A stretch of 64,000 nucleotides of DNA from Sphingobacteriales bacterium UTBCD1 (GTDB lineage: Bacteria; Bacteroidota; Bacteroidia; Chitinophagales; Chitinophagaceae), in assembly GCA_002066995.1 (NCBI GenBank), contig MWTC01000039.1:1-64000 (forward strand), written 5' to 3'. The translations under genes were made by a program, and so were the position numbers. Positions 1 through 64,000 of this stretch are shown here, piece by piece; within the stretch, counting starts at the first letter, position 1, and the number at the start of each line of letters is the position of its first letter. The notes beneath the pieces are model-generated. The model made no database searches. It was not told the DNA's origin and saw only the letters and a program-made list of their open reading frames with translations.

Positions 1-50
1 TCAACTAAAAAAAGGGCTTAACCTATCCTTATTCTCATATTATCTTATCT

Positions 51-1154
51 TTAAATATTTTTCCCTCCATAAAGTGAGATCAATTTAGAAACAATTCGTT
101 GAGATGTTTTGCCATCCCATAATTCAGGTATGGCACCTTTTTTCCAAATGTTTTGTTGTAAATTTTTTAAATGATTTTCCAGATTATTAATATCAGTTCC
201 TATTAAAATGTTCGTACCCACCGTAACGGTCTCCGGCCTTTCTGTTGAATTTCGTAATGTCATACAAGGAATTCCCAATACTGTCGATTCTTCTGTAATA
301 CCCCCCGAATCCGTTATTATAGCTCTAGAATTTTTAATTAAATAGATAAATTCAAGGTAACTTAAAGGATCTGTTTGTATCAGCCTTTCATGTGCATATG
401 CGATATCTGCCAAAACTTTTTGAGTCCTTGGATGAACTGGGAAAACAACAGGGAATCCCTCGCTCCCCTTTAAAATGTAATCCAATAGCTCTTTTAATTT
501 TGCAGGATTATCCACATTATTGGGCCTATGCAGAGTTATTAAAAAATATTTACCACTTGTCAAATTCTGTTCTTTGCAAATTCTCGGCTCAATTAATTTA
601 TTTAAATGCTGATATAAAGTATCAATCATAGTATTCCCTACAAAATGGATTCTTTGAGATTCAATGCCGGACTTTATCAAATTTTCATCAGCCATTTTAC
701 TCGTTGTAAAAAAATGATCAGAGATCGAATCCGTTACTATCCTGTTTATTTCTTCAGGCATAGCCATATCGTCGGATCGCAATCCACCTTCCACATGTGC
801 CACGTCTATACATAATTTTTTTGCTGTAATAGCACATGCCATTGTAGAAGTGACATCCCCAACAACTAAAACAATATCTGGTTTGTTTTCAATTAATTCT
901 TTCTCAAATCTCATCATAATTACAGCAGTTTGCTCAGCCTGAGTACCACTCCCGGCTCCGAGGTTAATATCAGGTTCGGGTATGGATAATTGTTCAAAAA
1001 ATTCAGTGCTCATTTTTTTATCATAGTGCTGACCAGTATGAACAAGCCTATACGTTATATTCTTATTATCTCTTTGTGCCTGCTGAATAGCCCTGATAAT
1101 GGGAGCTACTTTCATAAAATTGGGTCTGGCACCTGCTACTAACGTTATATTCAT
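51..1154 (-). CDS. wecB: UDP-N-acetylglucosamine 2-epimerase (non-hydrolysing), first of two WecB paralogs
   Basis: Cytosolic enzyme that interconverts UDP-GlcNAc and UDP-ManNAc, supplying ManNAc units. The family signatures are all present: GARPNFMKVAP near residue 8, HTGQHYD, GDVTSTMA, HVEGGLRS, MPEEINR, TLHRPNN and ITDSGGITEES, which cover the expected acidic and histidine active-site positions. The length of 367 residues is normal. It is the last gene of the EPS operon seen here and lies 18 bp after a WecG/TagA-type transferase, which is the usual user of ManNAc-type donors. A second, clearly different WecB lies at 9077-10126, so the two may serve different sugars. Family assignment is firm; the exact substrate (GlcNAc or a modified HexNAc) is inferred. 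Confidence 0.93.
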   Translation of the reverse strand: MNITLVAGARPNFMKVAPIIRAIQQAQRDNKNITYRLVHTGQHYDKKMSTEFFEQLSIPEPDINLGAGSGTQAEQTAVIMMRFEKELIENKPDIVLVVGDVTSTMACAITAKKLCIDVAHVEGGLRSDDMAMPEEINRIVTDSISDHFFTTSKMADENLIKSGIESQRIHFVGNTMIDTLYQHLNKLIEPRICKEQNLTSGKYFLITLHRPNNVDNPAKLKELLDYILKGSEGFPVVFPVHPRTQKVLADIAYAHERLIQTDPLSYLEFIYLIKNSRAIITDSGGITEESTVLGIPCMTLRNSTERPETVTVGTNILIGTDINNLENHLKNLQQNIWKKGAIPELWDGKTSQRIVSKLISLYGGKNI

Positions 1155-1172
1155 CTTATCGTAAACTGATTT

Positions 1173-1943
1173 TTAGTTTTCTGATTTTCCGCTTTTCCGG
1201 CGATGAAAAGTTTGTTTCATCTTTTCTTTTACAACCAAATAAATAAACTTTGTATTCCCAATCAAATAACGTTTCCACATTCGCCGGGGTTCCTGCATTA
1301 ACCGGTAAAACCATTCAAGCCCCGTTTTCTGCATCCATTTTGGGGCCCGTTTTACAAATCCTGCTACTACATCGAAGCTGCCACCCACGCCCATAATAAA
1401 TGGAGTACAAATAATGTCTTTGTAGGTATTTAAGAAAATCTCCTTTTTGGGAGAACTGATTGCAACAAATAGAACGCTTGCATTGGAGTCAGCTATTTGC
1501 TGAGCTATTAAAGGCTCATCACTTTTATTGTAATATCCATTTCTATAACCGGCAATTAAATCATCACTATATTTATTTTTATAGGTATCAACTACTTTTT
1601 TCACAATTTCTTCTTTGGCACCTAAAAAAAATATTCGGTATTTTTTTTTAAAACACAATTCTACCAGCGCCTCCATCAAATCAATTCCCGTAACTCTTTC
1701 CGGCAAACGCCTGTTTAAAAACCGGGACGCCCAGATAACAGCCTGTCCATCTGCATTAATGATATCACAATTGATTATGGAGTTTCTAAGTTCAGTATCT
1801 TTCTGAGCATTTACAATCTTAGCTGCATTCACCACTACATGGTGAATAGCTCTCTTTTCAGCTATTGATTGATCTATTTTTTCAATAGTTTCCTGCATGG
1901 TAAATGAATCAACAGGAATATTACAAATCATTACTCTGCTCAT
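1173..1943 (-). CDS. WecG/TagA/CpsF family glycosyltransferase (GT26)
   Basis: Transfers a ManNAc-type sugar from its UDP donor to a lipid-linked acceptor at the inner face of the cytoplasmic membrane. Recognised by NADGQAVIW near residue 66, the MGVGGSFDVVAG block, and the C-terminal RAPKWMQ...GLEWFYRL...EPRR signature typical of GT26. At 256 residues it has the usual family length, and a basic amphipathic C-terminus could hold it at the membrane. It sits directly upstream of wecB, which makes the expected donor precursor. Which acceptor it uses, the main EPS lipid or a secondary one, cannot be told from sequence. Confidence 0.9.
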   Translation of the reverse strand: MSRVMICNIPVDSFTMQETIEKIDQSIAEKRAIHHVVVNAAKIVNAQKDTELRNSIINCDIINADGQAVIWASRFLNRRLPERVTGIDLMEALVELCFKKKYRIFFLGAKEEIVKKVVDTYKNKYSDDLIAGYRNGYYNKSDEPLIAQQIADSNASVLFVAISSPKKEIFLNTYKDIICTPFIMGVGGSFDVVAGFVKRAPKWMQKTGLEWFYRLMQEPRRMWKRYLIGNTKFIYLVVKEKMKQTFHRRKSGKSEN

Positions 1944-2007
1944 AGTACCGGAATAAATATTTCAGAGGGCTTTTCTGAATTGATAAACTGATTACCTGTA
2001 TTTCTTC

Positions 2008-3213
2008 TCAATCGTTGCCCGTTTTATTTGTTTCGGATTCGTTTAATAAATAATGAGACATCCCGTAAAACATCCAGGCTTGCACCCAACGGATGTAAGA
2101 TATCCTATTGGTATAAAATTTCCTTTTCTGGTAATAAAAAAAACCACCGACTGATTGCATGTGCTGAATAGCCCATTGCAAAACCCGGCCTGCTAATTTT
2201 TCATTTTTTTTAAAATGGCCTGTTTTTGAAAGGGTCACAAAAAGTTGTGCCGGGGCATGCATATCAACCGGATAAAGATTATTATTATAATATTTTGACC
2301 TTCCTTCTTTGTCAAAAAATGTATTCAGATAAAAATCCATCCCTTTATTCAAAGCATCAGAAAATGTTTCGTCGCTGGTAAATTTTGAATATTCAGAAAT
2401 ACATTCCAGGTTAAATCCTGTATGAAAATTATCAATCCACTGATGAAAAGGCAGCGTACCGTAATACCAGGATCCATCAGCATTTTGAAAATGAATGCAA
2501 TATTCAATTGCCTTTTTAGCATTCCGGTACAGATCTTCGTCTTTGGTATAGGAATAAATCCGGCTTAATAACCTTGCGCCTAGAAGTGAAGCGTTAAAAA
2601 CAGAAGTACGATCAAGGGGTGAGTATGAAAAGGCAAATAAGCCGTTATCAAGTACAGTACGATTCAAATCTTTCAATATAAAATCCTTTGAACTGAGGGC
2701 AGCATCCAGTAATTCTGTTTTATCTAAAACCTCATACGCATCTATCAGCGCATTGGCAGCAAATGTTGTGGCCACAATAGTGGGTGTGAATTTGGGAAGG
2801 AAAAAAGCTTTAGACTGCCAGTCGAAATTATAACCCCAGCAGTTACCGGAATATCCTTCTGATTTAAATCGTAATAATTCACCTGTAAGCAGTTCAATTT
2901 TTTTTCGGATCTGTTCTTTATCTGGGTGCCCGGTTCTAAAAAGATTACAATACCCGGAAATAAATAAAGCAAGCCCCTTTGGGTTCGTTCCTTTTTTTAC
3001 ACCGGTAAGTTTCCTGAAATTTATAAAAGATCTTTTATAAAACTGTATCCAGGCCAGCCTGGCCCATTTATTATTACGAATAAACGGAAGAGCCCGGAAC
3101 AACCGGCTGTTTAATCCATCATAAGGATCCCAGCCTTTAAAATTTTCCTGTTCACAATATGTTTTCAGTCTTTCAAAAGAAGCTGCGGCATTCTCAGAAT
3201 AGTTCATCAACAT
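2008..3213 (-). CDS. Alpha/alpha-barrel (six-hairpin-like) protein of EPS loci, function unknown
   Basis: 401-residue protein without signal peptide or membrane segment. Repeated helix-turn patterns with aromatic and Gly-rich turns (CWGYNFDW near residue 124, NADGSWYYG and WIDNFHTGF in the middle, GGFFYYQKRK and SYIRWVQAWM near the end) resemble (alpha/alpha)6 toroid folds, as in polysaccharide lyases, uronyl C5-epimerases and heparinase II/III relatives. The start overlaps the end of the upstream bi-domain oxidoreductase by 20 bp, so the two are probably translationally coupled. A cytosolic role on a lipid-linked or nucleotide-linked sugar is possible. I do not recognise a catalytic signature and give no enzymatic function. 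Confidence 0.6.
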   Translation of the reverse strand: MLMNYSENAAASFERLKTYCEQENFKGWDPYDGLNSRLFRALPFIRNNKWARLAWIQFYKRSFINFRKLTGVKKGTNPKGLALFISGYCNLFRTGHPDKEQIRKKIELLTGELLRFKSEGYSGNCWGYNFDWQSKAFFLPKFTPTIVATTFAANALIDAYEVLDKTELLDAALSSKDFILKDLNRTVLDNGLFAFSYSPLDRTSVFNASLLGARLLSRIYSYTKDEDLYRNAKKAIEYCIHFQNADGSWYYGTLPFHQWIDNFHTGFNLECISEYSKFTSDETFSDALNKGMDFYLNTFFDKEGRSKYYNNNLYPVDMHAPAQLFVTLSKTGHFKKNEKLAGRVLQWAIQHMQSVGGFFYYQKRKFYTNRISYIRWVQAWMFYGMSHYLLNESETNKTGND

Positions 3214-5353
3214 TAATTTGCTGTGGTAAAGATGTATTCAGACTATCAATAACTTTGAAAGTAGTAAGTGTTGTCAGGCAGATTGATTTGAAACCTATAG
3301 GTGCATCTTTTCCTTCGAGTATATTTTTTAAAAATAATTCTACTTCCTGTTTATGCCCTTTACCGCTTTGATTCACCTGGATTTTTTTACCCTTTTTGTA
3401 AACTTCGGCCTTTTTAAAATCATGAATCACACCAGCTTTTCCGGCACCAAATATTTCAATATGCTCTTTTGGAAGTGAAGTATCTCCATTACTCAGATAC
3501 GTTAAATTACCAACGGAACCATCCCGTAAAGAAACAATTATAGCAAGATTATCATTGGGAGTGATTTTATCATTATCCGTACTTATTCTACGGGCATATA
3601 CATCAACGGGTTCTGAGCCTGAAAAAAACTGAAACAGATCAACAAAATGACACATCTCCCCTATTATTCTTCCTCCACCCAGTTCTTCCATTTGTATCCA
3701 ATTCGTTTTTGGGATCAGCCCTGCATTGATCCTGATATTAATTACAAGCGGCTCTCCGGAATCAGCAAATTCCTTCTTTAAGAATTCAGAGCAAGATGCA
3801 AATCTCCTGTTGAATCCGACCATCAATGGATTGTTATGATTTTTTTTAACTTCTATGATTTTTTTTAACCCCTCCAAATCTGTGGCAAGAGGCTTTTCCA
3901 CAAAAACATTTTTGCCGGCTTTAAGAGATTCTGTTACCTGTGCTGCATGCAGGGTATGTGGTGTTGCAATAAATACCGTATTAATATTCTTTTCTCGGAA
4001 AATATCATTTATTTCGGTTGAACAATAATTGAATCCGAATTTTGCTGCTACATTTTTCGAAGTAATGCCCCTCGATGTTACCACCGTACTCAGGCCAGCT
4101 CCAAAAGTCTTCACATTCGGAATAAGATAACTCTGAGCAAAACTCCCGGCCCCTATAAATCCAACATTGATCTTTTGAAGCGGTTCCGCTTTTAAAGCTA
4201 CTGTGGAAATAAATTTCTCTGGCCTTGCCGGATATTTCAGAAGTATGCCAATGTGTGGTTCTGCAACTTTCCCAATCACGATGTCATAAGCAGTTTCAGC
4301 CTCTGTAATATCAAAAGTATGAGTGATCAAAGGATTGAGATTAATCCTTTTTTTTGACAGAAGTTCCAAAAAGGCTTCCATATTTCTCTGCTCTGTCCAG
4401 CGTACATAAGGATACGGATAATCGTTTCCAAGCTCTTCATAGTTTACATCATAACGTCCTGGTCCATAAGAACAGGACATTTTTAATTCCAGTTCTTTCC
4501 TGTAAAAATGAGGATCCCTGGGAATATCCATTTTAACAGCGCCCACAATTACAAGTTTCCCTTTTTTTCTTAAAATTTCTGAAGCAAATTCAACCGGATC
4601 ATTTGAAGGTGCAGCAGCAGTAATAATCACCGAATCAAAGCCATGGCCATTCGTAAAATTTTCACATGCTGTCAGCACATTTTCCTGACTTCTGTTCATC
4701 GCTTTATCAGCACTCAATTCTTTTGCAAGGCTTACGAGTTTGTCAGACAAATCAATTCCAAATACATTACATCCTGATGCTTTTAGAAGCTGGCAGGTTA
4801 TCTGACCAATCAACCCGAGCCCTATAACACAGACATTATCACCCAAATTTATTTCGGCCTGTCTTACTCCCTGCAACGCAATAGCGCCTAATGTGGTAAA
4901 AGAAGCTTCAGCCGTGCTTACATTATCCGGAATTTTCACTACAAGATTTTGTGGAATTGCAACAATCTCAGCATGTGAAGCAAAATCCTGTCCCCCACAT
5001 GCAACTCTGTCACCTTTTTTAAATTTTCCGTTTTTGTCCATGGAAGCAAGCACAGTTCCAGCCGTGCTGTACCCCATTGCTTTTAATGAATCCAGTTTTG
5101 TTTTTATTTTTTGAATTGTAGCCCTGATTCCTTCTTTTTTAATATTTCGGAGAACCTGTGCCACGAGGTCGGGTCTTTGCTTTGCTTTTCCTAATAAATT
5201 AGCTTTAGCCACTTTTACTGTTCCTCTTTCTGTTCCCGCACTGATCAGCGAATATTCGTTTTCAACTAATACTAAACCGGGAGAAAGTGATGGCAATGGA
5301 ACTTCATCTACATATAATTCACCAGTTTTGAAATTTTGAACAACCTGCTTCAT
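3194..5353 (-). CDS. Bi-domain oxidoreductase: MDR-type dehydrogenase fused to Gfo/Idh/MocA dehydrogenase
   Basis: 719-residue fusion. Residues about 1-370 form a medium-chain dehydrogenase with the Rossmann motif GLGLIGQ, but the usual N-terminal zinc-ligand pattern is replaced by ISAGTERGT. Residues about 390-700 form a Gfo/Idh/MocA domain with GFIGAGSFAQ and the family's EKPLA motif. Both halves should bind NAD(P)H, so the protein could oxidise one carbon of a nucleotide sugar and reduce another, or epimerise through a keto intermediate. Such fusions are known from bacterial EPS and capsule loci, often beside a toroid or heparinase-like protein, as here (20 bp overlap with the next gene). 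Substrate unknown. Confidence 0.85.
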   Translation of the reverse strand: MKQVVQNFKTGELYVDEVPLPSLSPGLVLVENEYSLISAGTERGTVKVAKANLLGKAKQRPDLVAQVLRNIKKEGIRATIQKIKTKLDSLKAMGYSTAGTVLASMDKNGKFKKGDRVACGGQDFASHAEIVAIPQNLVVKIPDNVSTAEASFTTLGAIALQGVRQAEINLGDNVCVIGLGLIGQITCQLLKASGCNVFGIDLSDKLVSLAKELSADKAMNRSQENVLTACENFTNGHGFDSVIITAAAPSNDPVEFASEILRKKGKLVIVGAVKMDIPRDPHFYRKELELKMSCSYGPGRYDVNYEELGNDYPYPYVRWTEQRNMEAFLELLSKKRINLNPLITHTFDITEAETAYDIVIGKVAEPHIGILLKYPARPEKFISTVALKAEPLQKINVGFIGAGSFAQSYLIPNVKTFGAGLSTVVTSRGITSKNVAAKFGFNYCSTEINDIFREKNINTVFIATPHTLHAAQVTESLKAGKNVFVEKPLATDLEGLKKIIEVKKNHNNPLMVGFNRRFASCSEFLKKEFADSGEPLVINIRINAGLIPKTNWIQMEELGGGRIIGEMCHFVDLFQFFSGSEPVDVYARRISTDNDKITPNDNLAIIVSLRDGSVGNLTYLSNGDTSLPKEHIEIFGAGKAGVIHDFKKAEVYKKGKKIQVNQSGKGHKQEVELFLKNILEGKDAPIGFKSICLTTLTTFKVIDSLNTSLPQQINVDELF

Positions 5354-5493
5354 TCTTTTATGTTTATCTAAATATAATTTTAAATCGAATGCCTAAGTAT
5401 TTTTTTGCTTTAATGGTGAACCCGTTGATATTTGAGTGGCTTCAGTGTTATGATTTTCTTAAGTGTATTTTTCTTACAGTTATCCTATAAAGT

Positions 5494-6870
5494 TTATCCT
5501 GAGTTTTGATTGCTATCCTTAGAAATTTTTACTTTAAAAGTCATAGTCCTCATTAATATATAAGAAATCCATACCAGCAAAACGGGTACGATCATTGTAA
5601 ACATCCGTATTTCAGAACATTCCAAAATGCATCCTCCTAAATAGACAAAAACAAACAGTAATAAGAACCGGATCGCAAAAGGAAGTCGTTTCCAGTTAAT
5701 AAACGTTGGGATAATACAAAAGAGAATTAGTACAATCATAATAGAGGCTAAAGGGAAACGGACTAAAGTACCTGGTCGTTGTATAGAATAGGAGTATGGA
5801 TAATTAAAAAGTATTCTGCCAACATTACTGATACAGTTTTGCAAATATTTTCCGGGATGGTCCCTGATATTACGAAATGCAATTCTTTTATATGCGTCAT
5901 CCTTTTCCACACCGGTATATTTATTAATTTCTTCAAAATCCTTTAAATGATATTTTCGTATTGAGTCTTCAGCGCCGGCAATCCTGTTATCCCTGTTTTT
6001 AAGATTTAACTGGCCACCTGAAAACTGTCCGCTACCATCCTGGCCATATAATGAATTCCAGTCTGTTGTTGGATCAGGCGCCCAGCTTCCATATTCCCAT
6101 TCATTGAGTGAAGTCATCCAGTACAAATTATTTCCGGATGATGTGGCCCAGTAAAATATTTTGCCTGTCAAATTATAAGTATAAATTAAATAAGGCGTAG
6201 TTGTTGCAAATGATAAAATCAGAACAAAGAGTAACTTTTTATAATTCAAAGAATGTTTATAAATAACCCAGAGTACCAAAGTGCTTATCAATACTACCAA
6301 TAAGACATAACCAAAAACTACTTTGGTTAAAGCAAGAAACCCCAGCAAGAAACCTGACAAAATTATATAGCGGTTTATTTTAAATGAACCCGCTTCATAG
6401 AAAACCTTGATGAGGCAAAGCAATGCAGCTGCAATCAAAAATATAGTGAAAGGCTCAGTAATCATTAAAGGCAAAGCTTCATACGCATTATAATAACATG
6501 CCCAAAATAAACTAAAGATGAGGGCTATTTTGAATGTAACAAAATGGCGCAAAGATTTATATAAAAAAACAACAGATAAATAATAAAATATCCCATTCAA
6601 TAGCTTAATGCAAATAAGTGGTACGTGCAAAGCAATAAAAGGAGTTAATAATAATGGATATCCCGGACCATTGGTAAAATCGATATGAGGAAAAGGAGGT
6701 GAGTAAAATCCGTGTATCAGATTTTGCGCTAATGTAAAATACCTGGGCTCGTCACCATACATTTTATTGGTTTGCAACACCAGTATGACCGAAGTATATA
6801 ATAAAAGAAATGGCAAGAAAAGCCAAAATGGATTGGCTGGGAGCTTAAGTTTACCTGAAAGGTTCGACAT
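5494..6870 (-). CDS. GT39/ArnT-like integral membrane glycosyltransferase (GT-C fold)
   Basis: 458-residue polytopic membrane protein with about ten hydrophobic segments. The acidic motif GDEPRY (residues about 39-44) lies in the first periplasmic loop after the first helix, where GT-C enzymes place their catalytic Asp/Glu. A long hydrophilic loop (about 230-330) precedes the last helices. Family members take sugars from polyprenyl-phosphate donors on the periplasmic side. The next upstream gene is a DPM-like GT2 with C-terminal membrane helices, which could make that polyprenyl-phosphate sugar. Together they would add a side sugar to the polymer or a lipid after translocation. The specific sugar is unknown. 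Confidence 0.8.
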   Translation of the reverse strand: MSNLSGKLKLPANPFWLFLPFLLLYTSVILVLQTNKMYGDEPRYFTLAQNLIHGFYSPPFPHIDFTNGPGYPLLLTPFIALHVPLICIKLLNGIFYYLSVVFLYKSLRHFVTFKIALIFSLFWACYYNAYEALPLMITEPFTIFLIAAALLCLIKVFYEAGSFKINRYIILSGFLLGFLALTKVVFGYVLLVVLISTLVLWVIYKHSLNYKKLLFVLILSFATTTPYLIYTYNLTGKIFYWATSSGNNLYWMTSLNEWEYGSWAPDPTTDWNSLYGQDGSGQFSGGQLNLKNRDNRIAGAEDSIRKYHLKDFEEINKYTGVEKDDAYKRIAFRNIRDHPGKYLQNCISNVGRILFNYPYSYSIQRPGTLVRFPLASIMIVLILFCIIPTFINWKRLPFAIRFLLLFVFVYLGGCILECSEIRMFTMIVPVLLVWISYILMRTMTFKVKISKDSNQNSG

Positions 6871-6941
6871 AAAAATCTTTAATAGTTAATGGAACAACCC
6901 TGTGTTTTATAAAATAACTGACACTACCCGGAATCGTTTCT

Positions 6942-8009
6942 TTATTCTTTATTCGCAATTTTATTATTCTGTTTTTTAAGTGAAGTGCCCATGTGGAACA
7001 ATTCTTCAAAATATCGTTTGTTCTGAAGTGATAAAAAACCAAGACTCAGAAACTGGATAGCAGCAATAAAAGTTATCCCGCCTACAATAAAGGATTGAGG
7101 GTTTTTTCTGAACTGCAAATACAAGCTATGTGAAAAAGAATTTTCAATGCCGTCACTAAGAACCCTGGTACGGTTTAAGTCTACAATAGTATCCCGAAGC
7201 AACCAGATTAATTCAAACATGGACAAGCCCATCAAAACAATTCCAATACCCATAAAAAAAATATATGGCCGGAAAATAAAACCTGACATCATGCCCGAAA
7301 AAAAACCTCTGAGTGCTTTTAAACTGGAAGTTCTTTTACCTGCAAACCTATTTTGCTCCGTCCAATCCAGGTTTGCTGGTATTTCTACAATCCTGGCACG
7401 AAGTATCATTGCCTTGTAAAGTATCTCTGGATTCACTTCATAATCTCTTGTTTTAAGGTTCACAGACTTAATGAAATCAGTTCTGTAGGCTCTTACCATT
7501 CCGGTAAACGTATGGTATTTATCCTGTGCAGCCATTTTCATAAACCGGTTTACTCCCTTGCTCATAACCCTTCTGAAAAAAGGAACAGCAATCACTTTAC
7601 CACCTTTCATATATGGTGAGGCAAGAACAATATCTGCTGATGATTCGATAAGTTTATCTGTCAATTTTTCAATATTGTCAACAGAATAACTCAAATCCAC
7701 ATCCAATACAATTATAATCTCTCCTCTTGAATTTTTAAACCCGGTCTGTAATGCAAGTCCAAGATTCATATTGACCGGATGATGAATGACCCGGACTTTA
7801 GAATATTTAATGGCTAATTCATCAGCAATTTCACCGGTTTTATCTTTGCTTCCATCATTTATAAGAATTATCTCCCACAGATATTTTCCTTTTCTGCTCT
7901 CCAGAAAATCGCAAATAGTTTTCACGTTATTCGCAAGTATCGCTTCTTCGTTGTAACAAGGAATAACAATGCTGAGAAAAGGGATATTTGTAGTGGGCAT
8001 ATAAAACAC
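6942..8009 (-). CDS. GT2 polyprenyl-phosphate glycosyltransferase (DPM/GtrB-like)
   Basis: GT-A glycosyltransferase with SIVIPCYNEE near residue 13, a VLDVDLSY metal-binding aspartate block where DxD is expected, and two C-terminal membrane helices (about 250-275 and 310-335). The arrangement matches polyprenyl-phosphate mannose/glucose synthases, which make membrane-bound donors for GT-C enzymes. The open frame begins at a GTG at 8009; an ATG three codons further in (8000) starts MPTTNIPFLS and is the more likely start. The GT39-like gene follows after 71 bp, supporting a donor-transferase pair. Confidence 0.85.
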   Translation of the reverse strand: MFYMPTTNIPFLSIVIPCYNEEAILANNVKTICDFLESRKGKYLWEIILINDGSKDKTGEIADELAIKYSKVRVIHHPVNMNLGLALQTGFKNSRGEIIIVLDVDLSYSVDNIEKLTDKLIESSADIVLASPYMKGGKVIAVPFFRRVMSKGVNRFMKMAAQDKYHTFTGMVRAYRTDFIKSVNLKTRDYEVNPEILYKAMILRARIVEIPANLDWTEQNRFAGKRTSSLKALRGFFSGMMSGFIFRPYIFFMGIGIVLMGLSMFELIWLLRDTIVDLNRTRVLSDGIENSFSHSLYLQFRKNPQSFIVGGITFIAAIQFLSLGFLSLQNKRYFEELFHMGTSLKKQNNKIANKE

Positions 8010-8054
8010 AATTACCTAATGTTTAAACAAATAAAGTTATAAACACAATCCACT

Positions 8055-8918
8055 TTATGATGTTTTCCTGAATAGATACCATTTAAGGTCAAATGGCGGG
8101 TAGCTGATATTCCGTTTTCCAAACTTACGGGCAAAAAAACCAATTAAACGCTTTTTCAATAAAAATTTTGGAGTGTTCGCTTCAAGAATGGAAAGTCCAT
8201 GACTAATATTAATTCTTTTGGAAGGCCTTCCTTTGGCAAGTAGTTTAAACCCGTAATAATTGAACAAATCGCTCAATGTCTTATCAGAATACCAATGTAT
8301 GACAGTTGGAGGACAGTACTCATGCCACTTTTTACCGAATATCCGGGCAACAAAGCTTTCCCGGTCCCATGATTCCACTAATACCAACCCGTCATTTTTT
8401 GTTTGTCGGACAACATTTTTCATCGCTGAATCCAAATCATAAAAACTACCAATTACTTCAATCAGCAAAATCAAATCAAACGTATATGGCGAATCGAAGT
8501 CTTCAAATCCGCCAGTTGTGATTTTTAAATTAAGATTATTCCTGCCATAAGAAGCCATAGTGTCATTAGGTTCCACACCCTGTCCTTCCCATCCAGCTTC
8601 CTCAAACCCTTTCAATATAAACCCTGCGGCGGACCCTACATCCAAGACTTTCCCCGGCTTTGTATACCTATCAACAATTTTAGCATATTTTTTCCCTGCC
8701 CTGATCAAAATATCTTTTTCTTCCAGGTAGTTGGGATAGCCGCTTTGTCCTTTAAAAAAATAATCGTCAGAATAAACAGAAGCTAAATGGCTTTCCACTT
8801 CATCCAAATTGGTAAACCGATAGCCGCATTTTTTACATTGCTTAATATCAAACCCGTTTTTTTTAAATAACAAAATCCGTTCTTCCTTACAAGACTTGTA
8901 TGATTCACAGCATTTCAT
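8055..8918 (-). CDS. Class I SAM-dependent methyltransferase with N-terminal cysteine cluster
   Basis: 287 residues. The N-terminus has cysteines at about 3, 4, 10, 28 and 31 (the last two a CxxC), consistent with a small zinc ribbon, as in sugar C- or O-methyltransferases of the TylF/NovU-like type. The SAM motif I is VLDVGSAAG near residue 91, and post-motif I EPN fits a Rossmann-type enzyme. It probably methylates a sugar residue or the growing glycan. It lies between the second wecB and the GT2/GT39 pair within the EPS operon. The methylated position is unknown. Confidence 0.82.
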   Translation of the reverse strand: MKCCESYKSCKEERILLFKKNGFDIKQCKKCGYRFTNLDEVESHLASVYSDDYFFKGQSGYPNYLEEKDILIRAGKKYAKIVDRYTKPGKVLDVGSAAGFILKGFEEAGWEGQGVEPNDTMASYGRNNLNLKITTGGFEDFDSPYTFDLILLIEVIGSFYDLDSAMKNVVRQTKNDGLVLVESWDRESFVARIFGKKWHEYCPPTVIHWYSDKTLSDLFNYYGFKLLAKGRPSKRINISHGLSILEANTPKFLLKKRLIGFFARKFGKRNISYPPFDLKWYLFRKTS

Positions 8919-9076
8919 TGTCCCAACAGAAAAAATTAATGCGAAAATTTAGTGAATTTAAACTTTTATAAATAAAATATTCCTTTTCTAATGATTCCGT
9001 CAATAATTATCCCAAGAAAATAGAAAAATGGCTGTAAAACTTATTAAATCCAATTCAAGCAACCTGTACGTATTTT

Positions 9077-10126
9077 CTATATCTGATTGATTATTTCAAT
9101 CATTCTGTTAGTGACATTTTGTCCAAATATATTTTTTTGAGTTAAAGGCGTTTCAAAGCCCATTATTTTGATAGCTATATCCTTACTTGCCGGGCTAACC
9201 AATAAATTCCATCCTTCCTCTACTGTTTCCACCCATTCTGTTTCTGTTCTAAGAGTAATGCAGGGCTTTTTAAGAATATAGGCTTCTTTCTGAATACCTC
9301 CTGAATCTGTAATAATTTTTTTTGCATAATACTCCAAAACAATAAAATCGAAGTAGCCCTGCGGCTCTATCAAAGTAAGATTACCGGGCAGGGATTGAGC
9401 ATTATCTATCATCTTTTTTGTTCGAGGGTGAATAGGAAAAATAACTTTTTCATTTAACTTTCCCAATTGATCAAATATATGACTCAATATTTCCGGATTA
9501 TCAACATTATAGTTTCTATGCAAGGTTACCAAATTATATTCCTGGTTCTCAAGGTTCATTTCTGCAATGATGAAAGATTTTTTTAAAGCAATATCCAGGT
9601 TCATATTCATAGTATCTACCATGATGTCACCAGTCAGGTATGCATATTGCACTAGGCCTTCCCTGTTCAGAATATTCATTGCAGCAGGAGTAGGAGCAAA
9701 AAGATATTTTGAAATATGATCTGTTGCCATCCTGTTGATTTCTTCAGGCATACTTTTATTATAACTTCTCAGCCCGGCTTCAATGTGCAGAATAGGTATA
9801 TTCAATTTTGCTGCTGACACAGCTCCTGCCAACGTTGAGTTCGTATCTCCAAACACAATAACGATATCAGGCTTTTGATCAAACATTGCCTTTTCCAATC
9901 CAACCATCATACTTCCGGTTTGGAAAGCCTGGCTCCCCGAACCAATTTCAAGATGTATGTCGGGTTTGCGGATTCCCAAATCCGAAAATATTTTTTCAGA
10001 CATGGCAAAATCGTAATGCTGTCCTGTGTGTACAATATATTCCTTGTGATTTTTTGCCAGTGCTGCAGAAAGAGGAGCTAATTTTATGAACTGGGGCCGG
10101 GCACCAACAATAGAAAATATTTTCAT
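9077..10126 (-). CDS. wecB: UDP-N-acetylglucosamine 2-epimerase (non-hydrolysing), second paralog
   Basis: 349 residues with the full WecB signature set: VGARPQFIKLAP, HTGQHYDFAMS, FGDTNSTLAG, HIEAGLRSYN, MPEEINRMATDHIS, TLHRNYN, FPIHPRTKK and ITDSGGIQKEA. It makes UDP-ManNAc or a related 2-epimer in the cytosol. The start codon overlaps the stop of the upstream deacetylase by 4 bp, and that gene overlaps its own upstream oxidoreductase by 4 bp, forming a tightly coupled trio. It is clearly divergent from the paralog at 51-1154, which suggests separate substrates rather than recent duplication. Confidence 0.93.
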   Translation of the reverse strand: MKIFSIVGARPQFIKLAPLSAALAKNHKEYIVHTGQHYDFAMSEKIFSDLGIRKPDIHLEIGSGSQAFQTGSMMVGLEKAMFDQKPDIVIVFGDTNSTLAGAVSAAKLNIPILHIEAGLRSYNKSMPEEINRMATDHISKYLFAPTPAAMNILNREGLVQYAYLTGDIMVDTMNMNLDIALKKSFIIAEMNLENQEYNLVTLHRNYNVDNPEILSHIFDQLGKLNEKVIFPIHPRTKKMIDNAQSLPGNLTLIEPQGYFDFIVLEYYAKKIITDSGGIQKEAYILKKPCITLRTETEWVETVEEGWNLLVSPASKDIAIKIMGFETPLTQKNIFGQNVTNRMIEIINQI

Positions 10127-11100
10127 GAAATTTTCTCTTTCTGTTTTATGGTGATTTCCTTTTGCTGATCCGGCAATTGCATTGCAAATTTTCCCATTGG
10201 CAGTAATTCAAAATGTTTTTTCAAACGGGTAAGTGCGTATTCAAATATTTTTATTTTTGTTTCTCTTTGCACATTCATGCCGGGAAAGAACTTCAACTCC
10301 GGGGATTCCCGGCTGCCGATCAGATCCAATGGATGTAATAAATAACTGGGAGATGTTTTTGTAAGTTTACACATGAAAATGGAAAACCCGAAATACAATT
10401 TCATTAAAACGTAAGAGACATTGCTGATATAAATCAGGTAACTCTGGTGGAAAGGTATTTTGAACACAGGCATTGTAGTAACCGGAATCTCCAATAATGT
10501 TTTATTACTTTTTAATTTCCATTTAAATGGTTTCAACGGATAAAATCCTTCATTAAAAGAACCGAACAATTCTTTCCGGCTTTTTTTCTGCTCTTTGGAA
10601 AGTTTAGACTTCCAGAAATAATAACGCCGCATCAGTGGTGAAAGATAAGTGGGCAGAATTGAAGCATCAAAAATATAATTTCTTCCTTGCAGCACTTCCA
10701 ACAAATCATTGCTCCAGCTGAAGCCGGGGCCCCGAAACATGTTTGTACGTTGACCGGTAGCATTCAAAATTGCTTCTTCTGCCATTCGAATCTCTTCTTC
10801 AATTTTTTCTTTCGAATATGTTTTTAGCCATGATTCATGATGAAAAGAATGATTGGCCACTTCATGTCCTCTTTCTACAATGTTGCGAAGTAAAGTATGA
10901 TTTTTTTCATTTGCTGCATCCTGACCTACGATGAAGAATGTGATTTTTATATCCAACTTATCCAGTATATCCAAAGTTAACGGTAACACAATATCGAGGT
11001 AGGACGGGAACTTATCCCAGCCTTCATCTCCATGTACTTTCATATAAGACCACTTATCATCAAGGTCTAATGATATGCTTGCCGGAAGTTTTTTTTTCAT
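10123..11100 (-). CDS. Polysaccharide deacetylase (NodB-like, CE4)
   Basis: 325 residues with a NodB-homology core: an acidic motif LDLDD at the N-terminus, GHEVANHSFHH (metal-binding histidines) near residue 94, and FRGPGFSW near residue 140. These are the CE4 positions for a metal-dependent N- or O-deacetylase. There is no signal peptide, so it should act in the cytosol, probably on a lipid-linked or nucleotide-linked amino sugar. The C-terminal 140 residues are poorly recognised. It overlaps both neighbours by 4 bp, implying stoichiometric expression with the FAD oxidoreductase and WecB. Confidence 0.83.
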   Translation of the reverse strand: MKKKLPASISLDLDDKWSYMKVHGDEGWDKFPSYLDIVLPLTLDILDKLDIKITFFIVGQDAANEKNHTLLRNIVERGHEVANHSFHHESWLKTYSKEKIEEEIRMAEEAILNATGQRTNMFRGPGFSWSNDLLEVLQGRNYIFDASILPTYLSPLMRRYYFWKSKLSKEQKKSRKELFGSFNEGFYPLKPFKWKLKSNKTLLEIPVTTMPVFKIPFHQSYLIYISNVSYVLMKLYFGFSIFMCKLTKTSPSYLLHPLDLIGSRESPELKFFPGMNVQRETKIKIFEYALTRLKKHFELLPMGKFAMQLPDQQKEITIKQKEKIS

Positions 11101-12404
11101 ACTAATAATTCTGCGAGCTTTGTTTCTGCAACCCTGATTGTTTCATTAACATTTAAAGTACCATCTTTTATATGAGCGGTATTAATAATACTTACACCGG
11201 ATATTGAAGTTTTAATATCAGGAAGCAATTCTGAATAATTCAACCTGGCTACTGTAATAACATGATTTGCCCTGGCTACCCCTGCAAATTGAATATTTTC
11301 TTCATGTAACCAGGGATACATTTTTTTAAAATTCGAAATAAAATAATTTTTGATTTCTTCATCAGAATTGTTAAATAATGGATCATCAGGGCTTACATAT
11401 TTGGGAAGGTAGATTAAAGAATGTCCGCCAAGGTATTTCTTATCGACAAGGGAACTCATTTCAATCACACCTGTAAAGGGAATTGATGTATCAGTAATAT
11501 TAGTGACATAATAGCCGCTGATGGGCTTATCCAATAATACCGCGACACAAATAACGCCGAGATATTCAACACCATTTAATCTATTGATTTCATCGCCTGA
11601 AAGACCTTTGCATAACTTTGCTGCCAATCCGGAAGGTAAAGTCACTATCACTTTATCAAATTCTTCGTTACTGCCATCGGCAAACGAAATTACCGGTTTT
11701 CCATTTATAGTGGCACTCACTTCCCTGGCTGCAAAATTTGTCTTTATTTGAATATGCTCTTCCTTTAATCTTTGAGTGAATGCTTCAATGATCGTTTTAT
11801 ATCCCCCGGGGACATATCCAAACATTTCCTTCTTCAAGCCGCTTCTTCTTGCTCCATATAAGCGCTGAATAGTTGCCCAGATGAAAACTGCAGATGTCCT
11901 TTGATAACTTTCGCCCAGTTTCGCCCTTAACAAGGGCAACCAGATTTTGTTGAATGTTTTTTTACCTGACCACTTTTTCAACCAGGCTGTAACAGGAATT
12001 TTTTCAAGGCGTTTCCAGTTCTTAATTTTAGATGCAACAATTATGGTTAGTCCCAACCGGAATTTATCAATTACGTTAAGTGTAGGAAATTTCAGGAACT
12101 CAATAGTATCGGACATGGAATAGAGTTTCCCATTAATGTAAAATCCAGTTTTTGTTTCCACCCATTTAATTTTATCTTCAATACCGGTTTCTTTTAAGAT
12201 ATTTCTTGTTCGGAGATCTGATAATAAAATGACATGGTAAAATTTATCCCATTCCACATCACCCATTTTCCATGGGCTTGCTAATCCGCCCAAATTGGGA
12301 GCAGCCTCAAACAAAGATACTTTTTGACCTGATTGAGCAAGGCGATGAGCCAGAGTCATTCCCATGATACCACCACCCACTATACCCCATTTTTTCGGTT
12401 CCAT
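11097..12404 (-). CDS. FAD-dependent amine-oxidase-fold oxidoreductase (UDP-galactopyranose-mutase-like)
   Basis: 435 residues starting with the dinucleotide-binding motif GIVGGGIMGM and the downstream FEAAPNLGGLASPW segment that binds the FAD ribose. The fold matches flavin amine oxidases, protoporphyrinogen oxidase and UDP-galactopyranose mutase relatives common in glycan loci. It could oxidise or rearrange a nucleotide sugar or lipid-linked sugar; the reaction cannot be fixed from sequence. It is coupled by a 4 bp overlap to the deacetylase and lies 14 bp after the epimerase gene, which suggests consecutive steps on one sugar. Confidence 0.78.
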   Translation of the reverse strand: MEPKKWGIVGGGIMGMTLAHRLAQSGQKVSLFEAAPNLGGLASPWKMGDVEWDKFYHVILLSDLRTRNILKETGIEDKIKWVETKTGFYINGKLYSMSDTIEFLKFPTLNVIDKFRLGLTIIVASKIKNWKRLEKIPVTAWLKKWSGKKTFNKIWLPLLRAKLGESYQRTSAVFIWATIQRLYGARRSGLKKEMFGYVPGGYKTIIEAFTQRLKEEHIQIKTNFAAREVSATINGKPVISFADGSNEEFDKVIVTLPSGLAAKLCKGLSGDEINRLNGVEYLGVICVAVLLDKPISGYYVTNITDTSIPFTGVIEMSSLVDKKYLGGHSLIYLPKYVSPDDPLFNNSDEEIKNYFISNFKKMYPWLHEENIQFAGVARANHVITVARLNYSELLPDIKTSISGVSIINTAHIKDGTLNVNETIRVAETKLAELLV

Positions 12405-12418
12405 GGTCTAAAAAGATC

Positions 12419-13390
12419 CTACTTTGTTATAAATTGTTTTTGCCATTCAATGGTAGAAGAAAGGCCGGTTTTGAGATCCCACTCAGGTTGAAAATTAAAA
12501 TAAGAACGTAATTTAGAAATATCCGGAACCCTACGCATGACATCCTCATATTTCCCAAAAGAAGAATATGGAATAAAGTTAAGTTTAGGTTTTGAATTTT
12601 CTCCATTCACCAACTTCCATATTAAACTGGCAAGATCTTTAATGGCAATTTCAGATCCGGGCTTCCCGCCGGTATTGAATATTTCATTGTTGGATTTCTC
12701 ATTTTCTATACATAAAACTAAAGCATTCACGGTATCATCCACATAAGTAAATGTTCTGGTCTGTGAACCATCGCCATGAATATCCAGAGATTCCTGTTTA
12801 AATGCTTTTTCAATAAAAACAGACTGGGGCCCGCCCCACCAGGTCAGATTTTGGTGTGGCCCATAGGAACCAAAAAAACGTGTAATAGTGTAAGTAAGCC
12901 CATATTCATCATTATTCGCAATGATGTATTGTTCGCCATACATTTTTGACAATGCATAAGCCCATCTTTTCACATTCGTTGGCCCCATTACTAAATCGGA
13001 ATCTTCTGAAAAAGGCACATTGGGATTCTTACCATACACATCTGAAGTAGAAGCAAAAAGAATTTTAGACTTATCATGGATACACTTTTGAACTACGTTA
13101 CGAAGCATCAGATAATTTTCTTCCAGGGTTCTTAGCGCATTCGTGTACCGTGGAATTTTTTGCGATGCAAGATGAACTACAATATCCGCTTTTATATTAT
13201 TCATAATAAGTGGGTTTGCAATATCCCCCATGACAAATTCAAAATCCGGGTTGCCTTTTGCAAATTCTATATTGCGTAAAAATCCATAATTCAGGTTATC
13301 AATCCCAATTACAGTATGCCCCCTTTGCAGTAATATTTTTGCAAGATTGGATCCAATAAAACCTGCCACTCCTGTAATTAACACTTTCAT
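12419..13390 (-). CDS. NAD-dependent epimerase/dehydratase (extended SDR)
   Basis: 323 residues from the ATG at 13390 (MKVLITGVAGF). The open frame extends nine codons further upstream, but that extension would precede a canonical SDR start. It has the cofactor motif TGVAGFIGSN and the catalytic pair YALSK near residue 150, plus RFFGSYGP, which is typical of nucleotide-sugar epimerases and dehydratases. The product is probably a UDP- or GDP-sugar 4-epimer or related compound. It lies directly after the AsnB-like gene and before the FAD oxidoreductase. The precise substrate is not recognisable. Confidence 0.85.
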   Translation of the reverse strand: MKVLITGVAGFIGSNLAKILLQRGHTVIGIDNLNYGFLRNIEFAKGNPDFEFVMGDIANPLIMNNIKADIVVHLASQKIPRYTNALRTLEENYLMLRNVVQKCIHDKSKILFASTSDVYGKNPNVPFSEDSDLVMGPTNVKRWAYALSKMYGEQYIIANNDEYGLTYTITRFFGSYGPHQNLTWWGGPQSVFIEKAFKQESLDIHGDGSQTRTFTYVDDTVNALVLCIENEKSNNEIFNTGGKPGSEIAIKDLASLIWKLVNGENSKPKLNFIPYSSFGKYEDVMRRVPDISKLRSYFNFQPEWDLKTGLSSTIEWQKQFITK

Positions 13391-13431
13391 AAAACAAATT
13401 TGATAGATGAGATGCAATCAGCCATAAAAAA

Positions 13432-15417
13432 TCAGGCAACCTGTTCTTCATGTATAATCCTTAAATTTTCCAGGTGATTTACATTAATGCCTGCTTTGTC
13501 AACGATAAACATTTTATAGAGCAACTGAGTAGAAATTATTGCCGTCAATGCCATCTGGTCCACTTCTGAAACGTCTTTTTGTTTATTCATTTTTGCAATC
13601 AAAGCATTTACCTTAAGCGGATTAAACAAGCCAAAAGAATTTATATTAACTGAAGATAAAACATCCAGCACATATTCTGATCTGCTGAAGTTTAAAAAAC
13701 TTTCCGGCACAGGCGACCGGTAAGGCTGTTTCACTCTTTTTCTTATGGATTCAGGGATCAGGCCTTCACTCATTTTCTTCAGCAAATATTTTTCATTCAG
13801 GCCGTTTAACTTCAGATTGTCCGGGAGTTTATTACAAAATTCAATAACCCGGTGGTCGAGGAAAGGGTATCTCCCTTCTACAGAATTTGCCATCAACATC
13901 CTGTCGCCTTGTGAAGAGAGCAGGTAACCCGACATGAAAATAGTTGATTCGAGGTACTGAGCTTTTCCCAGGGTACTCCAGTCAGTTATATTTGCAGGAA
14001 GCTTAGAGTATAATAAATTCAAAGGATCATAACCAGTAAGTTTTTGTAAAATATCATCAGCAAAATAAATTTTATTCCTGGATGTATTGTGCCATCTTAA
14101 TAAATGAGAATAAAAGGGATTACTTGTGTCATTAAGTTTATACCCAAAAAATAATTTAAGCGCAGTAGGGCCGGCATCTCTTATTATGGGCAGATAAGAA
14201 TACAGTTTCGATAATAATTTAGGCCTGAATGTTGATGCAGGCTGGTTGGCCCAGAATTGCCTGATCTTTGCTTCCTTAAAAATATCATACCCTGCGAGAT
14301 ACTCATCAGCACCTTCACCTGTAATCACTACCTTAATATTGCTCTCTCTTACTTTTTCAGACAACAAATACATGGGTGTAGGTGATGTTCGTAATGTAGG
14401 AAACTCGGTGTGCCAGATTGTCTTTTCGAAATAATTACTTATATCATACTGGGTACATTTAAAAGCATGGTGCCTGGTATTTAAATAACCTGCGGCTTCC
14501 ATTTGGTATTTCGTTTCATCATAAACTGCATCTTCAAACCCGATTGAGAAAGTATTCAGAACTTCAGGATTTATTTCATGAATCAAAGATGTAGTGACCG
14601 TTGAATCCAGGCCACCACTTAAGTAAGCCCCCACAGGTACATCAGCTCTTAACCTTATTTTTACAGCATCTTTCAGCAATTCTTTATATTCCGACAGGAT
14701 GTCTGTTATGCTTCTTGATGCTGAATCTTTTTGTATTGAAAAATCTGCTTCCCAATATTTTTCAATTTGGGTTCCTGCATCATTTATCCGCATGAAACAA
14801 CCAGGAGGTAATTGAAAAATGTTTTCAAAAGGGGTATGGGGGGCTATCGTGGTCCAGAAAGTAAAAACCTGAGCCAGGCTTTCGTGGTTCAGCCCTCTTT
14901 TTGTAAACCCTGATGCCAACAACCCTTTTATTTCAGAACAAAAAGAAAACACGTTTTTATCATATGAATAAAATAATGGGAGTATCCCTACCCTGTCACG
15001 GGCCAGGAAGCATTCTTTGTTTTTTTTATCCCAAATGCAAAAAGAGAACTGTCCATTAAAATATTGAAGACACTCAGCTCCGTACAGGGCATACATCTGC
15101 ACCACCACTTCTGTATCACAATGAGTTTTCAATCGAATTCCTTTTTTCAGAATATGCTCCCGCAGTTCAGTATAATTAAATATTTCGCCATTATAAACAA
15201 TCCAGAAATTTCCCGAATCATCTGATAAAGGTTGCTGACCCGATTTCAAATCTATTATACTCAGACGCACGTTCCCTATTGCGATATTTTCGCCCAGGTA
15301 CATACCACTTTCATCCGGACCTCTGTGCCTGATGAGAGCCAGCATTTTTTTCACCTTATGTTCAAGCGGAACATCAGAGTATGGGGATATATTAAATATC
15401 CCTGCAATTCCACACAT
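13432..15417 (-). CDS. Asparagine synthase-like glutamine amidotransferase (AsnB family), copy 1
   Basis: 661 residues. Met removal would expose Cys2 (MCGIAGIF), the class II glutaminase nucleophile, and RLSIIDL and YNGEIFNY complete the glutaminase pocket. The synthase half has the PP-loop SGGLDS at 267-272 and the ITGEGADE motif. Such proteins use ATP and glutamine to convert a carboxylate to a carboxamide. The acyl carrier protein lies only 13 bp upstream, and an AMP-ligase and NadE-like enzyme lie nearby, so the substrate is more likely a carrier-bound or sugar-bound carboxylate than free aspartate. A second AsnB-like protein lies at 30140-32017. The substrate is inferred. Confidence 0.88.
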   Translation of the reverse strand: MCGIAGIFNISPYSDVPLEHKVKKMLALIRHRGPDESGMYLGENIAIGNVRLSIIDLKSGQQPLSDDSGNFWIVYNGEIFNYTELREHILKKGIRLKTHCDTEVVVQMYALYGAECLQYFNGQFSFCIWDKKNKECFLARDRVGILPLFYSYDKNVFSFCSEIKGLLASGFTKRGLNHESLAQVFTFWTTIAPHTPFENIFQLPPGCFMRINDAGTQIEKYWEADFSIQKDSASRSITDILSEYKELLKDAVKIRLRADVPVGAYLSGGLDSTVTTSLIHEINPEVLNTFSIGFEDAVYDETKYQMEAAGYLNTRHHAFKCTQYDISNYFEKTIWHTEFPTLRTSPTPMYLLSEKVRESNIKVVITGEGADEYLAGYDIFKEAKIRQFWANQPASTFRPKLLSKLYSYLPIIRDAGPTALKLFFGYKLNDTSNPFYSHLLRWHNTSRNKIYFADDILQKLTGYDPLNLLYSKLPANITDWSTLGKAQYLESTIFMSGYLLSSQGDRMLMANSVEGRYPFLDHRVIEFCNKLPDNLKLNGLNEKYLLKKMSEGLIPESIRKRVKQPYRSPVPESFLNFSRSEYVLDVLSSVNINSFGLFNPLKVNALIAKMNKQKDVSEVDQMALTAIISTQLLYKMFIVDKAGINVNHLENLRIIHEEQVA

Positions 15418-15430
15418 TCTTGCAGAAAAA

Positions 15431-15706
15431 TTAACCGAGTTTCTTTGTTATGTAATCTGCCATGGCATTCAACGACTCGAAATTGGTATCGAGCAATTCA
15501 GAATCTTTTGCTTTTATTGAAAAATTTTCTTCAATAAAATTGATAAGGAGTATAAAACCCATTGAATCAAAAAGCCCCTCTTCAAATATTTTCGAATCAT
15601 CCTTTACCTGGTCTGGTGAAGCATATGTCTCATCAACGATATACTTTCTGATTTTGTTTTTAATGTCGGCTTTAACCTCGTTTGTAAGTACTGTTTTAGT
15701 TTCCAT
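15431..15706 (-). CDS. Acyl carrier protein (phosphopantetheine carrier, ACP/DltC-like)
   Basis: 91-residue helical carrier with the attachment motif FDSMGF; Ser48 should carry 4'-phosphopantetheine. It is acidic around helix II (EEGLFDSM, INFIEENF), as carriers are. It is separated by 210 bp from the PrmC-like gene and by 13 bp from the AsnB-like gene, both in the same direction. With the AMP-ligase (17241-18827) it makes a loading pair, comparable in type to DltA/DltC or to the ligase and carrier of exosortase-associated EPS loci. It is not in a fatty-acid-synthesis context. The bound acyl or aminoacyl group is unknown. Confidence 0.88.
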   Translation of the reverse strand: METKTVLTNEVKADIKNKIRKYIVDETYASPDQVKDDSKIFEEGLFDSMGFILLINFIEENFSIKAKDSELLDTNFESLNAMADYITKKLG

Positions 15707-15916
15707 AAATTTAAATAATGGGTAAATGGTTATAAAATGATTAGTTAACTATAAAGAAAAATTAAGCGTTCAGTCACAGAATTACCTGACGTGATAATAC
15801 TGCAACCTAATTATAAAAAACTTTTTTTATTAAGAGTATTTTTCAACAATTTATAAACTTCCCTGCACACTTTTTTAGTAGTTTTCCACAACTTTATCGT
15901 AAGAATCACATAAGGA

Positions 15917-16816
15917 TCAGGCCTTTTGAGCCATGATCACCCTGATGTTACCCTGATCGTCTTCAACTGTTTGAAGTTTCCCATATTTATTTATTCGTTC
16001 ACAGAGTTGTATAATGAATTTTCCCTGACCTAATCCTACTTCAAATATTAGCCAACCATTTTTTTCCAAAAACACCGGTGCTTTCTCAATCAACATTTGA
16101 ATAACTTTAAATCCTAACATTCCGCCGTCAAAAGCCAAAGCAGGCTCATGTGCAGCAATTTCAGTATTCATTTTTTTCACCTTTGCGCTTGAAATATACG
16201 GAGGATTGCAGATTATCAGGCTTATCATTTCATAATTTTTCCCGTTTTCAAAAGGAGCGAACATATCACCGCTTTCAAACTGAACCCTGTTATTAAGGTT
16301 AAGATAATGTGAATTATCTTTTGCAAGACTTACCGCATCTTCAGATAAATCCGAGGCATAAAGCTTAACTTTTTGATTTAAATGAGCAACTGCCAACCCA
16401 AGATTTCCTGATCCGCAACACATATCCATTATATGAATGGTATCCTTTCCTTTAGCCAACTCAAAAGATAACTCTAATGCTTTTTTCCCTAATATCTCTG
16501 TTTCCTTTCTCGGTATCAACGCTCGTCCATCAGTCAAAAATTCAATTCCGAGGAAATTCTGCCTCCCGACTAAATGAGCCAAAGGAATATCTTTCGTTCT
16601 TCTTTCCAGCAAATCAACTAAATGTTTTATCATATTTTCATCCAGCGGCGATAGCGGATATTTCATCGCTTCTGCTGCAGACATAGGATGCCCTGATGCA
16701 TATTGCCAGCAAGCTTTCAACGTAGAATCAATAGTCTCATCGGGTTTATCCTCCAAAAAACGAAACTTTGGGCCAAATTGAGTTTTGAGTTCATTAAAAA
16801 GCTTCAGTACATCCAT
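15917..16816 (-). CDS. PrmC/HemK-family N5-glutamine methyltransferase-like protein in the EPS cassette
   Basis: 299 residues with the complete PrmC layout: an N-terminal helical domain, the linker LVGRQNFLGIEF and LIPRKETEIL (about 82-109), SAM motif MCCGSGNLG (132-140), and the substrate motif NPPY (204-207) that binds a planar amide in this family. PrmC methylates the side-chain amide nitrogen of glutamine in release factors. Its location between an acyl carrier protein and an NTF2-like/AMP-ligase pair suggests a cassette-specific paralog acting on a carboxamide, but it could be the housekeeping prmC. The SAM loop MCCGSGN differs from the usual DLGTGSG, which favours a specialised paralog. 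Confidence 0.82.
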   Translation of the reverse strand: MDVLKLFNELKTQFGPKFRFLEDKPDETIDSTLKACWQYASGHPMSAAEAMKYPLSPLDENMIKHLVDLLERRTKDIPLAHLVGRQNFLGIEFLTDGRALIPRKETEILGKKALELSFELAKGKDTIHIMDMCCGSGNLGLAVAHLNQKVKLYASDLSEDAVSLAKDNSHYLNLNNRVQFESGDMFAPFENGKNYEMISLIICNPPYISSAKVKKMNTEIAAHEPALAFDGGMLGFKVIQMLIEKAPVFLEKNGWLIFEVGLGQGKFIIQLCERINKYGKLQTVEDDQGNIRVIMAQKA

Positions 16817-16840
16817 TTGATCAATCGCTAATTTTACAGG

Positions 16841-17260
16841 TTACAGCATACGCATTTCAACCATTGCGGTTCCTACCTGAATTGCAGTTTTAGAATAAGT
16901 AATTTTTTTGATTACTTTTCCTTCTTTTAATTGCATGATATCCACCCCTCTTCTTATTTCCTTTTCATTTCTAAATTTAGTTTCAATAGATGGCCATTCA
17001 AGCCTCCATTGAAAGGTCAGCTTCTGTTGCTGTTCATCACAAAAAAAATCTTCAAGAAAAAATTTGAAATTGCCATGCCGGATAAACCACGGTAACCATG
17101 CCATTTTAAGAGCTTCCTTTCCGGTAATCAGGTTACCATCCCAGTTCTCAAACAAGATATCCTCATGTATAAAATCCAGAACTCCTGACAGGTTATGTTC
17201 ATTCCAGGCAGTCAGCCATCTGCTAAAATGCTTAATTATTTCAGCTTTCGTGAGAATCAT
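16841..17260 (-). CDS. NTF2/SnoaL-like small protein
   Basis: 139 residues with the cone-like NTF2 pattern: an N-terminal helix with WLTAWNEHNLSGVLDFIHEDILFENW, then beta strands (FFLEDFFCDEQQQKLTFQWRLEW region) ending in IRRGVDIMQLKEGKVIKKITY. This is the usual SnoaL-like arrangement of cytosolic ligand-binding or small-molecule enzymes (isomerases, cyclases, dehydratases). The gene overlaps the end of the AMP-ligase by 20 bp and is followed by the PrmC-like gene after 24 bp, so it should act on the same activated acyl compound. The catalytic residues cannot be assigned. Confidence 0.75.
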   Translation of the reverse strand: MILTKAEIIKHFSRWLTAWNEHNLSGVLDFIHEDILFENWDGNLITGKEALKMAWLPWFIRHGNFKFFLEDFFCDEQQQKLTFQWRLEWPSIETKFRNEKEIRRGVDIMQLKEGKVIKKITYSKTAIQVGTAMVEMRML

Positions 17261-18827
17261 TGAGAAATTGCTTTTTAAGTTCTTTTTTATCTATTTTTCC
17301 ATTGGAGCTTTTGGGCATTTCATGAATTAAAATTATTTTTCCTGGAACCATAAATGATTCCAAATGGGCCATACAAGTACGGTGTATTATTTTTTCATTA
17401 AGTGTTGAACCGTCTTTCAATGTTACAAAAGCTACAATAGATTCACCCATTACTTTATCGGGAGTGCCAAATACTACTGCTTCTCTCACTCCATCAATTG
17501 CATAAATAACATTTTCTATCTCGATAGGGCTCACTTTTTCTCCTCTTGTTTTTATTATATCATCATTCCTGCCCAGGAAATACAAAAACCCTTCTTCATC
17601 CATCTTAAACCAATCATTTGAGCATAATATTCTTTCCCCCGGCAACTTGCCTGGCTTCAGCATTTCATTACTGAGATCTTCACGGTTCAGATATCCCAGC
17701 ATTACATGAGGCCCGCGAATATGCAAAATTCCTGGTTCACCCGGAGCTACAGGTTCACCTCCAGGACTTAATAAAAAAACTTCAGTGCCCGGAATAGCTT
17801 TGCCAACCGATTCGGGTTTTATATCTATCAATTCCGGTTCAAGATAACAGACTCTTTTACATTCTGTCAATCCATACATTCTGAAAATTAACGCATTAGG
17901 AAATATATTTTTTAAATCAGGCGTAAATTCTGCCGGAAGAGCTGCAGCAGTATTCGTCACTTTTTCAATATAATCAAATGAAGTATTATTATTTTTTGCA
18001 TAAGCAATCAGCATGGCATAAATGGTAGGAACGCCGGGAAAAACTGTTGGTTTATGCTTCTGCATATTTTCGAGAATAGATGTAATAAATATAAAAGATT
18101 GTTCAATAATTAAAGTGCCCCCGGTAGTAATGGCCATTAGCAATTGATACAGCCCATAATCAAAGGCAAGGGGCAGAAGCAACATGATCCGGTCATGCTC
18201 CGTTAACCTCAAATATTGTATTAAGCTCCAGGACGCAAAAACCATAGATTGATGAGTCATCATCACACCTTTTGGAAAACCAGTACTTCCTGAAGTGTAT
18301 ATTAAAGCAGCAAGATCATTGGGGATTACATTTGGCATTACTATGCCTGAAATTATTTTGGATGTTGCATTTTCAAAATCAACTACCCGGTGCTTTAAAG
18401 CCGAATTCATCATAGCCGGATCACCGGTAATAATGATCTCCAGAAGCCCGGGTGTTTCTTCTGCAGCCGTTAAGAACTCCTTTTTTAACAATGCAGTAGT
18501 AATGAGGATTTTTGCACTACTATCATTCAGAATAAATTTTAATTTATCTGATTTCGTCTGGGGGTTGATTACCAGAAAAACAGCTCCTGCAAGTGTGATG
18601 CCATAAATAGAAACAACACTTGACCATGAATTTTCAAGATAAATAGCAACCCGGTCCCCTTTTTTTACTCCGGACTTTATCAGATGATGAGCCAGGTTTT
18701 CTGCTTTTGTTTTAAGGTGAATATAGGAGTAGGATTCTCCTTTTACTATGATAGCAGTTTTAGTGGGATGATTCCTGGCAGAGTTCAATAGAGCCTCACC
18801 AAGTAATCGCTGTGGAATAGTTTGCAT
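17241..18827 (-). CDS. AMP-forming acyl/aminoacyl ligase (ANL superfamily, DltA or acyl-CoA-ligase type)
   Basis: 528 residues carrying the ANL core motifs: YTSGSTGFPKG (177-187, phosphate loop), YGLTE (318-322), GRNDDIIKTRG (419-429, hinge) and the C-terminal catalytic lysine in SSNGKID (Lys511). It activates a carboxylic or amino acid as the adenylate and passes it to a thiol. The YGLTECKRV signature resembles the ligases of EPS-linked carrier systems rather than long-chain fatty acyl-CoA synthetases. It sits with an acyl carrier protein, an MBOAT and an SGNH protein, the same protein types as DltA-C-B-D. The acid it activates is unknown. Confidence 0.88.
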   Translation of the reverse strand: MQTIPQRLLGEALLNSARNHPTKTAIIVKGESYSYIHLKTKAENLAHHLIKSGVKKGDRVAIYLENSWSSVVSIYGITLAGAVFLVINPQTKSDKLKFILNDSSAKILITTALLKKEFLTAAEETPGLLEIIITGDPAMMNSALKHRVVDFENATSKIISGIVMPNVIPNDLAALIYTSGSTGFPKGVMMTHQSMVFASWSLIQYLRLTEHDRIMLLLPLAFDYGLYQLLMAITTGGTLIIEQSFIFITSILENMQKHKPTVFPGVPTIYAMLIAYAKNNNTSFDYIEKVTNTAAALPAEFTPDLKNIFPNALIFRMYGLTECKRVCYLEPELIDIKPESVGKAIPGTEVFLLSPGGEPVAPGEPGILHIRGPHVMLGYLNREDLSNEMLKPGKLPGERILCSNDWFKMDEEGFLYFLGRNDDIIKTRGEKVSPIEIENVIYAIDGVREAVVFGTPDKVMGESIVAFVTLKDGSTLNEKIIHRTCMAHLESFMVPGKIILIHEMPKSSNGKIDKKELKKQFLNDSHES

Positions 18828-18908
18828 TCAATTAAAATATTTTGGAACCTGTTAACCGGAATTTCATTTTACATATCTCATTTAATTCAATATCTGAATT
18901 AAACAATA

Positions 18909-19898
18909 CTAATAATCTTTAATAGGGAGCATCCGTAAATATTCGGTAGTCTTTTGTTTTCTTATAAAGCCTTTATAAATAGATTGTATTTCATCTTCTG
19001 TCTTACCCATGACTTTGCCCACTTCTGCAGGGCTATAATCATTTTCAAATCCATACCAAATAAGGTCCATTTCCTTAAACGGAAGTTGAAAAAAGAATTC
19101 TTCCTGTGTTTGTTCTGCCGAATAAGTGTCTGATGTAGGGGTACGTTCAATAATTTCTTTTGGGATATCCAGGTAATCAGCCAGCTGGTAAACCTGCGTT
19201 TTGTATAAGTTTACTATGGGCATTACATCGGCACCGCCATCACCATGTTTTACAAAAAAGCCTTGTTCATGTTCATGCTTATTTGGTGTACCAATCACGG
19301 CATAATACCTGCACTCCGCATGATAATAAAGCATAGACATGCGAAAACGTTGTTTGAAATTTGAAGCAGCTACTACCTGAAGGTATTCCTTAGGCGGCAA
19401 TAGTTTGCTTTTCACTGACCCGTCTTTGTTTATTATACTGATAGAAAACACAGGCGGGAGATTATGGCTTATTCCCTGTGGATTCACACCAATCTTCATG
19501 GTATGAACAGAGGGATCATATTCGGGAAATATATTTGAAACTGCTTCATCTCTCCTCCGGTAACATCCGACACCCCGCAATGCTTCCGATAGATTTTCTT
19601 CAATAGCCTGAACTCCCAGTTGCCTCGATAATTTCAAAGCCAGTTCTTTGCTTTCATTACTTGAATCTTTCTCGGGCAGCATAAGAGCAACCACTTTATC
19701 AGGCCCAAGAGCCCTGACTGTCAGTGCCAGCGAAACAGAGGAATCAATACCTCCGCTAATTCCGATCACAGCTCCTTTTCGTTTTAATGTGGCCAAGACA
19801 TCACTTTTCAATTTATTAATAATCGAATCAGTTTTAGCCTGTATATCATCAAAAATCAGGATGTCTTTTGAAAAATGTTTTTTTACATCAGCGCTCAT
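18909..19898 (-). CDS. NadE-like ATP pyrophosphatase (ammonia-dependent NAD synthase family), divergent
   Basis: 329 residues. The PP-loop SGGIDSS (48-54), NFKQRFRM (180-187), GTPNKHEHEQG and KHGDGGADVMPI are NadE family features. Two deviations stand out: an extra segment of roughly 60 residues (about 110-170) between the PP-loop half and the RFRM helix, and EEFFFQLPFKEMD where NadE enzymes usually have a DE-LG-Y-EID segment. NadE adenylates a carboxylate and amidates it with ammonia. In this cassette it may amidate another carboxylate, with the AsnB-like enzyme as a second amidotransferase. A housekeeping NAD synthase role remains possible. Confidence 0.75.
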   Translation of the reverse strand: MSADVKKHFSKDILIFDDIQAKTDSIINKLKSDVLATLKRKGAVIGISGGIDSSVSLALTVRALGPDKVVALMLPEKDSSNESKELALKLSRQLGVQAIEENLSEALRGVGCYRRRDEAVSNIFPEYDPSVHTMKIGVNPQGISHNLPPVFSISIINKDGSVKSKLLPPKEYLQVVAASNFKQRFRMSMLYYHAECRYYAVIGTPNKHEHEQGFFVKHGDGGADVMPIVNLYKTQVYQLADYLDIPKEIIERTPTSDTYSAEQTQEEFFFQLPFKEMDLIWYGFENDYSPAEVGKVMGKTEDEIQSIYKGFIRKQKTTEYLRMLPIKDY

Positions 19899-19984
19899 TG
19901 TTGATTTGCTTAATTATTAAATAAAATATTTGTTTATCATTAATTCCGGCCTATCGTATGAAAACGTAACAGATGAGATTCAAG

Positions 19985-20929
19985 TCACTGCTTCTGCAAA
20001 ATTTTCCTGATTACCAATTCAGAATAAATGTTTGCTCCATTCCCATTTAAATGATTCACATCATGAAACAAATCCCCGTGATGTAAAAAGAATGTATCAG
20101 TTGAGTAATTAAAAAAGGGGACATTAAACTCTTTTGAAATATGTTTGACAATTTCTATCGATGAATCAACATATTTTTCCACTTTGAATTTTGGGGACAA
20201 GCATATATATAAGTAAATATTTCTTTGAATGCACTCTTTAACAAATGATTCAAAAATATTGATTTTGGTACTATCCAACGGGTACTTCTTAAAAACTGTA
20301 TCTGTAGTTACCGGTCCTTTCCATGTATTCTGTAAAGGCACATATCCGTTTTGGTCTTTTATGGTTATTCTTTCCTTGTTAAAATCAGCATTCCCAACAC
20401 AAATAGTAAATATCAGGGAATTGTAGGGGTATATTTTTGATAAGAGCTTAATATTTTCAAAAGGGCTTTTTAATTTGACTATGTCCCTTACTTCAGGATG
20501 ATTCTCGTAATAAGGTAATAACGAAGTAACCCTGTCATAGCTATCCTGGTTCGTTATAAACTCCTGCTCATTTATATCCAGGATAATAATTTTAGGGGAA
20601 TATCTTTTAAATACGCCTTTTAAAATCGCATAGGAATACAGAAGCGTATTGCCATCCCTGCCGGTATTATAGCACGGTAAATGAAATGCTTTTTCAAATA
20701 AATCCGGGATATAATGGTGGTTGGCGGTGGAAGATCCAAATATCAGGATATCCGCACGGGTGCTGTCCAGAGCATAAGTTGTCCTGTAAAGTGAACCTGA
20801 ATCCTGCTTAAAATACAAATATTTTAAGAGATTGCCAATGCCAAAATCCAAAACGATCAAAAGGAAAATAAATATAATCAGCTTTACAAGAAAAGTTGGC
20901 TTCTTTTTGGATTTAATGGTAGTATCCAT
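19985..20929 (-). CDS. Membrane-anchored SGNH/DltD- or AlgJ-like acyltransferase partner
   Basis: 314 residues with a single N-terminal membrane helix (about 15-35) after a lysine-rich cytosolic tail, so the rest is periplasmic. SGNH-like blocks are visible: IFGSSTANH with Ser66 or Ser67 as nucleophile, the YNTGRDGNT block, and a C-terminal DVNHLNGNG with Asp290 and His293 in the DxxH arrangement. Partner proteins of this type (DltD, AlgJ, AlgX) complete acyl transfer to extracytoplasmic polymers. It follows the MBOAT gene after 18 bp, the expected pairing. The natural acyl group and acceptor are inferred from context only. Confidence 0.78.
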   Translation of the reverse strand: MDTTIKSKKKPTFLVKLIIFIFLLIVLDFGIGNLLKYLYFKQDSGSLYRTTYALDSTRADILIFGSSTANHHYIPDLFEKAFHLPCYNTGRDGNTLLYSYAILKGVFKRYSPKIIILDINEQEFITNQDSYDRVTSLLPYYENHPEVRDIVKLKSPFENIKLLSKIYPYNSLIFTICVGNADFNKERITIKDQNGYVPLQNTWKGPVTTDTVFKKYPLDSTKINIFESFVKECIQRNIYLYICLSPKFKVEKYVDSSIEIVKHISKEFNVPFFNYSTDTFFLHHGDLFHDVNHLNGNGANIYSELVIRKILQKQ

Positions 20930-20947
20930 AATATCATAATTACTGAA

Positions 20948-22375
20948 TCAGAAAGCTAAATATATAAACTGCCCTCCATCAAAAACGCCGGCCAGCATAA
21001 TATAAATTAATAACAAAGCATACGAAACTTGCTGAACGATCCAATTTTTATTTGAAAATAAATTAAACCGGAAAATTTTAGATTCTTTCTGGATATCATA
21101 CAGCATCATTATCATACAGCCTATCAATATAAAAAATAATGTAGAGGGTGTATCATAAAACAAACCGCCCGGGTGGGTATAAATTGCTTTTATTATCGAA
21201 CCGGCACTACTGAACGAATCTGTTCTGAATATAATCAGGCAAAAACTGACATAGAGAAACATTATCAATATACTCAGGTTATTATAAATTACAGTAGGAA
21301 CAGATCTGGCAAGTTTTTTTCGAAATTTTCTTGTCGCATATTCATACATTAGCGCTACAGCCTGCAAGAGACCAAATAATAAATAATTCCATGTGGAACC
21401 ATGCCAAAATCCTATAATTAAAAAACTTAAAGTCAAAGAATAAAAAACGCCCAGTATACCCCATGATCTTTTTTTGAAAGCAATTGGAGTAAAAACATAA
21501 TCGTTCACCCATGAGGAGAGCGAAATGTGCCAGCGACGCCAAAAATCTCCCATATTTTTCGCCAGAAAGGGTCTTTTAAAATTTTCAATCAGGTTGTATC
21601 CAAACAAACGTGCAACCCCGATAGCTATATCAGTATATCCTGAAAAATCAGCATACACCTGGAAGGAATATAACAAAGTAGCAAAAAGAATAGTAATACC
21701 GCTTTGCTGATCCAGTGTAGACATTACTGCAGTTTGGTACATTGCAATACGATCAGCTACAACCAGCTTTTTAAACAATCCCCAGGCAATTCTTTTTCCA
21801 CCTTCTACAATATTATCGTTTTCAAAATAAATATTTTTAGCAAGTTGGGGTAACAGGTTTCCAGCCCGTTCTATTGGCCCCACGAGGATCTTTGGAAAGA
21901 ATAAGATAAACAAGCTGAAACGTGGGAAATCCCTTTCTGCCTTTTCATGTTTCCAATAAATATCAACCAGGTAACCGATAAACTGAAATATATAATACGA
22001 TAAGCCCAGCGGTAACAGAATATCCGAATAGGGAAAATTAAATCCCAGATGAAATACCGAAAGAAGCTTTACCAGATTTGCCCCGAGAAAATTCCAATAT
22101 TTAAAAAAAATCAGCGTCCCCAGGTTAATGGATATACCGAGCACCAGATAGCCTTTACGAGCTTTCTCTTCAACAGACAGATCCAGTTTTAGTCCAATTA
22201 AATAATTCGATAAAATCAGTCCTGCAAGCAGAAGGAAATAAACTGGTCCTGCATAAATATAAAAAAAGGCACTGACAGCAATAAGAAAATAGTTCCTGAA
22301 TTTTACCGGTACTAAATAATAAGCCAATAGCGTCGCTGTTAAAAACAGAAAAAATATTATTGAAGTGAATAACAT
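20948..22375 (-). CDS. MBOAT family O-acyltransferase (AlgI/DltB-like)
   Basis: 475-residue polytopic membrane protein with about ten helices. The MBOAT core is present: DFWRRWHISLSSWV starting at 277, and IIGFWHGSTWNY with the catalytic His325. The C-terminal FDGGQFIYLAF resembles the AlgI ending. MBOATs move an acyl group from an activated cytosolic donor across the membrane to a partner protein or polymer. The SGNH protein is immediately downstream. AlgI relatives normally use acetyl groups, whereas DltB uses a carrier-bound D-alanine; the ACP and AMP-ligase genes nearby make the second mode worth considering. Confidence 0.9.
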   Translation of the reverse strand: MLFTSIIFFLFLTATLLAYYLVPVKFRNYFLIAVSAFFYIYAGPVYFLLLAGLILSNYLIGLKLDLSVEEKARKGYLVLGISINLGTLIFFKYWNFLGANLVKLLSVFHLGFNFPYSDILLPLGLSYYIFQFIGYLVDIYWKHEKAERDFPRFSLFILFFPKILVGPIERAGNLLPQLAKNIYFENDNIVEGGKRIAWGLFKKLVVADRIAMYQTAVMSTLDQQSGITILFATLLYSFQVYADFSGYTDIAIGVARLFGYNLIENFKRPFLAKNMGDFWRRWHISLSSWVNDYVFTPIAFKKRSWGILGVFYSLTLSFLIIGFWHGSTWNYLLFGLLQAVALMYEYATRKFRKKLARSVPTVIYNNLSILIMFLYVSFCLIIFRTDSFSSAGSIIKAIYTHPGGLFYDTPSTLFFILIGCMIMMLYDIQKESKIFRFNLFSNKNWIVQQVSYALLLIYIMLAGVFDGGQFIYLAF

Positions 22376-22536
22376 ATAACCGGATTGATAAAATTATTAA
22401 CCAAATGATCCCATATATAAAGTAAATAAAAATTTAAAAATCAATTCTATTTTTTATCCAAATTATATTTTCATTAGAATCAAAAAATAAATGCCCATTA
22501 CCACTATCAGGAAATCGTAATATTCCCAGATTATCT

Positions 22537-23778
22537 TTATCTAAAATCATCCAGGTTTAATTTCTGAATTGCCCTGATATGTTTCCCGCCTGAAGTCTTT
22601 TCAAAATCATCGACTACCTGAACCTTAATTTCCATTTGACCGAAAAAAAAGGAGTTAAATTCTTCCAGTATATTTTTCCTGTCCACTTCTGAAAATTTTT
22701 CATTGACTTTTACTCTAAATATCAATACGCCCACTGTGTCCTGGAAGTATTGGGCTGACAGAATATTTTCCATTACCCCTCTTCCAGCAGCAATAATGCA
22801 GGGCAAAAGTTCCCTGTTTTTATTCACAATAAATTCGTTTGTTCTGCCTATTATTCCAATTATATTCCCCTTTCCATCGACCTGTACAAAATCCCCGGTA
22901 CGATACCGTACTAAGGGCATAGCTTTATTATTAATTTGCGTACCCACAATTTCTTTAATGCTATATTTATCATTAGTCAAACCAGTATCCATAAATTCAA
23001 CCTTGCTATAGGACTCATCAAACTGATAATACCCATCATTAATAGATATTGCCAAAGCCGCATGTTCTGTTTGTCCATAACGATCAATCAATGTAGCCTG
23101 CGGAAATAACTCCATAATCTCTTTTTTCACTATTGTCAATAACACTTCAGAACTGGAAAGTATGCCTTTAATACCAGGAATCCCCAAATTACCTTCTTCG
23201 ACAATTTCTTTTAAATATTTACAAAATATTCGGAAAGAAGAAGGATAAACATGTAAACAATTAACTTTAAACTTATTTATCAGGTTAATATATTCCAAAA
23301 CATTTTGTTTTGATAATTGATAAGAAGATAATAGCAAATGCCCGTATTTAAACTCATATATTCCTGAAGCAGGTTTATTACCCCGTAATACAGCAATTCT
23401 CAAATTCTTACCAATTAAAGAAAAAGCATCATTAACATAAGCTTCTTCTTTAATCACTTCATTCACTGTCTTATAAAAGTTTAAAGTATTTCCTGATGTT
23501 CCACCTGTTGTCTTTTTAAATAAATATTTCCGGCTTATTTTATCCGAAATAAATTCCTCTTCATTTCCCGCTATATCAGATTTTCGAATGCACGGATAGT
23601 TATTTATTTTATCTTTTTTATACCCTTTTTTCCTGTAAAAGGGCACTTTTTCAATAACCCTATATATATCATTATCATTACTGATATGCTTCTTGCGTTT
23701 TATCCTCCTTTTATAATATAAATATTGAGGTGTAAAATGAATAATTTTCGCCAGCCAGTATTTTTTCCAGTAATTCAT
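22537..23778 (-). CDS. CapK/PaaK-like adenylate-forming enzyme, copy 1 of a tandem pair
   Basis: 413 residues of the phenylacetate-CoA ligase/CapK family, a branch of the ANL superfamily. It shows the phosphate loop KKTTGGTSGN near residue 88, the RYGQTE aromatic motif near 237, and YRTGDFVQVDG followed by GIIGRTNEF at the hinge, so the adenylation machinery looks complete. It is similar throughout to the next gene (about 60% by eye), with both starting MNYWKKY. CapK-type proteins are common among glycosyltransferases in capsule loci, but their substrates are mostly unknown. It may activate an acid used to decorate the polymer. Confidence 0.82.
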   Translation of the reverse strand: MNYWKKYWLAKIIHFTPQYLYYKRRIKRKKHISNDNDIYRVIEKVPFYRKKGYKKDKINNYPCIRKSDIAGNEEEFISDKISRKYLFKKTTGGTSGNTLNFYKTVNEVIKEEAYVNDAFSLIGKNLRIAVLRGNKPASGIYEFKYGHLLLSSYQLSKQNVLEYINLINKFKVNCLHVYPSSFRIFCKYLKEIVEEGNLGIPGIKGILSSSEVLLTIVKKEIMELFPQATLIDRYGQTEHAALAISINDGYYQFDESYSKVEFMDTGLTNDKYSIKEIVGTQINNKAMPLVRYRTGDFVQVDGKGNIIGIIGRTNEFIVNKNRELLPCIIAAGRGVMENILSAQYFQDTVGVLIFRVKVNEKFSEVDRKNILEEFNSFFFGQMEIKVQVVDDFEKTSGGKHIRAIQKLNLDDFR

Positions 23779-23867
23779 CTGTTTTGTTCAATTACCAGGA
23801 AAAAAATCAACCGGCTGCAAAATGAATTCACTCCCATAATAATTGTATCAAAATCTCATTAAATCTT

Positions 23868-25112
23868 TCACGCTATTTCCATATAATTCAAGTTCAGTTT
23901 TTGAATTGCCCTCACATGTTTACCATTCTTTGTTTTTTCAAAATCCTGGACTACCTGAACTTGAATTTTCATCAAACCCTGATATATTTCATTTAAGTCC
24001 TCGCGGATATATTTGATATCAGCTTCGCCAAATTTGTCATTCACTTTTACCCTGTAAACCAATTCGCCTGCCGTATCCTGGTAGAATTGTGAAGAAATGA
24101 CATTCTTCAGCGTATGCCCTCTCCAAACAACGTTACATGGCTGCATTTCATTTTTACTATTCAATACAAAATCATTTGTTCTTCCTATAATGCTCACTAT
24201 ATTATCATTTTCATCCACCTCAACAAAGTCCCCGGTCCTGTATCTAAGCAAAGGCATGCCTTTATTGTTTATATTTGTACCGGTAATTTCTTTTATTTTG
24301 TTATCGCCATTCATCATTCCGGTATCAACAAGCTCTACATAACTAAATACGTTATAAAACCGGTAATACTCCTTATTAACTGATATTGCAAATGCGACGA
24401 GTTCGGTCTGCCCATATTGATCAATTAAAGTGGCATCCGGAAAAAGCTCCATAATCTCATCCTTCACACCGGGAGTGAGTATTTCAGAACTTGAAAATAT
24501 TCCTTTAATTTTCGGAAGCTCAACATTTTGCTCTTTAAGAATTTCTTTCAAATATTTACAGAAAATGTGAATAGCAGAAGGATAAACATGCAGGCAATTA
24601 ATTTTGTATTTCTTCATCAATGTTAAGTACTCCAATACTGTTTCCTTTTTCAATTGATAAGAGGATAACAGGAGGTGTTTGAATTTGTACTCATGATTAC
24701 CCGAGGCAGGCCTATTACCCCGCAAAACAGCAATTCTCAAATTGGACCCGATTAATGAAAATACATAACTGATAAAAGCCTCTTCCCTTATTACTGCAAT
24801 CAGCGTCTTATAAAAAGTGAGATAATTTCCGGAAGTTCCTCCTGTGGTTTTCTTAATTAAAAAGGGTTTCCAGACTTTATTTGAAATAAATTGTTCCTCC
24901 TTCCCAATAATCTCAGATTTCCTGATAAATGGATAGCTTTCAATTTTACCAGGCATATAACCCATTTTTATGTAATAAGGTACATGCTTAATAATGTTAC
25001 TTATACTATTATCATTTAAAAGTAGCTGACGATTAATTCTTCGCCTATAATAATAAAACTGAGGTGTAAGCCGGATAATTCTTTTTACCAAATATTTCTT
25101 CCAATAATTCAT
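23868..25112 (-). CDS. CapK/PaaK-like adenylate-forming enzyme, copy 2 of a tandem pair
   Basis: 414 residues with KKTTGGTSGNYLTFYK, DQYGQTELVAFA, and RYRTGDFVEVDENDN followed by SIIGRTNDF. These match the CapK/PaaK adenylation core and the hinge, as in its neighbour. Sequence similarity along the whole length and adjacency (89 bp gap) argue for a local duplication followed by divergence; gaps are few and near the N-terminus. The proximity to the MBOAT/SGNH pair suggests a role in activating an acyl group. The substrate is unrecognised, and one copy could have lost activity although its motifs are intact. Confidence 0.82.
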   Translation of the reverse strand: MNYWKKYLVKRIIRLTPQFYYYRRRINRQLLLNDNSISNIIKHVPYYIKMGYMPGKIESYPFIRKSEIIGKEEQFISNKVWKPFLIKKTTGGTSGNYLTFYKTLIAVIREEAFISYVFSLIGSNLRIAVLRGNRPASGNHEYKFKHLLLSSYQLKKETVLEYLTLMKKYKINCLHVYPSAIHIFCKYLKEILKEQNVELPKIKGIFSSSEILTPGVKDEIMELFPDATLIDQYGQTELVAFAISVNKEYYRFYNVFSYVELVDTGMMNGDNKIKEITGTNINNKGMPLLRYRTGDFVEVDENDNIVSIIGRTNDFVLNSKNEMQPCNVVWRGHTLKNVISSQFYQDTAGELVYRVKVNDKFGEADIKYIREDLNEIYQGLMKIQVQVVQDFEKTKNGKHVRAIQKLNLNYMEIA

Positions 25113-25205
25113 AATAGTCTTTTTCTATAGAAGCTTTTTCATTCTAAAATGTGTTGATTACAATTTCTCTCCACTCTATCTGATAGAACCGGATGGCATC
25201 CTGCA

Positions 25206-26333
25206 CTATTCAGGTATTGTAGTATTTTTTGTTAACAACGACTGATAAATATTCATCAATTGTCCCAATACCGGAACAGGTAAATGTTTCTGAGCTATAC
25301 TCTCAGAAACAGATCCAAATTTTTCTAAAATGCCCTGATTACTTATAATACTATCCAGCGCCTTTTCTATCTGACCTGGATTCCCCGGTTCTATCAAGAA
25401 GCCGTTTTGATTCTCTCTTACCAGTTCGGGTATTCCCCCCACTTTCGTTGATATGATGGCCATTCCATAAGACATTGCTTCCAGAATAGAGATCGGCGAA
25501 CCTTCAGCATAAGAGGGCAGAATGTATACATCGGAACTATTCAGAACTTCAGCTTTTCTTTTCTTACTTACCCATCCCTGGTATTTTACAATATCTTCGA
25601 TTTGGTAATTTTTAATCAGGCTGTTTAACTTTTTAATCTCACCGTTTCCGCCAATGAAAAGCTTCATCCTCCCAGCATAATTATTTTTATTTTTTCCTAT
25701 TACATGTATCAAATCAAAAATTCCTTTTGATTCACAGACAAGCCCCAAAAACAAAAAAGTAATAATTCCTGATCGCGGTGCTCTTTCTATCCTTTCAGGA
25801 ATGTCAACCATATTCGGGAGTACGGTGATTATATTAGTTTTATAATTCTTTCTGAAATATTCTACCCATGAATTCGATACACAAATGATGATATCTGATT
25901 TTCTTAAGAAAAAAGAAATTAATCGTTTGGAAAAATCGTTACTTTTTTCAGAAAAAATATGAAATCCTCCCCCATGTATATGATAAACAATCTTTTTTTT
26001 AAAAAGATATTTAGCAATTAGAAAAATAATAAACTTCCGGTAGAAACTTCCATTCGAAGCCCCATGAATATGAATCACTTTAATTTTTTTATCCGAAAGA
26101 AGTACACCAATGAGCCGGGAAACACCCTTTAAGAAATAAAATGCTTTTGAAAAAAATCCCCCTCCCTTGTATGTGTTAATAAATTTAAAAGTCTCAAAAT
26201 ATTTATGATACAACTCAATAACAGCTCCGATTCCTCCCTTATGATTATGATAATCCGGGCCCACTGTAAGTATCTTTGATGATATTTCGGAAGGAATCTT
26301 TCCGGTATCCTGTATTAAGTTTAGTTGACCCAT
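25206..26333 (-). CDS. GT4 family glycosyltransferase
   Basis: 375-residue GT-B enzyme. The N-terminal domain has the glycine-rich HNHKGGIGAVI loop, and the C-terminal domain has FLGLVCESKGIFDL, the NDP-sugar site YILPSYAEGSPISILEAMSYGMAIISTKVGGIPELV (the GT4 EX7E region) and the usual closing helix. It would transfer a sugar in a retaining fashion to the lipid-linked repeat unit at the cytosolic face. It lies directly downstream of the phosphoglycosyltransferase gene (48 bp), so it is a candidate for one of the first sugar additions. The sugar is unknown. Confidence 0.85.
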   Translation of the reverse strand: MGQLNLIQDTGKIPSEISSKILTVGPDYHNHKGGIGAVIELYHKYFETFKFINTYKGGGFFSKAFYFLKGVSRLIGVLLSDKKIKVIHIHGASNGSFYRKFIIFLIAKYLFKKKIVYHIHGGGFHIFSEKSNDFSKRLISFFLRKSDIIICVSNSWVEYFRKNYKTNIITVLPNMVDIPERIERAPRSGIITFLFLGLVCESKGIFDLIHVIGKNKNNYAGRMKLFIGGNGEIKKLNSLIKNYQIEDIVKYQGWVSKKRKAEVLNSSDVYILPSYAEGSPISILEAMSYGMAIISTKVGGIPELVRENQNGFLIEPGNPGQIEKALDSIISNQGILEKFGSVSESIAQKHLPVPVLGQLMNIYQSLLTKNTTIPE

Positions 26334-26381
26334 TTATCCAATCAGTCTCATAAATAATTGCCGGGAAATCATTCGTATTGA

Positions 26382-27773
26382 TTACACTGCATTAATATCC
26401 CCTACGAATAACTTATATGTCGTTAAAAAAATAATACGGGTATCAAGCCACAGGCTCCAGTTTTCCAGGTACCAGATATCACATTCTACCCGTCTTTCCA
26501 TCTCCCATACAGATCTTGTTTCACCCCGGAATCCGTTAATCTGTGCCCACCCGGTAATGCCGGGTTTCACAAACTGCCGAACCATATATTTATTGATCAC
26601 GACTGAATAATCATCTGTATGCTTCAACATATGAGGCCTTGGCCCTACTATACTCATACTCCCTGTAAAGACATTCAGAAACTGAGGAAACTCATCAAGG
26701 CTTGACTTTCGCAAAAATTTTCCAAACTTAGTTACCCTAACATCTCCTTTGGTTGCCTGAAGCATATCTGAATCCTTGTTTACTTTCATGCTTCTGAATT
26801 TGATGCAGCGGAATGGCTGATTATCCTTACCCGTACGCACCTGGATAAAAAATATGGGGCCTCTTGAATCCAGCCAGATCAATAAACCTATCAAAGGAAT
26901 CATCCATGAAAGGACAAGGATGATCATCAGGCTGCTGATTACAAAGTCATAAATACGTTTACGAACCCTGTTTGCAATATCATCTAATGGTTCTTTTCTA
27001 AGAGATAAAACAGGTAAACTGCCAAAATAATCTACATGAACCGGCATTCGTGTAAACGTATCGAAATTAGGTACCAGCTTGAATCGGATACAGGCACGGT
27101 CAGCCTGTTGCATCAGTTCATATATTTTATCATTTTCATCAGGTGCAATGGTTGAAAATATTTCATTTGCCTGGTACTGTTTTGATACTTCTATTATATT
27201 TTGAAGGTTGCCCACTATCGGGTAAGTGGAAAGTTCGTGTACTTCCTGTTCATCTTCACAATAGCCGATTATCTTCGTATTCAAGGTATCCTCTTCTAAT
27301 TGTTGCACCAATCTCTTGGACACTTCATTATAGCCAACAATGATCACTTTCCTGGCAAACTCTTCCCTGTTCCGTATATATTGAGCAATTACAATATAAA
27401 CCAGCCGGTTCACAAAAATGACAAAGCCAGTGGAGATCAATACCGTCATCACAAACAGCCGTGATAAACCTTCCTGTTTGAAAAGTACAATAAACAACAT
27501 GATCAGTGCCAGGAAATAAATATAGGACCTCAGGGTTTTCCGGCTGAACATTTCAAACGTTAAGATATTATTCTGGCTGTACAAATTACTAAACCAGGAG
27601 GCAATCATCCAGGCAGCATTAAATGCGATCCATAAGTTAATGTACTTCGAATTCAGCGGATCCGGAAGTTTACTTCCATAAAAAGACCGATCCACAACGA
27701 AGGAAATGTTTAGCATCAACAGGTCGAGGAAAATAAAAAGGAACCTCAACAACCGGAAAAATTGTTGATTCAT
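26382..27773 (-). CDS. Undecaprenyl-phosphate sugar-1-phosphate transferase (WcaJ/WbaP-like, polyisoprenyl-phosphate PGT)
   Basis: 463 residues: four N-terminal membrane helices (about 10-120), a Rossmann-like CoA-binding-type domain (about 140-250), then the catalytic bacterial sugar transferase domain. The latter shows KRIYDFVIS, the re-entrant helix, FRSMKVNKD, RKSSLDEFPQFLNV (the catalytic Asp-Glu pair), VGPRPH and KPGITGWAQINGFRGET. It starts the repeat unit by moving a hexose-1-phosphate from UDP-sugar to undecaprenyl phosphate, probably glucose or galactose. A gap of 203 bp precedes it, which could hold an internal promoter, although I could not identify one. Confidence 0.93.
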   Translation of the reverse strand: MNQQFFRLLRFLFIFLDLLMLNISFVVDRSFYGSKLPDPLNSKYINLWIAFNAAWMIASWFSNLYSQNNILTFEMFSRKTLRSYIYFLALIMLFIVLFKQEGLSRLFVMTVLISTGFVIFVNRLVYIVIAQYIRNREEFARKVIIVGYNEVSKRLVQQLEEDTLNTKIIGYCEDEQEVHELSTYPIVGNLQNIIEVSKQYQANEIFSTIAPDENDKIYELMQQADRACIRFKLVPNFDTFTRMPVHVDYFGSLPVLSLRKEPLDDIANRVRKRIYDFVISSLMIILVLSWMIPLIGLLIWLDSRGPIFFIQVRTGKDNQPFRCIKFRSMKVNKDSDMLQATKGDVRVTKFGKFLRKSSLDEFPQFLNVFTGSMSIVGPRPHMLKHTDDYSVVINKYMVRQFVKPGITGWAQINGFRGETRSVWEMERRVECDIWYLENWSLWLDTRIIFLTTYKLFVGDINAV

Positions 27774-27976
27774 AATTAATATTTTAATAACTCAGATAAG
27801 CGGTTTTGTGCCTATTCTGGTTAAACAAGGGATGTTTCTAATATTTTTCACCAAATACATGGCTGTTTATCCAAACATGAAGTAAGAGGTAGCACTGATC
27901 TGTTTATAAATTAGTGAGATCAATTGAAGAGCTGATCACTCCGGGTCAGTAATATTAAAAGTAAGATAAATCATGG

Positions 27977-28942
27977 TTAAATAATCATTTTACAATTATG
28001 ATACCATTCAATAAATCTTTTTAGCCCGGTTTCAAAATCATATGTTGGGTTATATCCTAATCCTTTTTTTGCCCTGGAAATATCAGCATAAGTTATCTCC
28101 ACATCCCCCGGCTGGGGCGGGAGTTTATTTAAAAAGGCCTTTTTGCCTAATAACGTTTCAAGAGCCCTCACCATTCTTTCCAAAGTGATAACCCTTGACT
28201 CACCCAAGTTGAATATCTTACATCCATCCAGGTTTTGCATTGCGCAAAATATTCCATCAACTATATCATCAATATATGTATAGTCCCGTGCTGTGGACCC
28301 ATCCCCGAAAAAGGGAATTGGGCTTCCCTCGTCAATTAGTCTTGCAAACTTATGAATTGCAAGGTCTGGCCTCTGTCTGGGCCCGAAAACGGTAAAGAAT
28401 CGCAAACAGGTGATATCAAAATTGTATAAATGATGATACACATCGCATACTAATTCACCACTTCTTTTAGTAGCTGCATAGGGAGAAATAGGATGATCTA
28501 CCGGATCGGCCTCGGAAAAAGGCACTTTGACGTTATTTCCATACACAGATGAAGAAGATCCAAAAACCAACTTTGAAACATGATGCAGCCGCATACACTC
28601 CAAAAGGTTTACAGTTCCATTCATATTTACATCATAGTATTCTGCTATCTGAGACATGGAGGGTCTGACACCGGCTTTAGCAGCTAAGTGAATCACAAGA
28701 TCAATGTCACTATTTTTAAAAATGTTTTGCAATGCTGCCCTATCCCTGATATCCCCTTCCACCAAAGTAAAAGAGTCAGTATTCTTCAACTGTTTCAAAT
28801 TTTCATCCTTGTATTTCCTGGGATAAAACGGATCGAAATTATCAATACCAATCACCGTATGACCTTCCCGGATTAATCGTTCTCCTAAATGAGATCCTAT
28901 AAAACCGGCGACGCCTGTAACGAGGATTTTTTTCATCTTCAA
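27977..28942 (-). CDS. NAD-dependent epimerase, UDP-glucuronate 4-epimerase-like
   Basis: 321-residue extended SDR: TGVAGFIGSHLGERL, catalytic YAATKRSGE near 151, and RFFTVFGPRQRPDLAIHKF, a stretch typical of UDP-glucuronate 4-epimerases and closely related UDP-sugar epimerases. It would supply a 4-epimer, for example UDP-galacturonate from UDP-glucuronate or UDP-galactose from UDP-glucose. No UDP-glucose 6-dehydrogenase is present in the window, so a uronate substrate would come from elsewhere in the genome. It is the last gene before the 203 bp gap to the initiating transferase. Confidence 0.83.
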   Translation of the reverse strand: MKMKKILVTGVAGFIGSHLGERLIREGHTVIGIDNFDPFYPRKYKDENLKQLKNTDSFTLVEGDIRDRAALQNIFKNSDIDLVIHLAAKAGVRPSMSQIAEYYDVNMNGTVNLLECMRLHHVSKLVFGSSSSVYGNNVKVPFSEADPVDHPISPYAATKRSGELVCDVYHHLYNFDITCLRFFTVFGPRQRPDLAIHKFARLIDEGSPIPFFGDGSTARDYTYIDDIVDGIFCAMQNLDGCKIFNLGESRVITLERMVRALETLLGKKAFLNKLPPQPGDVEITYADISRAKKGLGYNPTYDFETGLKRFIEWYHNCKMII

Positions 28943-29030
28943 ATTTTCAAGAAATATTAAAAGAAGGGGATATTGTCCTTTTGAATCTTAATATATTGCA
29001 AGCTCAGATTTTTAAAAAAATGGCAATGGG

Positions 29031-30140
29031 TTATACTTTTTGTCTCTGCTGAAAGCTTTGGTACACTTTGATGTAAGAATCTACCATTTTTTCGATTGAA
29101 AACATATTGGTGATTCGCTCCCGGCCGGCAATGCCCATTTTTTCTCTTAGGCATTTATCATTTAAAAGAATTTCAATTTTTTCAGATAATGCTATCGGGT
29201 TTTCTGAACTGATTAAGAAACCTGTCTTTTGATCTTCCACAATTTCATTAGTGCCTCCGCCCGTAGTTGCAATTACCGGTTTTCCCAAAGCCATATACTC
29301 AAGAATGGAATTTGAGATTCCTTCACCATGCACCCGTGCATTTGTGGTTAAAACACAAATATCACTAATGGCTATGAACGATTCCACATTGGAACGTTTC
29401 CCAAGCAGCAAAATTCTATCCTTATATTGATGTGGAATCTTACCTAGCACTGAGGAAAAGTTGACTCCATCGCCGATGGCAATAAAAGTTACATCATTTC
29501 TTTTGTCACATATCATTTTTGCAGCAGCAATATAAGTGGCATAATCTTTTCGGTCGCTAAAAGCTCCCACCATAGTGACCAAATAATCTGAGGCGATATT
29601 TAAGCTTTCTTTTGAAAAAGAATGATCCACTCTTTTTAGTCTCTCGAAATTAAACCCGTTATAAATACAGAGGCTTTTTTTCCCTGGCGCTTTATATCCT
29701 GCCAGGCCGGCCTTTGAATTACCAATGACTATATTGGAAAAAGGGAATGTCACCCGGGCTCTTATTTGCCCCAGGTTGAAAAAATTTGTTTTCACCGGTG
29801 TATCCACCACCATCCCATTCACCAGTTTTATTTTCAATAACCGGCAAACAGGGACACTGTATATGGAAGTCATGCTATCCCAACAATGAATGATGTCCGG
29901 TTTATATTCCTTACAACAATTATAAAGCAATTTAAAAATGCGAAAATCCTTTTTGGATTTTCTAATTAAAAAATGGATATTAATTCCTAAATCATATACT
30001 TCTTTGTAATGAATATCATTTTCCATTACTATAAGTTCAAATTGAATCTCCGGATGTTTTTTAAGTCCTTTCATCAATTCCACCAGCCTTCTTTCTTTTC
30101 CCCCTGCTGCCAGGCAGTTTATAAAAAACAATATTTTCAT
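29031..30140 (-). CDS. GT4 family glycosyltransferase
   Basis: 369-residue GT-B protein with the N-terminal INCLAAGGKERRLVELM loop and a C-terminal GT4 signature (CVLTTNARVHGEGISNSILEYMALGKPVIATTGGGTNEIV, containing the EX7E-like glutamates). It should be a retaining cytosolic transferase building the lipid-linked unit. Its start ATG shares one base with the stop of the upstream AsnB-like gene (TAATG), indicating translational coupling. The donor sugar is unknown. Confidence 0.85.
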   Translation of the reverse strand: MKILFFINCLAAGGKERRLVELMKGLKKHPEIQFELIVMENDIHYKEVYDLGINIHFLIRKSKKDFRIFKLLYNCCKEYKPDIIHCWDSMTSIYSVPVCRLLKIKLVNGMVVDTPVKTNFFNLGQIRARVTFPFSNIVIGNSKAGLAGYKAPGKKSLCIYNGFNFERLKRVDHSFSKESLNIASDYLVTMVGAFSDRKDYATYIAAAKMICDKRNDVTFIAIGDGVNFSSVLGKIPHQYKDRILLLGKRSNVESFIAISDICVLTTNARVHGEGISNSILEYMALGKPVIATTGGGTNEIVEDQKTGFLISSENPIALSEKIEILLNDKCLREKMGIAGRERITNMFSIEKMVDSYIKVYQSFQQRQKV

Positions 30141-32017
30141 TATTTTTTATTTTGCTTTAGCCATTCTTCAAATATCAACAAAGACCATATCCGGTTACTG
30201 AAACTCGTATTGGAGTTTTCACTGCGCTGCAATACTTTCCGGACATATTTTTTATTCAGATATTCGGAATACGCAGCGGTATCAGATAATAGAGTATCTC
30301 CTACGTATTCTTGCAATCCTCCTTTAAACCATTGGGATATGGGAGCACTAAATCCTTTTTTAGGAAGCTTCATAAAGCTTTGGGGTAAATTAGATCTCAT
30401 GGCTTTTTTAAAAATATATTTTTGATCCAGGTTGTTCAATTTCAGATTTCCGGGAATCCGAAAAGATAGTTCAGCAAATTTGTGATCCAGGAGCGGCACC
30501 CTTACTTCCAGGGAATTCATCATACTGGCCCGATCCACTTTTGTCAAAATATCGTCCACCATATAGGTGCTCAAATCCAGATATTGCATATTGGAAATCT
30601 GATCTGACTTCGAGCTTCCGTTTTGCAAAATAGTGGCTTTAAAATGTTCTGAAGCCTGAGCGCCGTTCAGCGTATTTCTTTTTTGAATCAAAAGTTTGTT
30701 TCTTTCATTTTCACTCCAGGCATTCAGAAAAGCAAATGATTGCTTCTTACCTTTTGAAAGATAGTAAGCGAAACTCTTTCCTTTCATATTATAAGGCATC
30801 ATTTTGTAAATGTTACCCCATATTATTTTACTGTAAAAAGGAGAATTAAAATTAAATGGAAATTTATAAATTTTCATGTGGCGCCGATATGAATTGTATC
30901 CTGCAAATAATTCATCGCCGCCATCACCTGAAAGAGCAACTGTTACAAATTGCCGTGCCAGTTTTGACACATAATAAGTAGGAATGATAGAAGGGTCAGC
31001 AAATGGTTCATCATACCCATATATCAGTTTTGGCAAGAGATCTATTGAATCCGGTTCCACAATTTGTTCATGATGTTCACATCCATATTTTGTTGCCAGC
31101 TCTCGTGCATATTTCAATTCACTGTCTTTTTCATCTTTAAATCCAATGGTAAACGTTTTGATGGAGCGGGATGAATTATTAGCCATCATTGATACTACCG
31201 ATCCCGAATCTATTCCACCACTTAAAAAAGCTCCTAATGGAACATCTGAAATCATGTGCATCTTAACAGTCTCCGTAAGGCAATTCTGAATTTCTTCTTC
31301 CCATTGTATTTCGCTTTTTGAAAAATCCGGATTAAAATGAATTTTCCAATAATTATTTATACCCACTGAGACTTTACCTTTAAAAGAAAGTAAAAGGTAA
31401 TGAGCCGGTTGTAGCTTTTTAATTTTTTTGTAAATGGATAAATCTGACGTAATATACCCAAAAGCGAAGTACGAATCAATCGCTTCCGGTGATAAAGCCT
31501 TATCAATGCCATCACATTTCAGAATAGCTTTTATTTCCGAGCCAAAAACAAGCTTTTCATGATCCAGGTAATAATAAAAAGGCTTAATTCCAAAACGGTC
31601 CCTGGCGCAAAAGAGTTGGTTTTTCTTGCTATCCCAGATTGCAAAAGCAAACATCCCGCGCAGGTATTGCAAACAACCTGTACCATATTGCTCATACAGA
31701 TGTACTATGGTTTCAGTATCCGACTTAGTTCGGAATACATGCCCTTGTTTTAATAAATTGTCCTGAAGTTCACGGAAATTGTATATTTCTCCATTAAAGA
31801 TGATCCAGATCGTTTCGTCTTCGTTAGCCAGCGGCTGATGCCCTGTGGCGAGATCTATGATACTTAAGCGACGAAAACCCAAACCAACATTCTGGTTGAT
31901 ATAAAAGCCTTCATCATCAGGGCCCCGGTGCTCCATCACATCAGTCATATTTTTCAATATGCCCGGGTCAATTTTCATATCCCTTTTAAAGAAAGTAAGT
32001 CCGGCAATTCCGCACAT
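30140..32017 (-). CDS. Asparagine synthase-like glutamine amidotransferase (AsnB family), copy 2
   Basis: 625 residues with N-terminal MCGIAGLTF (Cys2 nucleophile), RLSIIDLATG and FNGEIYNF in the glutaminase half, and PP-loop SGGIDSG (266-272) and LSGDGGDELFAGY in the synthase half. The overall pattern is closer to the canonical EPS-type asparagine synthase than copy 1. It forms a carboxamide from a carboxylate using glutamine and ATP, here flanked by two GT4 genes, so a uronic acid or other sugar acid being amidated is a reasonable idea. It could also be a genuine asparagine synthase. The downstream gene is translationally coupled. Confidence 0.87.
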   Translation of the reverse strand: MCGIAGLTFFKRDMKIDPGILKNMTDVMEHRGPDDEGFYINQNVGLGFRRLSIIDLATGHQPLANEDETIWIIFNGEIYNFRELQDNLLKQGHVFRTKSDTETIVHLYEQYGTGCLQYLRGMFAFAIWDSKKNQLFCARDRFGIKPFYYYLDHEKLVFGSEIKAILKCDGIDKALSPEAIDSYFAFGYITSDLSIYKKIKKLQPAHYLLLSFKGKVSVGINNYWKIHFNPDFSKSEIQWEEEIQNCLTETVKMHMISDVPLGAFLSGGIDSGSVVSMMANNSSRSIKTFTIGFKDEKDSELKYARELATKYGCEHHEQIVEPDSIDLLPKLIYGYDEPFADPSIIPTYYVSKLARQFVTVALSGDGGDELFAGYNSYRRHMKIYKFPFNFNSPFYSKIIWGNIYKMMPYNMKGKSFAYYLSKGKKQSFAFLNAWSENERNKLLIQKRNTLNGAQASEHFKATILQNGSSKSDQISNMQYLDLSTYMVDDILTKVDRASMMNSLEVRVPLLDHKFAELSFRIPGNLKLNNLDQKYIFKKAMRSNLPQSFMKLPKKGFSAPISQWFKGGLQEYVGDTLLSDTAAYSEYLNKKYVRKVLQRSENSNTSFSNRIWSLLIFEEWLKQNKK

Positions 32018-32027
32018 GATAAATTTG

Positions 32028-33149
32028 TTAAGAAGCGTTATTCAATATAGTAATAAACCGATCTGCTGCAGTATCAAAATTGTGAAATGTAGATATATAA
32101 GATTTTAAATTATTTTTGTCAATTGTTGCCAATTCATCTGATTCAATTGCCTGCTTCATTCTGTTCAAATCACCATAGCAACAAATTCCAAGTCCGAATT
32201 TTTCAAAAATCTCTCCCGGGTTTACATTAAGAGAAATCACGGGGATACCTACTGACCAGGCTTCTAAAAAAACATTAGAGAAGCCTTCATAATAAGAAGT
32301 ATTTATTATTGCTTTTGCTTTGGAGATCAGTTCAAGTGTTTCCGAATGTGGTTTTCGCCCGGCTAATATCACATTTTTTCTTCCCCTTAGTTTCTCATAA
32401 AATTTTTCAGGCTTTCCGCTTCTTGGAAAACCAACAATCAGAAAAGAAACGGATTCTTTAACCGTATCAATTAACTTTAGAAGATTGTCTGCACCTTTCA
32501 ACATGCTGAGAGCACCTACATACATGTAATAATCCCCTGAAGTTTCAGTGCCCAAAGAACCTTTATGAGGTTCCATAATATTCGGATAAATAAACTGGCG
32601 GCTTTTATTGTGTTTCGATTTAATAGCCTGGCCGGAATGCTGCAACATCACAAAATCAGATCTCTTTAAAAGATAACGATGAATAAAATCATTGGGGATA
32701 TGAGTGATTAAAAGGTCAGTTAAATTAAAATTTTTTTTATAGTTGTATTTGAATTTTTTACCAAAACTTAAAACATCAAGATCACTCGCCACCCCCATTA
32801 TAAACTTGCTTTTATTTTTTCTGGCTGCCAGGTAAGGAAGAAGATTCATATATGATCTCATCCTGACATAATAATAATCCGCCTTTTCTCTTCTAAATAT
32901 TTTCCTCAAGCCCGGAATTCTGTATATAAATAGCCTGAATCCCCTGATGCCTTTATTCCATTTTGGTAAATGAATCAATCTCACCCCTTCTTCAGTAATA
33001 AAACTTTCTTTTGAATACGGATCTACAACAACCACTTCATGTCCCTTTAATGCCAGGGCTTTTGCCAGAAGTGCTATTTGAAGCTCAGCACCGCCGGGAT
33101 TCCTTCCCCGTAAGGCACCGGCAATATTTCCCCAGAAACAAAACTTCAT
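32028..33149 (-). CDS. GT4 family glycosyltransferase
   Basis: 373 residues. The N-terminus FWGNIAGALRGRNPGGAELQIALLAKAL is the GT-B nucleotide/acceptor loop, and the C-terminal part has YVGALSMLKGADNL and AIINTSYYEGFSNVFLEAWSVGIPVISLNVNPGE, the GT4 donor site. The enzyme probably adds one sugar of the repeat unit in the cytosol. It overlaps the upstream deacetylase by 4 bp and lies 10 bp before the AsnB-like gene, forming a compact group of deacetylase, transferase and amidotransferase. Confidence 0.85.
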   Translation of the reverse strand: MKFCFWGNIAGALRGRNPGGAELQIALLAKALALKGHEVVVVDPYSKESFITEEGVRLIHLPKWNKGIRGFRLFIYRIPGLRKIFRREKADYYYVRMRSYMNLLPYLAARKNKSKFIMGVASDLDVLSFGKKFKYNYKKNFNLTDLLITHIPNDFIHRYLLKRSDFVMLQHSGQAIKSKHNKSRQFIYPNIMEPHKGSLGTETSGDYYMYVGALSMLKGADNLLKLIDTVKESVSFLIVGFPRSGKPEKFYEKLRGRKNVILAGRKPHSETLELISKAKAIINTSYYEGFSNVFLEAWSVGIPVISLNVNPGEIFEKFGLGICCYGDLNRMKQAIESDELATIDKNNLKSYISTFHNFDTAADRFITILNNAS

Positions 33150-34123
33150 TCAGTACAATTTAATGCGGCTTCCTTCATTGTTACAGATTCAATATTTTTA
33201 CTATTAACTAAAGTAAAAAACTGCTCCAATAGCCTGAATAACCTGTTTATTGCATTTTCATCACGCCAATAAATCGAGGTGCCGGGCATTAGTTCGCTGG
33301 AGTGTAGCCACATGACAATATAGGGGAGTTTTAATTTTTCCGCTTCATTTACAATTTCCTCAAATACCTCAATATTAGTCCACTCAAATGGCCTTAACCA
33401 TACCGGTTGTCTTTTGAGCCAAAATTTCCGCACGGCCTTTAAAAGAATATTACGGTTCACATTTCTATAATAATATTTCGCAAATCCAGGCTTAGAATTC
33501 AATGGATACCGGGTGGGCAAAATGGTAGCGGGTATCTCCATTAATGAACCATTTTCAAAATGATAATAACGGGGTTCGGGTGTCTTGTCAATAAAATCCG
33601 GTCCACCCTTTCCACCCGGAAGACCGGTATGCCTGGACCAACTTGTAAAAGGAGTAACAGATGAATCAACCAGGTAAGAATGATCAACGAGTGCATGAGC
33701 AATCTCCCCGTCAAATCCATACCTGCCGGACCGAAATGATAAAGGCTTTATTTCAAATGAGTCTTCAATCCGGGAGGTGAGATTTTTGATCTTTTCCCGC
33801 ATGATATCTGCCGGCATTTCACTCAAAAAAGAGTGATGGACATCGTTGAATCTATAACCCTCTATATCCAGGTATGGCGGTGTTGTCCAGGAATGTAAAT
33901 GAGCGCCAATTTCTGCCCGCCCGGAGTTTATATATTCTTTGAAAATCTCTTTTGAAAAATCATCAGTACAAATCTCATAAGTCACCAGGTACGTTGGTTT
34001 GATCTTATATTTATTACACAAGTTTTGAAGCCGGGGTACTGCCTGTATATTTTTTACTGAAAGTTCGCATCCGTGGACCCACTGGTTGTCCGCTTCCGTA
34101 TCAATTGTAAATAATAACTTCAT
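33146..34123 (-). CDS. Polysaccharide deacetylase-like protein (CE4/NodB superfamily)
   Basis: 325 residues starting MKLLFTIDTEAD, an acidic N-terminal motif of the superfamily. It continues with EIGAHLHSW (metal histidines) near residue 72 and FRSGRYGF near 130, and a C-terminal MWLHSSEL segment holds another conserved histidine. No signal peptide, so the substrate is likely a cytosolic lipid-linked or nucleotide-linked amino sugar. It is quite different from the other deacetylase at 10123-11100, suggesting a distinct target. The overlap with the following GT4 gene supports action on the same intermediate. Confidence 0.78.
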   Translation of the reverse strand: MKLLFTIDTEADNQWVHGCELSVKNIQAVPRLQNLCNKYKIKPTYLVTYEICTDDFSKEIFKEYINSGRAEIGAHLHSWTTPPYLDIEGYRFNDVHHSFLSEMPADIMREKIKNLTSRIEDSFEIKPLSFRSGRYGFDGEIAHALVDHSYLVDSSVTPFTSWSRHTGLPGGKGGPDFIDKTPEPRYYHFENGSLMEIPATILPTRYPLNSKPGFAKYYYRNVNRNILLKAVRKFWLKRQPVWLRPFEWTNIEVFEEIVNEAEKLKLPYIVMWLHSSELMPGTSIYWRDENAINRLFRLLEQFFTLVNSKNIESVTMKEAALNCTE

Positions 34124-34231
34124 AATTCAATACCCTAAAAAATGACCTGTCTTAACCCCAATAAAGTTGAACCCGTTGATGGCCTGTCTTTAAATTCTTA
34201 AACCGGATGATCAGCCTATCGGTTTCTCAAG

Positions 34232-35221
34232 CTACAAATCAATCTTTTTATAATGATGTTCCACCTGTGAACTAATCCACTTATACGTTTTGGTAATGCC
34301 CTCTACCAAAGGCTGTGAAGGCCCCCATCCAAGTTTTTCTTTGATCAATTTGTTATCAGAATTCCGGCCTCTCACTCCTGTAGGCCCGGGAATATTTTTA
34401 ATGCTTATTTTCTTTCCTGCCACTCCGGCTACCATTTTCACCAGGTCGTTAATGGATATCATCTCTTCTGAACCGATATTTACTGGGCCGGTAAAATCAC
34501 TATCCATCAATCTTCTTACGCCGTCCACACATTCATCAATGAATAAAAAAGAACGGGTTTGTTTTCCATCTCCCCAAACCTCTATTTCACCTCCATCATC
34601 TGCTACTGCAACTTTTCTGCAAATTGCTGCCGGGGCTTTTTCTTTTCCGCCATCCCAGGTACCGAGAGGCCCGAAAATGTTATGGAACCTGGCGATTCTC
34701 ACATTCATTCCATAGTTTCTATGGTAAGAAAGATAGAGGCGTTCACTGAACAATTTTTCCCATCCATATTCACTGTCGGGTGCAGCCGGATAAGCTGAGT
34801 CCTCCGAACATTTGGGATTATCAGGGTCTTCCTGGTTGTAAGCAGGATACATACAGGCAGATGATGAGTAAAATATCTTTTTAACATCATGCTTTCTTCC
34901 CGACTCTGCCATGTTTAAGTTAATTGAAGCCGAGTTATGCATCACCTGTGCGTCGTGTTCACCCGTGAAAATATAACCGGCGCCACCCATATCTGCAGCC
35001 AGTTGATACACTTCATCAATTTGCCTGTCAAATAAATTTTCACAAACGACAGGATCTCTCAGATCTCCTATACGGAAATCATCAGCATGGTTATTTCCGT
35101 ATTCATTGTGCTTGAGGTCAATACCCCTCACCCAATAACCTTCATCTTTCAATCTTTTTACCAGGTGGCCGCCAATGAAACCACCGGCGCCACATACAAT
35201 TGCTATTTTTTTTGTAGTCAT
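34232..35221 (-). CDS. GDP-mannose 3,5-epimerase-like SDR
   Basis: 329 residues that match the plant-type GDP-mannose 3,5-epimerase pattern: CGAGGFIGGHL, AADMGGAGYIFTGEH, SSSACMYPAY (near 118), catalytic YGWEKLFSER, ARFHNIFGPLGTWDGGKEKAPAAICRK, RSFLFIDECVDG and GPTGVRGRNSDN. The family performs a double epimerisation of GDP-mannose to GDP-L-galactose (with GDP-L-gulose as alternative product), so an L-galactose-type sugar could be part of the polymer. No GDP-mannose pyrophosphorylase is in the window. I am confident of the family from memory of its signatures; the substrate needs testing. Confidence 0.82.
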   Translation of the reverse strand: MTTKKIAIVCGAGGFIGGHLVKRLKDEGYWVRGIDLKHNEYGNNHADDFRIGDLRDPVVCENLFDRQIDEVYQLAADMGGAGYIFTGEHDAQVMHNSASINLNMAESGRKHDVKKIFYSSSACMYPAYNQEDPDNPKCSEDSAYPAAPDSEYGWEKLFSERLYLSYHRNYGMNVRIARFHNIFGPLGTWDGGKEKAPAAICRKVAVADDGGEIEVWGDGKQTRSFLFIDECVDGVRRLMDSDFTGPVNIGSEEMISINDLVKMVAGVAGKKISIKNIPGPTGVRGRNSDNKLIKEKLGWGPSQPLVEGITKTYKWISSQVEHHYKKIDL

Positions 35222-35282
35222 AATAAATTTTTGTAAGGATTAAAAAATAAAATAAATGTATTTCTTGTTTTGTGATAAAATT

Positions 35283-36476
35283 TTAAGACAAAGAAGTGAA
35301 AAACTCATTCAGTACAGGCGCCCTCTTTTTACAGTCAAATAATTCGTAAGCTTTGCATTTACCCCTTAAACCTATTGCAGCAGCTTCACCCGGAGCGTCA
35401 ATAATAAACTGCATTTTTTCTGCATACTGCTTTTCATCATAGTTATCTGCCAATAGCATATCCACCCCGTCTTCAAAATAATATTTCATCTCCCCGTAAT
35501 TTGTTGATATTACCGGGTTTCCCGAAGCAAGATATTCTCCGGTTTTATGAGGAAATCTTGCTGCATCCTGAAAAGTCGGCCTTAATGGAATCAAAAGAGC
35601 CTTTGCATTTTTATAGAGTGAATACAATGTGTTTTCGGCCACACCGGAAAAGAATTTCACGGCTTCAGGGTTATTTTGTTTGCTCACAAAATTCTTTACT
35701 TCCAGTATTTCACTTTCCCTTCCGCTGACAACAAGATATAAACTACAGGCAGTATTGTTTTTTAATAAAAAAAAGGAATCAATCACAAAGAAAATAATCT
35801 CTTTGTAACTTGCCGATCCACAGAAAAGAAAATAGGGTTCTGATTCAATCAACCTGACATTTTCATATTTATCAAAATCAGTCAATCCGGGCAATTTTAA
35901 ATACTTTCTTCCTGGTGCAACTTTTTCTATGTGTTGTATCAGGAATTCGCTGATGGGTAAAACTCCATTAACCATGCGAGGAGCATAGCGATCAAAAAGC
36001 CTGTCATTTATCTTTTGTGAAAATTGAAATTTCCCCTTCTTAAATGCTGTATAATACTCCACGTAATTCAGCACTGTCTTGAATCGAAAAAGCCTGGATA
36101 ATAAGACATAATACAGCACAGAGCCAAACTGCCTGGTTGATAAAATGGCATAAAAATACCCATCCTTTTTCTTCATTCTTTTTAACAAAAGAAACTCGTT
36201 GATCCTGCCTTTAATCTCATTTATTCTTCTCCAGAAAAAACTATCATTTCTGTAGCAACTACCCGAGGCATAAACGTATTCTATGTTTTCAAAAATGCCT
36301 GTAGTAGTAAGTCCGGGGCTTTTGGATTTATTGTGAAAACCATTACGGCAAATCACCTTTACTTTATTATTTTCCAAAAGGAGGCACTTCGAAATCAAAA
36401 TTATCTTCTGGACTTCGGCCAGGCCATAAGGGAAAGAAGAATAGCCGAGATAGACTACTGATTTCTCTACTTGCAC
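35283..36476 (-). CDS. GT4-like glycosyltransferase
   Basis: 397 residues with a GT-B pattern: N-terminal VVYLGYSSFPYGLAEVQKI and a C-terminal domain containing FLFCGSASYKEI, LIPLRPTFQDAARFPHKTGEYLASGNPVISTNYGEMKYYFEDG. The glutamate in KTGEYLASG occupies the GT4 donor-site position, although the motif is atypical. It is probably a cytosolic enzyme of repeat-unit assembly. It lies 9 bp downstream of the GT2 gene, indicating a shared transcript. The sugar specificity is unknown and the family call is moderate. Confidence 0.7.
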   Translation of the reverse strand: MQVEKSVVYLGYSSFPYGLAEVQKIILISKCLLLENNKVKVICRNGFHNKSKSPGLTTTGIFENIEYVYASGSCYRNDSFFWRRINEIKGRINEFLLLKRMKKKDGYFYAILSTRQFGSVLYYVLLSRLFRFKTVLNYVEYYTAFKKGKFQFSQKINDRLFDRYAPRMVNGVLPISEFLIQHIEKVAPGRKYLKLPGLTDFDKYENVRLIESEPYFLFCGSASYKEIIFFVIDSFFLLKNNTACSLYLVVSGRESEILEVKNFVSKQNNPEAVKFFSGVAENTLYSLYKNAKALLIPLRPTFQDAARFPHKTGEYLASGNPVISTNYGEMKYYFEDGVDMLLADNYDEKQYAEKMQFIIDAPGEAAAIGLRGKCKAYELFDCKKRAPVLNEFFTSLS

Positions 36477-36485
36477 AAGAATTTA

Positions 36486-37340
36486 TTATTTAAGGACTTT
36501 CCACTTTTCTGTTTGGAAATCATAAGCAATATGATGATGCCGGTACCATGGGAAAAAGTTCATTTTCCTTATAAGCTTTTTTTGAAAACTCTTATTAAGA
36601 AAAAACAATCGTAATAGAGATGCTCTGAATTTTAATAATTTAGGTAAATCAGATTTGAACTTTTTATGTAACTCCCGTGCTTCAGCAAGATAATGATCGT
36701 TAGTATTTCCCCCTCCTCTCCTGATATCATGATATCTAAATCCTCCTAAAATTGTATTTACATAATATAACTGGGTATATTTAAAAAATCTGAGCCAAAG
36801 ATTAAAATCTTCAGCGTATTTTACCGTAATATCAAGTTGTCCGCCTGCCTGCTCCCATAAAGCACGTCTCCAGAAAATTGACTCCTGTTGAATCCATCTG
36901 TAATCACCCGAAATAACATCATATATATTCCTCTCCTTTGCTGGAACAATCCTTTGGGGAGCATTACCTATACTTAGGTTTGTTGGCATGCCCGAGACCC
37001 ATTGTATTTCATTAAGACTTTCAAATATCTCAGCAACGAATCTTAAAGTCCATGGATAATAAAGGTCTGAACTGTTTATCCATCCCATGATCTCGCCTGT
37101 TGCCATGGTAAAGCCCTTATTGATAGCATCATACTGTCCCTTATCCTTTTCACTGACCCAATAAGTGATCTTATCAGAATACTTCTTGATAATTTCAACG
37201 CTCCCATCAGTCGAACCTCCATCAATAACAATATATTCTAAATTAGGATACCCCTGATCAATTACTGATTTAATGGTTTGTTCCAAATATTCTGCCTGGT
37301 TATAAGAGGGGGTGACAATACTGATTTTAGGGTAATTCAT
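36486..37340 (-). CDS. GT2 family glycosyltransferase
   Basis: 284-residue GT-A enzyme: SIVTPSYNQAEYLEQTIKSV, IDGGSTDGSVE, NKGFTMATGEIMGWINSSDLYYPW (the acceptor/metal loop) and QQESIFWRRALWEQAGG, all typical of GT2 family members in polysaccharide loci. No membrane helices are visible, so it acts at the cytosolic face on the lipid-linked unit. It follows the Wzy-like gene after 28 bp. The donor is unknown. Confidence 0.88.
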   Translation of the reverse strand: MNYPKISIVTPSYNQAEYLEQTIKSVIDQGYPNLEYIVIDGGSTDGSVEIIKKYSDKITYWVSEKDKGQYDAINKGFTMATGEIMGWINSSDLYYPWTLRFVAEIFESLNEIQWVSGMPTNLSIGNAPQRIVPAKERNIYDVISGDYRWIQQESIFWRRALWEQAGGQLDITVKYAEDFNLWLRFFKYTQLYYVNTILGGFRYHDIRRGGGNTNDHYLAEARELHKKFKSDLPKLLKFRASLLRLFFLNKSFQKKLIRKMNFFPWYRHHHIAYDFQTEKWKVLK

Positions 37341-37368
37341 AAGTCAATGTTTCAAATAAAATAGGTAA

Positions 37369-38676
37369 TTAATTTTCCGTTGACAATTTGATATACTTAT
37401 TGTTTGTTGAAAGCATTGTCATAACTTTACCCTCTGTCATGTTTCTGATTTCACGAGAATAACAAATTCCCACACATATCCACATCAAAGCATAGTGCAT
37501 GGAAAATGTGTCAACTACAGTAGGATACAAATTTGTCAGCCACATAAGTATCCAAATGCCCGCAGCTTTAGAAAGCAAATTTTTAGAATAAAAAATACCT
37601 TTAATCACTGCGGGTATAGTAATCAATAATAGCAATCCAAGACTTACAAGGCCTCCTTTCAAAATAATATTTAAATAATCTGTTTCAATCATCCCCCTAT
37701 AATCAGTTAGGACGCCTTTGTCAATACCCGGGCAATAATACCTTCCTGACATGCCCTTTCCTATTATCCAGTCCTTTGTAGTCAAATCATTATATAGGCA
37801 TACTTCCACACCAGTCCTGGTATCTTCATCGGCCCGTTCAGTAATATTTGCGAAAAAGCTATACTTGTATTTATCGTAAAGCTGTGTTCCTGTAAATACA
37901 AGAAGTGCAACTAAGAAAAAGGATATAATTAAAGACCTAACCCTGGCCTTACTTATATACAGATAGACAAAATAAAAGCCAAGTAAATATGATATTTCCA
38001 TGATAATAATTGCCCGCCTGGCACGTAAAATTGCTAAAACCAGAGTAATAGCAACTACAGTAAAAGCAAGAATCATTCTTTTTTTAGAATGATAGATATA
38101 CGAAATCAATAAAAAGCCTGTAGGCACACTAAGGTTTCTGGAAAAGTATTCCATAAGATACTTATTAGTAACCTCCTCATCAGATATTTCCATCAAATCA
38201 TGACGAAAATAAATGCATAAAGCCAGAAAAATAATGCTCATTATGACAATAACACTAAATACTTTTCGCAAATAAAAAATATTTTGCGGAAATAATAGAA
38301 TAACCGGAAGCAGGTATATGAGAATACCAAACCAACCATCAACCAGGGATAAGTAAATGAACTGGTAATTCATTTGGAACCCCCTCGCAATTGTCAATAA
38401 ATTCCACACCATATATAAAAAAAAGACAAATCCCAAATAACTGTTTTCCACCCTAAACCTGATCAGGCTAAAAGTAGAAATTATCATAAGAGCCAGAGCC
38501 CCCATTTGAATTTTATTCCAAAACACAATATTGATAGACGGTGCTAAGAAAAATGTGTAAATAGAGGTATATATAATAAATCCCAGCCAGAAAATATTCA
38601 AGGCAAATGAGATCTTATTATTAACATAAAGCTCATTTTGCAATTTAATTTTTTTAGGCATCGCAAATTGATTCAT
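37369..38676 (-). CDS. Wzy-like O-antigen polymerase/ligase family membrane protein
   Basis: 435 residues with about eleven hydrophobic helices and one long loop between about 255 and 315 that contains a DEDTRTG and WIIGKGMSG segment, the kind of extracytoplasmic loop that carries catalytic residues in polymerases and WaaL ligases. Identification rests on topology and position, because the family has little conserved sequence. It would join repeat units at the periplasmic face. Having a polymerase in a locus with an ABC exporter is unusual and is discussed separately. Confidence 0.7.
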   Translation of the reverse strand: MNQFAMPKKIKLQNELYVNNKISFALNIFWLGFIIYTSIYTFFLAPSINIVFWNKIQMGALALMIISTFSLIRFRVENSYLGFVFFLYMVWNLLTIARGFQMNYQFIYLSLVDGWFGILIYLLPVILLFPQNIFYLRKVFSVIVIMSIIFLALCIYFRHDLMEISDEEVTNKYLMEYFSRNLSVPTGFLLISYIYHSKKRMILAFTVVAITLVLAILRARRAIIIMEISYLLGFYFVYLYISKARVRSLIISFFLVALLVFTGTQLYDKYKYSFFANITERADEDTRTGVEVCLYNDLTTKDWIIGKGMSGRYYCPGIDKGVLTDYRGMIETDYLNIILKGGLVSLGLLLLITIPAVIKGIFYSKNLLSKAAGIWILMWLTNLYPTVVDTFSMHYALMWICVGICYSREIRNMTEGKVMTMLSTNNKYIKLSTEN

Positions 38677-38701
38677 TATTCAATATTTAATCATGTGTTT
38701 A

Positions 38702-39394
38702 TTATTCCCTATTTTTTTGTTCGTCATACTTCCTAATAAATGTTTCAATTTCAAAAAAATATTTTTCAACATCTTGTAGTTTCTGTTCTCCGAATTCCCA
38801 CCATTTTATCCTTAAAAGGCTACGGATATTTTCATCTGAAAACCTAAATCGTATAATTTTTATCGGGCAACCCACTGCAACAGCATATGGTGGAATATCT
38901 TTTGAAACTACAGCACCGGCGCCAATTATTGCACCATCCCCGATGGTTATACCGTCTAAAACAGTTACATTAGCCCCGATAAAAACATCATTTCCAATAG
39001 TTATTTTTTTTCTCTCTTCAATTTTGTCATGTTTTGATAATGTTTTTCCATTTTGTTTTAACGTAGAATAAAACATAGGAGCTGTAGAAAGGCCGTTTAC
39101 CGGATGAATACCCCAGCCACATAAAAAATTGGGGCCTATTGAGCAATATTTGCCAATCTGACTAAGAGATATAACCGAGTTACTGGCTATATATGTTCCT
39201 TCAGCAATTTCAGTGTCACTAATCTTATAAGGAGGATAAAACTTTATTTGTTTACCAATCTTTGACCTAATAACTAATGATCTATGATAAGGCCAATAGA
39301 TATTATCATCATTAAGCAGTTTTAATTCTGGAATTAATTTTGAAAAAAAACTGAAAAAAAATCTTTGTACTGTCGTTTTTATACTTTTTCCCAT
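38702..39394 (-). CDS. CatB-like hexapeptide-repeat O-acetyltransferase
   Basis: 230 residues with a left-handed beta-helix: repeated [LIV]-G-x-x hexapeptides (KITIGNDVFIGANVTVL, DGITIGDGAIIGAGAVVSKDI, VGCPIKII), CSIGPNFLCGWGIHPVNG, and a C-terminal WWEFGEQ helix. These are features of CatB-type chloramphenicol/sugar acetyltransferases. It probably acetylates a sugar hydroxyl on the lipid-linked glycan or terminal residue using acetyl-CoA. Its start overlaps the end of wzt by 16 bp, so it is expressed with the exporter; a terminal cap that Wzt recognises is a possible link. Confidence 0.83.
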   Translation of the reverse strand: MGKSIKTTVQRFFFSFFSKLIPELKLLNDDNIYWPYHRSLVIRSKIGKQIKFYPPYKISDTEIAEGTYIASNSVISLSQIGKYCSIGPNFLCGWGIHPVNGLSTAPMFYSTLKQNGKTLSKHDKIEERKKITIGNDVFIGANVTVLDGITIGDGAIIGAGAVVSKDIPPYAVAVGCPIKIIRFRFSDENIRSLLRIKWWEFGEQKLQDVEKYFFEIETFIRKYDEQKNRE

Positions 39395-40614
39395 TTTACT
39401 GGAATATTTACAAACCCCAAATCAACAGTATAAATTGAGTTTTTACTACCTGTTTCTTCAATTGCAAAGCTTATATATTCTTCATTGTTATCTAAAAATC
39501 TTACATTGGGTACGTGCAGCATTGATTGCAAGTAATACCTACCTGGAAGCAGCATGCCATTAGGTATTGTTGCCATAAGTAAATTTTTACACCCAGAAAA
39601 AATATAATGTTCCGAAAAAATCGGGTTTAGATTCTTGTCTCTAACAATAAAAGTCAGAGTACTGTCTTTTACAGTCTTGTTGCCATTTATTTCAAAAAGA
39701 CAAAGAATATCATCAGAAAGAGAGAAAGAGTTGCTTGTGTTTTTTTTATCTCTGCTCAAAAATATCTTTTCAAAATAAACATCTTTATTGGCATCTTTAT
39801 TCCCAATCGAATAAAACTCGCTCTGATAATTAGTAGAGATATACTGATCTATCACTTCATCTACACTTGAATTTTCAGTAATAGTACCCTTGTTAAGAAG
39901 AATTCCTTTATTGCAAAGTTTTGAAATTGCAGCCATATTGTGGCTTACAAAAAGAATCGTTCTTCCCTGATCTCTGCTGATATCCTGCATCTTACCGAGA
40001 CATTTACTCTGAAATTCAGAATCACCAACTGCAAGTACTTCATCAACCACCAATATTTCAGTTTCAAGGTGTGCAGCAACAGCAAATGCCAATCGAACGT
40101 ACATTCCACTGGAATAACGCTTTACGGGTGTATCTAAAAACTTTTCGACACCCGAGAAATCCACGATTTCATCAAACTTCTTTTTTATTTCCCAGCGGTG
40201 CATCCCGAGAATGGCTCCATTTAGGAAAATATTTTCCCGCCCTGTGAGTTCAGGATGAAATCCCGTTCCAACTTCAAGTAAACTGGCAATACGACCCCTG
40301 ATGCTTATTCTTCCTTCTGTAGGTTCAGTGATTCTGCTCAGTACCTTTAAAAGTGTGGATTTCCCGGCACCATTTCTACCTATAACTCCGATCCGGTCAC
40401 CCTGATTTACATCAAAATTTATATCTTTCAATGCCCAAAATTCTTCTCTTTTTTCTTTGGACGCAATCGTGTTTTTATCTGATTTGCCATTAACTGAAAA
40501 AATCTTTTTTGTTTTTTCAGCAATCACATCCCTAAGTGCCGTGTAACTTTCTTTCTGCTGATGTCTTATCAGATACTTTTTACCAAGATGTTCGACCCTG
40601 ATCACTATGCTCAT
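39379..40614 (-). CDS. wzt: ABC exporter ATPase with C-terminal glycan-binding domain (Wzt-like)
   Basis: 411 residues. The nucleotide-binding domain has Walker A GRNGAGKST (79-87), SSGMYVRLAFAVA signature and VVDEVLAVGD Walker B. The N-terminal extension before it is about 60 residues. Beyond about residue 255 an additional beta-rich domain follows, as in Wzt proteins of O-antigens that read a terminal modification before export; KpsT-like proteins without it are much shorter. It works with the permease gene 39 bp upstream. The acetyltransferase gene overlaps its end. Confidence 0.9.
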   Translation of the reverse strand: MSIVIRVEHLGKKYLIRHQQKESYTALRDVIAEKTKKIFSVNGKSDKNTIASKEKREEFWALKDINFDVNQGDRIGVIGRNGAGKSTLLKVLSRITEPTEGRISIRGRIASLLEVGTGFHPELTGRENIFLNGAILGMHRWEIKKKFDEIVDFSGVEKFLDTPVKRYSSGMYVRLAFAVAAHLETEILVVDEVLAVGDSEFQSKCLGKMQDISRDQGRTILFVSHNMAAISKLCNKGILLNKGTITENSSVDEVIDQYISTNYQSEFYSIGNKDANKDVYFEKIFLSRDKKNTSNSFSLSDDILCLFEINGNKTVKDSTLTFIVRDKNLNPIFSEHYIFSGCKNLLMATIPNGMLLPGRYYLQSMLHVPNVRFLDNNEEYISFAIEETGSKNSIYTVDLGFVNIPVKWEKV

Positions 40615-40653
40615 TCTTAATACTAATTTAATATTTACAAATAGGAAGCAATC

Positions 40654-41496
40654 TCAGATCAGGTCAGCAAAAGTTCTTTCCATTTTTCTGAAATACCAAA
40701 TTCCGATCAAGATCAGAACTATCATGATTCCAAAGGATAAAAAAAGCCCGGGTAAAAATATCTGGCTTTGGTCGCCGGTTATGGCCCACCTAAAGCCATC
40801 AATAACCCCAACCATAGGGTTCATGGAATACAACAGCCGCCATTTTTCATTCACTACACTGCTGCTGAACCCTACGGGTGATATGATCATCCCAAAATTT
40901 ACTATAAATGGAACAATATACTTGAAATCTCTATATTTTACATTTACTGCGGCAACATAGAAACCAGCACCCAGGGAAATTAAAAATACTTGTAAAAAAA
41001 ATACCGGAAGAACCAGAATAGAAATGGGCGGAATAAAACGATACCAAAACATCATTCCAATAAGAATAACGAAGGAAATAAAAAAATCTACCATATTCAC
41101 GATTACCGAACTGGCAGGTATGATCATCCTCGGGAAATAGACTTTGGTTAACATATTAGAATTCCCGATAAGAGAATTGCTGGCATCTGAGAATGAAGTG
41201 GAAAAGAACTGCCAGGGAAGCATAGCTGAAAACACAAGGATGGGGTATGGAACATCCCCTGAGGGAAGTTTAGCAAGATTACCAAAGATCACTGTAAAAA
41301 CAATCATGGTCAGGAATGGTCGAATTACACTCCAGGCCAGGCCGATCACTGTTTGCTTATATCTTACCAGTATATCCCGCCAGGCAAGGAAAAAAAACAA
41401 CTCCCTATATCGCCACAAATCGTTCCAATAGTTCTTTTTAATACTTATCGTATCAATTACTAAATCAAATCGTTCTTCAAATGTTTTACTAATCAT
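40654..41496 (-). CDS. wzm: ABC-2 type polysaccharide exporter permease (Wzm-like)
   Basis: 280 residues with six membrane helices, YRELFFFLAWRDILVRYKQTVIGLAWSVIRPFLTMIVF at the N-terminus (the conserved cytosolic amphipathic region) and PYPILVFSAMLPWQFFSTSF in the first extracytoplasmic loop, both typical of polysaccharide ABC-2 permeases. It forms the transmembrane half of the exporter with the ATPase encoded downstream. No flippase of the Wzx type was found in this window, which makes this transporter the likely route for the lipid-linked glycan. Confidence 0.92.
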   Translation of the reverse strand: MISKTFEERFDLVIDTISIKKNYWNDLWRYRELFFFLAWRDILVRYKQTVIGLAWSVIRPFLTMIVFTVIFGNLAKLPSGDVPYPILVFSAMLPWQFFSTSFSDASNSLIGNSNMLTKVYFPRMIIPASSVIVNMVDFFISFVILIGMMFWYRFIPPISILVLPVFFLQVFLISLGAGFYVAAVNVKYRDFKYIVPFIVNFGMIISPVGFSSSVVNEKWRLLYSMNPMVGVIDGFRWAITGDQSQIFLPGLFLSFGIMIVLILIGIWYFRKMERTFADLI

Positions 41497-41581
41497 AAAA
41501 AATTAACACTGCTTAATTATATTCATAACAGCGGCTCCATCAAGTCAAATTATGAAAATCAAAAACATTATTTTGAATCTT

Positions 41582-42517
41582 TTATTCTGCTTTTATATAG
41601 TTGTTGAAACAGATTGTAGAAATTCTTTTTGCTATTGCATCAACAGTAAAGCGGTTGTAATAAAAAAATTTATGCAGCTTCCTTAATTTTTCAATATCAA
41701 AATTTTTTTTGCTAATCATTCTGAAAATCTTCTTTAATTCCGGGTAGCTTTTATATGTTAAGAACGGATTATTCTTGTAAATAGACACCATTGGCATCTC
41801 TTCTGAAATTATTATCCCACCCGCATGCAAAGCTTCTATATGACGAAAGGTCTCATTACTATGAAATCCTTTGGGGCATAATATAATTTTTGATCTTAAC
41901 AAATATTCGAAATATTTTTCATATCTCAATCCTGATTTGAATTTATTACTAAACAAAAAAACAAAGCGTCCTCTTCCAAGTTTATTAATTTTTAATTTCT
42001 GAAATAACTTAATAAGTACTTGATCAGGTATTATTTTTATTAATTTTAAAAAGTTATACTTTCTAAAAAATAAAAATTTGTACAGTCCATATCTGTTCGC
42101 ATTCAAATTACCTGAAAAAAAAATTTCAATATCTTTCGTTTTACTATTTTTATTCGCCTGGCTTACAAACTCATTAACATATCCTAATGGATTGCAATAC
42201 ACATTAGAATATTCTTTATGGATATATGACTTAAAAATTAAGCAATAATTATTGACAAGATGCTTAGGGAAAGTGCCGGATTCGTCACTAAACCAAAAAA
42301 GAATTTTATTCTTTGCTTCTATGCAAGCTGTTTCGGGGACAATCAGTGGGTCATGAGAAAATAAAATATAAAACTGAAAACTTTCAAAATAACTCCCCAA
42401 GTTTTTTTTTACTTGATAAAGTAACTCCTTTACATATTCTCTTTCATTAACTTCAGATATATCATAAGCAGAAGCAGAATCAAGATAAATATTATTGTAA
42501 TCAAACAATAACTTCAC
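41582..42517 (-). CDS. Exostosin-like glycosyltransferase (GT47-like)
   Basis: 311 residues, markedly AT-rich. Its C-terminal half contains YFEYLLRSKIILCPKG followed by ETFRHIEALHAGGIIISEEMP, the pattern of exostosin/GT47 donor-binding domains (S-x-[FL]-x-L-x-P-[RK]-G ... R-x-x-E-A-L). The N-terminal half has no motif I recognise. It is probably a cytosolic transferase in repeat-unit assembly. It lies between the UpxY gene and wzm, and the low GC content suggests later acquisition relative to the housekeeping genes. Confidence 0.6.
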   Translation of the reverse strand: MKLLFDYNNIYLDSASAYDISEVNEREYVKELLYQVKKNLGSYFESFQFYILFSHDPLIVPETACIEAKNKILFWFSDESGTFPKHLVNNYCLIFKSYIHKEYSNVYCNPLGYVNEFVSQANKNSKTKDIEIFFSGNLNANRYGLYKFLFFRKYNFLKLIKIIPDQVLIKLFQKLKINKLGRGRFVFLFSNKFKSGLRYEKYFEYLLRSKIILCPKGFHSNETFRHIEALHAGGIIISEEMPMVSIYKNNPFLTYKSYPELKKIFRMISKKNFDIEKLRKLHKFFYYNRFTVDAIAKRISTICFNNYIKAE

Positions 42518-42557
42518 AATACCAGAATATGAAAAGTAATTAAATGATTACCAGATA

Positions 42558-43109
42558 TTATTTAGCTGCATGTAACGGGTAATGCATTTCTATTTCGGTT
42601 GCTCCTGAATGCCGTAAGACCTCTACATTTGAAGATTCCACCTCTGCATACATCAGGTATCCTAATGAAGGAAGTGCCACCTTCACTGTTTTATTCTTTA
42701 AGGATAATACCTGGCCTTCCATTTCCATCAGCGGCCCACCCAGGATACGCACCCGGTCATTGACACTGATCGGTGTCTTTTGAAGCTGAATGTTCACATG
42801 CTCATTCAAGAATCTTTTTATAACCTCGATCTCCTCATCACGGATAACTGCCGGCCTGCCCAGCCAGTAAACGAGATTAATCACACCATGTGCCTGTTTC
42901 AGGGAACTCAGTTCCCTTTCTGCAACTCTTACAAAAACATAAGAAGTGAACAGCGGCTCATGTACAATTTTTTTACGGTCACTCCACTGGCGTACCACTT
43001 TATTTATCGGGCAGTAACATTCCAGCTTTTTCCGGATCAGGTTCTCTGCTACTTTTTTCTCCCATCGCGGCCTTGTGTACACAGCATACCATTTTTTATT
43101 CTCGCTCAT
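42558..43109 (-). CDS. UpxY-type NusG paralog (transcription antiterminator)
   Basis: 183 residues with an N-terminal NGN domain: KKWYAVYTRPRWEKKVAENL, YCPINKVVRQWSDRKK, EPLFTSYVFVRV. A C-terminal KOW-like part follows (SVNDRVRILGGPLMEMEGQVLSLKNKTVKVALPSLGYLMYAEV). Specialised NusG paralogs of this kind in Bacteroidota bind RNA polymerase and prevent premature termination in their own polysaccharide operon, often through a 5' leader. Here it is the third gene, not the first, so its target leader could lie upstream of wza (46.5 kb) or in the 233 bp gap before it. Confidence 0.9.
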   Translation of the reverse strand: MSENKKWYAVYTRPRWEKKVAENLIRKKLECYCPINKVVRQWSDRKKIVHEPLFTSYVFVRVAERELSSLKQAHGVINLVYWLGRPAVIRDEEIEVIKRFLNEHVNIQLQKTPISVNDRVRILGGPLMEMEGQVLSLKNKTVKVALPSLGYLMYAEVESSNVEVLRHSGATEIEMHYPLHAAK

Positions 43110-43342
43110 AAAAACCAGGTTTAACGTTTAAAATTTCCAATGGTCTTAAATGGATCTCTCACAGGTCTTTCTTCACCCGGAAACAACACCCGGGTCAACT
43201 TGGTCTTTACACAGAAATGGCTACGCCGATATCAGTTACATAAAGGTACCGATCAAAGGCTTTTTTAAAAATAAAAATAATCCACCATTCATTCCCATCT
43301 TCAAACAACGGTCATCTGCTACAGCATTAATCCTCCGGGCAT

Positions 43343-45676
43343 TCAGAGCATTCCTGTCTTACCCAGCAGTTTTCTCTTCTTCTTTCCCTGGTTGTACACA
43401 TAACCGTATCCATATCCATACCCGTATCCATATCCATTCTTTCCAAACCCTCTCGACTGCACTCCATTGAAAACAATTGCCATATTCTTCAATTCATTGA
43501 TCTTATTGTTTGAATCCAATCTCTGAACTGATGCCTTTCTTGTAAATTTATGTCTTACCACATACAATGTGGCGTCACAATAAACCGAAAGAACATACGC
43601 ATCAGACATCAGGCCAACAGGCGCCGTATCAATGATTATATAATCGAAATTATCGGAAAGATATTTCATTAATTCAGGTACTTTTTCGCTGAGGATCAAT
43701 TCAGAGGGATTTTCCGGCAGCCAGCCTGAGGAAACTACGTAGAGATTTTCCTGTACTGTTGCTTCCTGAATGATCTCTTTGGGTTCTGCCTGGCCGGTTA
43801 GATAATCCGTAAGGCCTTTTACGGTGCCGGTTGCTTGCAGCTTATCTGCCAGTGTAGGATTACTCAGATCAAATTCCACTGCAACAACTCTTTTACCTGT
43901 CATTGCCAATCCTATGGCAAGATTCGCCGCTATAAAACTCTTTCCTTCACCGGATATGGAAGACGTAACCTGTATCCTTTTTCTTTCACCGCTCAGCCCG
44001 ATAAAAGGGAGCGCCGTTCTCAGGTTTCGGAACTGTTCGGCTATAAATGTTCTCTTGCCGCTTCCGATCACCAATGGATCTTTGGATTTCTGGTACATCA
44101 CTTCACCAATGACGGGAATAGAAGTATAATTTTCGATCTCCTGGCGATAAAGGATTGTATTTTTGAAATTCTCATAAAGCCACACCAACCCGGCAGCAAA
44201 ACCCAATGCCAAGATGATCGCAGCAGCATAAATAATTGCTGTTTTAGGGCTGACAGGGCCTGAAGATGAATGAGCCTTATCAATAATCTTGCTATTGCCG
44301 ATAGAAGAGATCAGGGATAACTGGGTTTCGTCTTTCTTTTGCAAGAGATTATTATAAGTCTGGTTTTTGATTGCTTCCTGCCTGCTGATCTCCACCAGGT
44401 CTCTTTCTTTCTGTGGTATGGATTGTAAGGCTGAAGAATATTTGTTGTTTACCGTAGTAAGATTCGTTTTGCTGGTTTCAAGGCCTTGCCGCTGGCTGTT
44501 AATATTATCAAGAATGCCTGATTTAGCCTTATCTATCTGGTCCTTTAAAGAAAGCGCTATAGGATTATTTTCAGGTGTTGTTCTTCTCAATTTTTCATAC
44601 TGCATCTGGTTATCATAAAGTTTACCCAGCATTTGCCCCAGCATGGGATCATTGATCCCGCTAATGGACGGCGTAACATTTCCTGAATTCTCTTTATCCT
44701 TCACATATTTTTCCACCTGGTCCAATACACTGATCTGGGTGTTCACTTCATTCAATTGACGATCATTGGTGCTAACATTTTCCAGGTAAAGACTACCCTG
44801 TGAACTGATATTAATCGAATTGGTGCTGGACCTGTATTGCTGCATTCTCTTTTCAATGGAATCCAATTCATGTCCCACTATGCCAAGGCGTTCATCCAGC
44901 CATGCAATAGTACTTGCAGCCAACTTATTTTTTTCATTGATGGATATCTGGCTATATTCAGCCATCAGCTCATTCAAAATATTTTCGGAACGATTAGGGT
45001 CTTCATCTGTCATGCTCAAATTGATCACTGAAGATTCCTTACTGGCAGGAGTAAGTTTAAGGCTCAATACCAAATTGGAAGCAATAGTTCCGGTACGGGA
45101 AAGAGAAAAATACAATGGATTTTTCATTGCTGCACCGGTACTGCTTTGAGTGGTAAACCGCAGCGTACCATAAGGAGTGCTCACCCATTCATTCAGAGCA
45201 TAGCGGTTGCCGCCAAAAACAATTTTCCTGTCAGCGTTATCAAAGGTGAAGCGTACTTTTCCTGCCGGTACCAATGAATCCGGTTTCAGAGCCTCAATGC
45301 TTACCGGTGAATTTGAATAAGCTGAAATATCCCTGTACCGACCTTCTGCAAAAACACGGGCATAAAGGTGAAGCTTATTCACCACCTTTAGCATCAACTC
45401 TTTTGACTTCAACACTTCCATTTCATTTTCAACAATCTTCTTAGAAGAAAGAAGGTTCAGCGATTCCGCGATTTTTGAATCGTCCTCTCCTTTTTTTTCA
45501 TCTTTGATCAGGAGCGTCGCTTCCGATAAATACACAGGCGTCTGAAATTTTAGATAGAACCAGGCGCCGGTACCTGCCATCACTAAAAATAAAAGAAACA
45601 AAGGCCAGTACGGTGCAAATTTGAACCATACCTGGCGCATTAAATTGTTTTCTCCCATATTTTGATTTACCTGCAT
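43343..45676 (-). CDS. Polysaccharide co-polymerase with tyrosine autokinase (Wzc-like)
   Basis: 777 residues: Wzz-type N-terminal domain with a first membrane helix near 20-40, a long coiled-coil periplasmic region, a second helix near 480-500, and a cytosolic BY-kinase with Walker A SISGEGKSF, Walker A-prime VVAVEFDLSNP and Walker B YIIIDTAPVG. The C-terminal tail has alternating Gly-Tyr (seven tyrosines in the GYGYGYGYGYGYVY stretch), the expected autophosphorylation cluster. It controls chain length and couples the inner-membrane machinery to the Wza pore. It follows wza after 13 bp. Confidence 0.93.
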   Translation of the reverse strand: MQVNQNMGENNLMRQVWFKFAPYWPLFLLFLVMAGTGAWFYLKFQTPVYLSEATLLIKDEKKGEDDSKIAESLNLLSSKKIVENEMEVLKSKELMLKVVNKLHLYARVFAEGRYRDISAYSNSPVSIEALKPDSLVPAGKVRFTFDNADRKIVFGGNRYALNEWVSTPYGTLRFTTQSSTGAAMKNPLYFSLSRTGTIASNLVLSLKLTPASKESSVINLSMTDEDPNRSENILNELMAEYSQISINEKNKLAASTIAWLDERLGIVGHELDSIEKRMQQYRSSTNSINISSQGSLYLENVSTNDRQLNEVNTQISVLDQVEKYVKDKENSGNVTPSISGINDPMLGQMLGKLYDNQMQYEKLRRTTPENNPIALSLKDQIDKAKSGILDNINSQRQGLETSKTNLTTVNNKYSSALQSIPQKERDLVEISRQEAIKNQTYNNLLQKKDETQLSLISSIGNSKIIDKAHSSSGPVSPKTAIIYAAAIILALGFAAGLVWLYENFKNTILYRQEIENYTSIPVIGEVMYQKSKDPLVIGSGKRTFIAEQFRNLRTALPFIGLSGERKRIQVTSSISGEGKSFIAANLAIGLAMTGKRVVAVEFDLSNPTLADKLQATGTVKGLTDYLTGQAEPKEIIQEATVQENLYVVSSGWLPENPSELILSEKVPELMKYLSDNFDYIIIDTAPVGLMSDAYVLSVYCDATLYVVRHKFTRKASVQRLDSNNKINELKNMAIVFNGVQSRGFGKNGYGYGYGYGYGYVYNQGKKKRKLLGKTGML

Positions 45677-45689
45677 AATTTGTTACAGT

Positions 45690-46475
45690 TTATCTTACCA
45701 TACGGTCCACAACGATTGCCACGAGAGACAAACCGCTAAGAACAGCCGGTACCCATAACTGTCCCCTGCCGGCGCTTGCCACCCTTGATTTATTAGGTTC
45801 TACATATACGATATCATTTGATTTTAAATAATAGTAAGGTGAGGATAATAATTCTGTTGAACTGAGGTCTATCCTCTTGATCTCTTTGTTCCCGTTATCA
45901 TCCTCCCGTATCACCAATACATTGTCCCGTTTGGCATAAATCGTCAGATCACCGGCAAGCCCTATTGCTTCCAGCAATGAAATTTTTTCGTTGGGAACAG
46001 ACAGCATCGAAGGGTGATTCACTTCTCCCAATACCGTAACCCTGAAATTGAGAAAGCGGACAATGACGATCGGGTCGGTCAGTAATTTCTGATCCACTAA
46101 TTTTTTTGTGATCGTTTCTTTTAATTGCTCCTTTGTCAATCCCAAAGCCCTGATGGTTCCGAGAATCGGGAATTGTATTGTTCCTTCATTGCTGACCAGG
46201 TAACCCATCAGGCTATTCGCATTAGAACCATTAATGTTGGTCATATAGGTGTTGGGGGTATTGAAGATCGCTGAAGCTTCCGGGTTCAGGCTGCTGACCG
46301 TAATACTTAGAAGATCGTTTTTCCCAATAACCGTTTCAGGAATCGGAGTGCTTGAAGTAATCGTTCCGTCTCCCAGCCCATTAAAATAGATCGCTTTTTT
46401 TGTACTTACGCAACCAATAAGAACAAAAGCAACGGGCAGAAATAAAAATAAACTCTTCAGCTTTTGAATGTTCAT
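45690..46475 (-). CDS. Polysaccharide export outer-membrane lipoprotein (Wza-like)
   Basis: The annotated start is the ATG at 46475 (MNIQKLKSLF), 33 codons inside the longest open frame, because this gives a lipoprotein signal with lipobox VLIGC (Cys22). The longer form begins with a non-signal sequence. The mature protein has a Poly_export domain (VIGKNDLLSITVSSLNPEA and EGTIQFPILGTIRALG, SLBB-like VTVLGEVNHPS) and a C-terminal hydrophobic helix that could cross the outer membrane. It forms the secretion pore for the EPS and is the first gene of the operon. Confidence 0.92.
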   Translation of the reverse strand: MNIQKLKSLFLFLPVAFVLIGCVSTKKAIYFNGLGDGTITSSTPIPETVIGKNDLLSITVSSLNPEASAIFNTPNTYMTNINGSNANSLMGYLVSNEGTIQFPILGTIRALGLTKEQLKETITKKLVDQKLLTDPIVIVRFLNFRVTVLGEVNHPSMLSVPNEKISLLEAIGLAGDLTIYAKRDNVLVIREDDNGNKEIKRIDLSSTELLSSPYYYLKSNDIVYVEPNKSRVASAGRGQLWVPAVLSGLSLVAIVVDRMVR

Positions 46476-46517
46476 TCTAATAAATTTTAAACCAGAATCA
46501 GAAATCAATTTACAGAA

Positions 46518-46534
46518 ACCATTTCTTAAATGGT
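46518..46534 (-). promoter_or_regulatory. Small hairpin in the wza leader
   Basis: The sequence ACCATTT-CTT-AAATGGT is a perfect 7 bp stem with a 3 nt loop, 43 bp before the wza start. On the transcript it would form a compact hairpin in the 5' leader. Its role is unknown: candidates are a translation modulator, or part of the leader element on which the UpxY-type protein acts. There is no T-run after it on the minus strand. Confidence 0.35.
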
Positions 46535-46910
46535 GTCCATAGGAGGATTTTGCAGGAACTACGGGTTTTATCAAGGAAGAAGGATTATTGAAATTTCAGA
46601 AGAAAATTACCCAATAAGATTTACTGAAATTTTGCACAAGATAGTAATTTTACTGAGAAAAGAATATAGCGGGAGATTTTATTTTTAAAATTATTCCTCT
46701 TCTTTTCAAAGAAACCTTTATTGTTTCATAACCTGAAAAAATTTTGGGCTGATCATAAAAAGCTTTCTGTAAAAAAATCATTTATTAAGAAGTAATGAAC
46801 ATATTTTTTTGAGATATACGTAATTCTACGATACTTTAACCGGCATTATCCAGATATAACTCTATTTCCTCTCAAATACAACTTACACTTTATCATTTCA
46901 GAATATGTTC

Positions 46911-46929
46911 CCGGAAATTTTCCGGAAAA
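46911..46929. promoter_or_regulatory. Overlapping palindromes, possible operator
   Basis: CCGGAAA-T-TTTCCGG (46911-46925) overlaps a perfect 12 bp palindrome TTTTCCGGAAAA (46918-46929). Two nested dyads with GGAA/TTCC half-sites in an otherwise AT-rich divergent region look like a binding site for a dimeric regulator serving one or both flanking genes. The regulator is unknown and no regulator gene is adjacent. Confidence 0.35.
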
Positions 46930-47553
46930 TCCCTTAAGAAAATACGTTTGTAATCCGTGGAAATAATGACTTTTTTAGAGCAATGATCAGGCACCGGAAA
47001 ATTATGGAGATTGAAAAAGATCTCATTGTTCATTGGCATTGTTTTTGGTAAAAATATTATTCCGAAAAAGGAACTGAAGTTCGGGCAAGATCAAAGAACC
47101 AATATTCTGTAAATAAACCAATCTGCGACCTGTGAACGCTTTTTTTGAAAAAAAAACGTACCTATTATATGCCACGGATGCACACAAGCTGAGTGAGCCA
47201 TTGCATCAAAAAGCCAATACAGGCATCCTGGTATTTAGTTTCCCCAATATTTCATCTTTCTTCTTAATGATTCAAAAATTCAGAAAGCTCATTCTGAATT
47301 ATATCACATATAGTTTTATCAGTTCAGGGAAATTCATCTCCAGTTTGAGCATTTATATATACCAATTTTATAAAAAAGAACTTTTTAAGGCCAGGGCGAT
47401 CCCGTCCGATTATCTGCATCGTAAGTTTACTAACAATGTGGAAAAATCATCCTATTGGGTGAATAAGTTTTACCTTATTTCAACAACCGGATCAGTTCCG
47501 ATAAGATATCTTGAAACCCTATTTCCAAAATTCAATTGCACAGCTAATCTACT

Positions 47554-50500
47554 ATGAAAAAACTGCTAACCTTTCTGTCATTCGGCACCTGCCTGCTGTT
47601 CGCAAATGCGATCCAAGCGGCAAATTATTATCTGTCTTCTTCGGATGGAAATGATTCGAATACCAGTACCCAGGCACAAAATCCTGCTACGCCATGGAAA
47701 TCTTTAGACAAACTGAATTCATTCTTTTCCAGCCTGAGGCCCGGAGATTCTGTTTTATTCAAATGCGGAGATATATTTTATGGCAAGCTCGTGATCGGCC
47801 AATCCGGCAACCCGGGATCACCGATAGTATTGGCCTCCTATGGCACTGGATCAAACCCTGTGATTTCCGGCTTTACTCCGGTAACTTCATGGACAAATAT
47901 TGGAGGTAATATTTGGGAAAGTACAAATGCTGTGAAGTCATCTAACTCTATGCTTAACATGGTTACTATTAATGGTAATTTCCAACCAATCGGTAGATGG
48001 CCAAAATTTACTGATTCCAATCAGGGGTATCTCAAAATAGAATCTCGCTCCGGCAATAATTCATTAACAAGTAGCGGGTTATCAGGTTCACCCAATTTTT
48101 CAGGAGGGCAGATAGTAACAAGAAGAAACCATTGGATAATTGATGTTGACAACATTACATCAAATTCGGGTTCAACTGTTAATTTTTCAAATAGCGATTA
48201 TGCTTATGACATCCAGTCAAACTGGGGCTTTTTCTTTCAGAATCATGCAAACGCTTGCTCGCAGCCAGGAGACTGGTATTTTAATACTTCAACAAGAAAA
48301 TTAGGAGTGTATAGTGTAGGAACGCCTTCAGGAATTCAGATCAGCACAATTGATACATTGGTTACTGTAAACTCTTTTAGCTATATTAGGTTTAATAATC
48401 TTTCCTTTTCAGGCTCTAATCAAATCACATTTTTTTTAACGCTTGCTCAAAATATTTATATTGATAATTGTTTAATCACACTATCAGGCCAAAACGGGAT
48501 TGAAATGACTAATGCAGGTTTAGATCAAAATAAAACACAAAATATTACTATTTCAAATTCCACAATCTCATATGTTAATAATAATGGAATAAGCGCAAAA
48601 AAGGCAAAGAATATTTCTATTATAAATAATGCATTTAATTACGTGGGCATGACTGCTGGTATGGGTCAAAATGGAGACGCTCAATATTTTGGTGTCTCAT
48701 ATTTAGGAGATAATGCAACATTTACCAACAATGTAATGAATTCTATAGGTTATACTGCAGTCTATTTCTCTGGTAAAAACTCAAAGATCAGCAACAACTA
48801 CATTCAAGATTTTTGTGTTGTAAAAGATGATGGGGCCGGCATCTATACTTATGGTAACGATGTATCAGGCACAGTAGTTTCGGGAAATATTGTTCTAAAC
48901 GGTATCGGTAATACATTTGGTACACCTGGTGGTAATTATGCAGAGGGGATTTATGCAGATGACCAAACAAGGAACCTTACTATTATTGGAAATACCGTAG
49001 CAAATGGCGCCGGCAGAGGAATCTATATTCACAATTCCCATGAAATTCAGATACAAAATAATACCTGTTACAACAATAACAATAATCAAATTCATTTTGC
49101 TCATGATGATATTTCTCCTTCCGATCCAATAAGGAATATCAGTATGACTGGTAATTTTTTCATATCAAAAACATCCGATCAGATTGTAGCAAGATTTTCT
49201 ACTATAAGTAATGATATCAAAAGCTTTGGTGTTGCAGATAATAATTATTATGCCAGACCAATTAACGAACCTACCTCTCTTAACATTCCTGGCACAAACA
49301 ATACATTATCTGGTTGGCAGGATTTTAGTGGCCAAGATATTAACTCAAAAATTTCACCTAAATCTATTTCGGATGTAAATGATTTAAGATTTGAATTTAA
49401 TGCTACCTCATCTCCTAAAACTGTTAACCTCGGTGCTACATATATTGACGTTACTGGAAAAACATATAACGGCAGTGTCACTTTACAACCTTATACATCG
49501 GTAGTACTGATCTACCAGTCAGGCACCGTAAGCAATCAGCCTCCTGTAGCCAATGCCGGGCCAGATCAGAATTTTTTTTTGCCTGTTAATTCTGTTACTC
49601 TTAACGGCAGCGGCTCTGATGCGGATGGAAGCATTACTTCTTATCAATGGGCTAAGATCTCAGGACCTTCCCAATTCACCATCGTTTCACCCACGCAGGC
49701 ACAAACGGTGATCAATAACCTCGTTCAGGGAGTCTATCAATTCGAGCTGACAGTCACCGATAACCTGGGCGCCACAGGAAAGGATACCGTAACAGTTACA
49801 GTAAACCCTGCAAACAACCAACCACCAACAGCAACTGCAGGCGTTAATCAGAATATCACATTACCCAACAACACAGTAACCTTAAACGGAAGCGGAAGCG
49901 ACCCGGATGGAAGCATTGCTTCTTACCAGTGGACAAAAATTTCCGGACCTTCCCAGTTCAGCATCGTTTCACCTACGCAGGCACAAACAGTGATCAACAG
50001 CCTGGTGCAGGGTGTTTACCAATTTCAATTAAAAGTTACCGATAACCAGGGCGCAACCGCAACTTCAACCGTTACTATTACAGTAAACCCGGCGCCCAAT
50101 CAACCTCCAACAGCTACTGCAGGTTCCAACCAAAATATCACATTACCGGCCAATTCAGCAACGCTTAACGGAAGCGGAAGCGACCCGGATGGAAGTATTG
50201 CTTCTTACCAGTGGACAAAAATTTCAGGACCTTCCCAGTTCACTATCGTTTCACCGTCGCAGGCACAAACGGTGATCAACGGCTTGGTGCAGGGTGTCTA
50301 TCAATTTGAATTAACGGTAACCGATAATCTCGGCGCTAAAGGAAAAGATACCGTAACGGTCACAGTAAACCCTTCAGACAACCAACTACCATCAGCTAAT
50401 GCAGGCGTTAATAAGAATATTACGTTACCCACTAACACGGTAACCTTAAACGGAAGCGGAACCGACCCGGATGGAAGTATAACTTCTTACCAGTGGACCA

Positions 50501-51783
50501 AAATATCAGGACCTAATCAATTTAATATAGTTTCGCCCTCACAGGCACAAACCGTAGTGAATAATTTAGTCCAGGGTGTATATCAATTCCAATTGACAGT
50601 AACTGATAATAAAGGAGCAACTGCAACCGCTACCGTCACTGTAACGGTGAATCCGGCACCCAATCAACCTCCTGCTGCGAATGCGGGTACAAATCAGAAT
50701 ATCACATTACCCAACAACACAGTAACCTTAAACGGAAGCGGAACCGATCCGGATGGAAGTATTGCTTCTTACCAATGGGCAAAAGTATCAGGGCCCAATC
50801 AATTTAATATTATTTCGCCCTCACAGGCACAAACCGTAGTGAATAATTTAGTTCAGGGTGTATATCAATTCCAACTGACGGTGACTGACAACCGGGGAGC
50901 AACTGCAACAGCTACCGTCACCGTAACAGTGAATCCGTCACCCAATCAACCTCCTGCTGCGAATGCGGGAGCTGATCAGGCAATTACGCTCCCTGTAAAT
51001 ACAATTACACTTTCCGGCAGCGGTACTGATCCGGATGGCACCATCGTCTCTTATTCATGGAGCCGGATAGCAGGACCTTCTCAATTCTCAATCATTTCAC
51101 CTGCCCAGGCACAAACCGTAGTGAATAACCTGGTACAAGGCGTTTATGTTTTTCAACTTACAGTAAGAGACAATTCAGGCGCAACAGCATCTGACCTTGT
51201 TACAGTTACTGTTAATGCAGCGATCCCTTCAACACCACCGGTCGCCAACGCAGGGTCCGATCTTGTAGTTGTATTACCCGTTCCAAATATCACTTTATCA
51301 GGAAGCGGAAGCACAACGAACGGAAGCATAACTTCTTATTCATGGGCACAGGTTTCGGGTCCGAGTCAGTCTGCCATCGTTTCACCTTCTTATTCCCAGA
51401 CATCAGTTCTGAACCTAACAGCAGGTGTCTATCTTTTCGAATTGACCGTGACAGATAATAAAGGGCTGAAAGGAAGAGATACAGTACAGGTGACCGTCCA
51501 GAATTCGGTAAACAGGAATGCAACTTCAGCTTCGGTAAAACTGTACCCTAATCCTGCTACAACATCCATTACGATAGCAATAGAAGGTGCAACAGAAAAG
51601 ACCACAGGCTATATTAAAATCTACACTGTATCAGGAAATACAGTTTACCAGGAAGAATTTACAAGAGATCAATTTAATATGACCAAACAAATAGATGTGA
51701 GCAATTATGCAAACGGTGTCTATTTTGTCAGCATTACCATTGATTCAAATACACAAACCACCTTGAAATTTGTAAAACAGTAA
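47554..51783 (+). CDS. Secreted right-handed beta-helix protein with seven PKD-like repeats and a T9SS sorting domain
   Basis: 1409 residues. A signal peptide (about 1-23, cleavage after QAA) precedes a parallel beta-helix domain (about 25-650) like those of pectate-lyase-superfamily proteins; repeated N-x-[IV]-x-x-N coils such as NGIEMTNAG, NISIINNAF and NATFTNNVM are visible. From residue 661 seven PKD/K319L-like domains of about 94 residues follow, starting at 661, 755, 849, 943, 1037, 1131 and about 1227. Residues from about 1325 form the T9SS type A tail (LYPNPATTSITI ... GVYFVSI). It should be exported by T9SS and act on, or bind, an extracellular glycan. It is divergent from the EPS operon, so its substrate may be that polymer. 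Confidence 0.9.
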   Translation: MKKLLTFLSFGTCLLFANAIQAANYYLSSSDGNDSNTSTQAQNPATPWKSLDKLNSFFSSLRPGDSVLFKCGDIFYGKLVIGQSGNPGSPIVLASYGTGSNPVISGFTPVTSWTNIGGNIWESTNAVKSSNSMLNMVTINGNFQPIGRWPKFTDSNQGYLKIESRSGNNSLTSSGLSGSPNFSGGQIVTRRNHWIIDVDNITSNSGSTVNFSNSDYAYDIQSNWGFFFQNHANACSQPGDWYFNTSTRKLGVYSVGTPSGIQISTIDTLVTVNSFSYIRFNNLSFSGSNQITFFLTLAQNIYIDNCLITLSGQNGIEMTNAGLDQNKTQNITISNSTISYVNNNGISAKKAKNISIINNAFNYVGMTAGMGQNGDAQYFGVSYLGDNATFTNNVMNSIGYTAVYFSGKNSKISNNYIQDFCVVKDDGAGIYTYGNDVSGTVVSGNIVLNGIGNTFGTPGGNYAEGIYADDQTRNLTIIGNTVANGAGRGIYIHNSHEIQIQNNTCYNNNNNQIHFAHDDISPSDPIRNISMTGNFFISKTSDQIVARFSTISNDIKSFGVADNNYYARPINEPTSLNIPGTNNTLSGWQDFSGQDINSKISPKSISDVNDLRFEFNATSSPKTVNLGATYIDVTGKTYNGSVTLQPYTSVVLIYQSGTVSNQPPVANAGPDQNFFLPVNSVTLNGSGSDADGSITSYQWAKISGPSQFTIVSPTQAQTVINNLVQGVYQFELTVTDNLGATGKDTVTVTVNPANNQPPTATAGVNQNITLPNNTVTLNGSGSDPDGSIASYQWTKISGPSQFSIVSPTQAQTVINSLVQGVYQFQLKVTDNQGATATSTVTITVNPAPNQPPTATAGSNQNITLPANSATLNGSGSDPDGSIASYQWTKISGPSQFTIVSPSQAQTVINGLVQGVYQFELTVTDNLGAKGKDTVTVTVNPSDNQLPSANAGVNKNITLPTNTVTLNGSGTDPDGSITSYQWTKISGPNQFNIVSPSQAQTVVNNLVQGVYQFQLTVTDNKGATATATVTVTVNPAPNQPPAANAGTNQNITLPNNTVTLNGSGTDPDGSIASYQWAKVSGPNQFNIISPSQAQTVVNNLVQGVYQFQLTVTDNRGATATATVTVTVNPSPNQPPAANAGADQAITLPVNTITLSGSGTDPDGTIVSYSWSRIAGPSQFSIISPAQAQTVVNNLVQGVYVFQLTVRDNSGATASDLVTVTVNAAIPSTPPVANAGSDLVVVLPVPNITLSGSGSTTNGSITSYSWAQVSGPSQSAIVSPSYSQTSVLNLTAGVYLFELTVTDNKGLKGRDTVQVTVQNSVNRNATSASVKLYPNPATTSITIAIEGATEKTTGYIKIYTVSGNTVYQEEFTRDQFNMTKQIDVSNYANGVYFVSITIDSNTQTTLKFVKQ
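49534..51507 (+). repeat. Tandem repeat array coding PKD-like domains (six 282 bp units plus one divergent)
   Basis: Units start at 49534, 49816, 50098, 50380, 50662 and 50944, exactly 282 bp (94 codons) apart, and a seventh, more divergent unit starts near 51232. The DNA of the middle units is very similar, with shared runs around the segments encoding LNGSGSDPDGSI and QAQTVVNNLVQGVYQF. This points to recent duplication or gene conversion within the array. Copy number may vary between strains, and short-read assemblies could collapse it. Confidence 0.9.
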
Positions 51784-51823
51784 AATTTATCCTGAAATTT
51801 CTAAAAGTCCTGATCTGATATTT

Positions 51824-51854
51824 AAAAACTCCGATTCGCATAGTCGGAGTTTTT
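51824..51854. terminator. Bidirectional rho-independent terminator
   Basis: AAAAACTCCGA and TCGGAGTTTTT form a perfect 11 bp stem with a 9 nt loop, with A-run and T-run on opposite flanks. It lies 41 bp after the stop of the plus-strand T9SS gene and 196 bp beyond the stop of the convergent MBL gene, so it can serve both. Confidence 0.88.
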
Positions 51855-52050
51855 GCTTTTCATAACCACCCTGAGCTGAATTCATTCGGGTTTCAGCTTC
51901 TTATGTTACCTGGTTCATTCCTTTATTTCATTGCACCAGGCAGGCAATGACCATTACCGTAAACTTTATTTGCAGTGGGTGTTGTTTATGCAAAACACAT
52001 TGATCCCCCAGCCTGATACGAATAAATGGTGAATAAATATTTCTTACCGA

Positions 52051-53454
52051 TTACGGGAGGCCTATTTCAAAATGTCTTTCGGGAATTTGAACATCTGCAA
52101 ATCCTTTTCCGACCAAACGCCTTTTAAAGTTTTGCTGTACTTCGTATTCACCGTGTACCAGGAACAACTGGCGTACCAGCTTTTTATCCTGGCAAGCAAG
52201 CCACTGACTCAGGTCTTCATAATCACCATGAGCACTCATGCTCCTGATGGACCCTATTTCAGCATTAACCTCATGAGTCACGCCAAATATGTTCACTTCT
52301 TTATCCCCGGCCAGCAGCCTGCCGCCAAGAGAATGAGGTTCACAATACCCGGTAAACAAGATGGTATTTCTGCTGTTCTCAATATTGTTGCTAATGTGGT
52401 GCTTCACCCTGCCGGCATCTCCCATTCCGCTTGCAGAAATGACGACCATCGGCCCGTTCTGAAAATTCAGCATTTTAGACTGGTCAACGGTTTTAATATA
52501 TTTTAATCCTCTAAAAGAAAATGGATCGCTATCCGACTGCATGATCTTCTGTACCCTTTTATTAAAATATTGCGGATATTTCTTAACGATCTCTGTAGCT
52601 GAGACGCTCAACGGGCTGTCCACAAAATAATTCAGGTCAGGTAAGCGGTTTTCGTTTTCCAACTGGTTCAGATCATACAATATCTCCTGTGTTCTGCCCA
52701 CGCTGAATGCAGGCATAATAAGTTTCCCCTTTCTTTGCAGGCAAGCTTTTTCAATCCAGCTGAGCAGGAGATCCGGCGTGGTGGTACTTTGATCATGAAG
52801 GCTGTCTCCATAAGTGGATTCCATAATAATATAATCTGCCTGTGGAAAATTTTCAGGAGATTTTAAAATCACATCCCTGTACCTGCCTACATCACCGCTG
52901 AAAGTGATATGCGTTTCTTTGCCATTTTCATTCACTTTCAGATTTACGCATGTGCTTCCAATGATATGGCCTGCATCGGTAAACATAGCCTGCACTCCTT
53001 CTATCACATCAAACCAGATATGATATTCAATTGTGACTAAATGCTGCACACTTCTCTTTGCATCATCCATAGTGTATAAAGGCCGGAGCGCCAGTTGCCC
53101 ATCCATCATCCTTCGCTTATTGGCATATTTGATATCGTCTTCCTGTATCTCCGCAGAATCCTGAAGTAGAACCTCCGTAAGGTCCCTTGTAGCGGGGGTA
53201 CAGAATATTTTTCCGTTGAAGCCATCTTTTACCAGTTTTGGTATCAGGCCGGAATGATCCACATGAGCATGTGACAAAATCATAGCATCTACTTCTGCGG
53301 GTTCAAAACCAAACTCCCTGTTCATCATATCTGTTTCCTTTCCCAACCCCTGGAACATACCACAATCCAATAAGACTTTTTTCCCGTTTTTTAAGGTGAG
53401 CAGATGCTTGGAACCTGTGACCGTTCTGGCTGCACCATGAAATGCAATTTTCAT
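52051..53454 (-). CDS. MBL-fold beta-CASP metallohydrolase (RNA-processing exonuclease-like)
   Basis: 467 residues with the metallo-beta-lactamase signature LSHAHVDHSG near residue 60, a beta-CASP insertion (the middle third, with PAFSVGRTQEILY), and the C-terminal MBL histidine motif SAHGDYEDLSQWL. The RMMDGQLALRPLYTMDDA region is also typical of bacterial and archaeal CPSF73-like proteins. It probably processes RNA ends in the cytosol; some members act on other phosphodiesters. It is preceded by a thioesterase-like gene after 11 bp. The substrate is not established. Confidence 0.88.
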   Translation of the reverse strand: MKIAFHGAARTVTGSKHLLTLKNGKKVLLDCGMFQGLGKETDMMNREFGFEPAEVDAMILSHAHVDHSGLIPKLVKDGFNGKIFCTPATRDLTEVLLQDSAEIQEDDIKYANKRRMMDGQLALRPLYTMDDAKRSVQHLVTIEYHIWFDVIEGVQAMFTDAGHIIGSTCVNLKVNENGKETHITFSGDVGRYRDVILKSPENFPQADYIIMESTYGDSLHDQSTTTPDLLLSWIEKACLQRKGKLIMPAFSVGRTQEILYDLNQLENENRLPDLNYFVDSPLSVSATEIVKKYPQYFNKRVQKIMQSDSDPFSFRGLKYIKTVDQSKMLNFQNGPMVVISASGMGDAGRVKHHISNNIENSRNTILFTGYCEPHSLGGRLLAGDKEVNIFGVTHEVNAEIGSIRSMSAHGDYEDLSQWLACQDKKLVRQLFLVHGEYEVQQNFKRRLVGKGFADVQIPERHFEIGLP

Positions 53455-53465
53455 ACAGATGATTT

Positions 53466-53966
53466 TTACTTTTTATTAATGTAATTTTTCACTTTAAAAG
53501 ACCAGGTTATAAAAAATTCCGCAATCTTTTCGCCTGCCTCATTGCGGCCAATTGATCTTACCTTCAAGACCTGAGCTTCTCCAGAAACAACAGCCAGTTC
53601 TATTGCCTGCCTTATCTGATCTCCCTCCTCACAAAGAAATATTGTTTTACCCGTCGCCTTTTTATAATAATCCGACTCCACCCGGATCACCAGCATGGAA
53701 ACAGCAGGAATTCTTTTATACAGATGAAGCAGCGACAAAGCCCCCGTACTCATCTCAGCCGCCATGCTCAGGCAGGCAAAATAGGTAGAACGAAATGGGT
53801 TTTTGGAAAACCATTTATAAGGAACAGTTACCTCACATTTTTTTTCACTGACTTCTTTTATCCGTACACCTGAAAAATATGCACTTGGAAGTTTTAATAA
53901 CAGGAACAACCTGAACTTTACCGGGTGCTTCATTATCCGGATAAATGTTGCGGAAGCGTTTTCCAT
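53466..53966 (-). CDS. DUF4442/YiiD-like hotdog-fold thioesterase-like protein
   Basis: 166 residues with a hotdog-like pattern: VSEKKCEVTVPYKWFSKNPFRSTYFACLSMAAEMSTG (the long central helix) and strands ending VRSIGRNEAGEKIAEFFITWSFKVK. Proteins of this family are often annotated as DUF4442 and are related to acyl-CoA thioesterases. No signal peptide is present. Its start codon directly abuts the stop of the upstream thioredoxin-like gene, so the two are probably co-translated. The activity is unproven. Confidence 0.75.
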   Translation of the reverse strand: MENASATFIRIMKHPVKFRLFLLLKLPSAYFSGVRIKEVSEKKCEVTVPYKWFSKNPFRSTYFACLSMAAEMSTGALSLLHLYKRIPAVSMLVIRVESDYYKKATGKTIFLCEEGDQIRQAIELAVVSGEAQVLKVRSIGRNEAGEKIAEFFITWSFKVKNYINKK

Positions 53967-54467
53967 TTATTGCTCTTTATACTGACCGGGATCCAGAGCT
54001 TTAGGCCGCCAGTTAGAGAAAAATTCAATTACTTTATTCTTCTCATAACTTTTCTTACCATCTTCAAGGTACCCCGAATTCTGAGTATGCAGCAACCTGC
54101 CCTCTCCATCCAGCACCAGGAATACGGGGAAGCCGAATCTTTGAGGATAACCAAACTTAGCCAGCAAAGTTGCATTGTAATTTTCTTTGCTGTAATTCAT
54201 ATGATACACCACAAAATCAGATCTTACCGTTGAATCAAGCTGCCTGTCATTTGTAATATAGTCATTGAAACGGGCACACCATATACACCAGTTGCCTCCT
54301 ACCTGAACAAAAACAAATTTTCCATTGGCTTTTGCCCTCTTAACCGCTGCCGCTATACTGTCTGCTGCATTATCTGCCGGATTATACAATTTGAAATTCG
54401 CCATATCCTGCGAAAACAATGTGTAGCTGCTAAACATCACAGTGAGCAAAAGCATTTTTCTTTTCAT
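53967..54467 (-). CDS. Periplasmic thioredoxin-fold protein
   Basis: 166 residues. An N-terminal signal peptide (about 1-19, ending near LFSQ) is followed by a thioredoxin-like domain with the redox motif WCIWCARF near residue 68 and cis-proline region FGFPVFLVLDGEG. This puts it in the envelope, reducing or relaying thiols. The motif CIWC differs from classical CGPC, as in other thioredoxin_7-like proteins. It is followed without spacing by the thioesterase-like gene. Confidence 0.85.
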   Translation of the reverse strand: MKRKMLLLTVMFSSYTLFSQDMANFKLYNPADNAADSIAAAVKRAKANGKFVFVQVGGNWCIWCARFNDYITNDRQLDSTVRSDFVVYHMNYSKENYNATLLAKFGYPQRFGFPVFLVLDGEGRLLHTQNSGYLEDGKKSYEKNKVIEFFSNWRPKALDPGQYKEQ

Positions 54468-54646
54468 ACAGGGAAAAATTTATCAAAGTTTCTTAAAAGT
54501 AGCACCTTCAAAGCAATTTTAAAGCAATGTGTTGATAAATAAATATTCTTTTTTCCAGGTAAACGGGGCATAATCCTGATCACAATAACTTTAAATAGCT
54601 TAATCCCTATTGCACCTGAAAACAGATCCCCGCCGGAAAGAAAATG

Positions 54647-55867
54647 CTACAAAAAATCCGTTATCACCTGGTTTCTTAACAGATCAGAAAATTCTTCTCT
54701 TTTACGAATAAGCTGTGCTTTCCCGTCTATGATCAATACCTCCGCAGGTTTCAGCCTTGAATTATAATTGGAAGACATTTCAAAGCCATATGCCCCGGCA
54801 TTATGAAACACAAGGTAATCCCCTTCCCTTACTTCACTTAAAGTACGCTCCCAGGCAAATGTGTCTGTTTCACAAATATTCCCGACAACCGAGTATTTTC
54901 TTTTTTCTCCGCCGGTATTGGATATATTTTCAATGTGATGATATGCATCATAAAACATAGGGCGGATGAGGTGATTAAATCCGCTGTTCACTCCTGCAAA
55001 AGTGGTAGCCTCTGTTTCTTTCAGCACATTGACCTGTGTGATAAAATATCCACACTGGCTGACAAGAAATTTTCCCGGCTCAAACCAAATCCGGAACTGT
55101 CTTCCGTTAGTCTTCTCATAATTAGTGAAGGTTTCAAAAATTTTTTCTGCCAGCCGCTGTATATCAATTTCCTTATCGCCCATTTTATAAGGCACTTTGA
55201 AACCACCTCCCAGGTCAATTGACTGCAAATCTTTAAATCCCGGAATTATTTCAAACAACACTTCAATACCTTTAATGAATATCTCTGCATCATCAATATC
55301 GCTTCCTGTATGAATGTGTAAAGTGCGTACCACTAAATCATGCCGGTTGACCAGTTCAAGGATTTTGCCGGCCTGGGCCACCGGTATCCCGAATTTACTT
55401 TTGTTATGGCCCGTAGATATTTTCAAATTACCGCCTGCCATTATATCGGGACGCAATCTTATCCCCACCGGGTAAGAATGTCCGAATCTCTTTCCGAATT
55501 TTTCCAGGTTAGAAAGGCTGTCAATATTAATATTCACGCCAAGTCCCTGCGCTTCTTCGATCTCGCTAAAAGAAATCCCATTTGCCGTGTACAGAATTTC
55601 GGAAGATTGAAATCCGGAATAAAGCGCCAGTTTTACTTCATTGATGGAGCTGCAGTCAATATTAGTGCCCAAAAACTTAAAATACTTTAATATATTCACG
55701 TTGGTCAATGCCTTACAGGCATAAAAAAAGACCACGTCACTTTTCTGAAAGGCCGTTTTTAGTTTTTGATATTGCTCTGCTATTTTTTCAATATGATAAA
55801 CATACAGAGGTGTTCCGAATTCCTGTGCAAGTTGTAACAGGTATTCATGTGATGGCTGCTCCGGCAT
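54647..55867 (-). CDS. lysA: Diaminopimelate decarboxylase
   Basis: 406 residues, the final enzyme of lysine synthesis: decarboxylates meso-diaminopimelate in the cytosol using PLP. Fold type III features are present: FFYACKALTN with the Schiff-base lysine near residue 52, HIHTGSDI near 190, DLGGGFKVPY near 222, EPGKFLV near 266 and CETDTFA near 333 with the second-subunit active-site Cys. It stands alone between scpB and the thioredoxin-like gene; the 91 bp gap on its upstream side does not show an exact promoter match. Confidence 0.93.
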   Translation of the reverse strand: MPEQPSHEYLLQLAQEFGTPLYVYHIEKIAEQYQKLKTAFQKSDVVFFYACKALTNVNILKYFKFLGTNIDCSSINEVKLALYSGFQSSEILYTANGISFSEIEEAQGLGVNINIDSLSNLEKFGKRFGHSYPVGIRLRPDIMAGGNLKISTGHNKSKFGIPVAQAGKILELVNRHDLVVRTLHIHTGSDIDDAEIFIKGIEVLFEIIPGFKDLQSIDLGGGFKVPYKMGDKEIDIQRLAEKIFETFTNYEKTNGRQFRIWFEPGKFLVSQCGYFITQVNVLKETEATTFAGVNSGFNHLIRPMFYDAYHHIENISNTGGEKRKYSVVGNICETDTFAWERTLSEVREGDYLVFHNAGAYGFEMSSNYNSRLKPAEVLIIDGKAQLIRKREEFSDLLRNQVITDFL

Positions 55868-55958
55868 AATTTGCTAAGATATTAAAGGCATGGTGCTGTT
55901 CCAAAATAACTACGTACCTGATAAATGGAGTGGCACATATAGGAAGATTTGTTCACTT

Positions 55959-56642
55959 TCAGTTTTCTTCTGTTGAATCGTTATCCGAATTGCTGATCAG
56001 TTCACCTGCTTCCGTAACCGATAATTCGGCTGTAGCAGAATCTTCTGAGGGTTGTTCCGTTTCAAACGGAGGGGTTTTTATTATTGTGGGTTCCACTGCA
56101 TCCTCCGGGTTTATTTCTTTAAGCTTCGGCAATTCTTCAGGTGAATTGATGCCGAAATAATCCATGAAGTTTCTGGAAGTTGAGTATAAAAGGGGCTGGC
56201 CCGGCGAGTGTTCATTTCTCCCGCTGATAACGATCAGTTCTTTTTCCAGTAAACGTTGTACCGTATAATCACAGTTCACGCCGCGGATAGCTTCTATCTC
56301 ACCTTTTGTAATGGGCTGTTTGTAGGCGATGATGGCGAGGGTTTCTAATGCTGCTGCAGAAAGTCTTTTCAAAAATTTATCCCCGTTTAACAGCGCCACC
56401 GTTTTGTGAAATTCCTGCTTGGTGAGAAATTGCCAGCCGCCTCCTGTCATTTTTACTTCAAAGGGATAAAATCCCGAGTGGTATTTTTCAACAATTGCAC
56501 CGATTGCATTTTCTACCTGCCCGGCAGTAATTTTTTCTTCCAGAATATTATCCGCCAGTTCTGTGATTTCTGCCGTGGATAAAGGTTTATCACTCGCAAA
56601 AATGAGAGCTTCGATATGAGGTACCAGATCTGCTATTCCCAT
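55959..56642 (-). CDS. scpB: Segregation and condensation protein B
   Basis: 227 residues with the tandem winged-helix arrangement of ScpB: LVPHIEALIFASDKPLSTAEITEL, FLKRLSAAALETLAIIAYKQPITKGEIEAIRGVNCDYTVQRLLEKELIVISGR, and SPGQPLLYSTSRNFMDYFGINSPEELPKL. The acidic, low-complexity C-terminus (after about 180) is variable in the family. It bridges Smc and ScpA in chromosome condensation. No scpA is present nearby, which is not unusual in Bacteroidota. Confidence 0.93.
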   Translation of the reverse strand: MGIADLVPHIEALIFASDKPLSTAEITELADNILEEKITAGQVENAIGAIVEKYHSGFYPFEVKMTGGGWQFLTKQEFHKTVALLNGDKFLKRLSAAALETLAIIAYKQPITKGEIEAIRGVNCDYTVQRLLEKELIVISGRNEHSPGQPLLYSTSRNFMDYFGINSPEELPKLKEINPEDAVEPTIIKTPPFETEQPSEDSATAELSVTEAGELISNSDNDSTEEN

Positions 56643-56788
56643 AGTTTAAATTAATTTATATAACGGACAATTAGAATCTTCAACTATTACAACGAATGTA
56701 CTATTGTAGTGTGAAAATTTTAAATACAATTATCAACAGTTAAAAAAAATCATCATTAAAATAACGAATAAACAAAGCGCCAGTCGTT

Positions 56789-57670
56789 TTATCCCTGCAA
56801 TGCGGCCGCACCGCTCACGATTTCCGTAAGCTCGGTTGTTATTGCTGCCTGTCTTGCCCTGTTGTAAGAGATCTTTAATGCCCGCAGCATCTCATTGGCA
56901 TTTTCCGTAGCCTTGTCCATTGCCGTCATGCGGGCGCCATGTTCGGAAGCATTGGAATCCAGGATGACTTTATACAATTGAGTATTAAGAATCCGGGGCA
57001 TCAGCTCGGCAACAAGTTGCTCTTTAGCCGGTTCAAAAATAAAATCTGCCCTGTTGCCCCCCTTCTTTCCTGCAACTTTAGGTATTGGAAGAAACCGCTC
57101 TACAACGAAGCGCTGTGTGCCAGCATTCTTAAACTCGCTATATATGATCTCTACGGCATCAACTTGTTTGCTTCTGAAAGAATGTATTGCCGCCTGTGCG
57201 CAAACCTGCACATTTTCAAAAGTGAGATTCTGGAAAATATCCTTATAGGTAGCTTCCGTATTGTATTTATGCTTTACAAAATGTTCGTATCCCTTTTTTC
57301 CGATACTCCAGATGGTCACATTGCCTTTTTTATTCTGATCTGCATATTTTTCCGCAATGGTTGCTTTGGCAAGTTTGATCAGGTTAGCATTGAAAGCACC
57401 GCACAATCCCCTGTCACTGGTCACTACTATCAGCAGTACTTTTTCAACAGTTCTTTCGGCTGCCAAAGTCATTTCACTGCCCCCTTCGCTGCTGCTTACA
57501 ATATTACTCAGCAACTCCTGCAGTTTTTTAGCATAAGGCCGCATCTGAATTATGGCATCCTGTGCCCTGCGCAGTTTTGCCGCACTCACCATTTTCATTG
57601 CCTTCGTTATCTGCTGGGTGCTTTGAACGGACCCGATCCTGTTTCTTACTTCTTTAAGTTGACCTGGCAT
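56789..57670 (-). CDS. atpG: F1Fo ATP synthase subunit gamma
   Basis: 293 residues of the central stalk: N-terminal coiled helix MPGQLKEVRNRIGSVQSTQQITKAMKMVSAAKLRRAQDA, VTSDRGLCGAFNANL and the C-terminal ASEHGARMTAMDKATENANEMLRALKISYNRARQAAITTELTEIVSGAAAL. It couples rotation to ATP synthesis. The genes normally beside it (atpA, atpH) are absent here: the upstream neighbour is a lipoprotein gene on the same strand, 160 bp away. Confidence 0.96.
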   Translation of the reverse strand: MPGQLKEVRNRIGSVQSTQQITKAMKMVSAAKLRRAQDAIIQMRPYAKKLQELLSNIVSSSEGGSEMTLAAERTVEKVLLIVVTSDRGLCGAFNANLIKLAKATIAEKYADQNKKGNVTIWSIGKKGYEHFVKHKYNTEATYKDIFQNLTFENVQVCAQAAIHSFRSKQVDAVEIIYSEFKNAGTQRFVVERFLPIPKVAGKKGGNRADFIFEPAKEQLVAELMPRILNTQLYKVILDSNASEHGARMTAMDKATENANEMLRALKISYNRARQAAITTELTEIVSGAAALQG

Positions 57671-57765
57671 ATTAAATTTCTTGTTTTTGGGCTATGTGCC
57701 ATCAGCCATTTTTTCATTATTCACAATCCTGATGGCCTCCGCCTGTAGAATATCATTCGGCGGGC

Positions 57766-57773
57766 AAAGGTAT
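57766..57773 (-). promoter_or_regulatory. Bacteroidota-type -7 promoter element for atpG
   Basis: On the minus strand the sequence reads TACCTTTG, an exact match to TAnnTTTG, ending about 95 bp before the atpG start. A good -33 TTTG was not found at the expected distance, so the assignment rests on the -7 element and position alone. Confidence 0.45.
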
Positions 57774-57829
57774 GTACAGAACAGTGAAATTCAATATCAA
57801 CTATTAAAGAATTAATCCACAAAAATAAG

Positions 57830-58525
57830 CTATTCCTGCAAAGTGAAATCCCTTTTTATCCCATAAGAAAATGACAAATGCCCCCCTTCTCTTGTAGCTT
57901 CTTTTACCGGCTTATCCATTTCCTTTGACAATTCAAGGTAAACAGGGCCGTTGACTACTTTTTGAAGATCTCTTTTACTGATCGTAATGCGTCCATTTCT
58001 TACGGTATCCACCCTGTTGATATCAGAGCTGGAAAATGCCGTATCAGTCAATAATACCCGGACATAATCCACGGGAGCAAGGCCATCTATATCAAGAACA
58101 AGGTCATTTCGCCTGACTATTTCAGGTATGACAGTTTTCAAAGTGATGGGTTGAAAATCAAATTCTTCTTTGTACTCTTTTTTATCCAGGTCAGTAAATA
58201 TTATTGTATGCTTCCCGGTAAAATTCTGCACCGGAACAGAAACCTCATAATAAGCCCCCGAAAATCTTGAACTATCCACCTGAATTTCTTTACCGTCCAG
58301 CTCAACTTTTGCCGGCTTATCCAATACCAGGGTTGTTCCATCCGGCCCCGAAAATCGGTACTGTATAAACACGGTCACATCATCTCTGCCTTCTTCCCCG
58401 GAAATCCTGTAATCAAAATATACGGATTGAGGGTCAACATCCTTATTATTGCCGATTTCATTGCTGGAACACGAGAGGAGCAGAACTAAAATGAAGGCAG
58501 TAAGAGTGATAGTATAATATTTCAT
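57830..58525 (-). CDS. Lipoprotein of unknown function
   Basis: 231 residues from the ATG at 58525, chosen because it yields a signal peptide with lipobox LLSC (Cys19); the longest open frame adds 27 unlikely residues. The rest is beta-rich with no motif I recognise. Segments of the type YFDYRISGEEGRDDVTVFIQYRF, KHTIIFTDLDKKEYKEEF and GPVYLELSKEMDKPVKE suggest immunoglobulin-like strands. It should sit in the outer or inner membrane facing the periplasm. It is followed by atpG, which need not be functionally related. Confidence 0.72.
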   Translation of the reverse strand: MKYYTITLTAFILVLLLSCSSNEIGNNKDVDPQSVYFDYRISGEEGRDDVTVFIQYRFSGPDGTTLVLDKPAKVELDGKEIQVDSSRFSGAYYEVSVPVQNFTGKHTIIFTDLDKKEYKEEFDFQPITLKTVIPEIVRRNDLVLDIDGLAPVDYVRVLLTDTAFSSSDINRVDTVRNGRITISKRDLQKVVNGPVYLELSKEMDKPVKEATREGGHLSFSYGIKRDFTLQE

Positions 58526-58922
58526 AAAATGAGTTTGAAATTTATTCCGGGAGCGAGAATAAAGTTCGTTAAAGAAAAGATAATTACCATTAACCGGAGT
58601 TTTCAAACGGGGCCAGAATAATTATCCAATTAATACAACCGTGTGTACGACCCGGCAATTCCGGCCAGGCCTTTCAAAAACCGGCAAACAGACTCCCGAC
58701 TATTGATTATCTTTGCACACCTGTTGAACAGGAAGTAATTATGTCAATTTGGCTCACAGGAAAATGTAGCATTTTTTTTGACAAAAATTAAGTTCAGTTG
58801 AGCCGTCCGGTCAAATAAAAAATGAATTTGAGTTAAAAAAATTATTCGGTCTTTTGATGAATGATCCGATGGCTTTCCTGATCCAAAATACTAATCAAAC
58901 AATTATTAAATCCCGATAATCA
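58526..58922. other. Divergent intergenic region between lipoprotein gene and secA
   Basis: 397 bp without a gene. It contains the -7 element TATCTTTG (58708-58715) oriented towards secA. Nothing else was recognised, and no promoter match was found for the lipoprotein gene. Confidence 0.6.
58708..58715 (+). promoter_or_regulatory. Bacteroidota-type -7 promoter element for secA
   Basis: TATCTTTG matches TAnnTTTG exactly and is followed by CAC, a sequence style common at Bacteroidota promoters. The secA start lies 207 bp downstream, which would leave a long leader. A clear -33 TTTG is not seen at normal spacing. Confidence 0.5.
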
Positions 58923-61900
58923 ATGGCTGGCATTCTTGCAAAGATCTTTGGCGGCAACAAGTCGGAAAAAGATGTAAAAAAGATCTCTCCCTATGTCGAG
59001 AAGATCAATGATTTTTTTAAAAAGTATCAATTACTTTCCAATGACGATCTCCGGAATAAAACACAGGAGTTCCGGAACCGCATCAAAGAACACCTGTCAA
59101 CTATAGACAATCAGATCGCATCAAAAAGCGGGGAAGCGGAATCGCTTCATTTCAACGACCTGCTTGGCAAAGACGCTATTTACCAGGAAGTGGACAAGTT
59201 AAAAAAAGACAGGGATAAAGAAATTGAAAAAGTGTTGCTTGAGATTCTTCCCGAAGCCTTTGCGGTAGTAAAAGAAACTTCAAGACGTTTTAAAGAAAAC
59301 GCAGAAATGGTGGCTACGGCCACACAATTGGACCGCGACCTTAGCGTGAAAAAGGACTATGTGAAGATCAATGGTGAAAAGTCCATATTTAACAACTCGT
59401 GGACTGCAGCCGGTGGGCAGATCACCTGGAATATGATCCACTATGATGTGCAGTTGATCGGAGGCGTTGTGTTGCACCAGGGTAAAATCGCCGAGATGGC
59501 TACCGGTGAAGGTAAAACTTTAGTATCCACTCTTCCGGCATACCTGAATGCATTGGCTGGAGAAGGGGTTCACATCGTTACTGTAAATGATTACCTCGCC
59601 CGCCGCGACCAGGAATGGAATGGCCCGATCTTCGAATGGCTCGGTATTACTGTTGATTGTATCGACAAACATCAACCCAATAGCGAAGAAAGAAGAAAAG
59701 CATACTTAGCTGACATTACCTATGGCACCAACAATGAGTTTGGCTTTGATTACCTCCGTGACAACATGGTACACTCGCCTGAAGAAATGGTGCAGCGCAA
59801 GCATCATTATGCAATGGTGGATGAGGTAGACTCAGTATTGATTGATGATGCAAGAACACCATTGATCATTTCCGGCCCCGTAGCTAAAGGCGATGATCAG
59901 CAATATCATATTCATAAGCCCAGAGTACAGCAGTTGGTGCAGGAGCAGGAACGGATTGCAAGAAACTGTCTCAGTGAAGCCAGGAAACGCTTTGCCGAAG
60001 GCGATGATGATCCTAAAGGAGGCGGCTTGTACCTGTACCGGGCCTACAGAGGCCTGCCCAAATATAGCCCGCTGATCAAATTCCTGAGCGAGCCGGGCAT
60101 TAAAGTAAAAATGCAAAAAGCAGAGAATTATTACCTGCAGGACCAGATGCGCAACATGCACATTGTAGATGAAGGATTACTTTTTCAAATTGACGAAAAA
60201 AACAATTCGGTTGAATTAACTGATAAAGGAATTGCCGCCATCACCAAATCGGGAGAGGATCCTGATTTCTTCATCATGCCGGACATTGGTAATAAACTTG
60301 CGGAGATCGAGAAGAGCGAAATGCCCAATGAAGAAAAGCTGAAACAAAAAGAAGTATTGTTGAATGATTATGCACAGAAAGCAGACCGCATTCACTCGGT
60401 TCAGCAATTGCTGAAAGCATACACGCTTTTTGAAAAAGATGTGGAATATGTGGTGATGGATGGAGCTATCAAGATCGTGGACGAACAAACCGGACGTATC
60501 CTTGAAGGCAGAAGGTATTCAGATGGTTTGCACCAGGCTATTGAAGCAAAAGAAAGTGTAAAAATCGAAGCTGCAACACAAACTTATGCTACCATTACCT
60601 TACAGAATTATTTTCGTATGTATCACAAGCTGGCCGGTATGACCGGTACGGCAGAAACCGAAGCTTCGGAATTGTGGAGTATTTACAAACTGGACGTAGT
60701 GAGCATTCCTACTAACCTGCCAATGGTCCGGGATGACCACAACGACCTGGTATATAAAACCAAGAGAGAAAAATATAAATCGGTTATTGATGAAATTGAA
60801 AAACTTCGCAATGCAGGAAGGCCTGCACTGGTAGGTACCACTTCAGTGGAAGTGAGTGAACTGCTCAGCCGCATGCTGCAACAGAAAAAGATTCAGCATA
60901 ATGTACTCAACGCAAAACAACATGCCCGGGAAGCACAGATCGTTGCTGAAGCAGGATTAGCAGGTGCCGTAACCATAGCTACCAACATGGCCGGCCGCGG
61001 TACGGATATCAAACTTGGCCCCGGTGTGAAAGAAGCCGGCGGGCTTGCAATAATAGGAACAGAAAGACATGAGAGCCGCCGTGTGGACAGGCAGCTGAGA
61101 GGCCGTGCAGGAAGGCAGGGAGACCCCGGAACTTCACAGTTCTATGTTTCACTGGAAGACGACCTGATGCGTATGTTCGGCAGCGAACGTATTGCAGGGC
61201 TGATGGATAAGCTTGGATACAAAGAGGGTGATGTGATCCAGCACAGCATGATCAGCAACAGCATCCAGCGGGCTCAAAAGAAAGTGGAAGAAAATAACTT
61301 CGGCATAAGAAAGCGTTTGCTGGAATATGATGACGTGATGAACAAACAGCGTAATGTAGTGTATGCAAAAAGAAATCATGCATTGTTTGGCGAGAGACTT
61401 GCTTTGGATATTGATAATGCTTTTTCCGTTGTGGCAGAAAGTCTCGTGGCCGGCTTCAGGGAACAGGACGATTATGAAGGATTTAAACTCGCATGCATTG
61501 TCAACTTTGCGTTCGATACAAAGATCACTGAAGATGAATTCAAACGTGGTGAGCTGAATTCGGTAATAGATAAACTATACAATGAAGCCACTTCAAACTA
61601 TCACAATCATAAGGAACAATTAGAGAAGCAGGCTCTTCCTATTTTCAAAAATATAAGAGTAACCCAGGGTGCGCAGATCGAGAATGTGGTTGTGCCGTTT
61701 ACTGACGGACGAAAAGGACTTAATGCACTTACCAACCTGGATAAAACCCTTAAAACAGAGGGGAAAGAACTAACCGCAACTCTTGAAAAGACCATAACAC
61801 TCGTGGTGATAGACGATGCATGGAAAGAGCACCTGCGTGCCATGGACGACCTGAAACAAAGCGTACAGACGGCATACCTGGAACAGAAAGATCCACTGGT

Positions 61901-62273
61901 CATTTATAAAATGGAAGCTTTCCAGCAATTCAAGAACATGGACTCGGAAGTAAACAGGGATATTGTCTCTTTCCTCTGTCATTCTTCACTCCCTGTACAA
62001 CAGGAACAACATGAGGGAAGACAGACTGCAATGCCTGCTTTAAGAGAAGGCCGGCAGGAAAAAACGGATTATTCAAAGATGCGTGCCAACAAGGAAGAAG
62101 TGGATGCAGCAGGACAGGATTATGCCGCTAATGAAAATGATTATTTCGATCCTTCAGATGGCACTGCAGTGAAGCAAGCACCCATTAAGGCCGCACCAAA
62201 GATCGGAAGGAATGATCCTTGCCCCTGCGGAAGCGGAAAGAAATACAAGCATTGCCACGGAAAGGAAGCATAA
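58923..62273 (+). CDS. secA: Protein translocase ATPase SecA
   Basis: 1116 residues, longer than the Escherichia coli protein of about 900 but normal for Bacteroidota. NBD1 contains [13 protein letters not shown] (about 193-205) and [17 protein letters not shown] (about 299-315); NBD2 shows [14 protein letters not shown] and [14 protein letters not shown]. The preprotein cross-linking and scaffold regions follow. The C-terminus ends in a SEC-C zinc motif, [16 protein letters not shown]. It drives secretion of unfolded proteins through SecYEG, including cargo such as the T9SS protein here. Confidence 0.97.
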
Positions 62274-62295
62274 TAAAAAAATGATTTAACCGGTG

Positions 62296-62330
62296 AAACC
62301 TCTGTAAAAAAACTTTATGGAGGTTTTTTT
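62296..62330 (+). terminator. Rho-independent terminator of secA
   Basis: AAACCTCTGTAAA (62296-62308) and TTTATGGAGGTTT (62314-62326) form a 13 bp stem with two G-U pairs and a 5 nt loop, followed by a T-run to 62330. It begins 23 bp after the secA stop. Confidence 0.9.
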
Positions 62331-62520
62331 ATTAATGGCCTCCCGCCTGCTCCCTTTTTCAACAAAGGCATTCTCAGGGAGAAAAAGGCGAGCCTGTTAA
62401 TCAGGAACAGGTTGATTTTCTGCTTCACGTTAAACTTTTATTTTAAATGTTCATCCCCGGGCAGCAACTTTTTTTTCAAGGTTTAGGTTAAACACGAAAA
62501 CCCCTAATGAAACTTATTAC

Positions 62521-62528
62521 TAAATTTG
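62521..62528 (+). promoter_or_regulatory. Possible -7 promoter element for the mgtC-like gene
   Basis: TAAATTTG is an exact TAnnTTTG match 101 bp before the gene. The -33 TTTG is missing at normal spacing, and such AT-rich octamers arise by chance, so the call is weak. Confidence 0.33.
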
Positions 62529-62629
62529 ATGTGCAGCTATTGTTTTCATCTTAATGCATTCCAACTTAGCTGCCAGTTAAATTACATTGGCGTGATCGGT
62601 GTTCGTTAAAATATGATTAACAAAACAGA

Positions 62630-63301
62630 ATGCTTAGCTGGAGTGAAATATTAATTAGATTGGCATTAGCGTCTCTATTCGGAGCACTGATTGGCCTGGA
62701 AAGAGAAAGAAAAAACTGGACCGCAGGATTAAGAACACACATGATGGTTTGCGTTGGTTCCTGCCTGATCATGATCGTGTCTGCTTATGCTTTCTTTGAT
62801 ATTCTTGGATCAAAAAACGTAGTACTGGATCCTTCAAGGATAGCAGCACAGGTAGTAAGCGGTATAGGTTTCATTGGTGCAGGTACTATCCTGTTTTCGA
62901 AGCAGGGAACTGTTCACGGTCTTACCACTGCTGCAGGCTTATGGACCGTTGCTGCTATCGGGCTTGCAACAGGCGGCGGAATGTATTTTGCAGCCAGCGC
63001 CACAACCGTAATAGCATTGATCATACTTTGGGCTTTGCATCCGCTGGAATACAACTATTCAAAAAAGTTCAGAAGAAGGACATTAAGAATCACAACCGAT
63101 TCCAATGTAGCCAATATCGAATTACTGAAAAATCTTTTAAGCAAGGATGAAGTAAAGGTGGAGACATTCTCACTGGAGAAAAATGACGGCGAACTCATCT
63201 TCCAGGTAAAATTTGAAAACTTAGGCCAAAGTGAAATTGATGCCTTAATGAATGAACTGAAAAACAACACTTCCATCAAAGAGTTTTCGTGGATAAAATA
63301 A
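62630..63301 (+). CDS. MgtC/SapB family inner-membrane protein
   Basis: 223 residues. The N-terminal half has four membrane helices with the family pattern: RLALASLFGALIGLERERKNWTAGLRTHMMVCVGSCLIM, IAAQVVSGIGFIGAGTILF and GLTTAAGLWTVAAIGLATGGG. A cytosolic C-terminal ACT-like domain (about 150-223) follows. Such proteins are linked to growth at low magnesium and to control of ATP synthase or envelope stress in pathogens, but the role in free-living Bacteroidota is unclear. A possible promoter lies 101 bp upstream. Confidence 0.9.
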   Translation: MLSWSEILIRLALASLFGALIGLERERKNWTAGLRTHMMVCVGSCLIMIVSAYAFFDILGSKNVVLDPSRIAAQVVSGIGFIGAGTILFSKQGTVHGLTTAAGLWTVAAIGLATGGGMYFAASATTVIALIILWALHPLEYNYSKKFRRRTLRITTDSNVANIELLKNLLSKDEVKVETFSLEKNDGELIFQVKFENLGQSEIDALMNELKNNTSIKEFSWIK

Positions 63302-63389
63302 ATTACGATCGCAACTCAGTTTTACAAAACAGCCGATTACAAAGATTTATTTCTTATGGCGTGGTTTTATACTGCATCAACTCTGTTCG

Positions 63390-64000
63390 TTATTTCAAAT
63401 TTGCCAGCATATCAGAAGTCATGGCAGCAAGGCCGAATTCTTCTTTCCATTGCCAATCCCGGCGGGCCACGGAGTCATCAATACTTTGAGGCCAGCTGTC
63501 TGCAATAGCCTGGCGGTAATCAGGTTTATATGAAATGGCAAATCCCGGAATATGTTTTCTTATTTCTGATGTGATCTCTTTGGGAGAAAAACTCATTCCC
63601 GATAAATTATAGGAAGTACGGATAGAAATCTTATCCGAAGGCGCTTCCATCAGTTCAATGGTGGCACGGATGGCATCGGGCATGTACATCATCGGCAGGT
63701 AAGTGTCTTCCTTTAAGAAACATTCATATTTCTTATGCTCCAATGCTTCATGAAAAATTTCCACGGCATAATCCGTAGTGCCTCCGCCGGGAGCGGATTT
63801 GTAAGAGATCAGCCCGGGATAACGCAGGCTTCTTATATCTACGCCATAACGATGATGGTAATAATTACACCAGAATTCACCGGCATATTTACTGATGCCA
63901 TACACTGTGGTAGGTTCAATAATCGTTTGCTGCGGGCAATTCTTTTTAGGTGATGTGGGGCCAAATACCGCAATGGAAGAAGGCCAGTACACTTTATGCA
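63390..64000 (-). CDS. L-threonine 3-dehydrogenase, SDR type (5' end outside the window)
   Basis: Partial gene: the frame is open to the right edge, so the N-terminal coenzyme-binding part is missing. The visible part has YWPSSIAVFGPTSPK, catalytic YGISKYAGE, RYPGLISYKSAPGGGTTDYAVEIF and LPMMYMPDAIRATIELMEAP, the signature of NAD-dependent SDR threonine dehydrogenases common in Bacteroidota. The enzyme oxidises L-threonine to 2-amino-3-oxobutyrate. It converges with the mgtC-like gene. Confidence 0.9.
   Translation of the reverse strand, partial: HKVYWPSSIAVFGPTSPKKNCPQQTIIEPTTVYGISKYAGEFWCNYYHHRYGVDIRSLRYPGLISYKSAPGGGTTDYAVEIFHEALEHKKYECFLKEDTYLPMMYMPDAIRATIELMEAPSDKISIRTSYNLSGMSFSPKEITSEIRKHIPGFAISYKPDYRQAIADSWPQSIDDSVARRDWQWKEEFGLAAMTSDMLANLK

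Follow-up and report, generated by a model that had tools for sequence, protein, structure and literature searches.

The question raised by this locus is whether a Gram-negative bacterium decorates a polysaccharide by a route resembling the D-alanylation of teichoic acids (DltA, DltC, DltB, DltD, and DltX). In the window, the whole 64,000-nucleotide stretch of Sphingobacteriales bacterium UTBCD1 DNA that was analyzed, the sequence-only reading had pointed to four minus-strand genes of the Dlt classes. All four are confirmed there with their families and are intact: an AMP-forming acyl/aminoacyl ligase of type I (positions 17241 to 18827, 528 amino acids; AMP-binding and AMP-binding_C, Pfam IDs PF00501 and PF13193), an acyl carrier protein (15431 to 15706, 91 amino acids; PP-binding, Pfam ID PF00550) with Ser48 in a DSMG motif, an MBOAT acyltransferase (20948 to 22375, 475 amino acids; Pfam ID PF03062 at 74 bits), and a membrane-anchored SGNH protein (19985 to 20929, 314 amino acids), recognized by its DltD-like fold and conserved triad. 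The list had left out four further genes on the same strand, namely those for a NadE-like amide synthetase (18909 to 19898; PF02540, NF002048, and synteny), an AsnB-like amidotransferase (13432 to 15417; PF00733, PF13537, and synteny), a PrmC/HemK-like methyltransferase (15917 to 16816; TIGR03534 at 201.7 bits), and an accessory SnoaL-like protein (16841 to 17260; PF12680). These overlooked genes, two of which encode amide-forming enzymes, change the meaning of the cluster. Directly upstream of the MBOAT gene lies a tandem pair of minus-strand genes for PaaK/CapK-like adenylate-forming proteins (22537 to 23778, with a weak NF045666 match, and 23868 to 25112). There is an overlap of 20 bp between the SnoaL-like and ligase genes, the AsnB-like gene follows the carrier gene after 13 bp, and the SGNH gene lies 18 bp downstream of the MBOAT gene. 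The GC composition across the window has no sharp step at the cassette. Since distant genomes repeat the gene order, the cluster is not a chance arrangement.

Of the homologous loci, 43 had sufficient flanking sequence for a test of gene content; the AsnB-like protein is found in 42 of them, the carrier in 42, and the ligase in 40, with all three present in 39, and the carrier, ligase, AsnB-like, and NadE-like genes lie on one strand in 39 of the 43. The natural unit is therefore this four-gene core, mostly without an MBOAT, and it takes the place of the ligase, carrier, MBOAT, and SGNH set that had been read as the unit. The cassette ranges from Bacteroidota to Chloroflexota, Acidobacteriota, Ignavibacteriota, and Cyanobacteria; a quick NadE tree served only to group the loci. 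Culturable relatives that carry the core include Gelidibacter japonicus, Winogradskyella psychrotolerans, and Marinilabilia salmonicolor. Within the order the distribution is patchy, as the ligase search (299 same-order genomes, E<1e-100) and the NadE-like search in same-order genomes each recovered the window alone, and a wider genome collection was used for this reason. Neither the NadE-like protein nor the ligase was found in 40 control polysaccharide loci. Genes for export, glycosyltransferases, and sugar-phosphate transferases are recurrent neighbors of the relatives' cassettes. The AsnB-like and NadE-like genes join the carrier and ligase in loci that have no MBOAT and also in other phyla, so the four proteins most likely act together. 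Our search of the open-access literature found no earlier description of this carrier-ligase-AsnB-NadE set, which recurs in surface-polysaccharide loci of several phyla.

Three enzymes of amide chemistry thus stand together in the cassette. The AsnB-like protein has a glutaminase domain with Cys2 and a synthetase domain, whereas the NadE-like protein is without a glutaminase domain and its predicted structure matches NH3-dependent NAD synthetases. The cassette copy is a paralogue of the housekeeping NAD synthase and not the sole NadE of the genome, which carries a canonical one elsewhere (NAD_synthase domain in a 574-amino-acid frame, G000:C56:109043). It shares with NadE the fold and the SGGxDS ATP-pyrophosphatase motif but is a fixed neighbor of the carrier, ligase, and AsnB-like genes, and in the HMMER alignment an invariant TQE stands in place of the DE-containing loop of NAD synthetases. 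Likewise, the PrmC-like protein is a paralogue of the genome's own PrmC, a second and higher-scoring copy being located at G000:C26:78540. It has NPPY, the motif of PrmC-type amide N-methylation, at residues 204 to 207, retained in 10 of 11 homologues, and its gene goes with the type I ligase across loci. The release-factor methyltransferase PrmC acts on the amide of a glutamine side chain, and the cassette protein, its homologue, is probably an amide N-methyltransferase. The SnoaL-like gene is also present in two related loci (L058 and L060).

The ligase carries the type I signature FDYG...MYGLTECKR and the catalytic lysine Lys511; in the alignment of ligase types and the invariant A4 columns, Asp223 stands where adenylation domains have their aspartate. 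Its nearest PDB structures are adenylation domains of nonribosomal peptide synthetases and stand-alone aminoacyl-carrier ligases, with LgrA chains ranking above VinN. This amino-acid-type pocket makes an amino acid the most likely substrate. The best-scoring NCBIfam model is TIGR03098 (447.6 bits, cutoff 592.35), and the DltA model is absent from the best 25 NCBIfam matches; no chain named DltA occurs among the 49 PDB matches at E<1e-40 or in the best 60 of the PDB profile search. Ligase types vary between cassette loci, so a single product for all loci is not certain. The DSMG motif of the carrier recurs in 37 of 71 homologues, and the carrier stays below the cutoffs of both DltC models, with scores of 24.9 and 29.6 bits (cutoffs, 52.35 for TIGR01688 and 68 for PRK05087).

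The MBOAT has its catalytic histidine, His325, in FWHG, a C-terminal FIYLAF with Tyr472, and an adjoining SGNH gene, the features of an MBOAT-SGNH pair. FIYLAF conforms to FXYXXF, the acyl-shuttle motif of MBOAT/SGNH pathways (PMC12148441), which was found in 17 of the 17 MBOATs checked. The only PDB matches are DltB, but no AlgI/PatA-type MBOAT occurred among the solved chains; the score against the DltB model TIGR04091 (165 bits) is below its cutoff of 375. For the SGNH protein, which has no Pfam or NCBIfam match, the AlphaFold model (pLDDT, 91) shows an N-terminal helix at residues 2 to 40, and the best Foldseek matches are DltD (E value, 3.7e-6; TM score, 0.3 to 0.4); Ser67, Asp290, and His293 are conserved. 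The likeness to Dlt noted from the sequence is partial: the SGNH model comes closest to DltD and the MBOAT has the shuttle motif, but the likeness does not hold for the family cutoffs of the carrier and MBOAT or for the ligase, which is not closest to DltA.

A lack of co-occurrence of the four classes in relatives had been named beforehand as one result that would refute the Dlt parallel. Ligase, carrier, MBOAT, and SGNH are all present in L037 and L058, and partial sets of MBOAT, SGNH, and NadE-like genes are found in L038 and L053, which are cut by contig ends; L053 carries an additional ligase of another type. An MBOAT lies near the cassette in 13 of 51 Bacteroidota cassette loci of at least 9 kb compared with 1 of 40 control polysaccharide loci (Fisher p = 0.003), and 13 of 16 MBOATs lie no more than two genes away from the core (p = 0.01 by shuffling), both tests ignoring shared ancestry of the loci. 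With these results, the parallel does not fail for want of co-occurrence. The majority of cassette loci, however, have no MBOAT in reach, which places the MBOAT outside the core. Within the subclade to which the window belongs, the MBOAT-SGNH pair adjoins the cassette directly, and the order MBOAT-SGNH-NadE is conserved in five genomes. L058 shows the fullest arrangement, on one strand, carrier2-MBOAT-SGNH-NadE-MBOAT-ligase-PrmC-MBOAT-SGNH-SnoaL-lipoprotein-carrier-AsnB. A second MBOAT type lies between the ligase and carrier-AsnB genes in L040, L068, L071, L076, and L083. Other acyltransferases occur as well, namely an OafA-type enzyme whose gene immediately follows the NadE gene in six loci from Chloroflexota and hexapeptide acyltransferases that lie at most three genes from the core in 18 of 92 loci. 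In a search of 396 Bacteroidota genomes, the MBOATs found beyond the window are only 35 to 40% identical to the window's own and mostly have no adjacent carrier gene.

Which carrier would serve the MBOAT is less clear than first proposed, as the carrier named there as donor is not the one next to the pair in relatives. In L037, L038, L053, and L058 a second carrier is directly upstream of the MBOAT, and in L037 a PaaK-like gene precedes carrier2-MBOAT. A tblastn search did not find this second carrier in the window, and a search of the genome at E<0.01 gave no match either, an empty result that alone is little proof. The window MBOAT may therefore use another donor, and the PaaK/CapK-like protein at 22537 to 23778 is a possible separate acid activator for it. 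The extra MBOATs in the operons of L037 and L058 could be those that serve the cassette.

From the established gene content, families, conserved synteny, motifs, and folds, we infer the substrates, the order of reactions, the link from carrier to MBOAT, and the polymer as acceptor as follows. The ligase would adenylate an acid, in the most likely case an amino acid, and attach it to the carrier at Ser48. One or more carboxylates would become amides through the AsnB-like enzyme, with glutamine, and the NadE-like enzyme, with ammonia, and the PrmC-like protein would then probably N-methylate the amide. An acyltransferase would move the finished group from the carrier to the polymer, its type varying by lineage: MBOAT and SGNH in the window and its nearest relatives, OafA-type in Chloroflexota, and possibly hexapeptide-type elsewhere. 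In the window, His325 may help to pass the group to the MBOAT's own Tyr472, from which it would reach Ser67 of the SGNH protein, the candidate enzyme for acylation of the exopolysaccharide. The activation of an acid, its loading onto a dedicated carrier, and transfer at the surface, as originally suggested, fit the data. We favor the reading of the gene set as a polysaccharide-decoration operon around the four-gene biosynthetic unit, whose amide group is put on a polysaccharide, here plausibly by MBOAT-SGNH, and hold it tentatively, at slightly below an even chance. The narrower claim, that the carrier-borne, amidated, possibly N-methylated (amino)acyl group of this widespread cassette reaches an extracellular polysaccharide by way of an MBOAT with a fused shuttle motif and then an SGNH protein, is possible but doubtful; it would be a Gram-negative Dlt-like route in which the substituent is chemically new and an MBOAT other than that of Dlt uses a carrier.

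Alternatively, as the sequence-only reading had allowed in part, the operon may hold two branches, in which the MBOAT-SGNH pair O-acetylates from acetyl-CoA or transfers the product of the PaaK-like pair (22537 to 25112), while the amide unit built by the ligase, carrier, AsnB-like, and NadE-like proteins goes onto a sugar through a cytoplasmic or other acyltransferase. We regard this as a serious possibility, though we lean against it. The scarcity of MBOATs among the cassettes, the nearby hexapeptide acyltransferases, the two PaaK-like ligases as direct neighbors of the MBOAT, and the lack in the window of its usual second carrier all agree with two branches, as does the use of acyl-CoA by the MBOAT-SGNH pairs known outside Dlt (PMC12148441). 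The carrier genes adjoining the pair in relatives argue against an acyl-CoA donor, and the enrichment of MBOATs beside the cassette, the second MBOAT type enclosed by ligase and carrier-AsnB genes, and the conserved MBOAT-SGNH-NadE order all speak for a connection between the branches. The acetylation systems of the PatA/PatB and AlgI/AlgJ type also have an MBOAT with fused FXYXXF followed by an SGNH gene but use acetyl-CoA and no carrier (PMC12148441), whereas carriers and ligases adjoin the pair in the window and its relatives.

A true Dlt-like aminoacylation, where the amino acid is transferred unchanged by MBOAT-SGNH and the AsnB-like and NadE-like proteins act elsewhere, e.g., on uronic acids of the polymer, appears improbable. 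It draws on the same four protein classes in one cluster, the nearness of the SGNH fold to DltD and of the MBOAT to DltB among solved structures, and the amino-acid aspartate retained in the ligase, and AsnB homologues in surface polysaccharide loci form uronamides. However, scores below the Dlt cutoffs oppose it, as does the fact that the AsnB-like and NadE-like genes accompany those of the carrier and ligase where no MBOAT is present and in other phyla. The acyl-shuttle motif is the same as in Dlt, but it forms the C-terminal part of the MBOAT instead of residing in the DltX microprotein, and the carrier is a putative MBOAT donor in a Gram-negative polysaccharide locus. It is more improbable still that the product of the cassette is a small metabolite for secretion and that its place in a polysaccharide locus is an accident. 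The carrier, ligase, and AsnB homologue do resemble natural-product starter-unit sets such as that of glutarimides, where a carrier and an AsnB homologue are proposed to make a carrier-bound amide, the malonamyl thioester (PMC7756379). There, however, an acyltransferase and not a ligase loads the carrier, the product feeds a polyketide synthase, and no NadE-like enzyme is named, whereas no polyketide or nonribosomal peptide synthetase occurs among the scanned window proteins, and both the polysaccharide genes and the membrane acyltransferases recur near the relatives' cassettes.

If the favored reading is true, it predicts that bacterial polysaccharides bear a so far unseen decoration with amide (and N-methylamide) groups, and the cassette makes testable the current rule that no MBOAT-SGNH pathway except Dlt employs a carrier protein. 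The ligase/amidotransferase pair of XrtA/PEP-CTERM exopolysaccharide loci (TIGR03098 and TIGR03108) resembles the window proteins in its setting, but both the ligase and the AsnB-like protein (second-best NCBIfam model, TIGR03108; 410.9 bits, cutoff 816.9) score below the curated cutoffs, and the NadE-like protein is an extra core member here. A link to an exosortase was rejected for this genome (G000), which has no PF09721 match. The NadE-like protein passes the NCBI “NAD(+) synthase” model and is thus probably misannotated in many genomes.

The NadE-like protein of the window (18909-19898) is found in 13 of the 396 Bacteroidota genomes searched, and in nearly all of the 12 genomes other than the window's own it is adjoined by genes for a carrier, an AsnB-like protein and a ligase. 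Searching 85,000 species genomes by profile yields at least 581 confirmed NadE-like relatives; the 80 best-scoring were examined, and the synteny count is restricted to the 43 loci flanked on each side by 4.5 kb or more. The AsnB-like protein is present in 42/43 of these, the carrier in 42/43, the ligase in 40/43 and all three in 39/43, and every complete set (39/39) has all genes on the same strand. Neither the NadE-like protein nor the ligase occurs in 40 control loci around Bacteroidota sugar-phosphate transferases (0/40). The co-occurrence and the absence from controls therefore define a unit of carrier, ligase, AsnB-like and NadE-like protein, for which we found no description in polysaccharide loci in the open-access literature. 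The sequence-only reading, which combined the ligase and carrier with an MBOAT and an SGNH protein, captured two of these four members and missed the AsnB-like and NadE-like proteins, present with them in 39 of the 43 loci.

The taxonomic breadth and co-occurrence are computed and every enzymatic step is inferred; metagenome bins account for many of the relatives, and certain taxon labels seem mistaken, with loci labelled Chlorobiota (L040) and Eubacteriaceae (L077) grouping inside the Bacteroidota in a quick NadE tree. The AsnB-like protein is split in two frames in L061, L029 and L040, representing draft-assembly frameshifts or decayed copies. Two Ignavibacteriota loci carry a gene of about 423 aa within the core cassette (L106:8667-9938, L112:8669-9937), which in L106, the one tested, is a class III aminotransferase, hinting at the acid or amine made there.

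In the window, the four reading frames first noted, MBOAT (20948-22375), SGNH (19985-20929), ligase (17241-18827) and carrier (15431-15706), are intact, and their coordinates and minus-strand placement are correct. The minus-strand order is two PaaK-like genes, MBOAT, SGNH, NadE-like, ligase, SnoaL-like (16841-17260), PrmC-like (15917-16816), carrier, AsnB-like (13432-15417), NAD-dependent epimerase and FAD-dependent oxidoreductase. Given gaps of 18, 86, 81, -20, 24, 210 and 13 bp, the widest directly before the carrier, the genes from MBOAT through AsnB-like look co-transcribed, judging from sequence. The surrounding locus is an exopolysaccharide cluster with Wza-/Wzc-type export proteins, a sugar-phosphate transferase and several glycosyltransferases. 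A NusG-like antiterminator (42558-43109) heads the polysaccharide operon, resembling UpxY-type capsule loci.

Family assignments from Pfam and NCBIfam are available for the ligase, carrier, MBOAT, NadE-like, PrmC-like, SnoaL-like and AsnB-like proteins. The 314-aa SGNH protein has no match in either database; AlphaFold models it with confidence (pLDDT 91), the model's top ten PDB matches are all DltD chains (10/10), and Ser67, Asp290 and His293 are conserved. The C-terminal end of the MBOAT, FIYLAF, is the FXYXXF acyl-shuttle motif, present in 17/17 MBOATs checked, whose Tyr is the acyl-bearing residue of PatA and DltX (PMC12148441). Elsewhere, the genome encodes a canonical NAD synthase domain (574-aa frame) and a PrmC scoring higher than the cassette's, making the NadE-like and PrmC-like proteins of the cassette additional copies and therefore specialised locus members rather than housekeeping genes. 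The NadE-like protein passes the NCBI NAD(+) synthase model NF002048; it is thus probably annotated wrongly as NAD synthase in every genome with the cassette.

Type I ligases (FDYGLYQLLM...MYGLTE(C/T)KR) are found in the window and most non-Bacteroidota loci, type II ligases (FYYCYGLSLLHTHLR...MYGQTEATAR) in most Bacteroidota, and a third type in a few loci. Type I ligases keep the adenylation-domain Asp, which in NRPS binds the amino group of the substrate, and among solved structures they come closest to NRPS adenylation domains and to aminoacyl-carrier ligases of the stand-alone kind, making an amino acid our best guess for the window substrate. The invariant Lys324 and Arg325 of this type might bind a second charged group. 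A PrmC-like gene occurs in 6/7 relatives whose ligase resembles that of the window (63% identity or more) and in three additional loci, and its homologues keep NPPY; PrmC is a methyltransferase acting on amide nitrogen. Two amide-forming enzymes and an amide-methylating enzyme in one cassette are the main argument that the product would bear an amide, and more weakly suggest an N-methyl group. A FemAB-like aminoacyltransferase after NadE in one Chloroflexota locus (L089:11011-11970) would fit an aminoacyl product.

An MBOAT lies near the cassette in 13/51 loci (Bacteroidota set, at least 9 kb) vs 1/40 controls (Fisher p 0.003), and 13/16 MBOATs are within two genes of the core (8.4 expected, shuffle p 0.01), both tests counting related loci as independent; the comparison errs on the conservative side, since the lone positive control was knowingly picked from a genome that has MBOATs. 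In six Chloroflexota loci (L097, L102, L111, L113, L115, L116) NadE is immediately followed by an OafA-type acyltransferase, assigned to PF01757 in the single protein tested, and a hexapeptide-repeat protein lies within three genes of the core in 18 loci. These recurring acyltransferases of differing folds fit a cassette product that is an acyl group for transfer. A secreted lipoprotein (L071:14938-15795) with homologues in 11 other loci, absent from the window, carries FLHHSTG close to its N-terminus and DSHPN close to its C-terminus; it has no Pfam or NCBIfam match and looks like a hydrolase of SGNH type associated with the cassette.

The window MBOAT may receive its group from the carrier at 15431, MBOAT-SGNH thus passing on the cassette's carrier-borne group, a reading we prefer tentatively at slightly less than an even chance. 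L037 and L058 share MBOAT, SGNH, NadE-like, ligase, PrmC-like, carrier and AsnB-like with the window, L058 also SnoaL-like; those of L058 make up a single-strand run of second carrier, MBOAT, SGNH, NadE-like, MBOAT, ligase, PrmC-like, MBOAT, second SGNH protein, SnoaL-like, secreted lipoprotein, carrier and AsnB-like; in L038 and L053, MBOAT-SGNH-NadE is visible up to the contig ends. Alternatively, MBOAT-SGNH and the carrier cassette may serve separate steps, a prospect only somewhat less likely, and the MBOAT may take an acyl-CoA, perhaps a product of the PaaK-like proteins. The window's nearest relatives have a second carrier of about 80 aa immediately upstream of MBOAT-SGNH (L037:832-1095, L038:7163-7405, L053:4189-4443, L058:101-343), as does L033. 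None is found in the window (tblastn) or genome (E<0.01), where two tandem PaaK/CapK-like adenylate-forming genes (22537-25112), apparently a duplication, lie directly upstream of the MBOAT in its place. An FkbH-type protein precedes the second carrier in L033 and in L121, which was located by MBOAT search alone and whose FkbH-type frame is recognised by its DLDNT motif only. This row of FkbH-like, carrier, MBOAT and SGNH (L033:13669-18384; L121:1-3930) is possibly a carrier-using route transferring a glycerate-derived group, and the second carrier with its FkbH-type neighbour suggests that some Gram-negative MBOAT-SGNH pairs use a carrier.

The likeness to Dlt proposed from sequence holds in part, as the system would work partly like Dlt, but it is not a member: the carrier and MBOAT score under the cut-offs of the Dlt families, the ligase is not of DltA type, DltX is absent, and two further enzymes belong to the core. 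The XrtA exopolysaccharide system has related ligase and AsnB-like proteins, but the window proteins score below its models for these, and no exosortase is found in the genome. A proposed precedent for the carrier-bound amide is provided by glutarimide starter units, which likewise combine a carrier with an AsnB homologue (PMC7756379).
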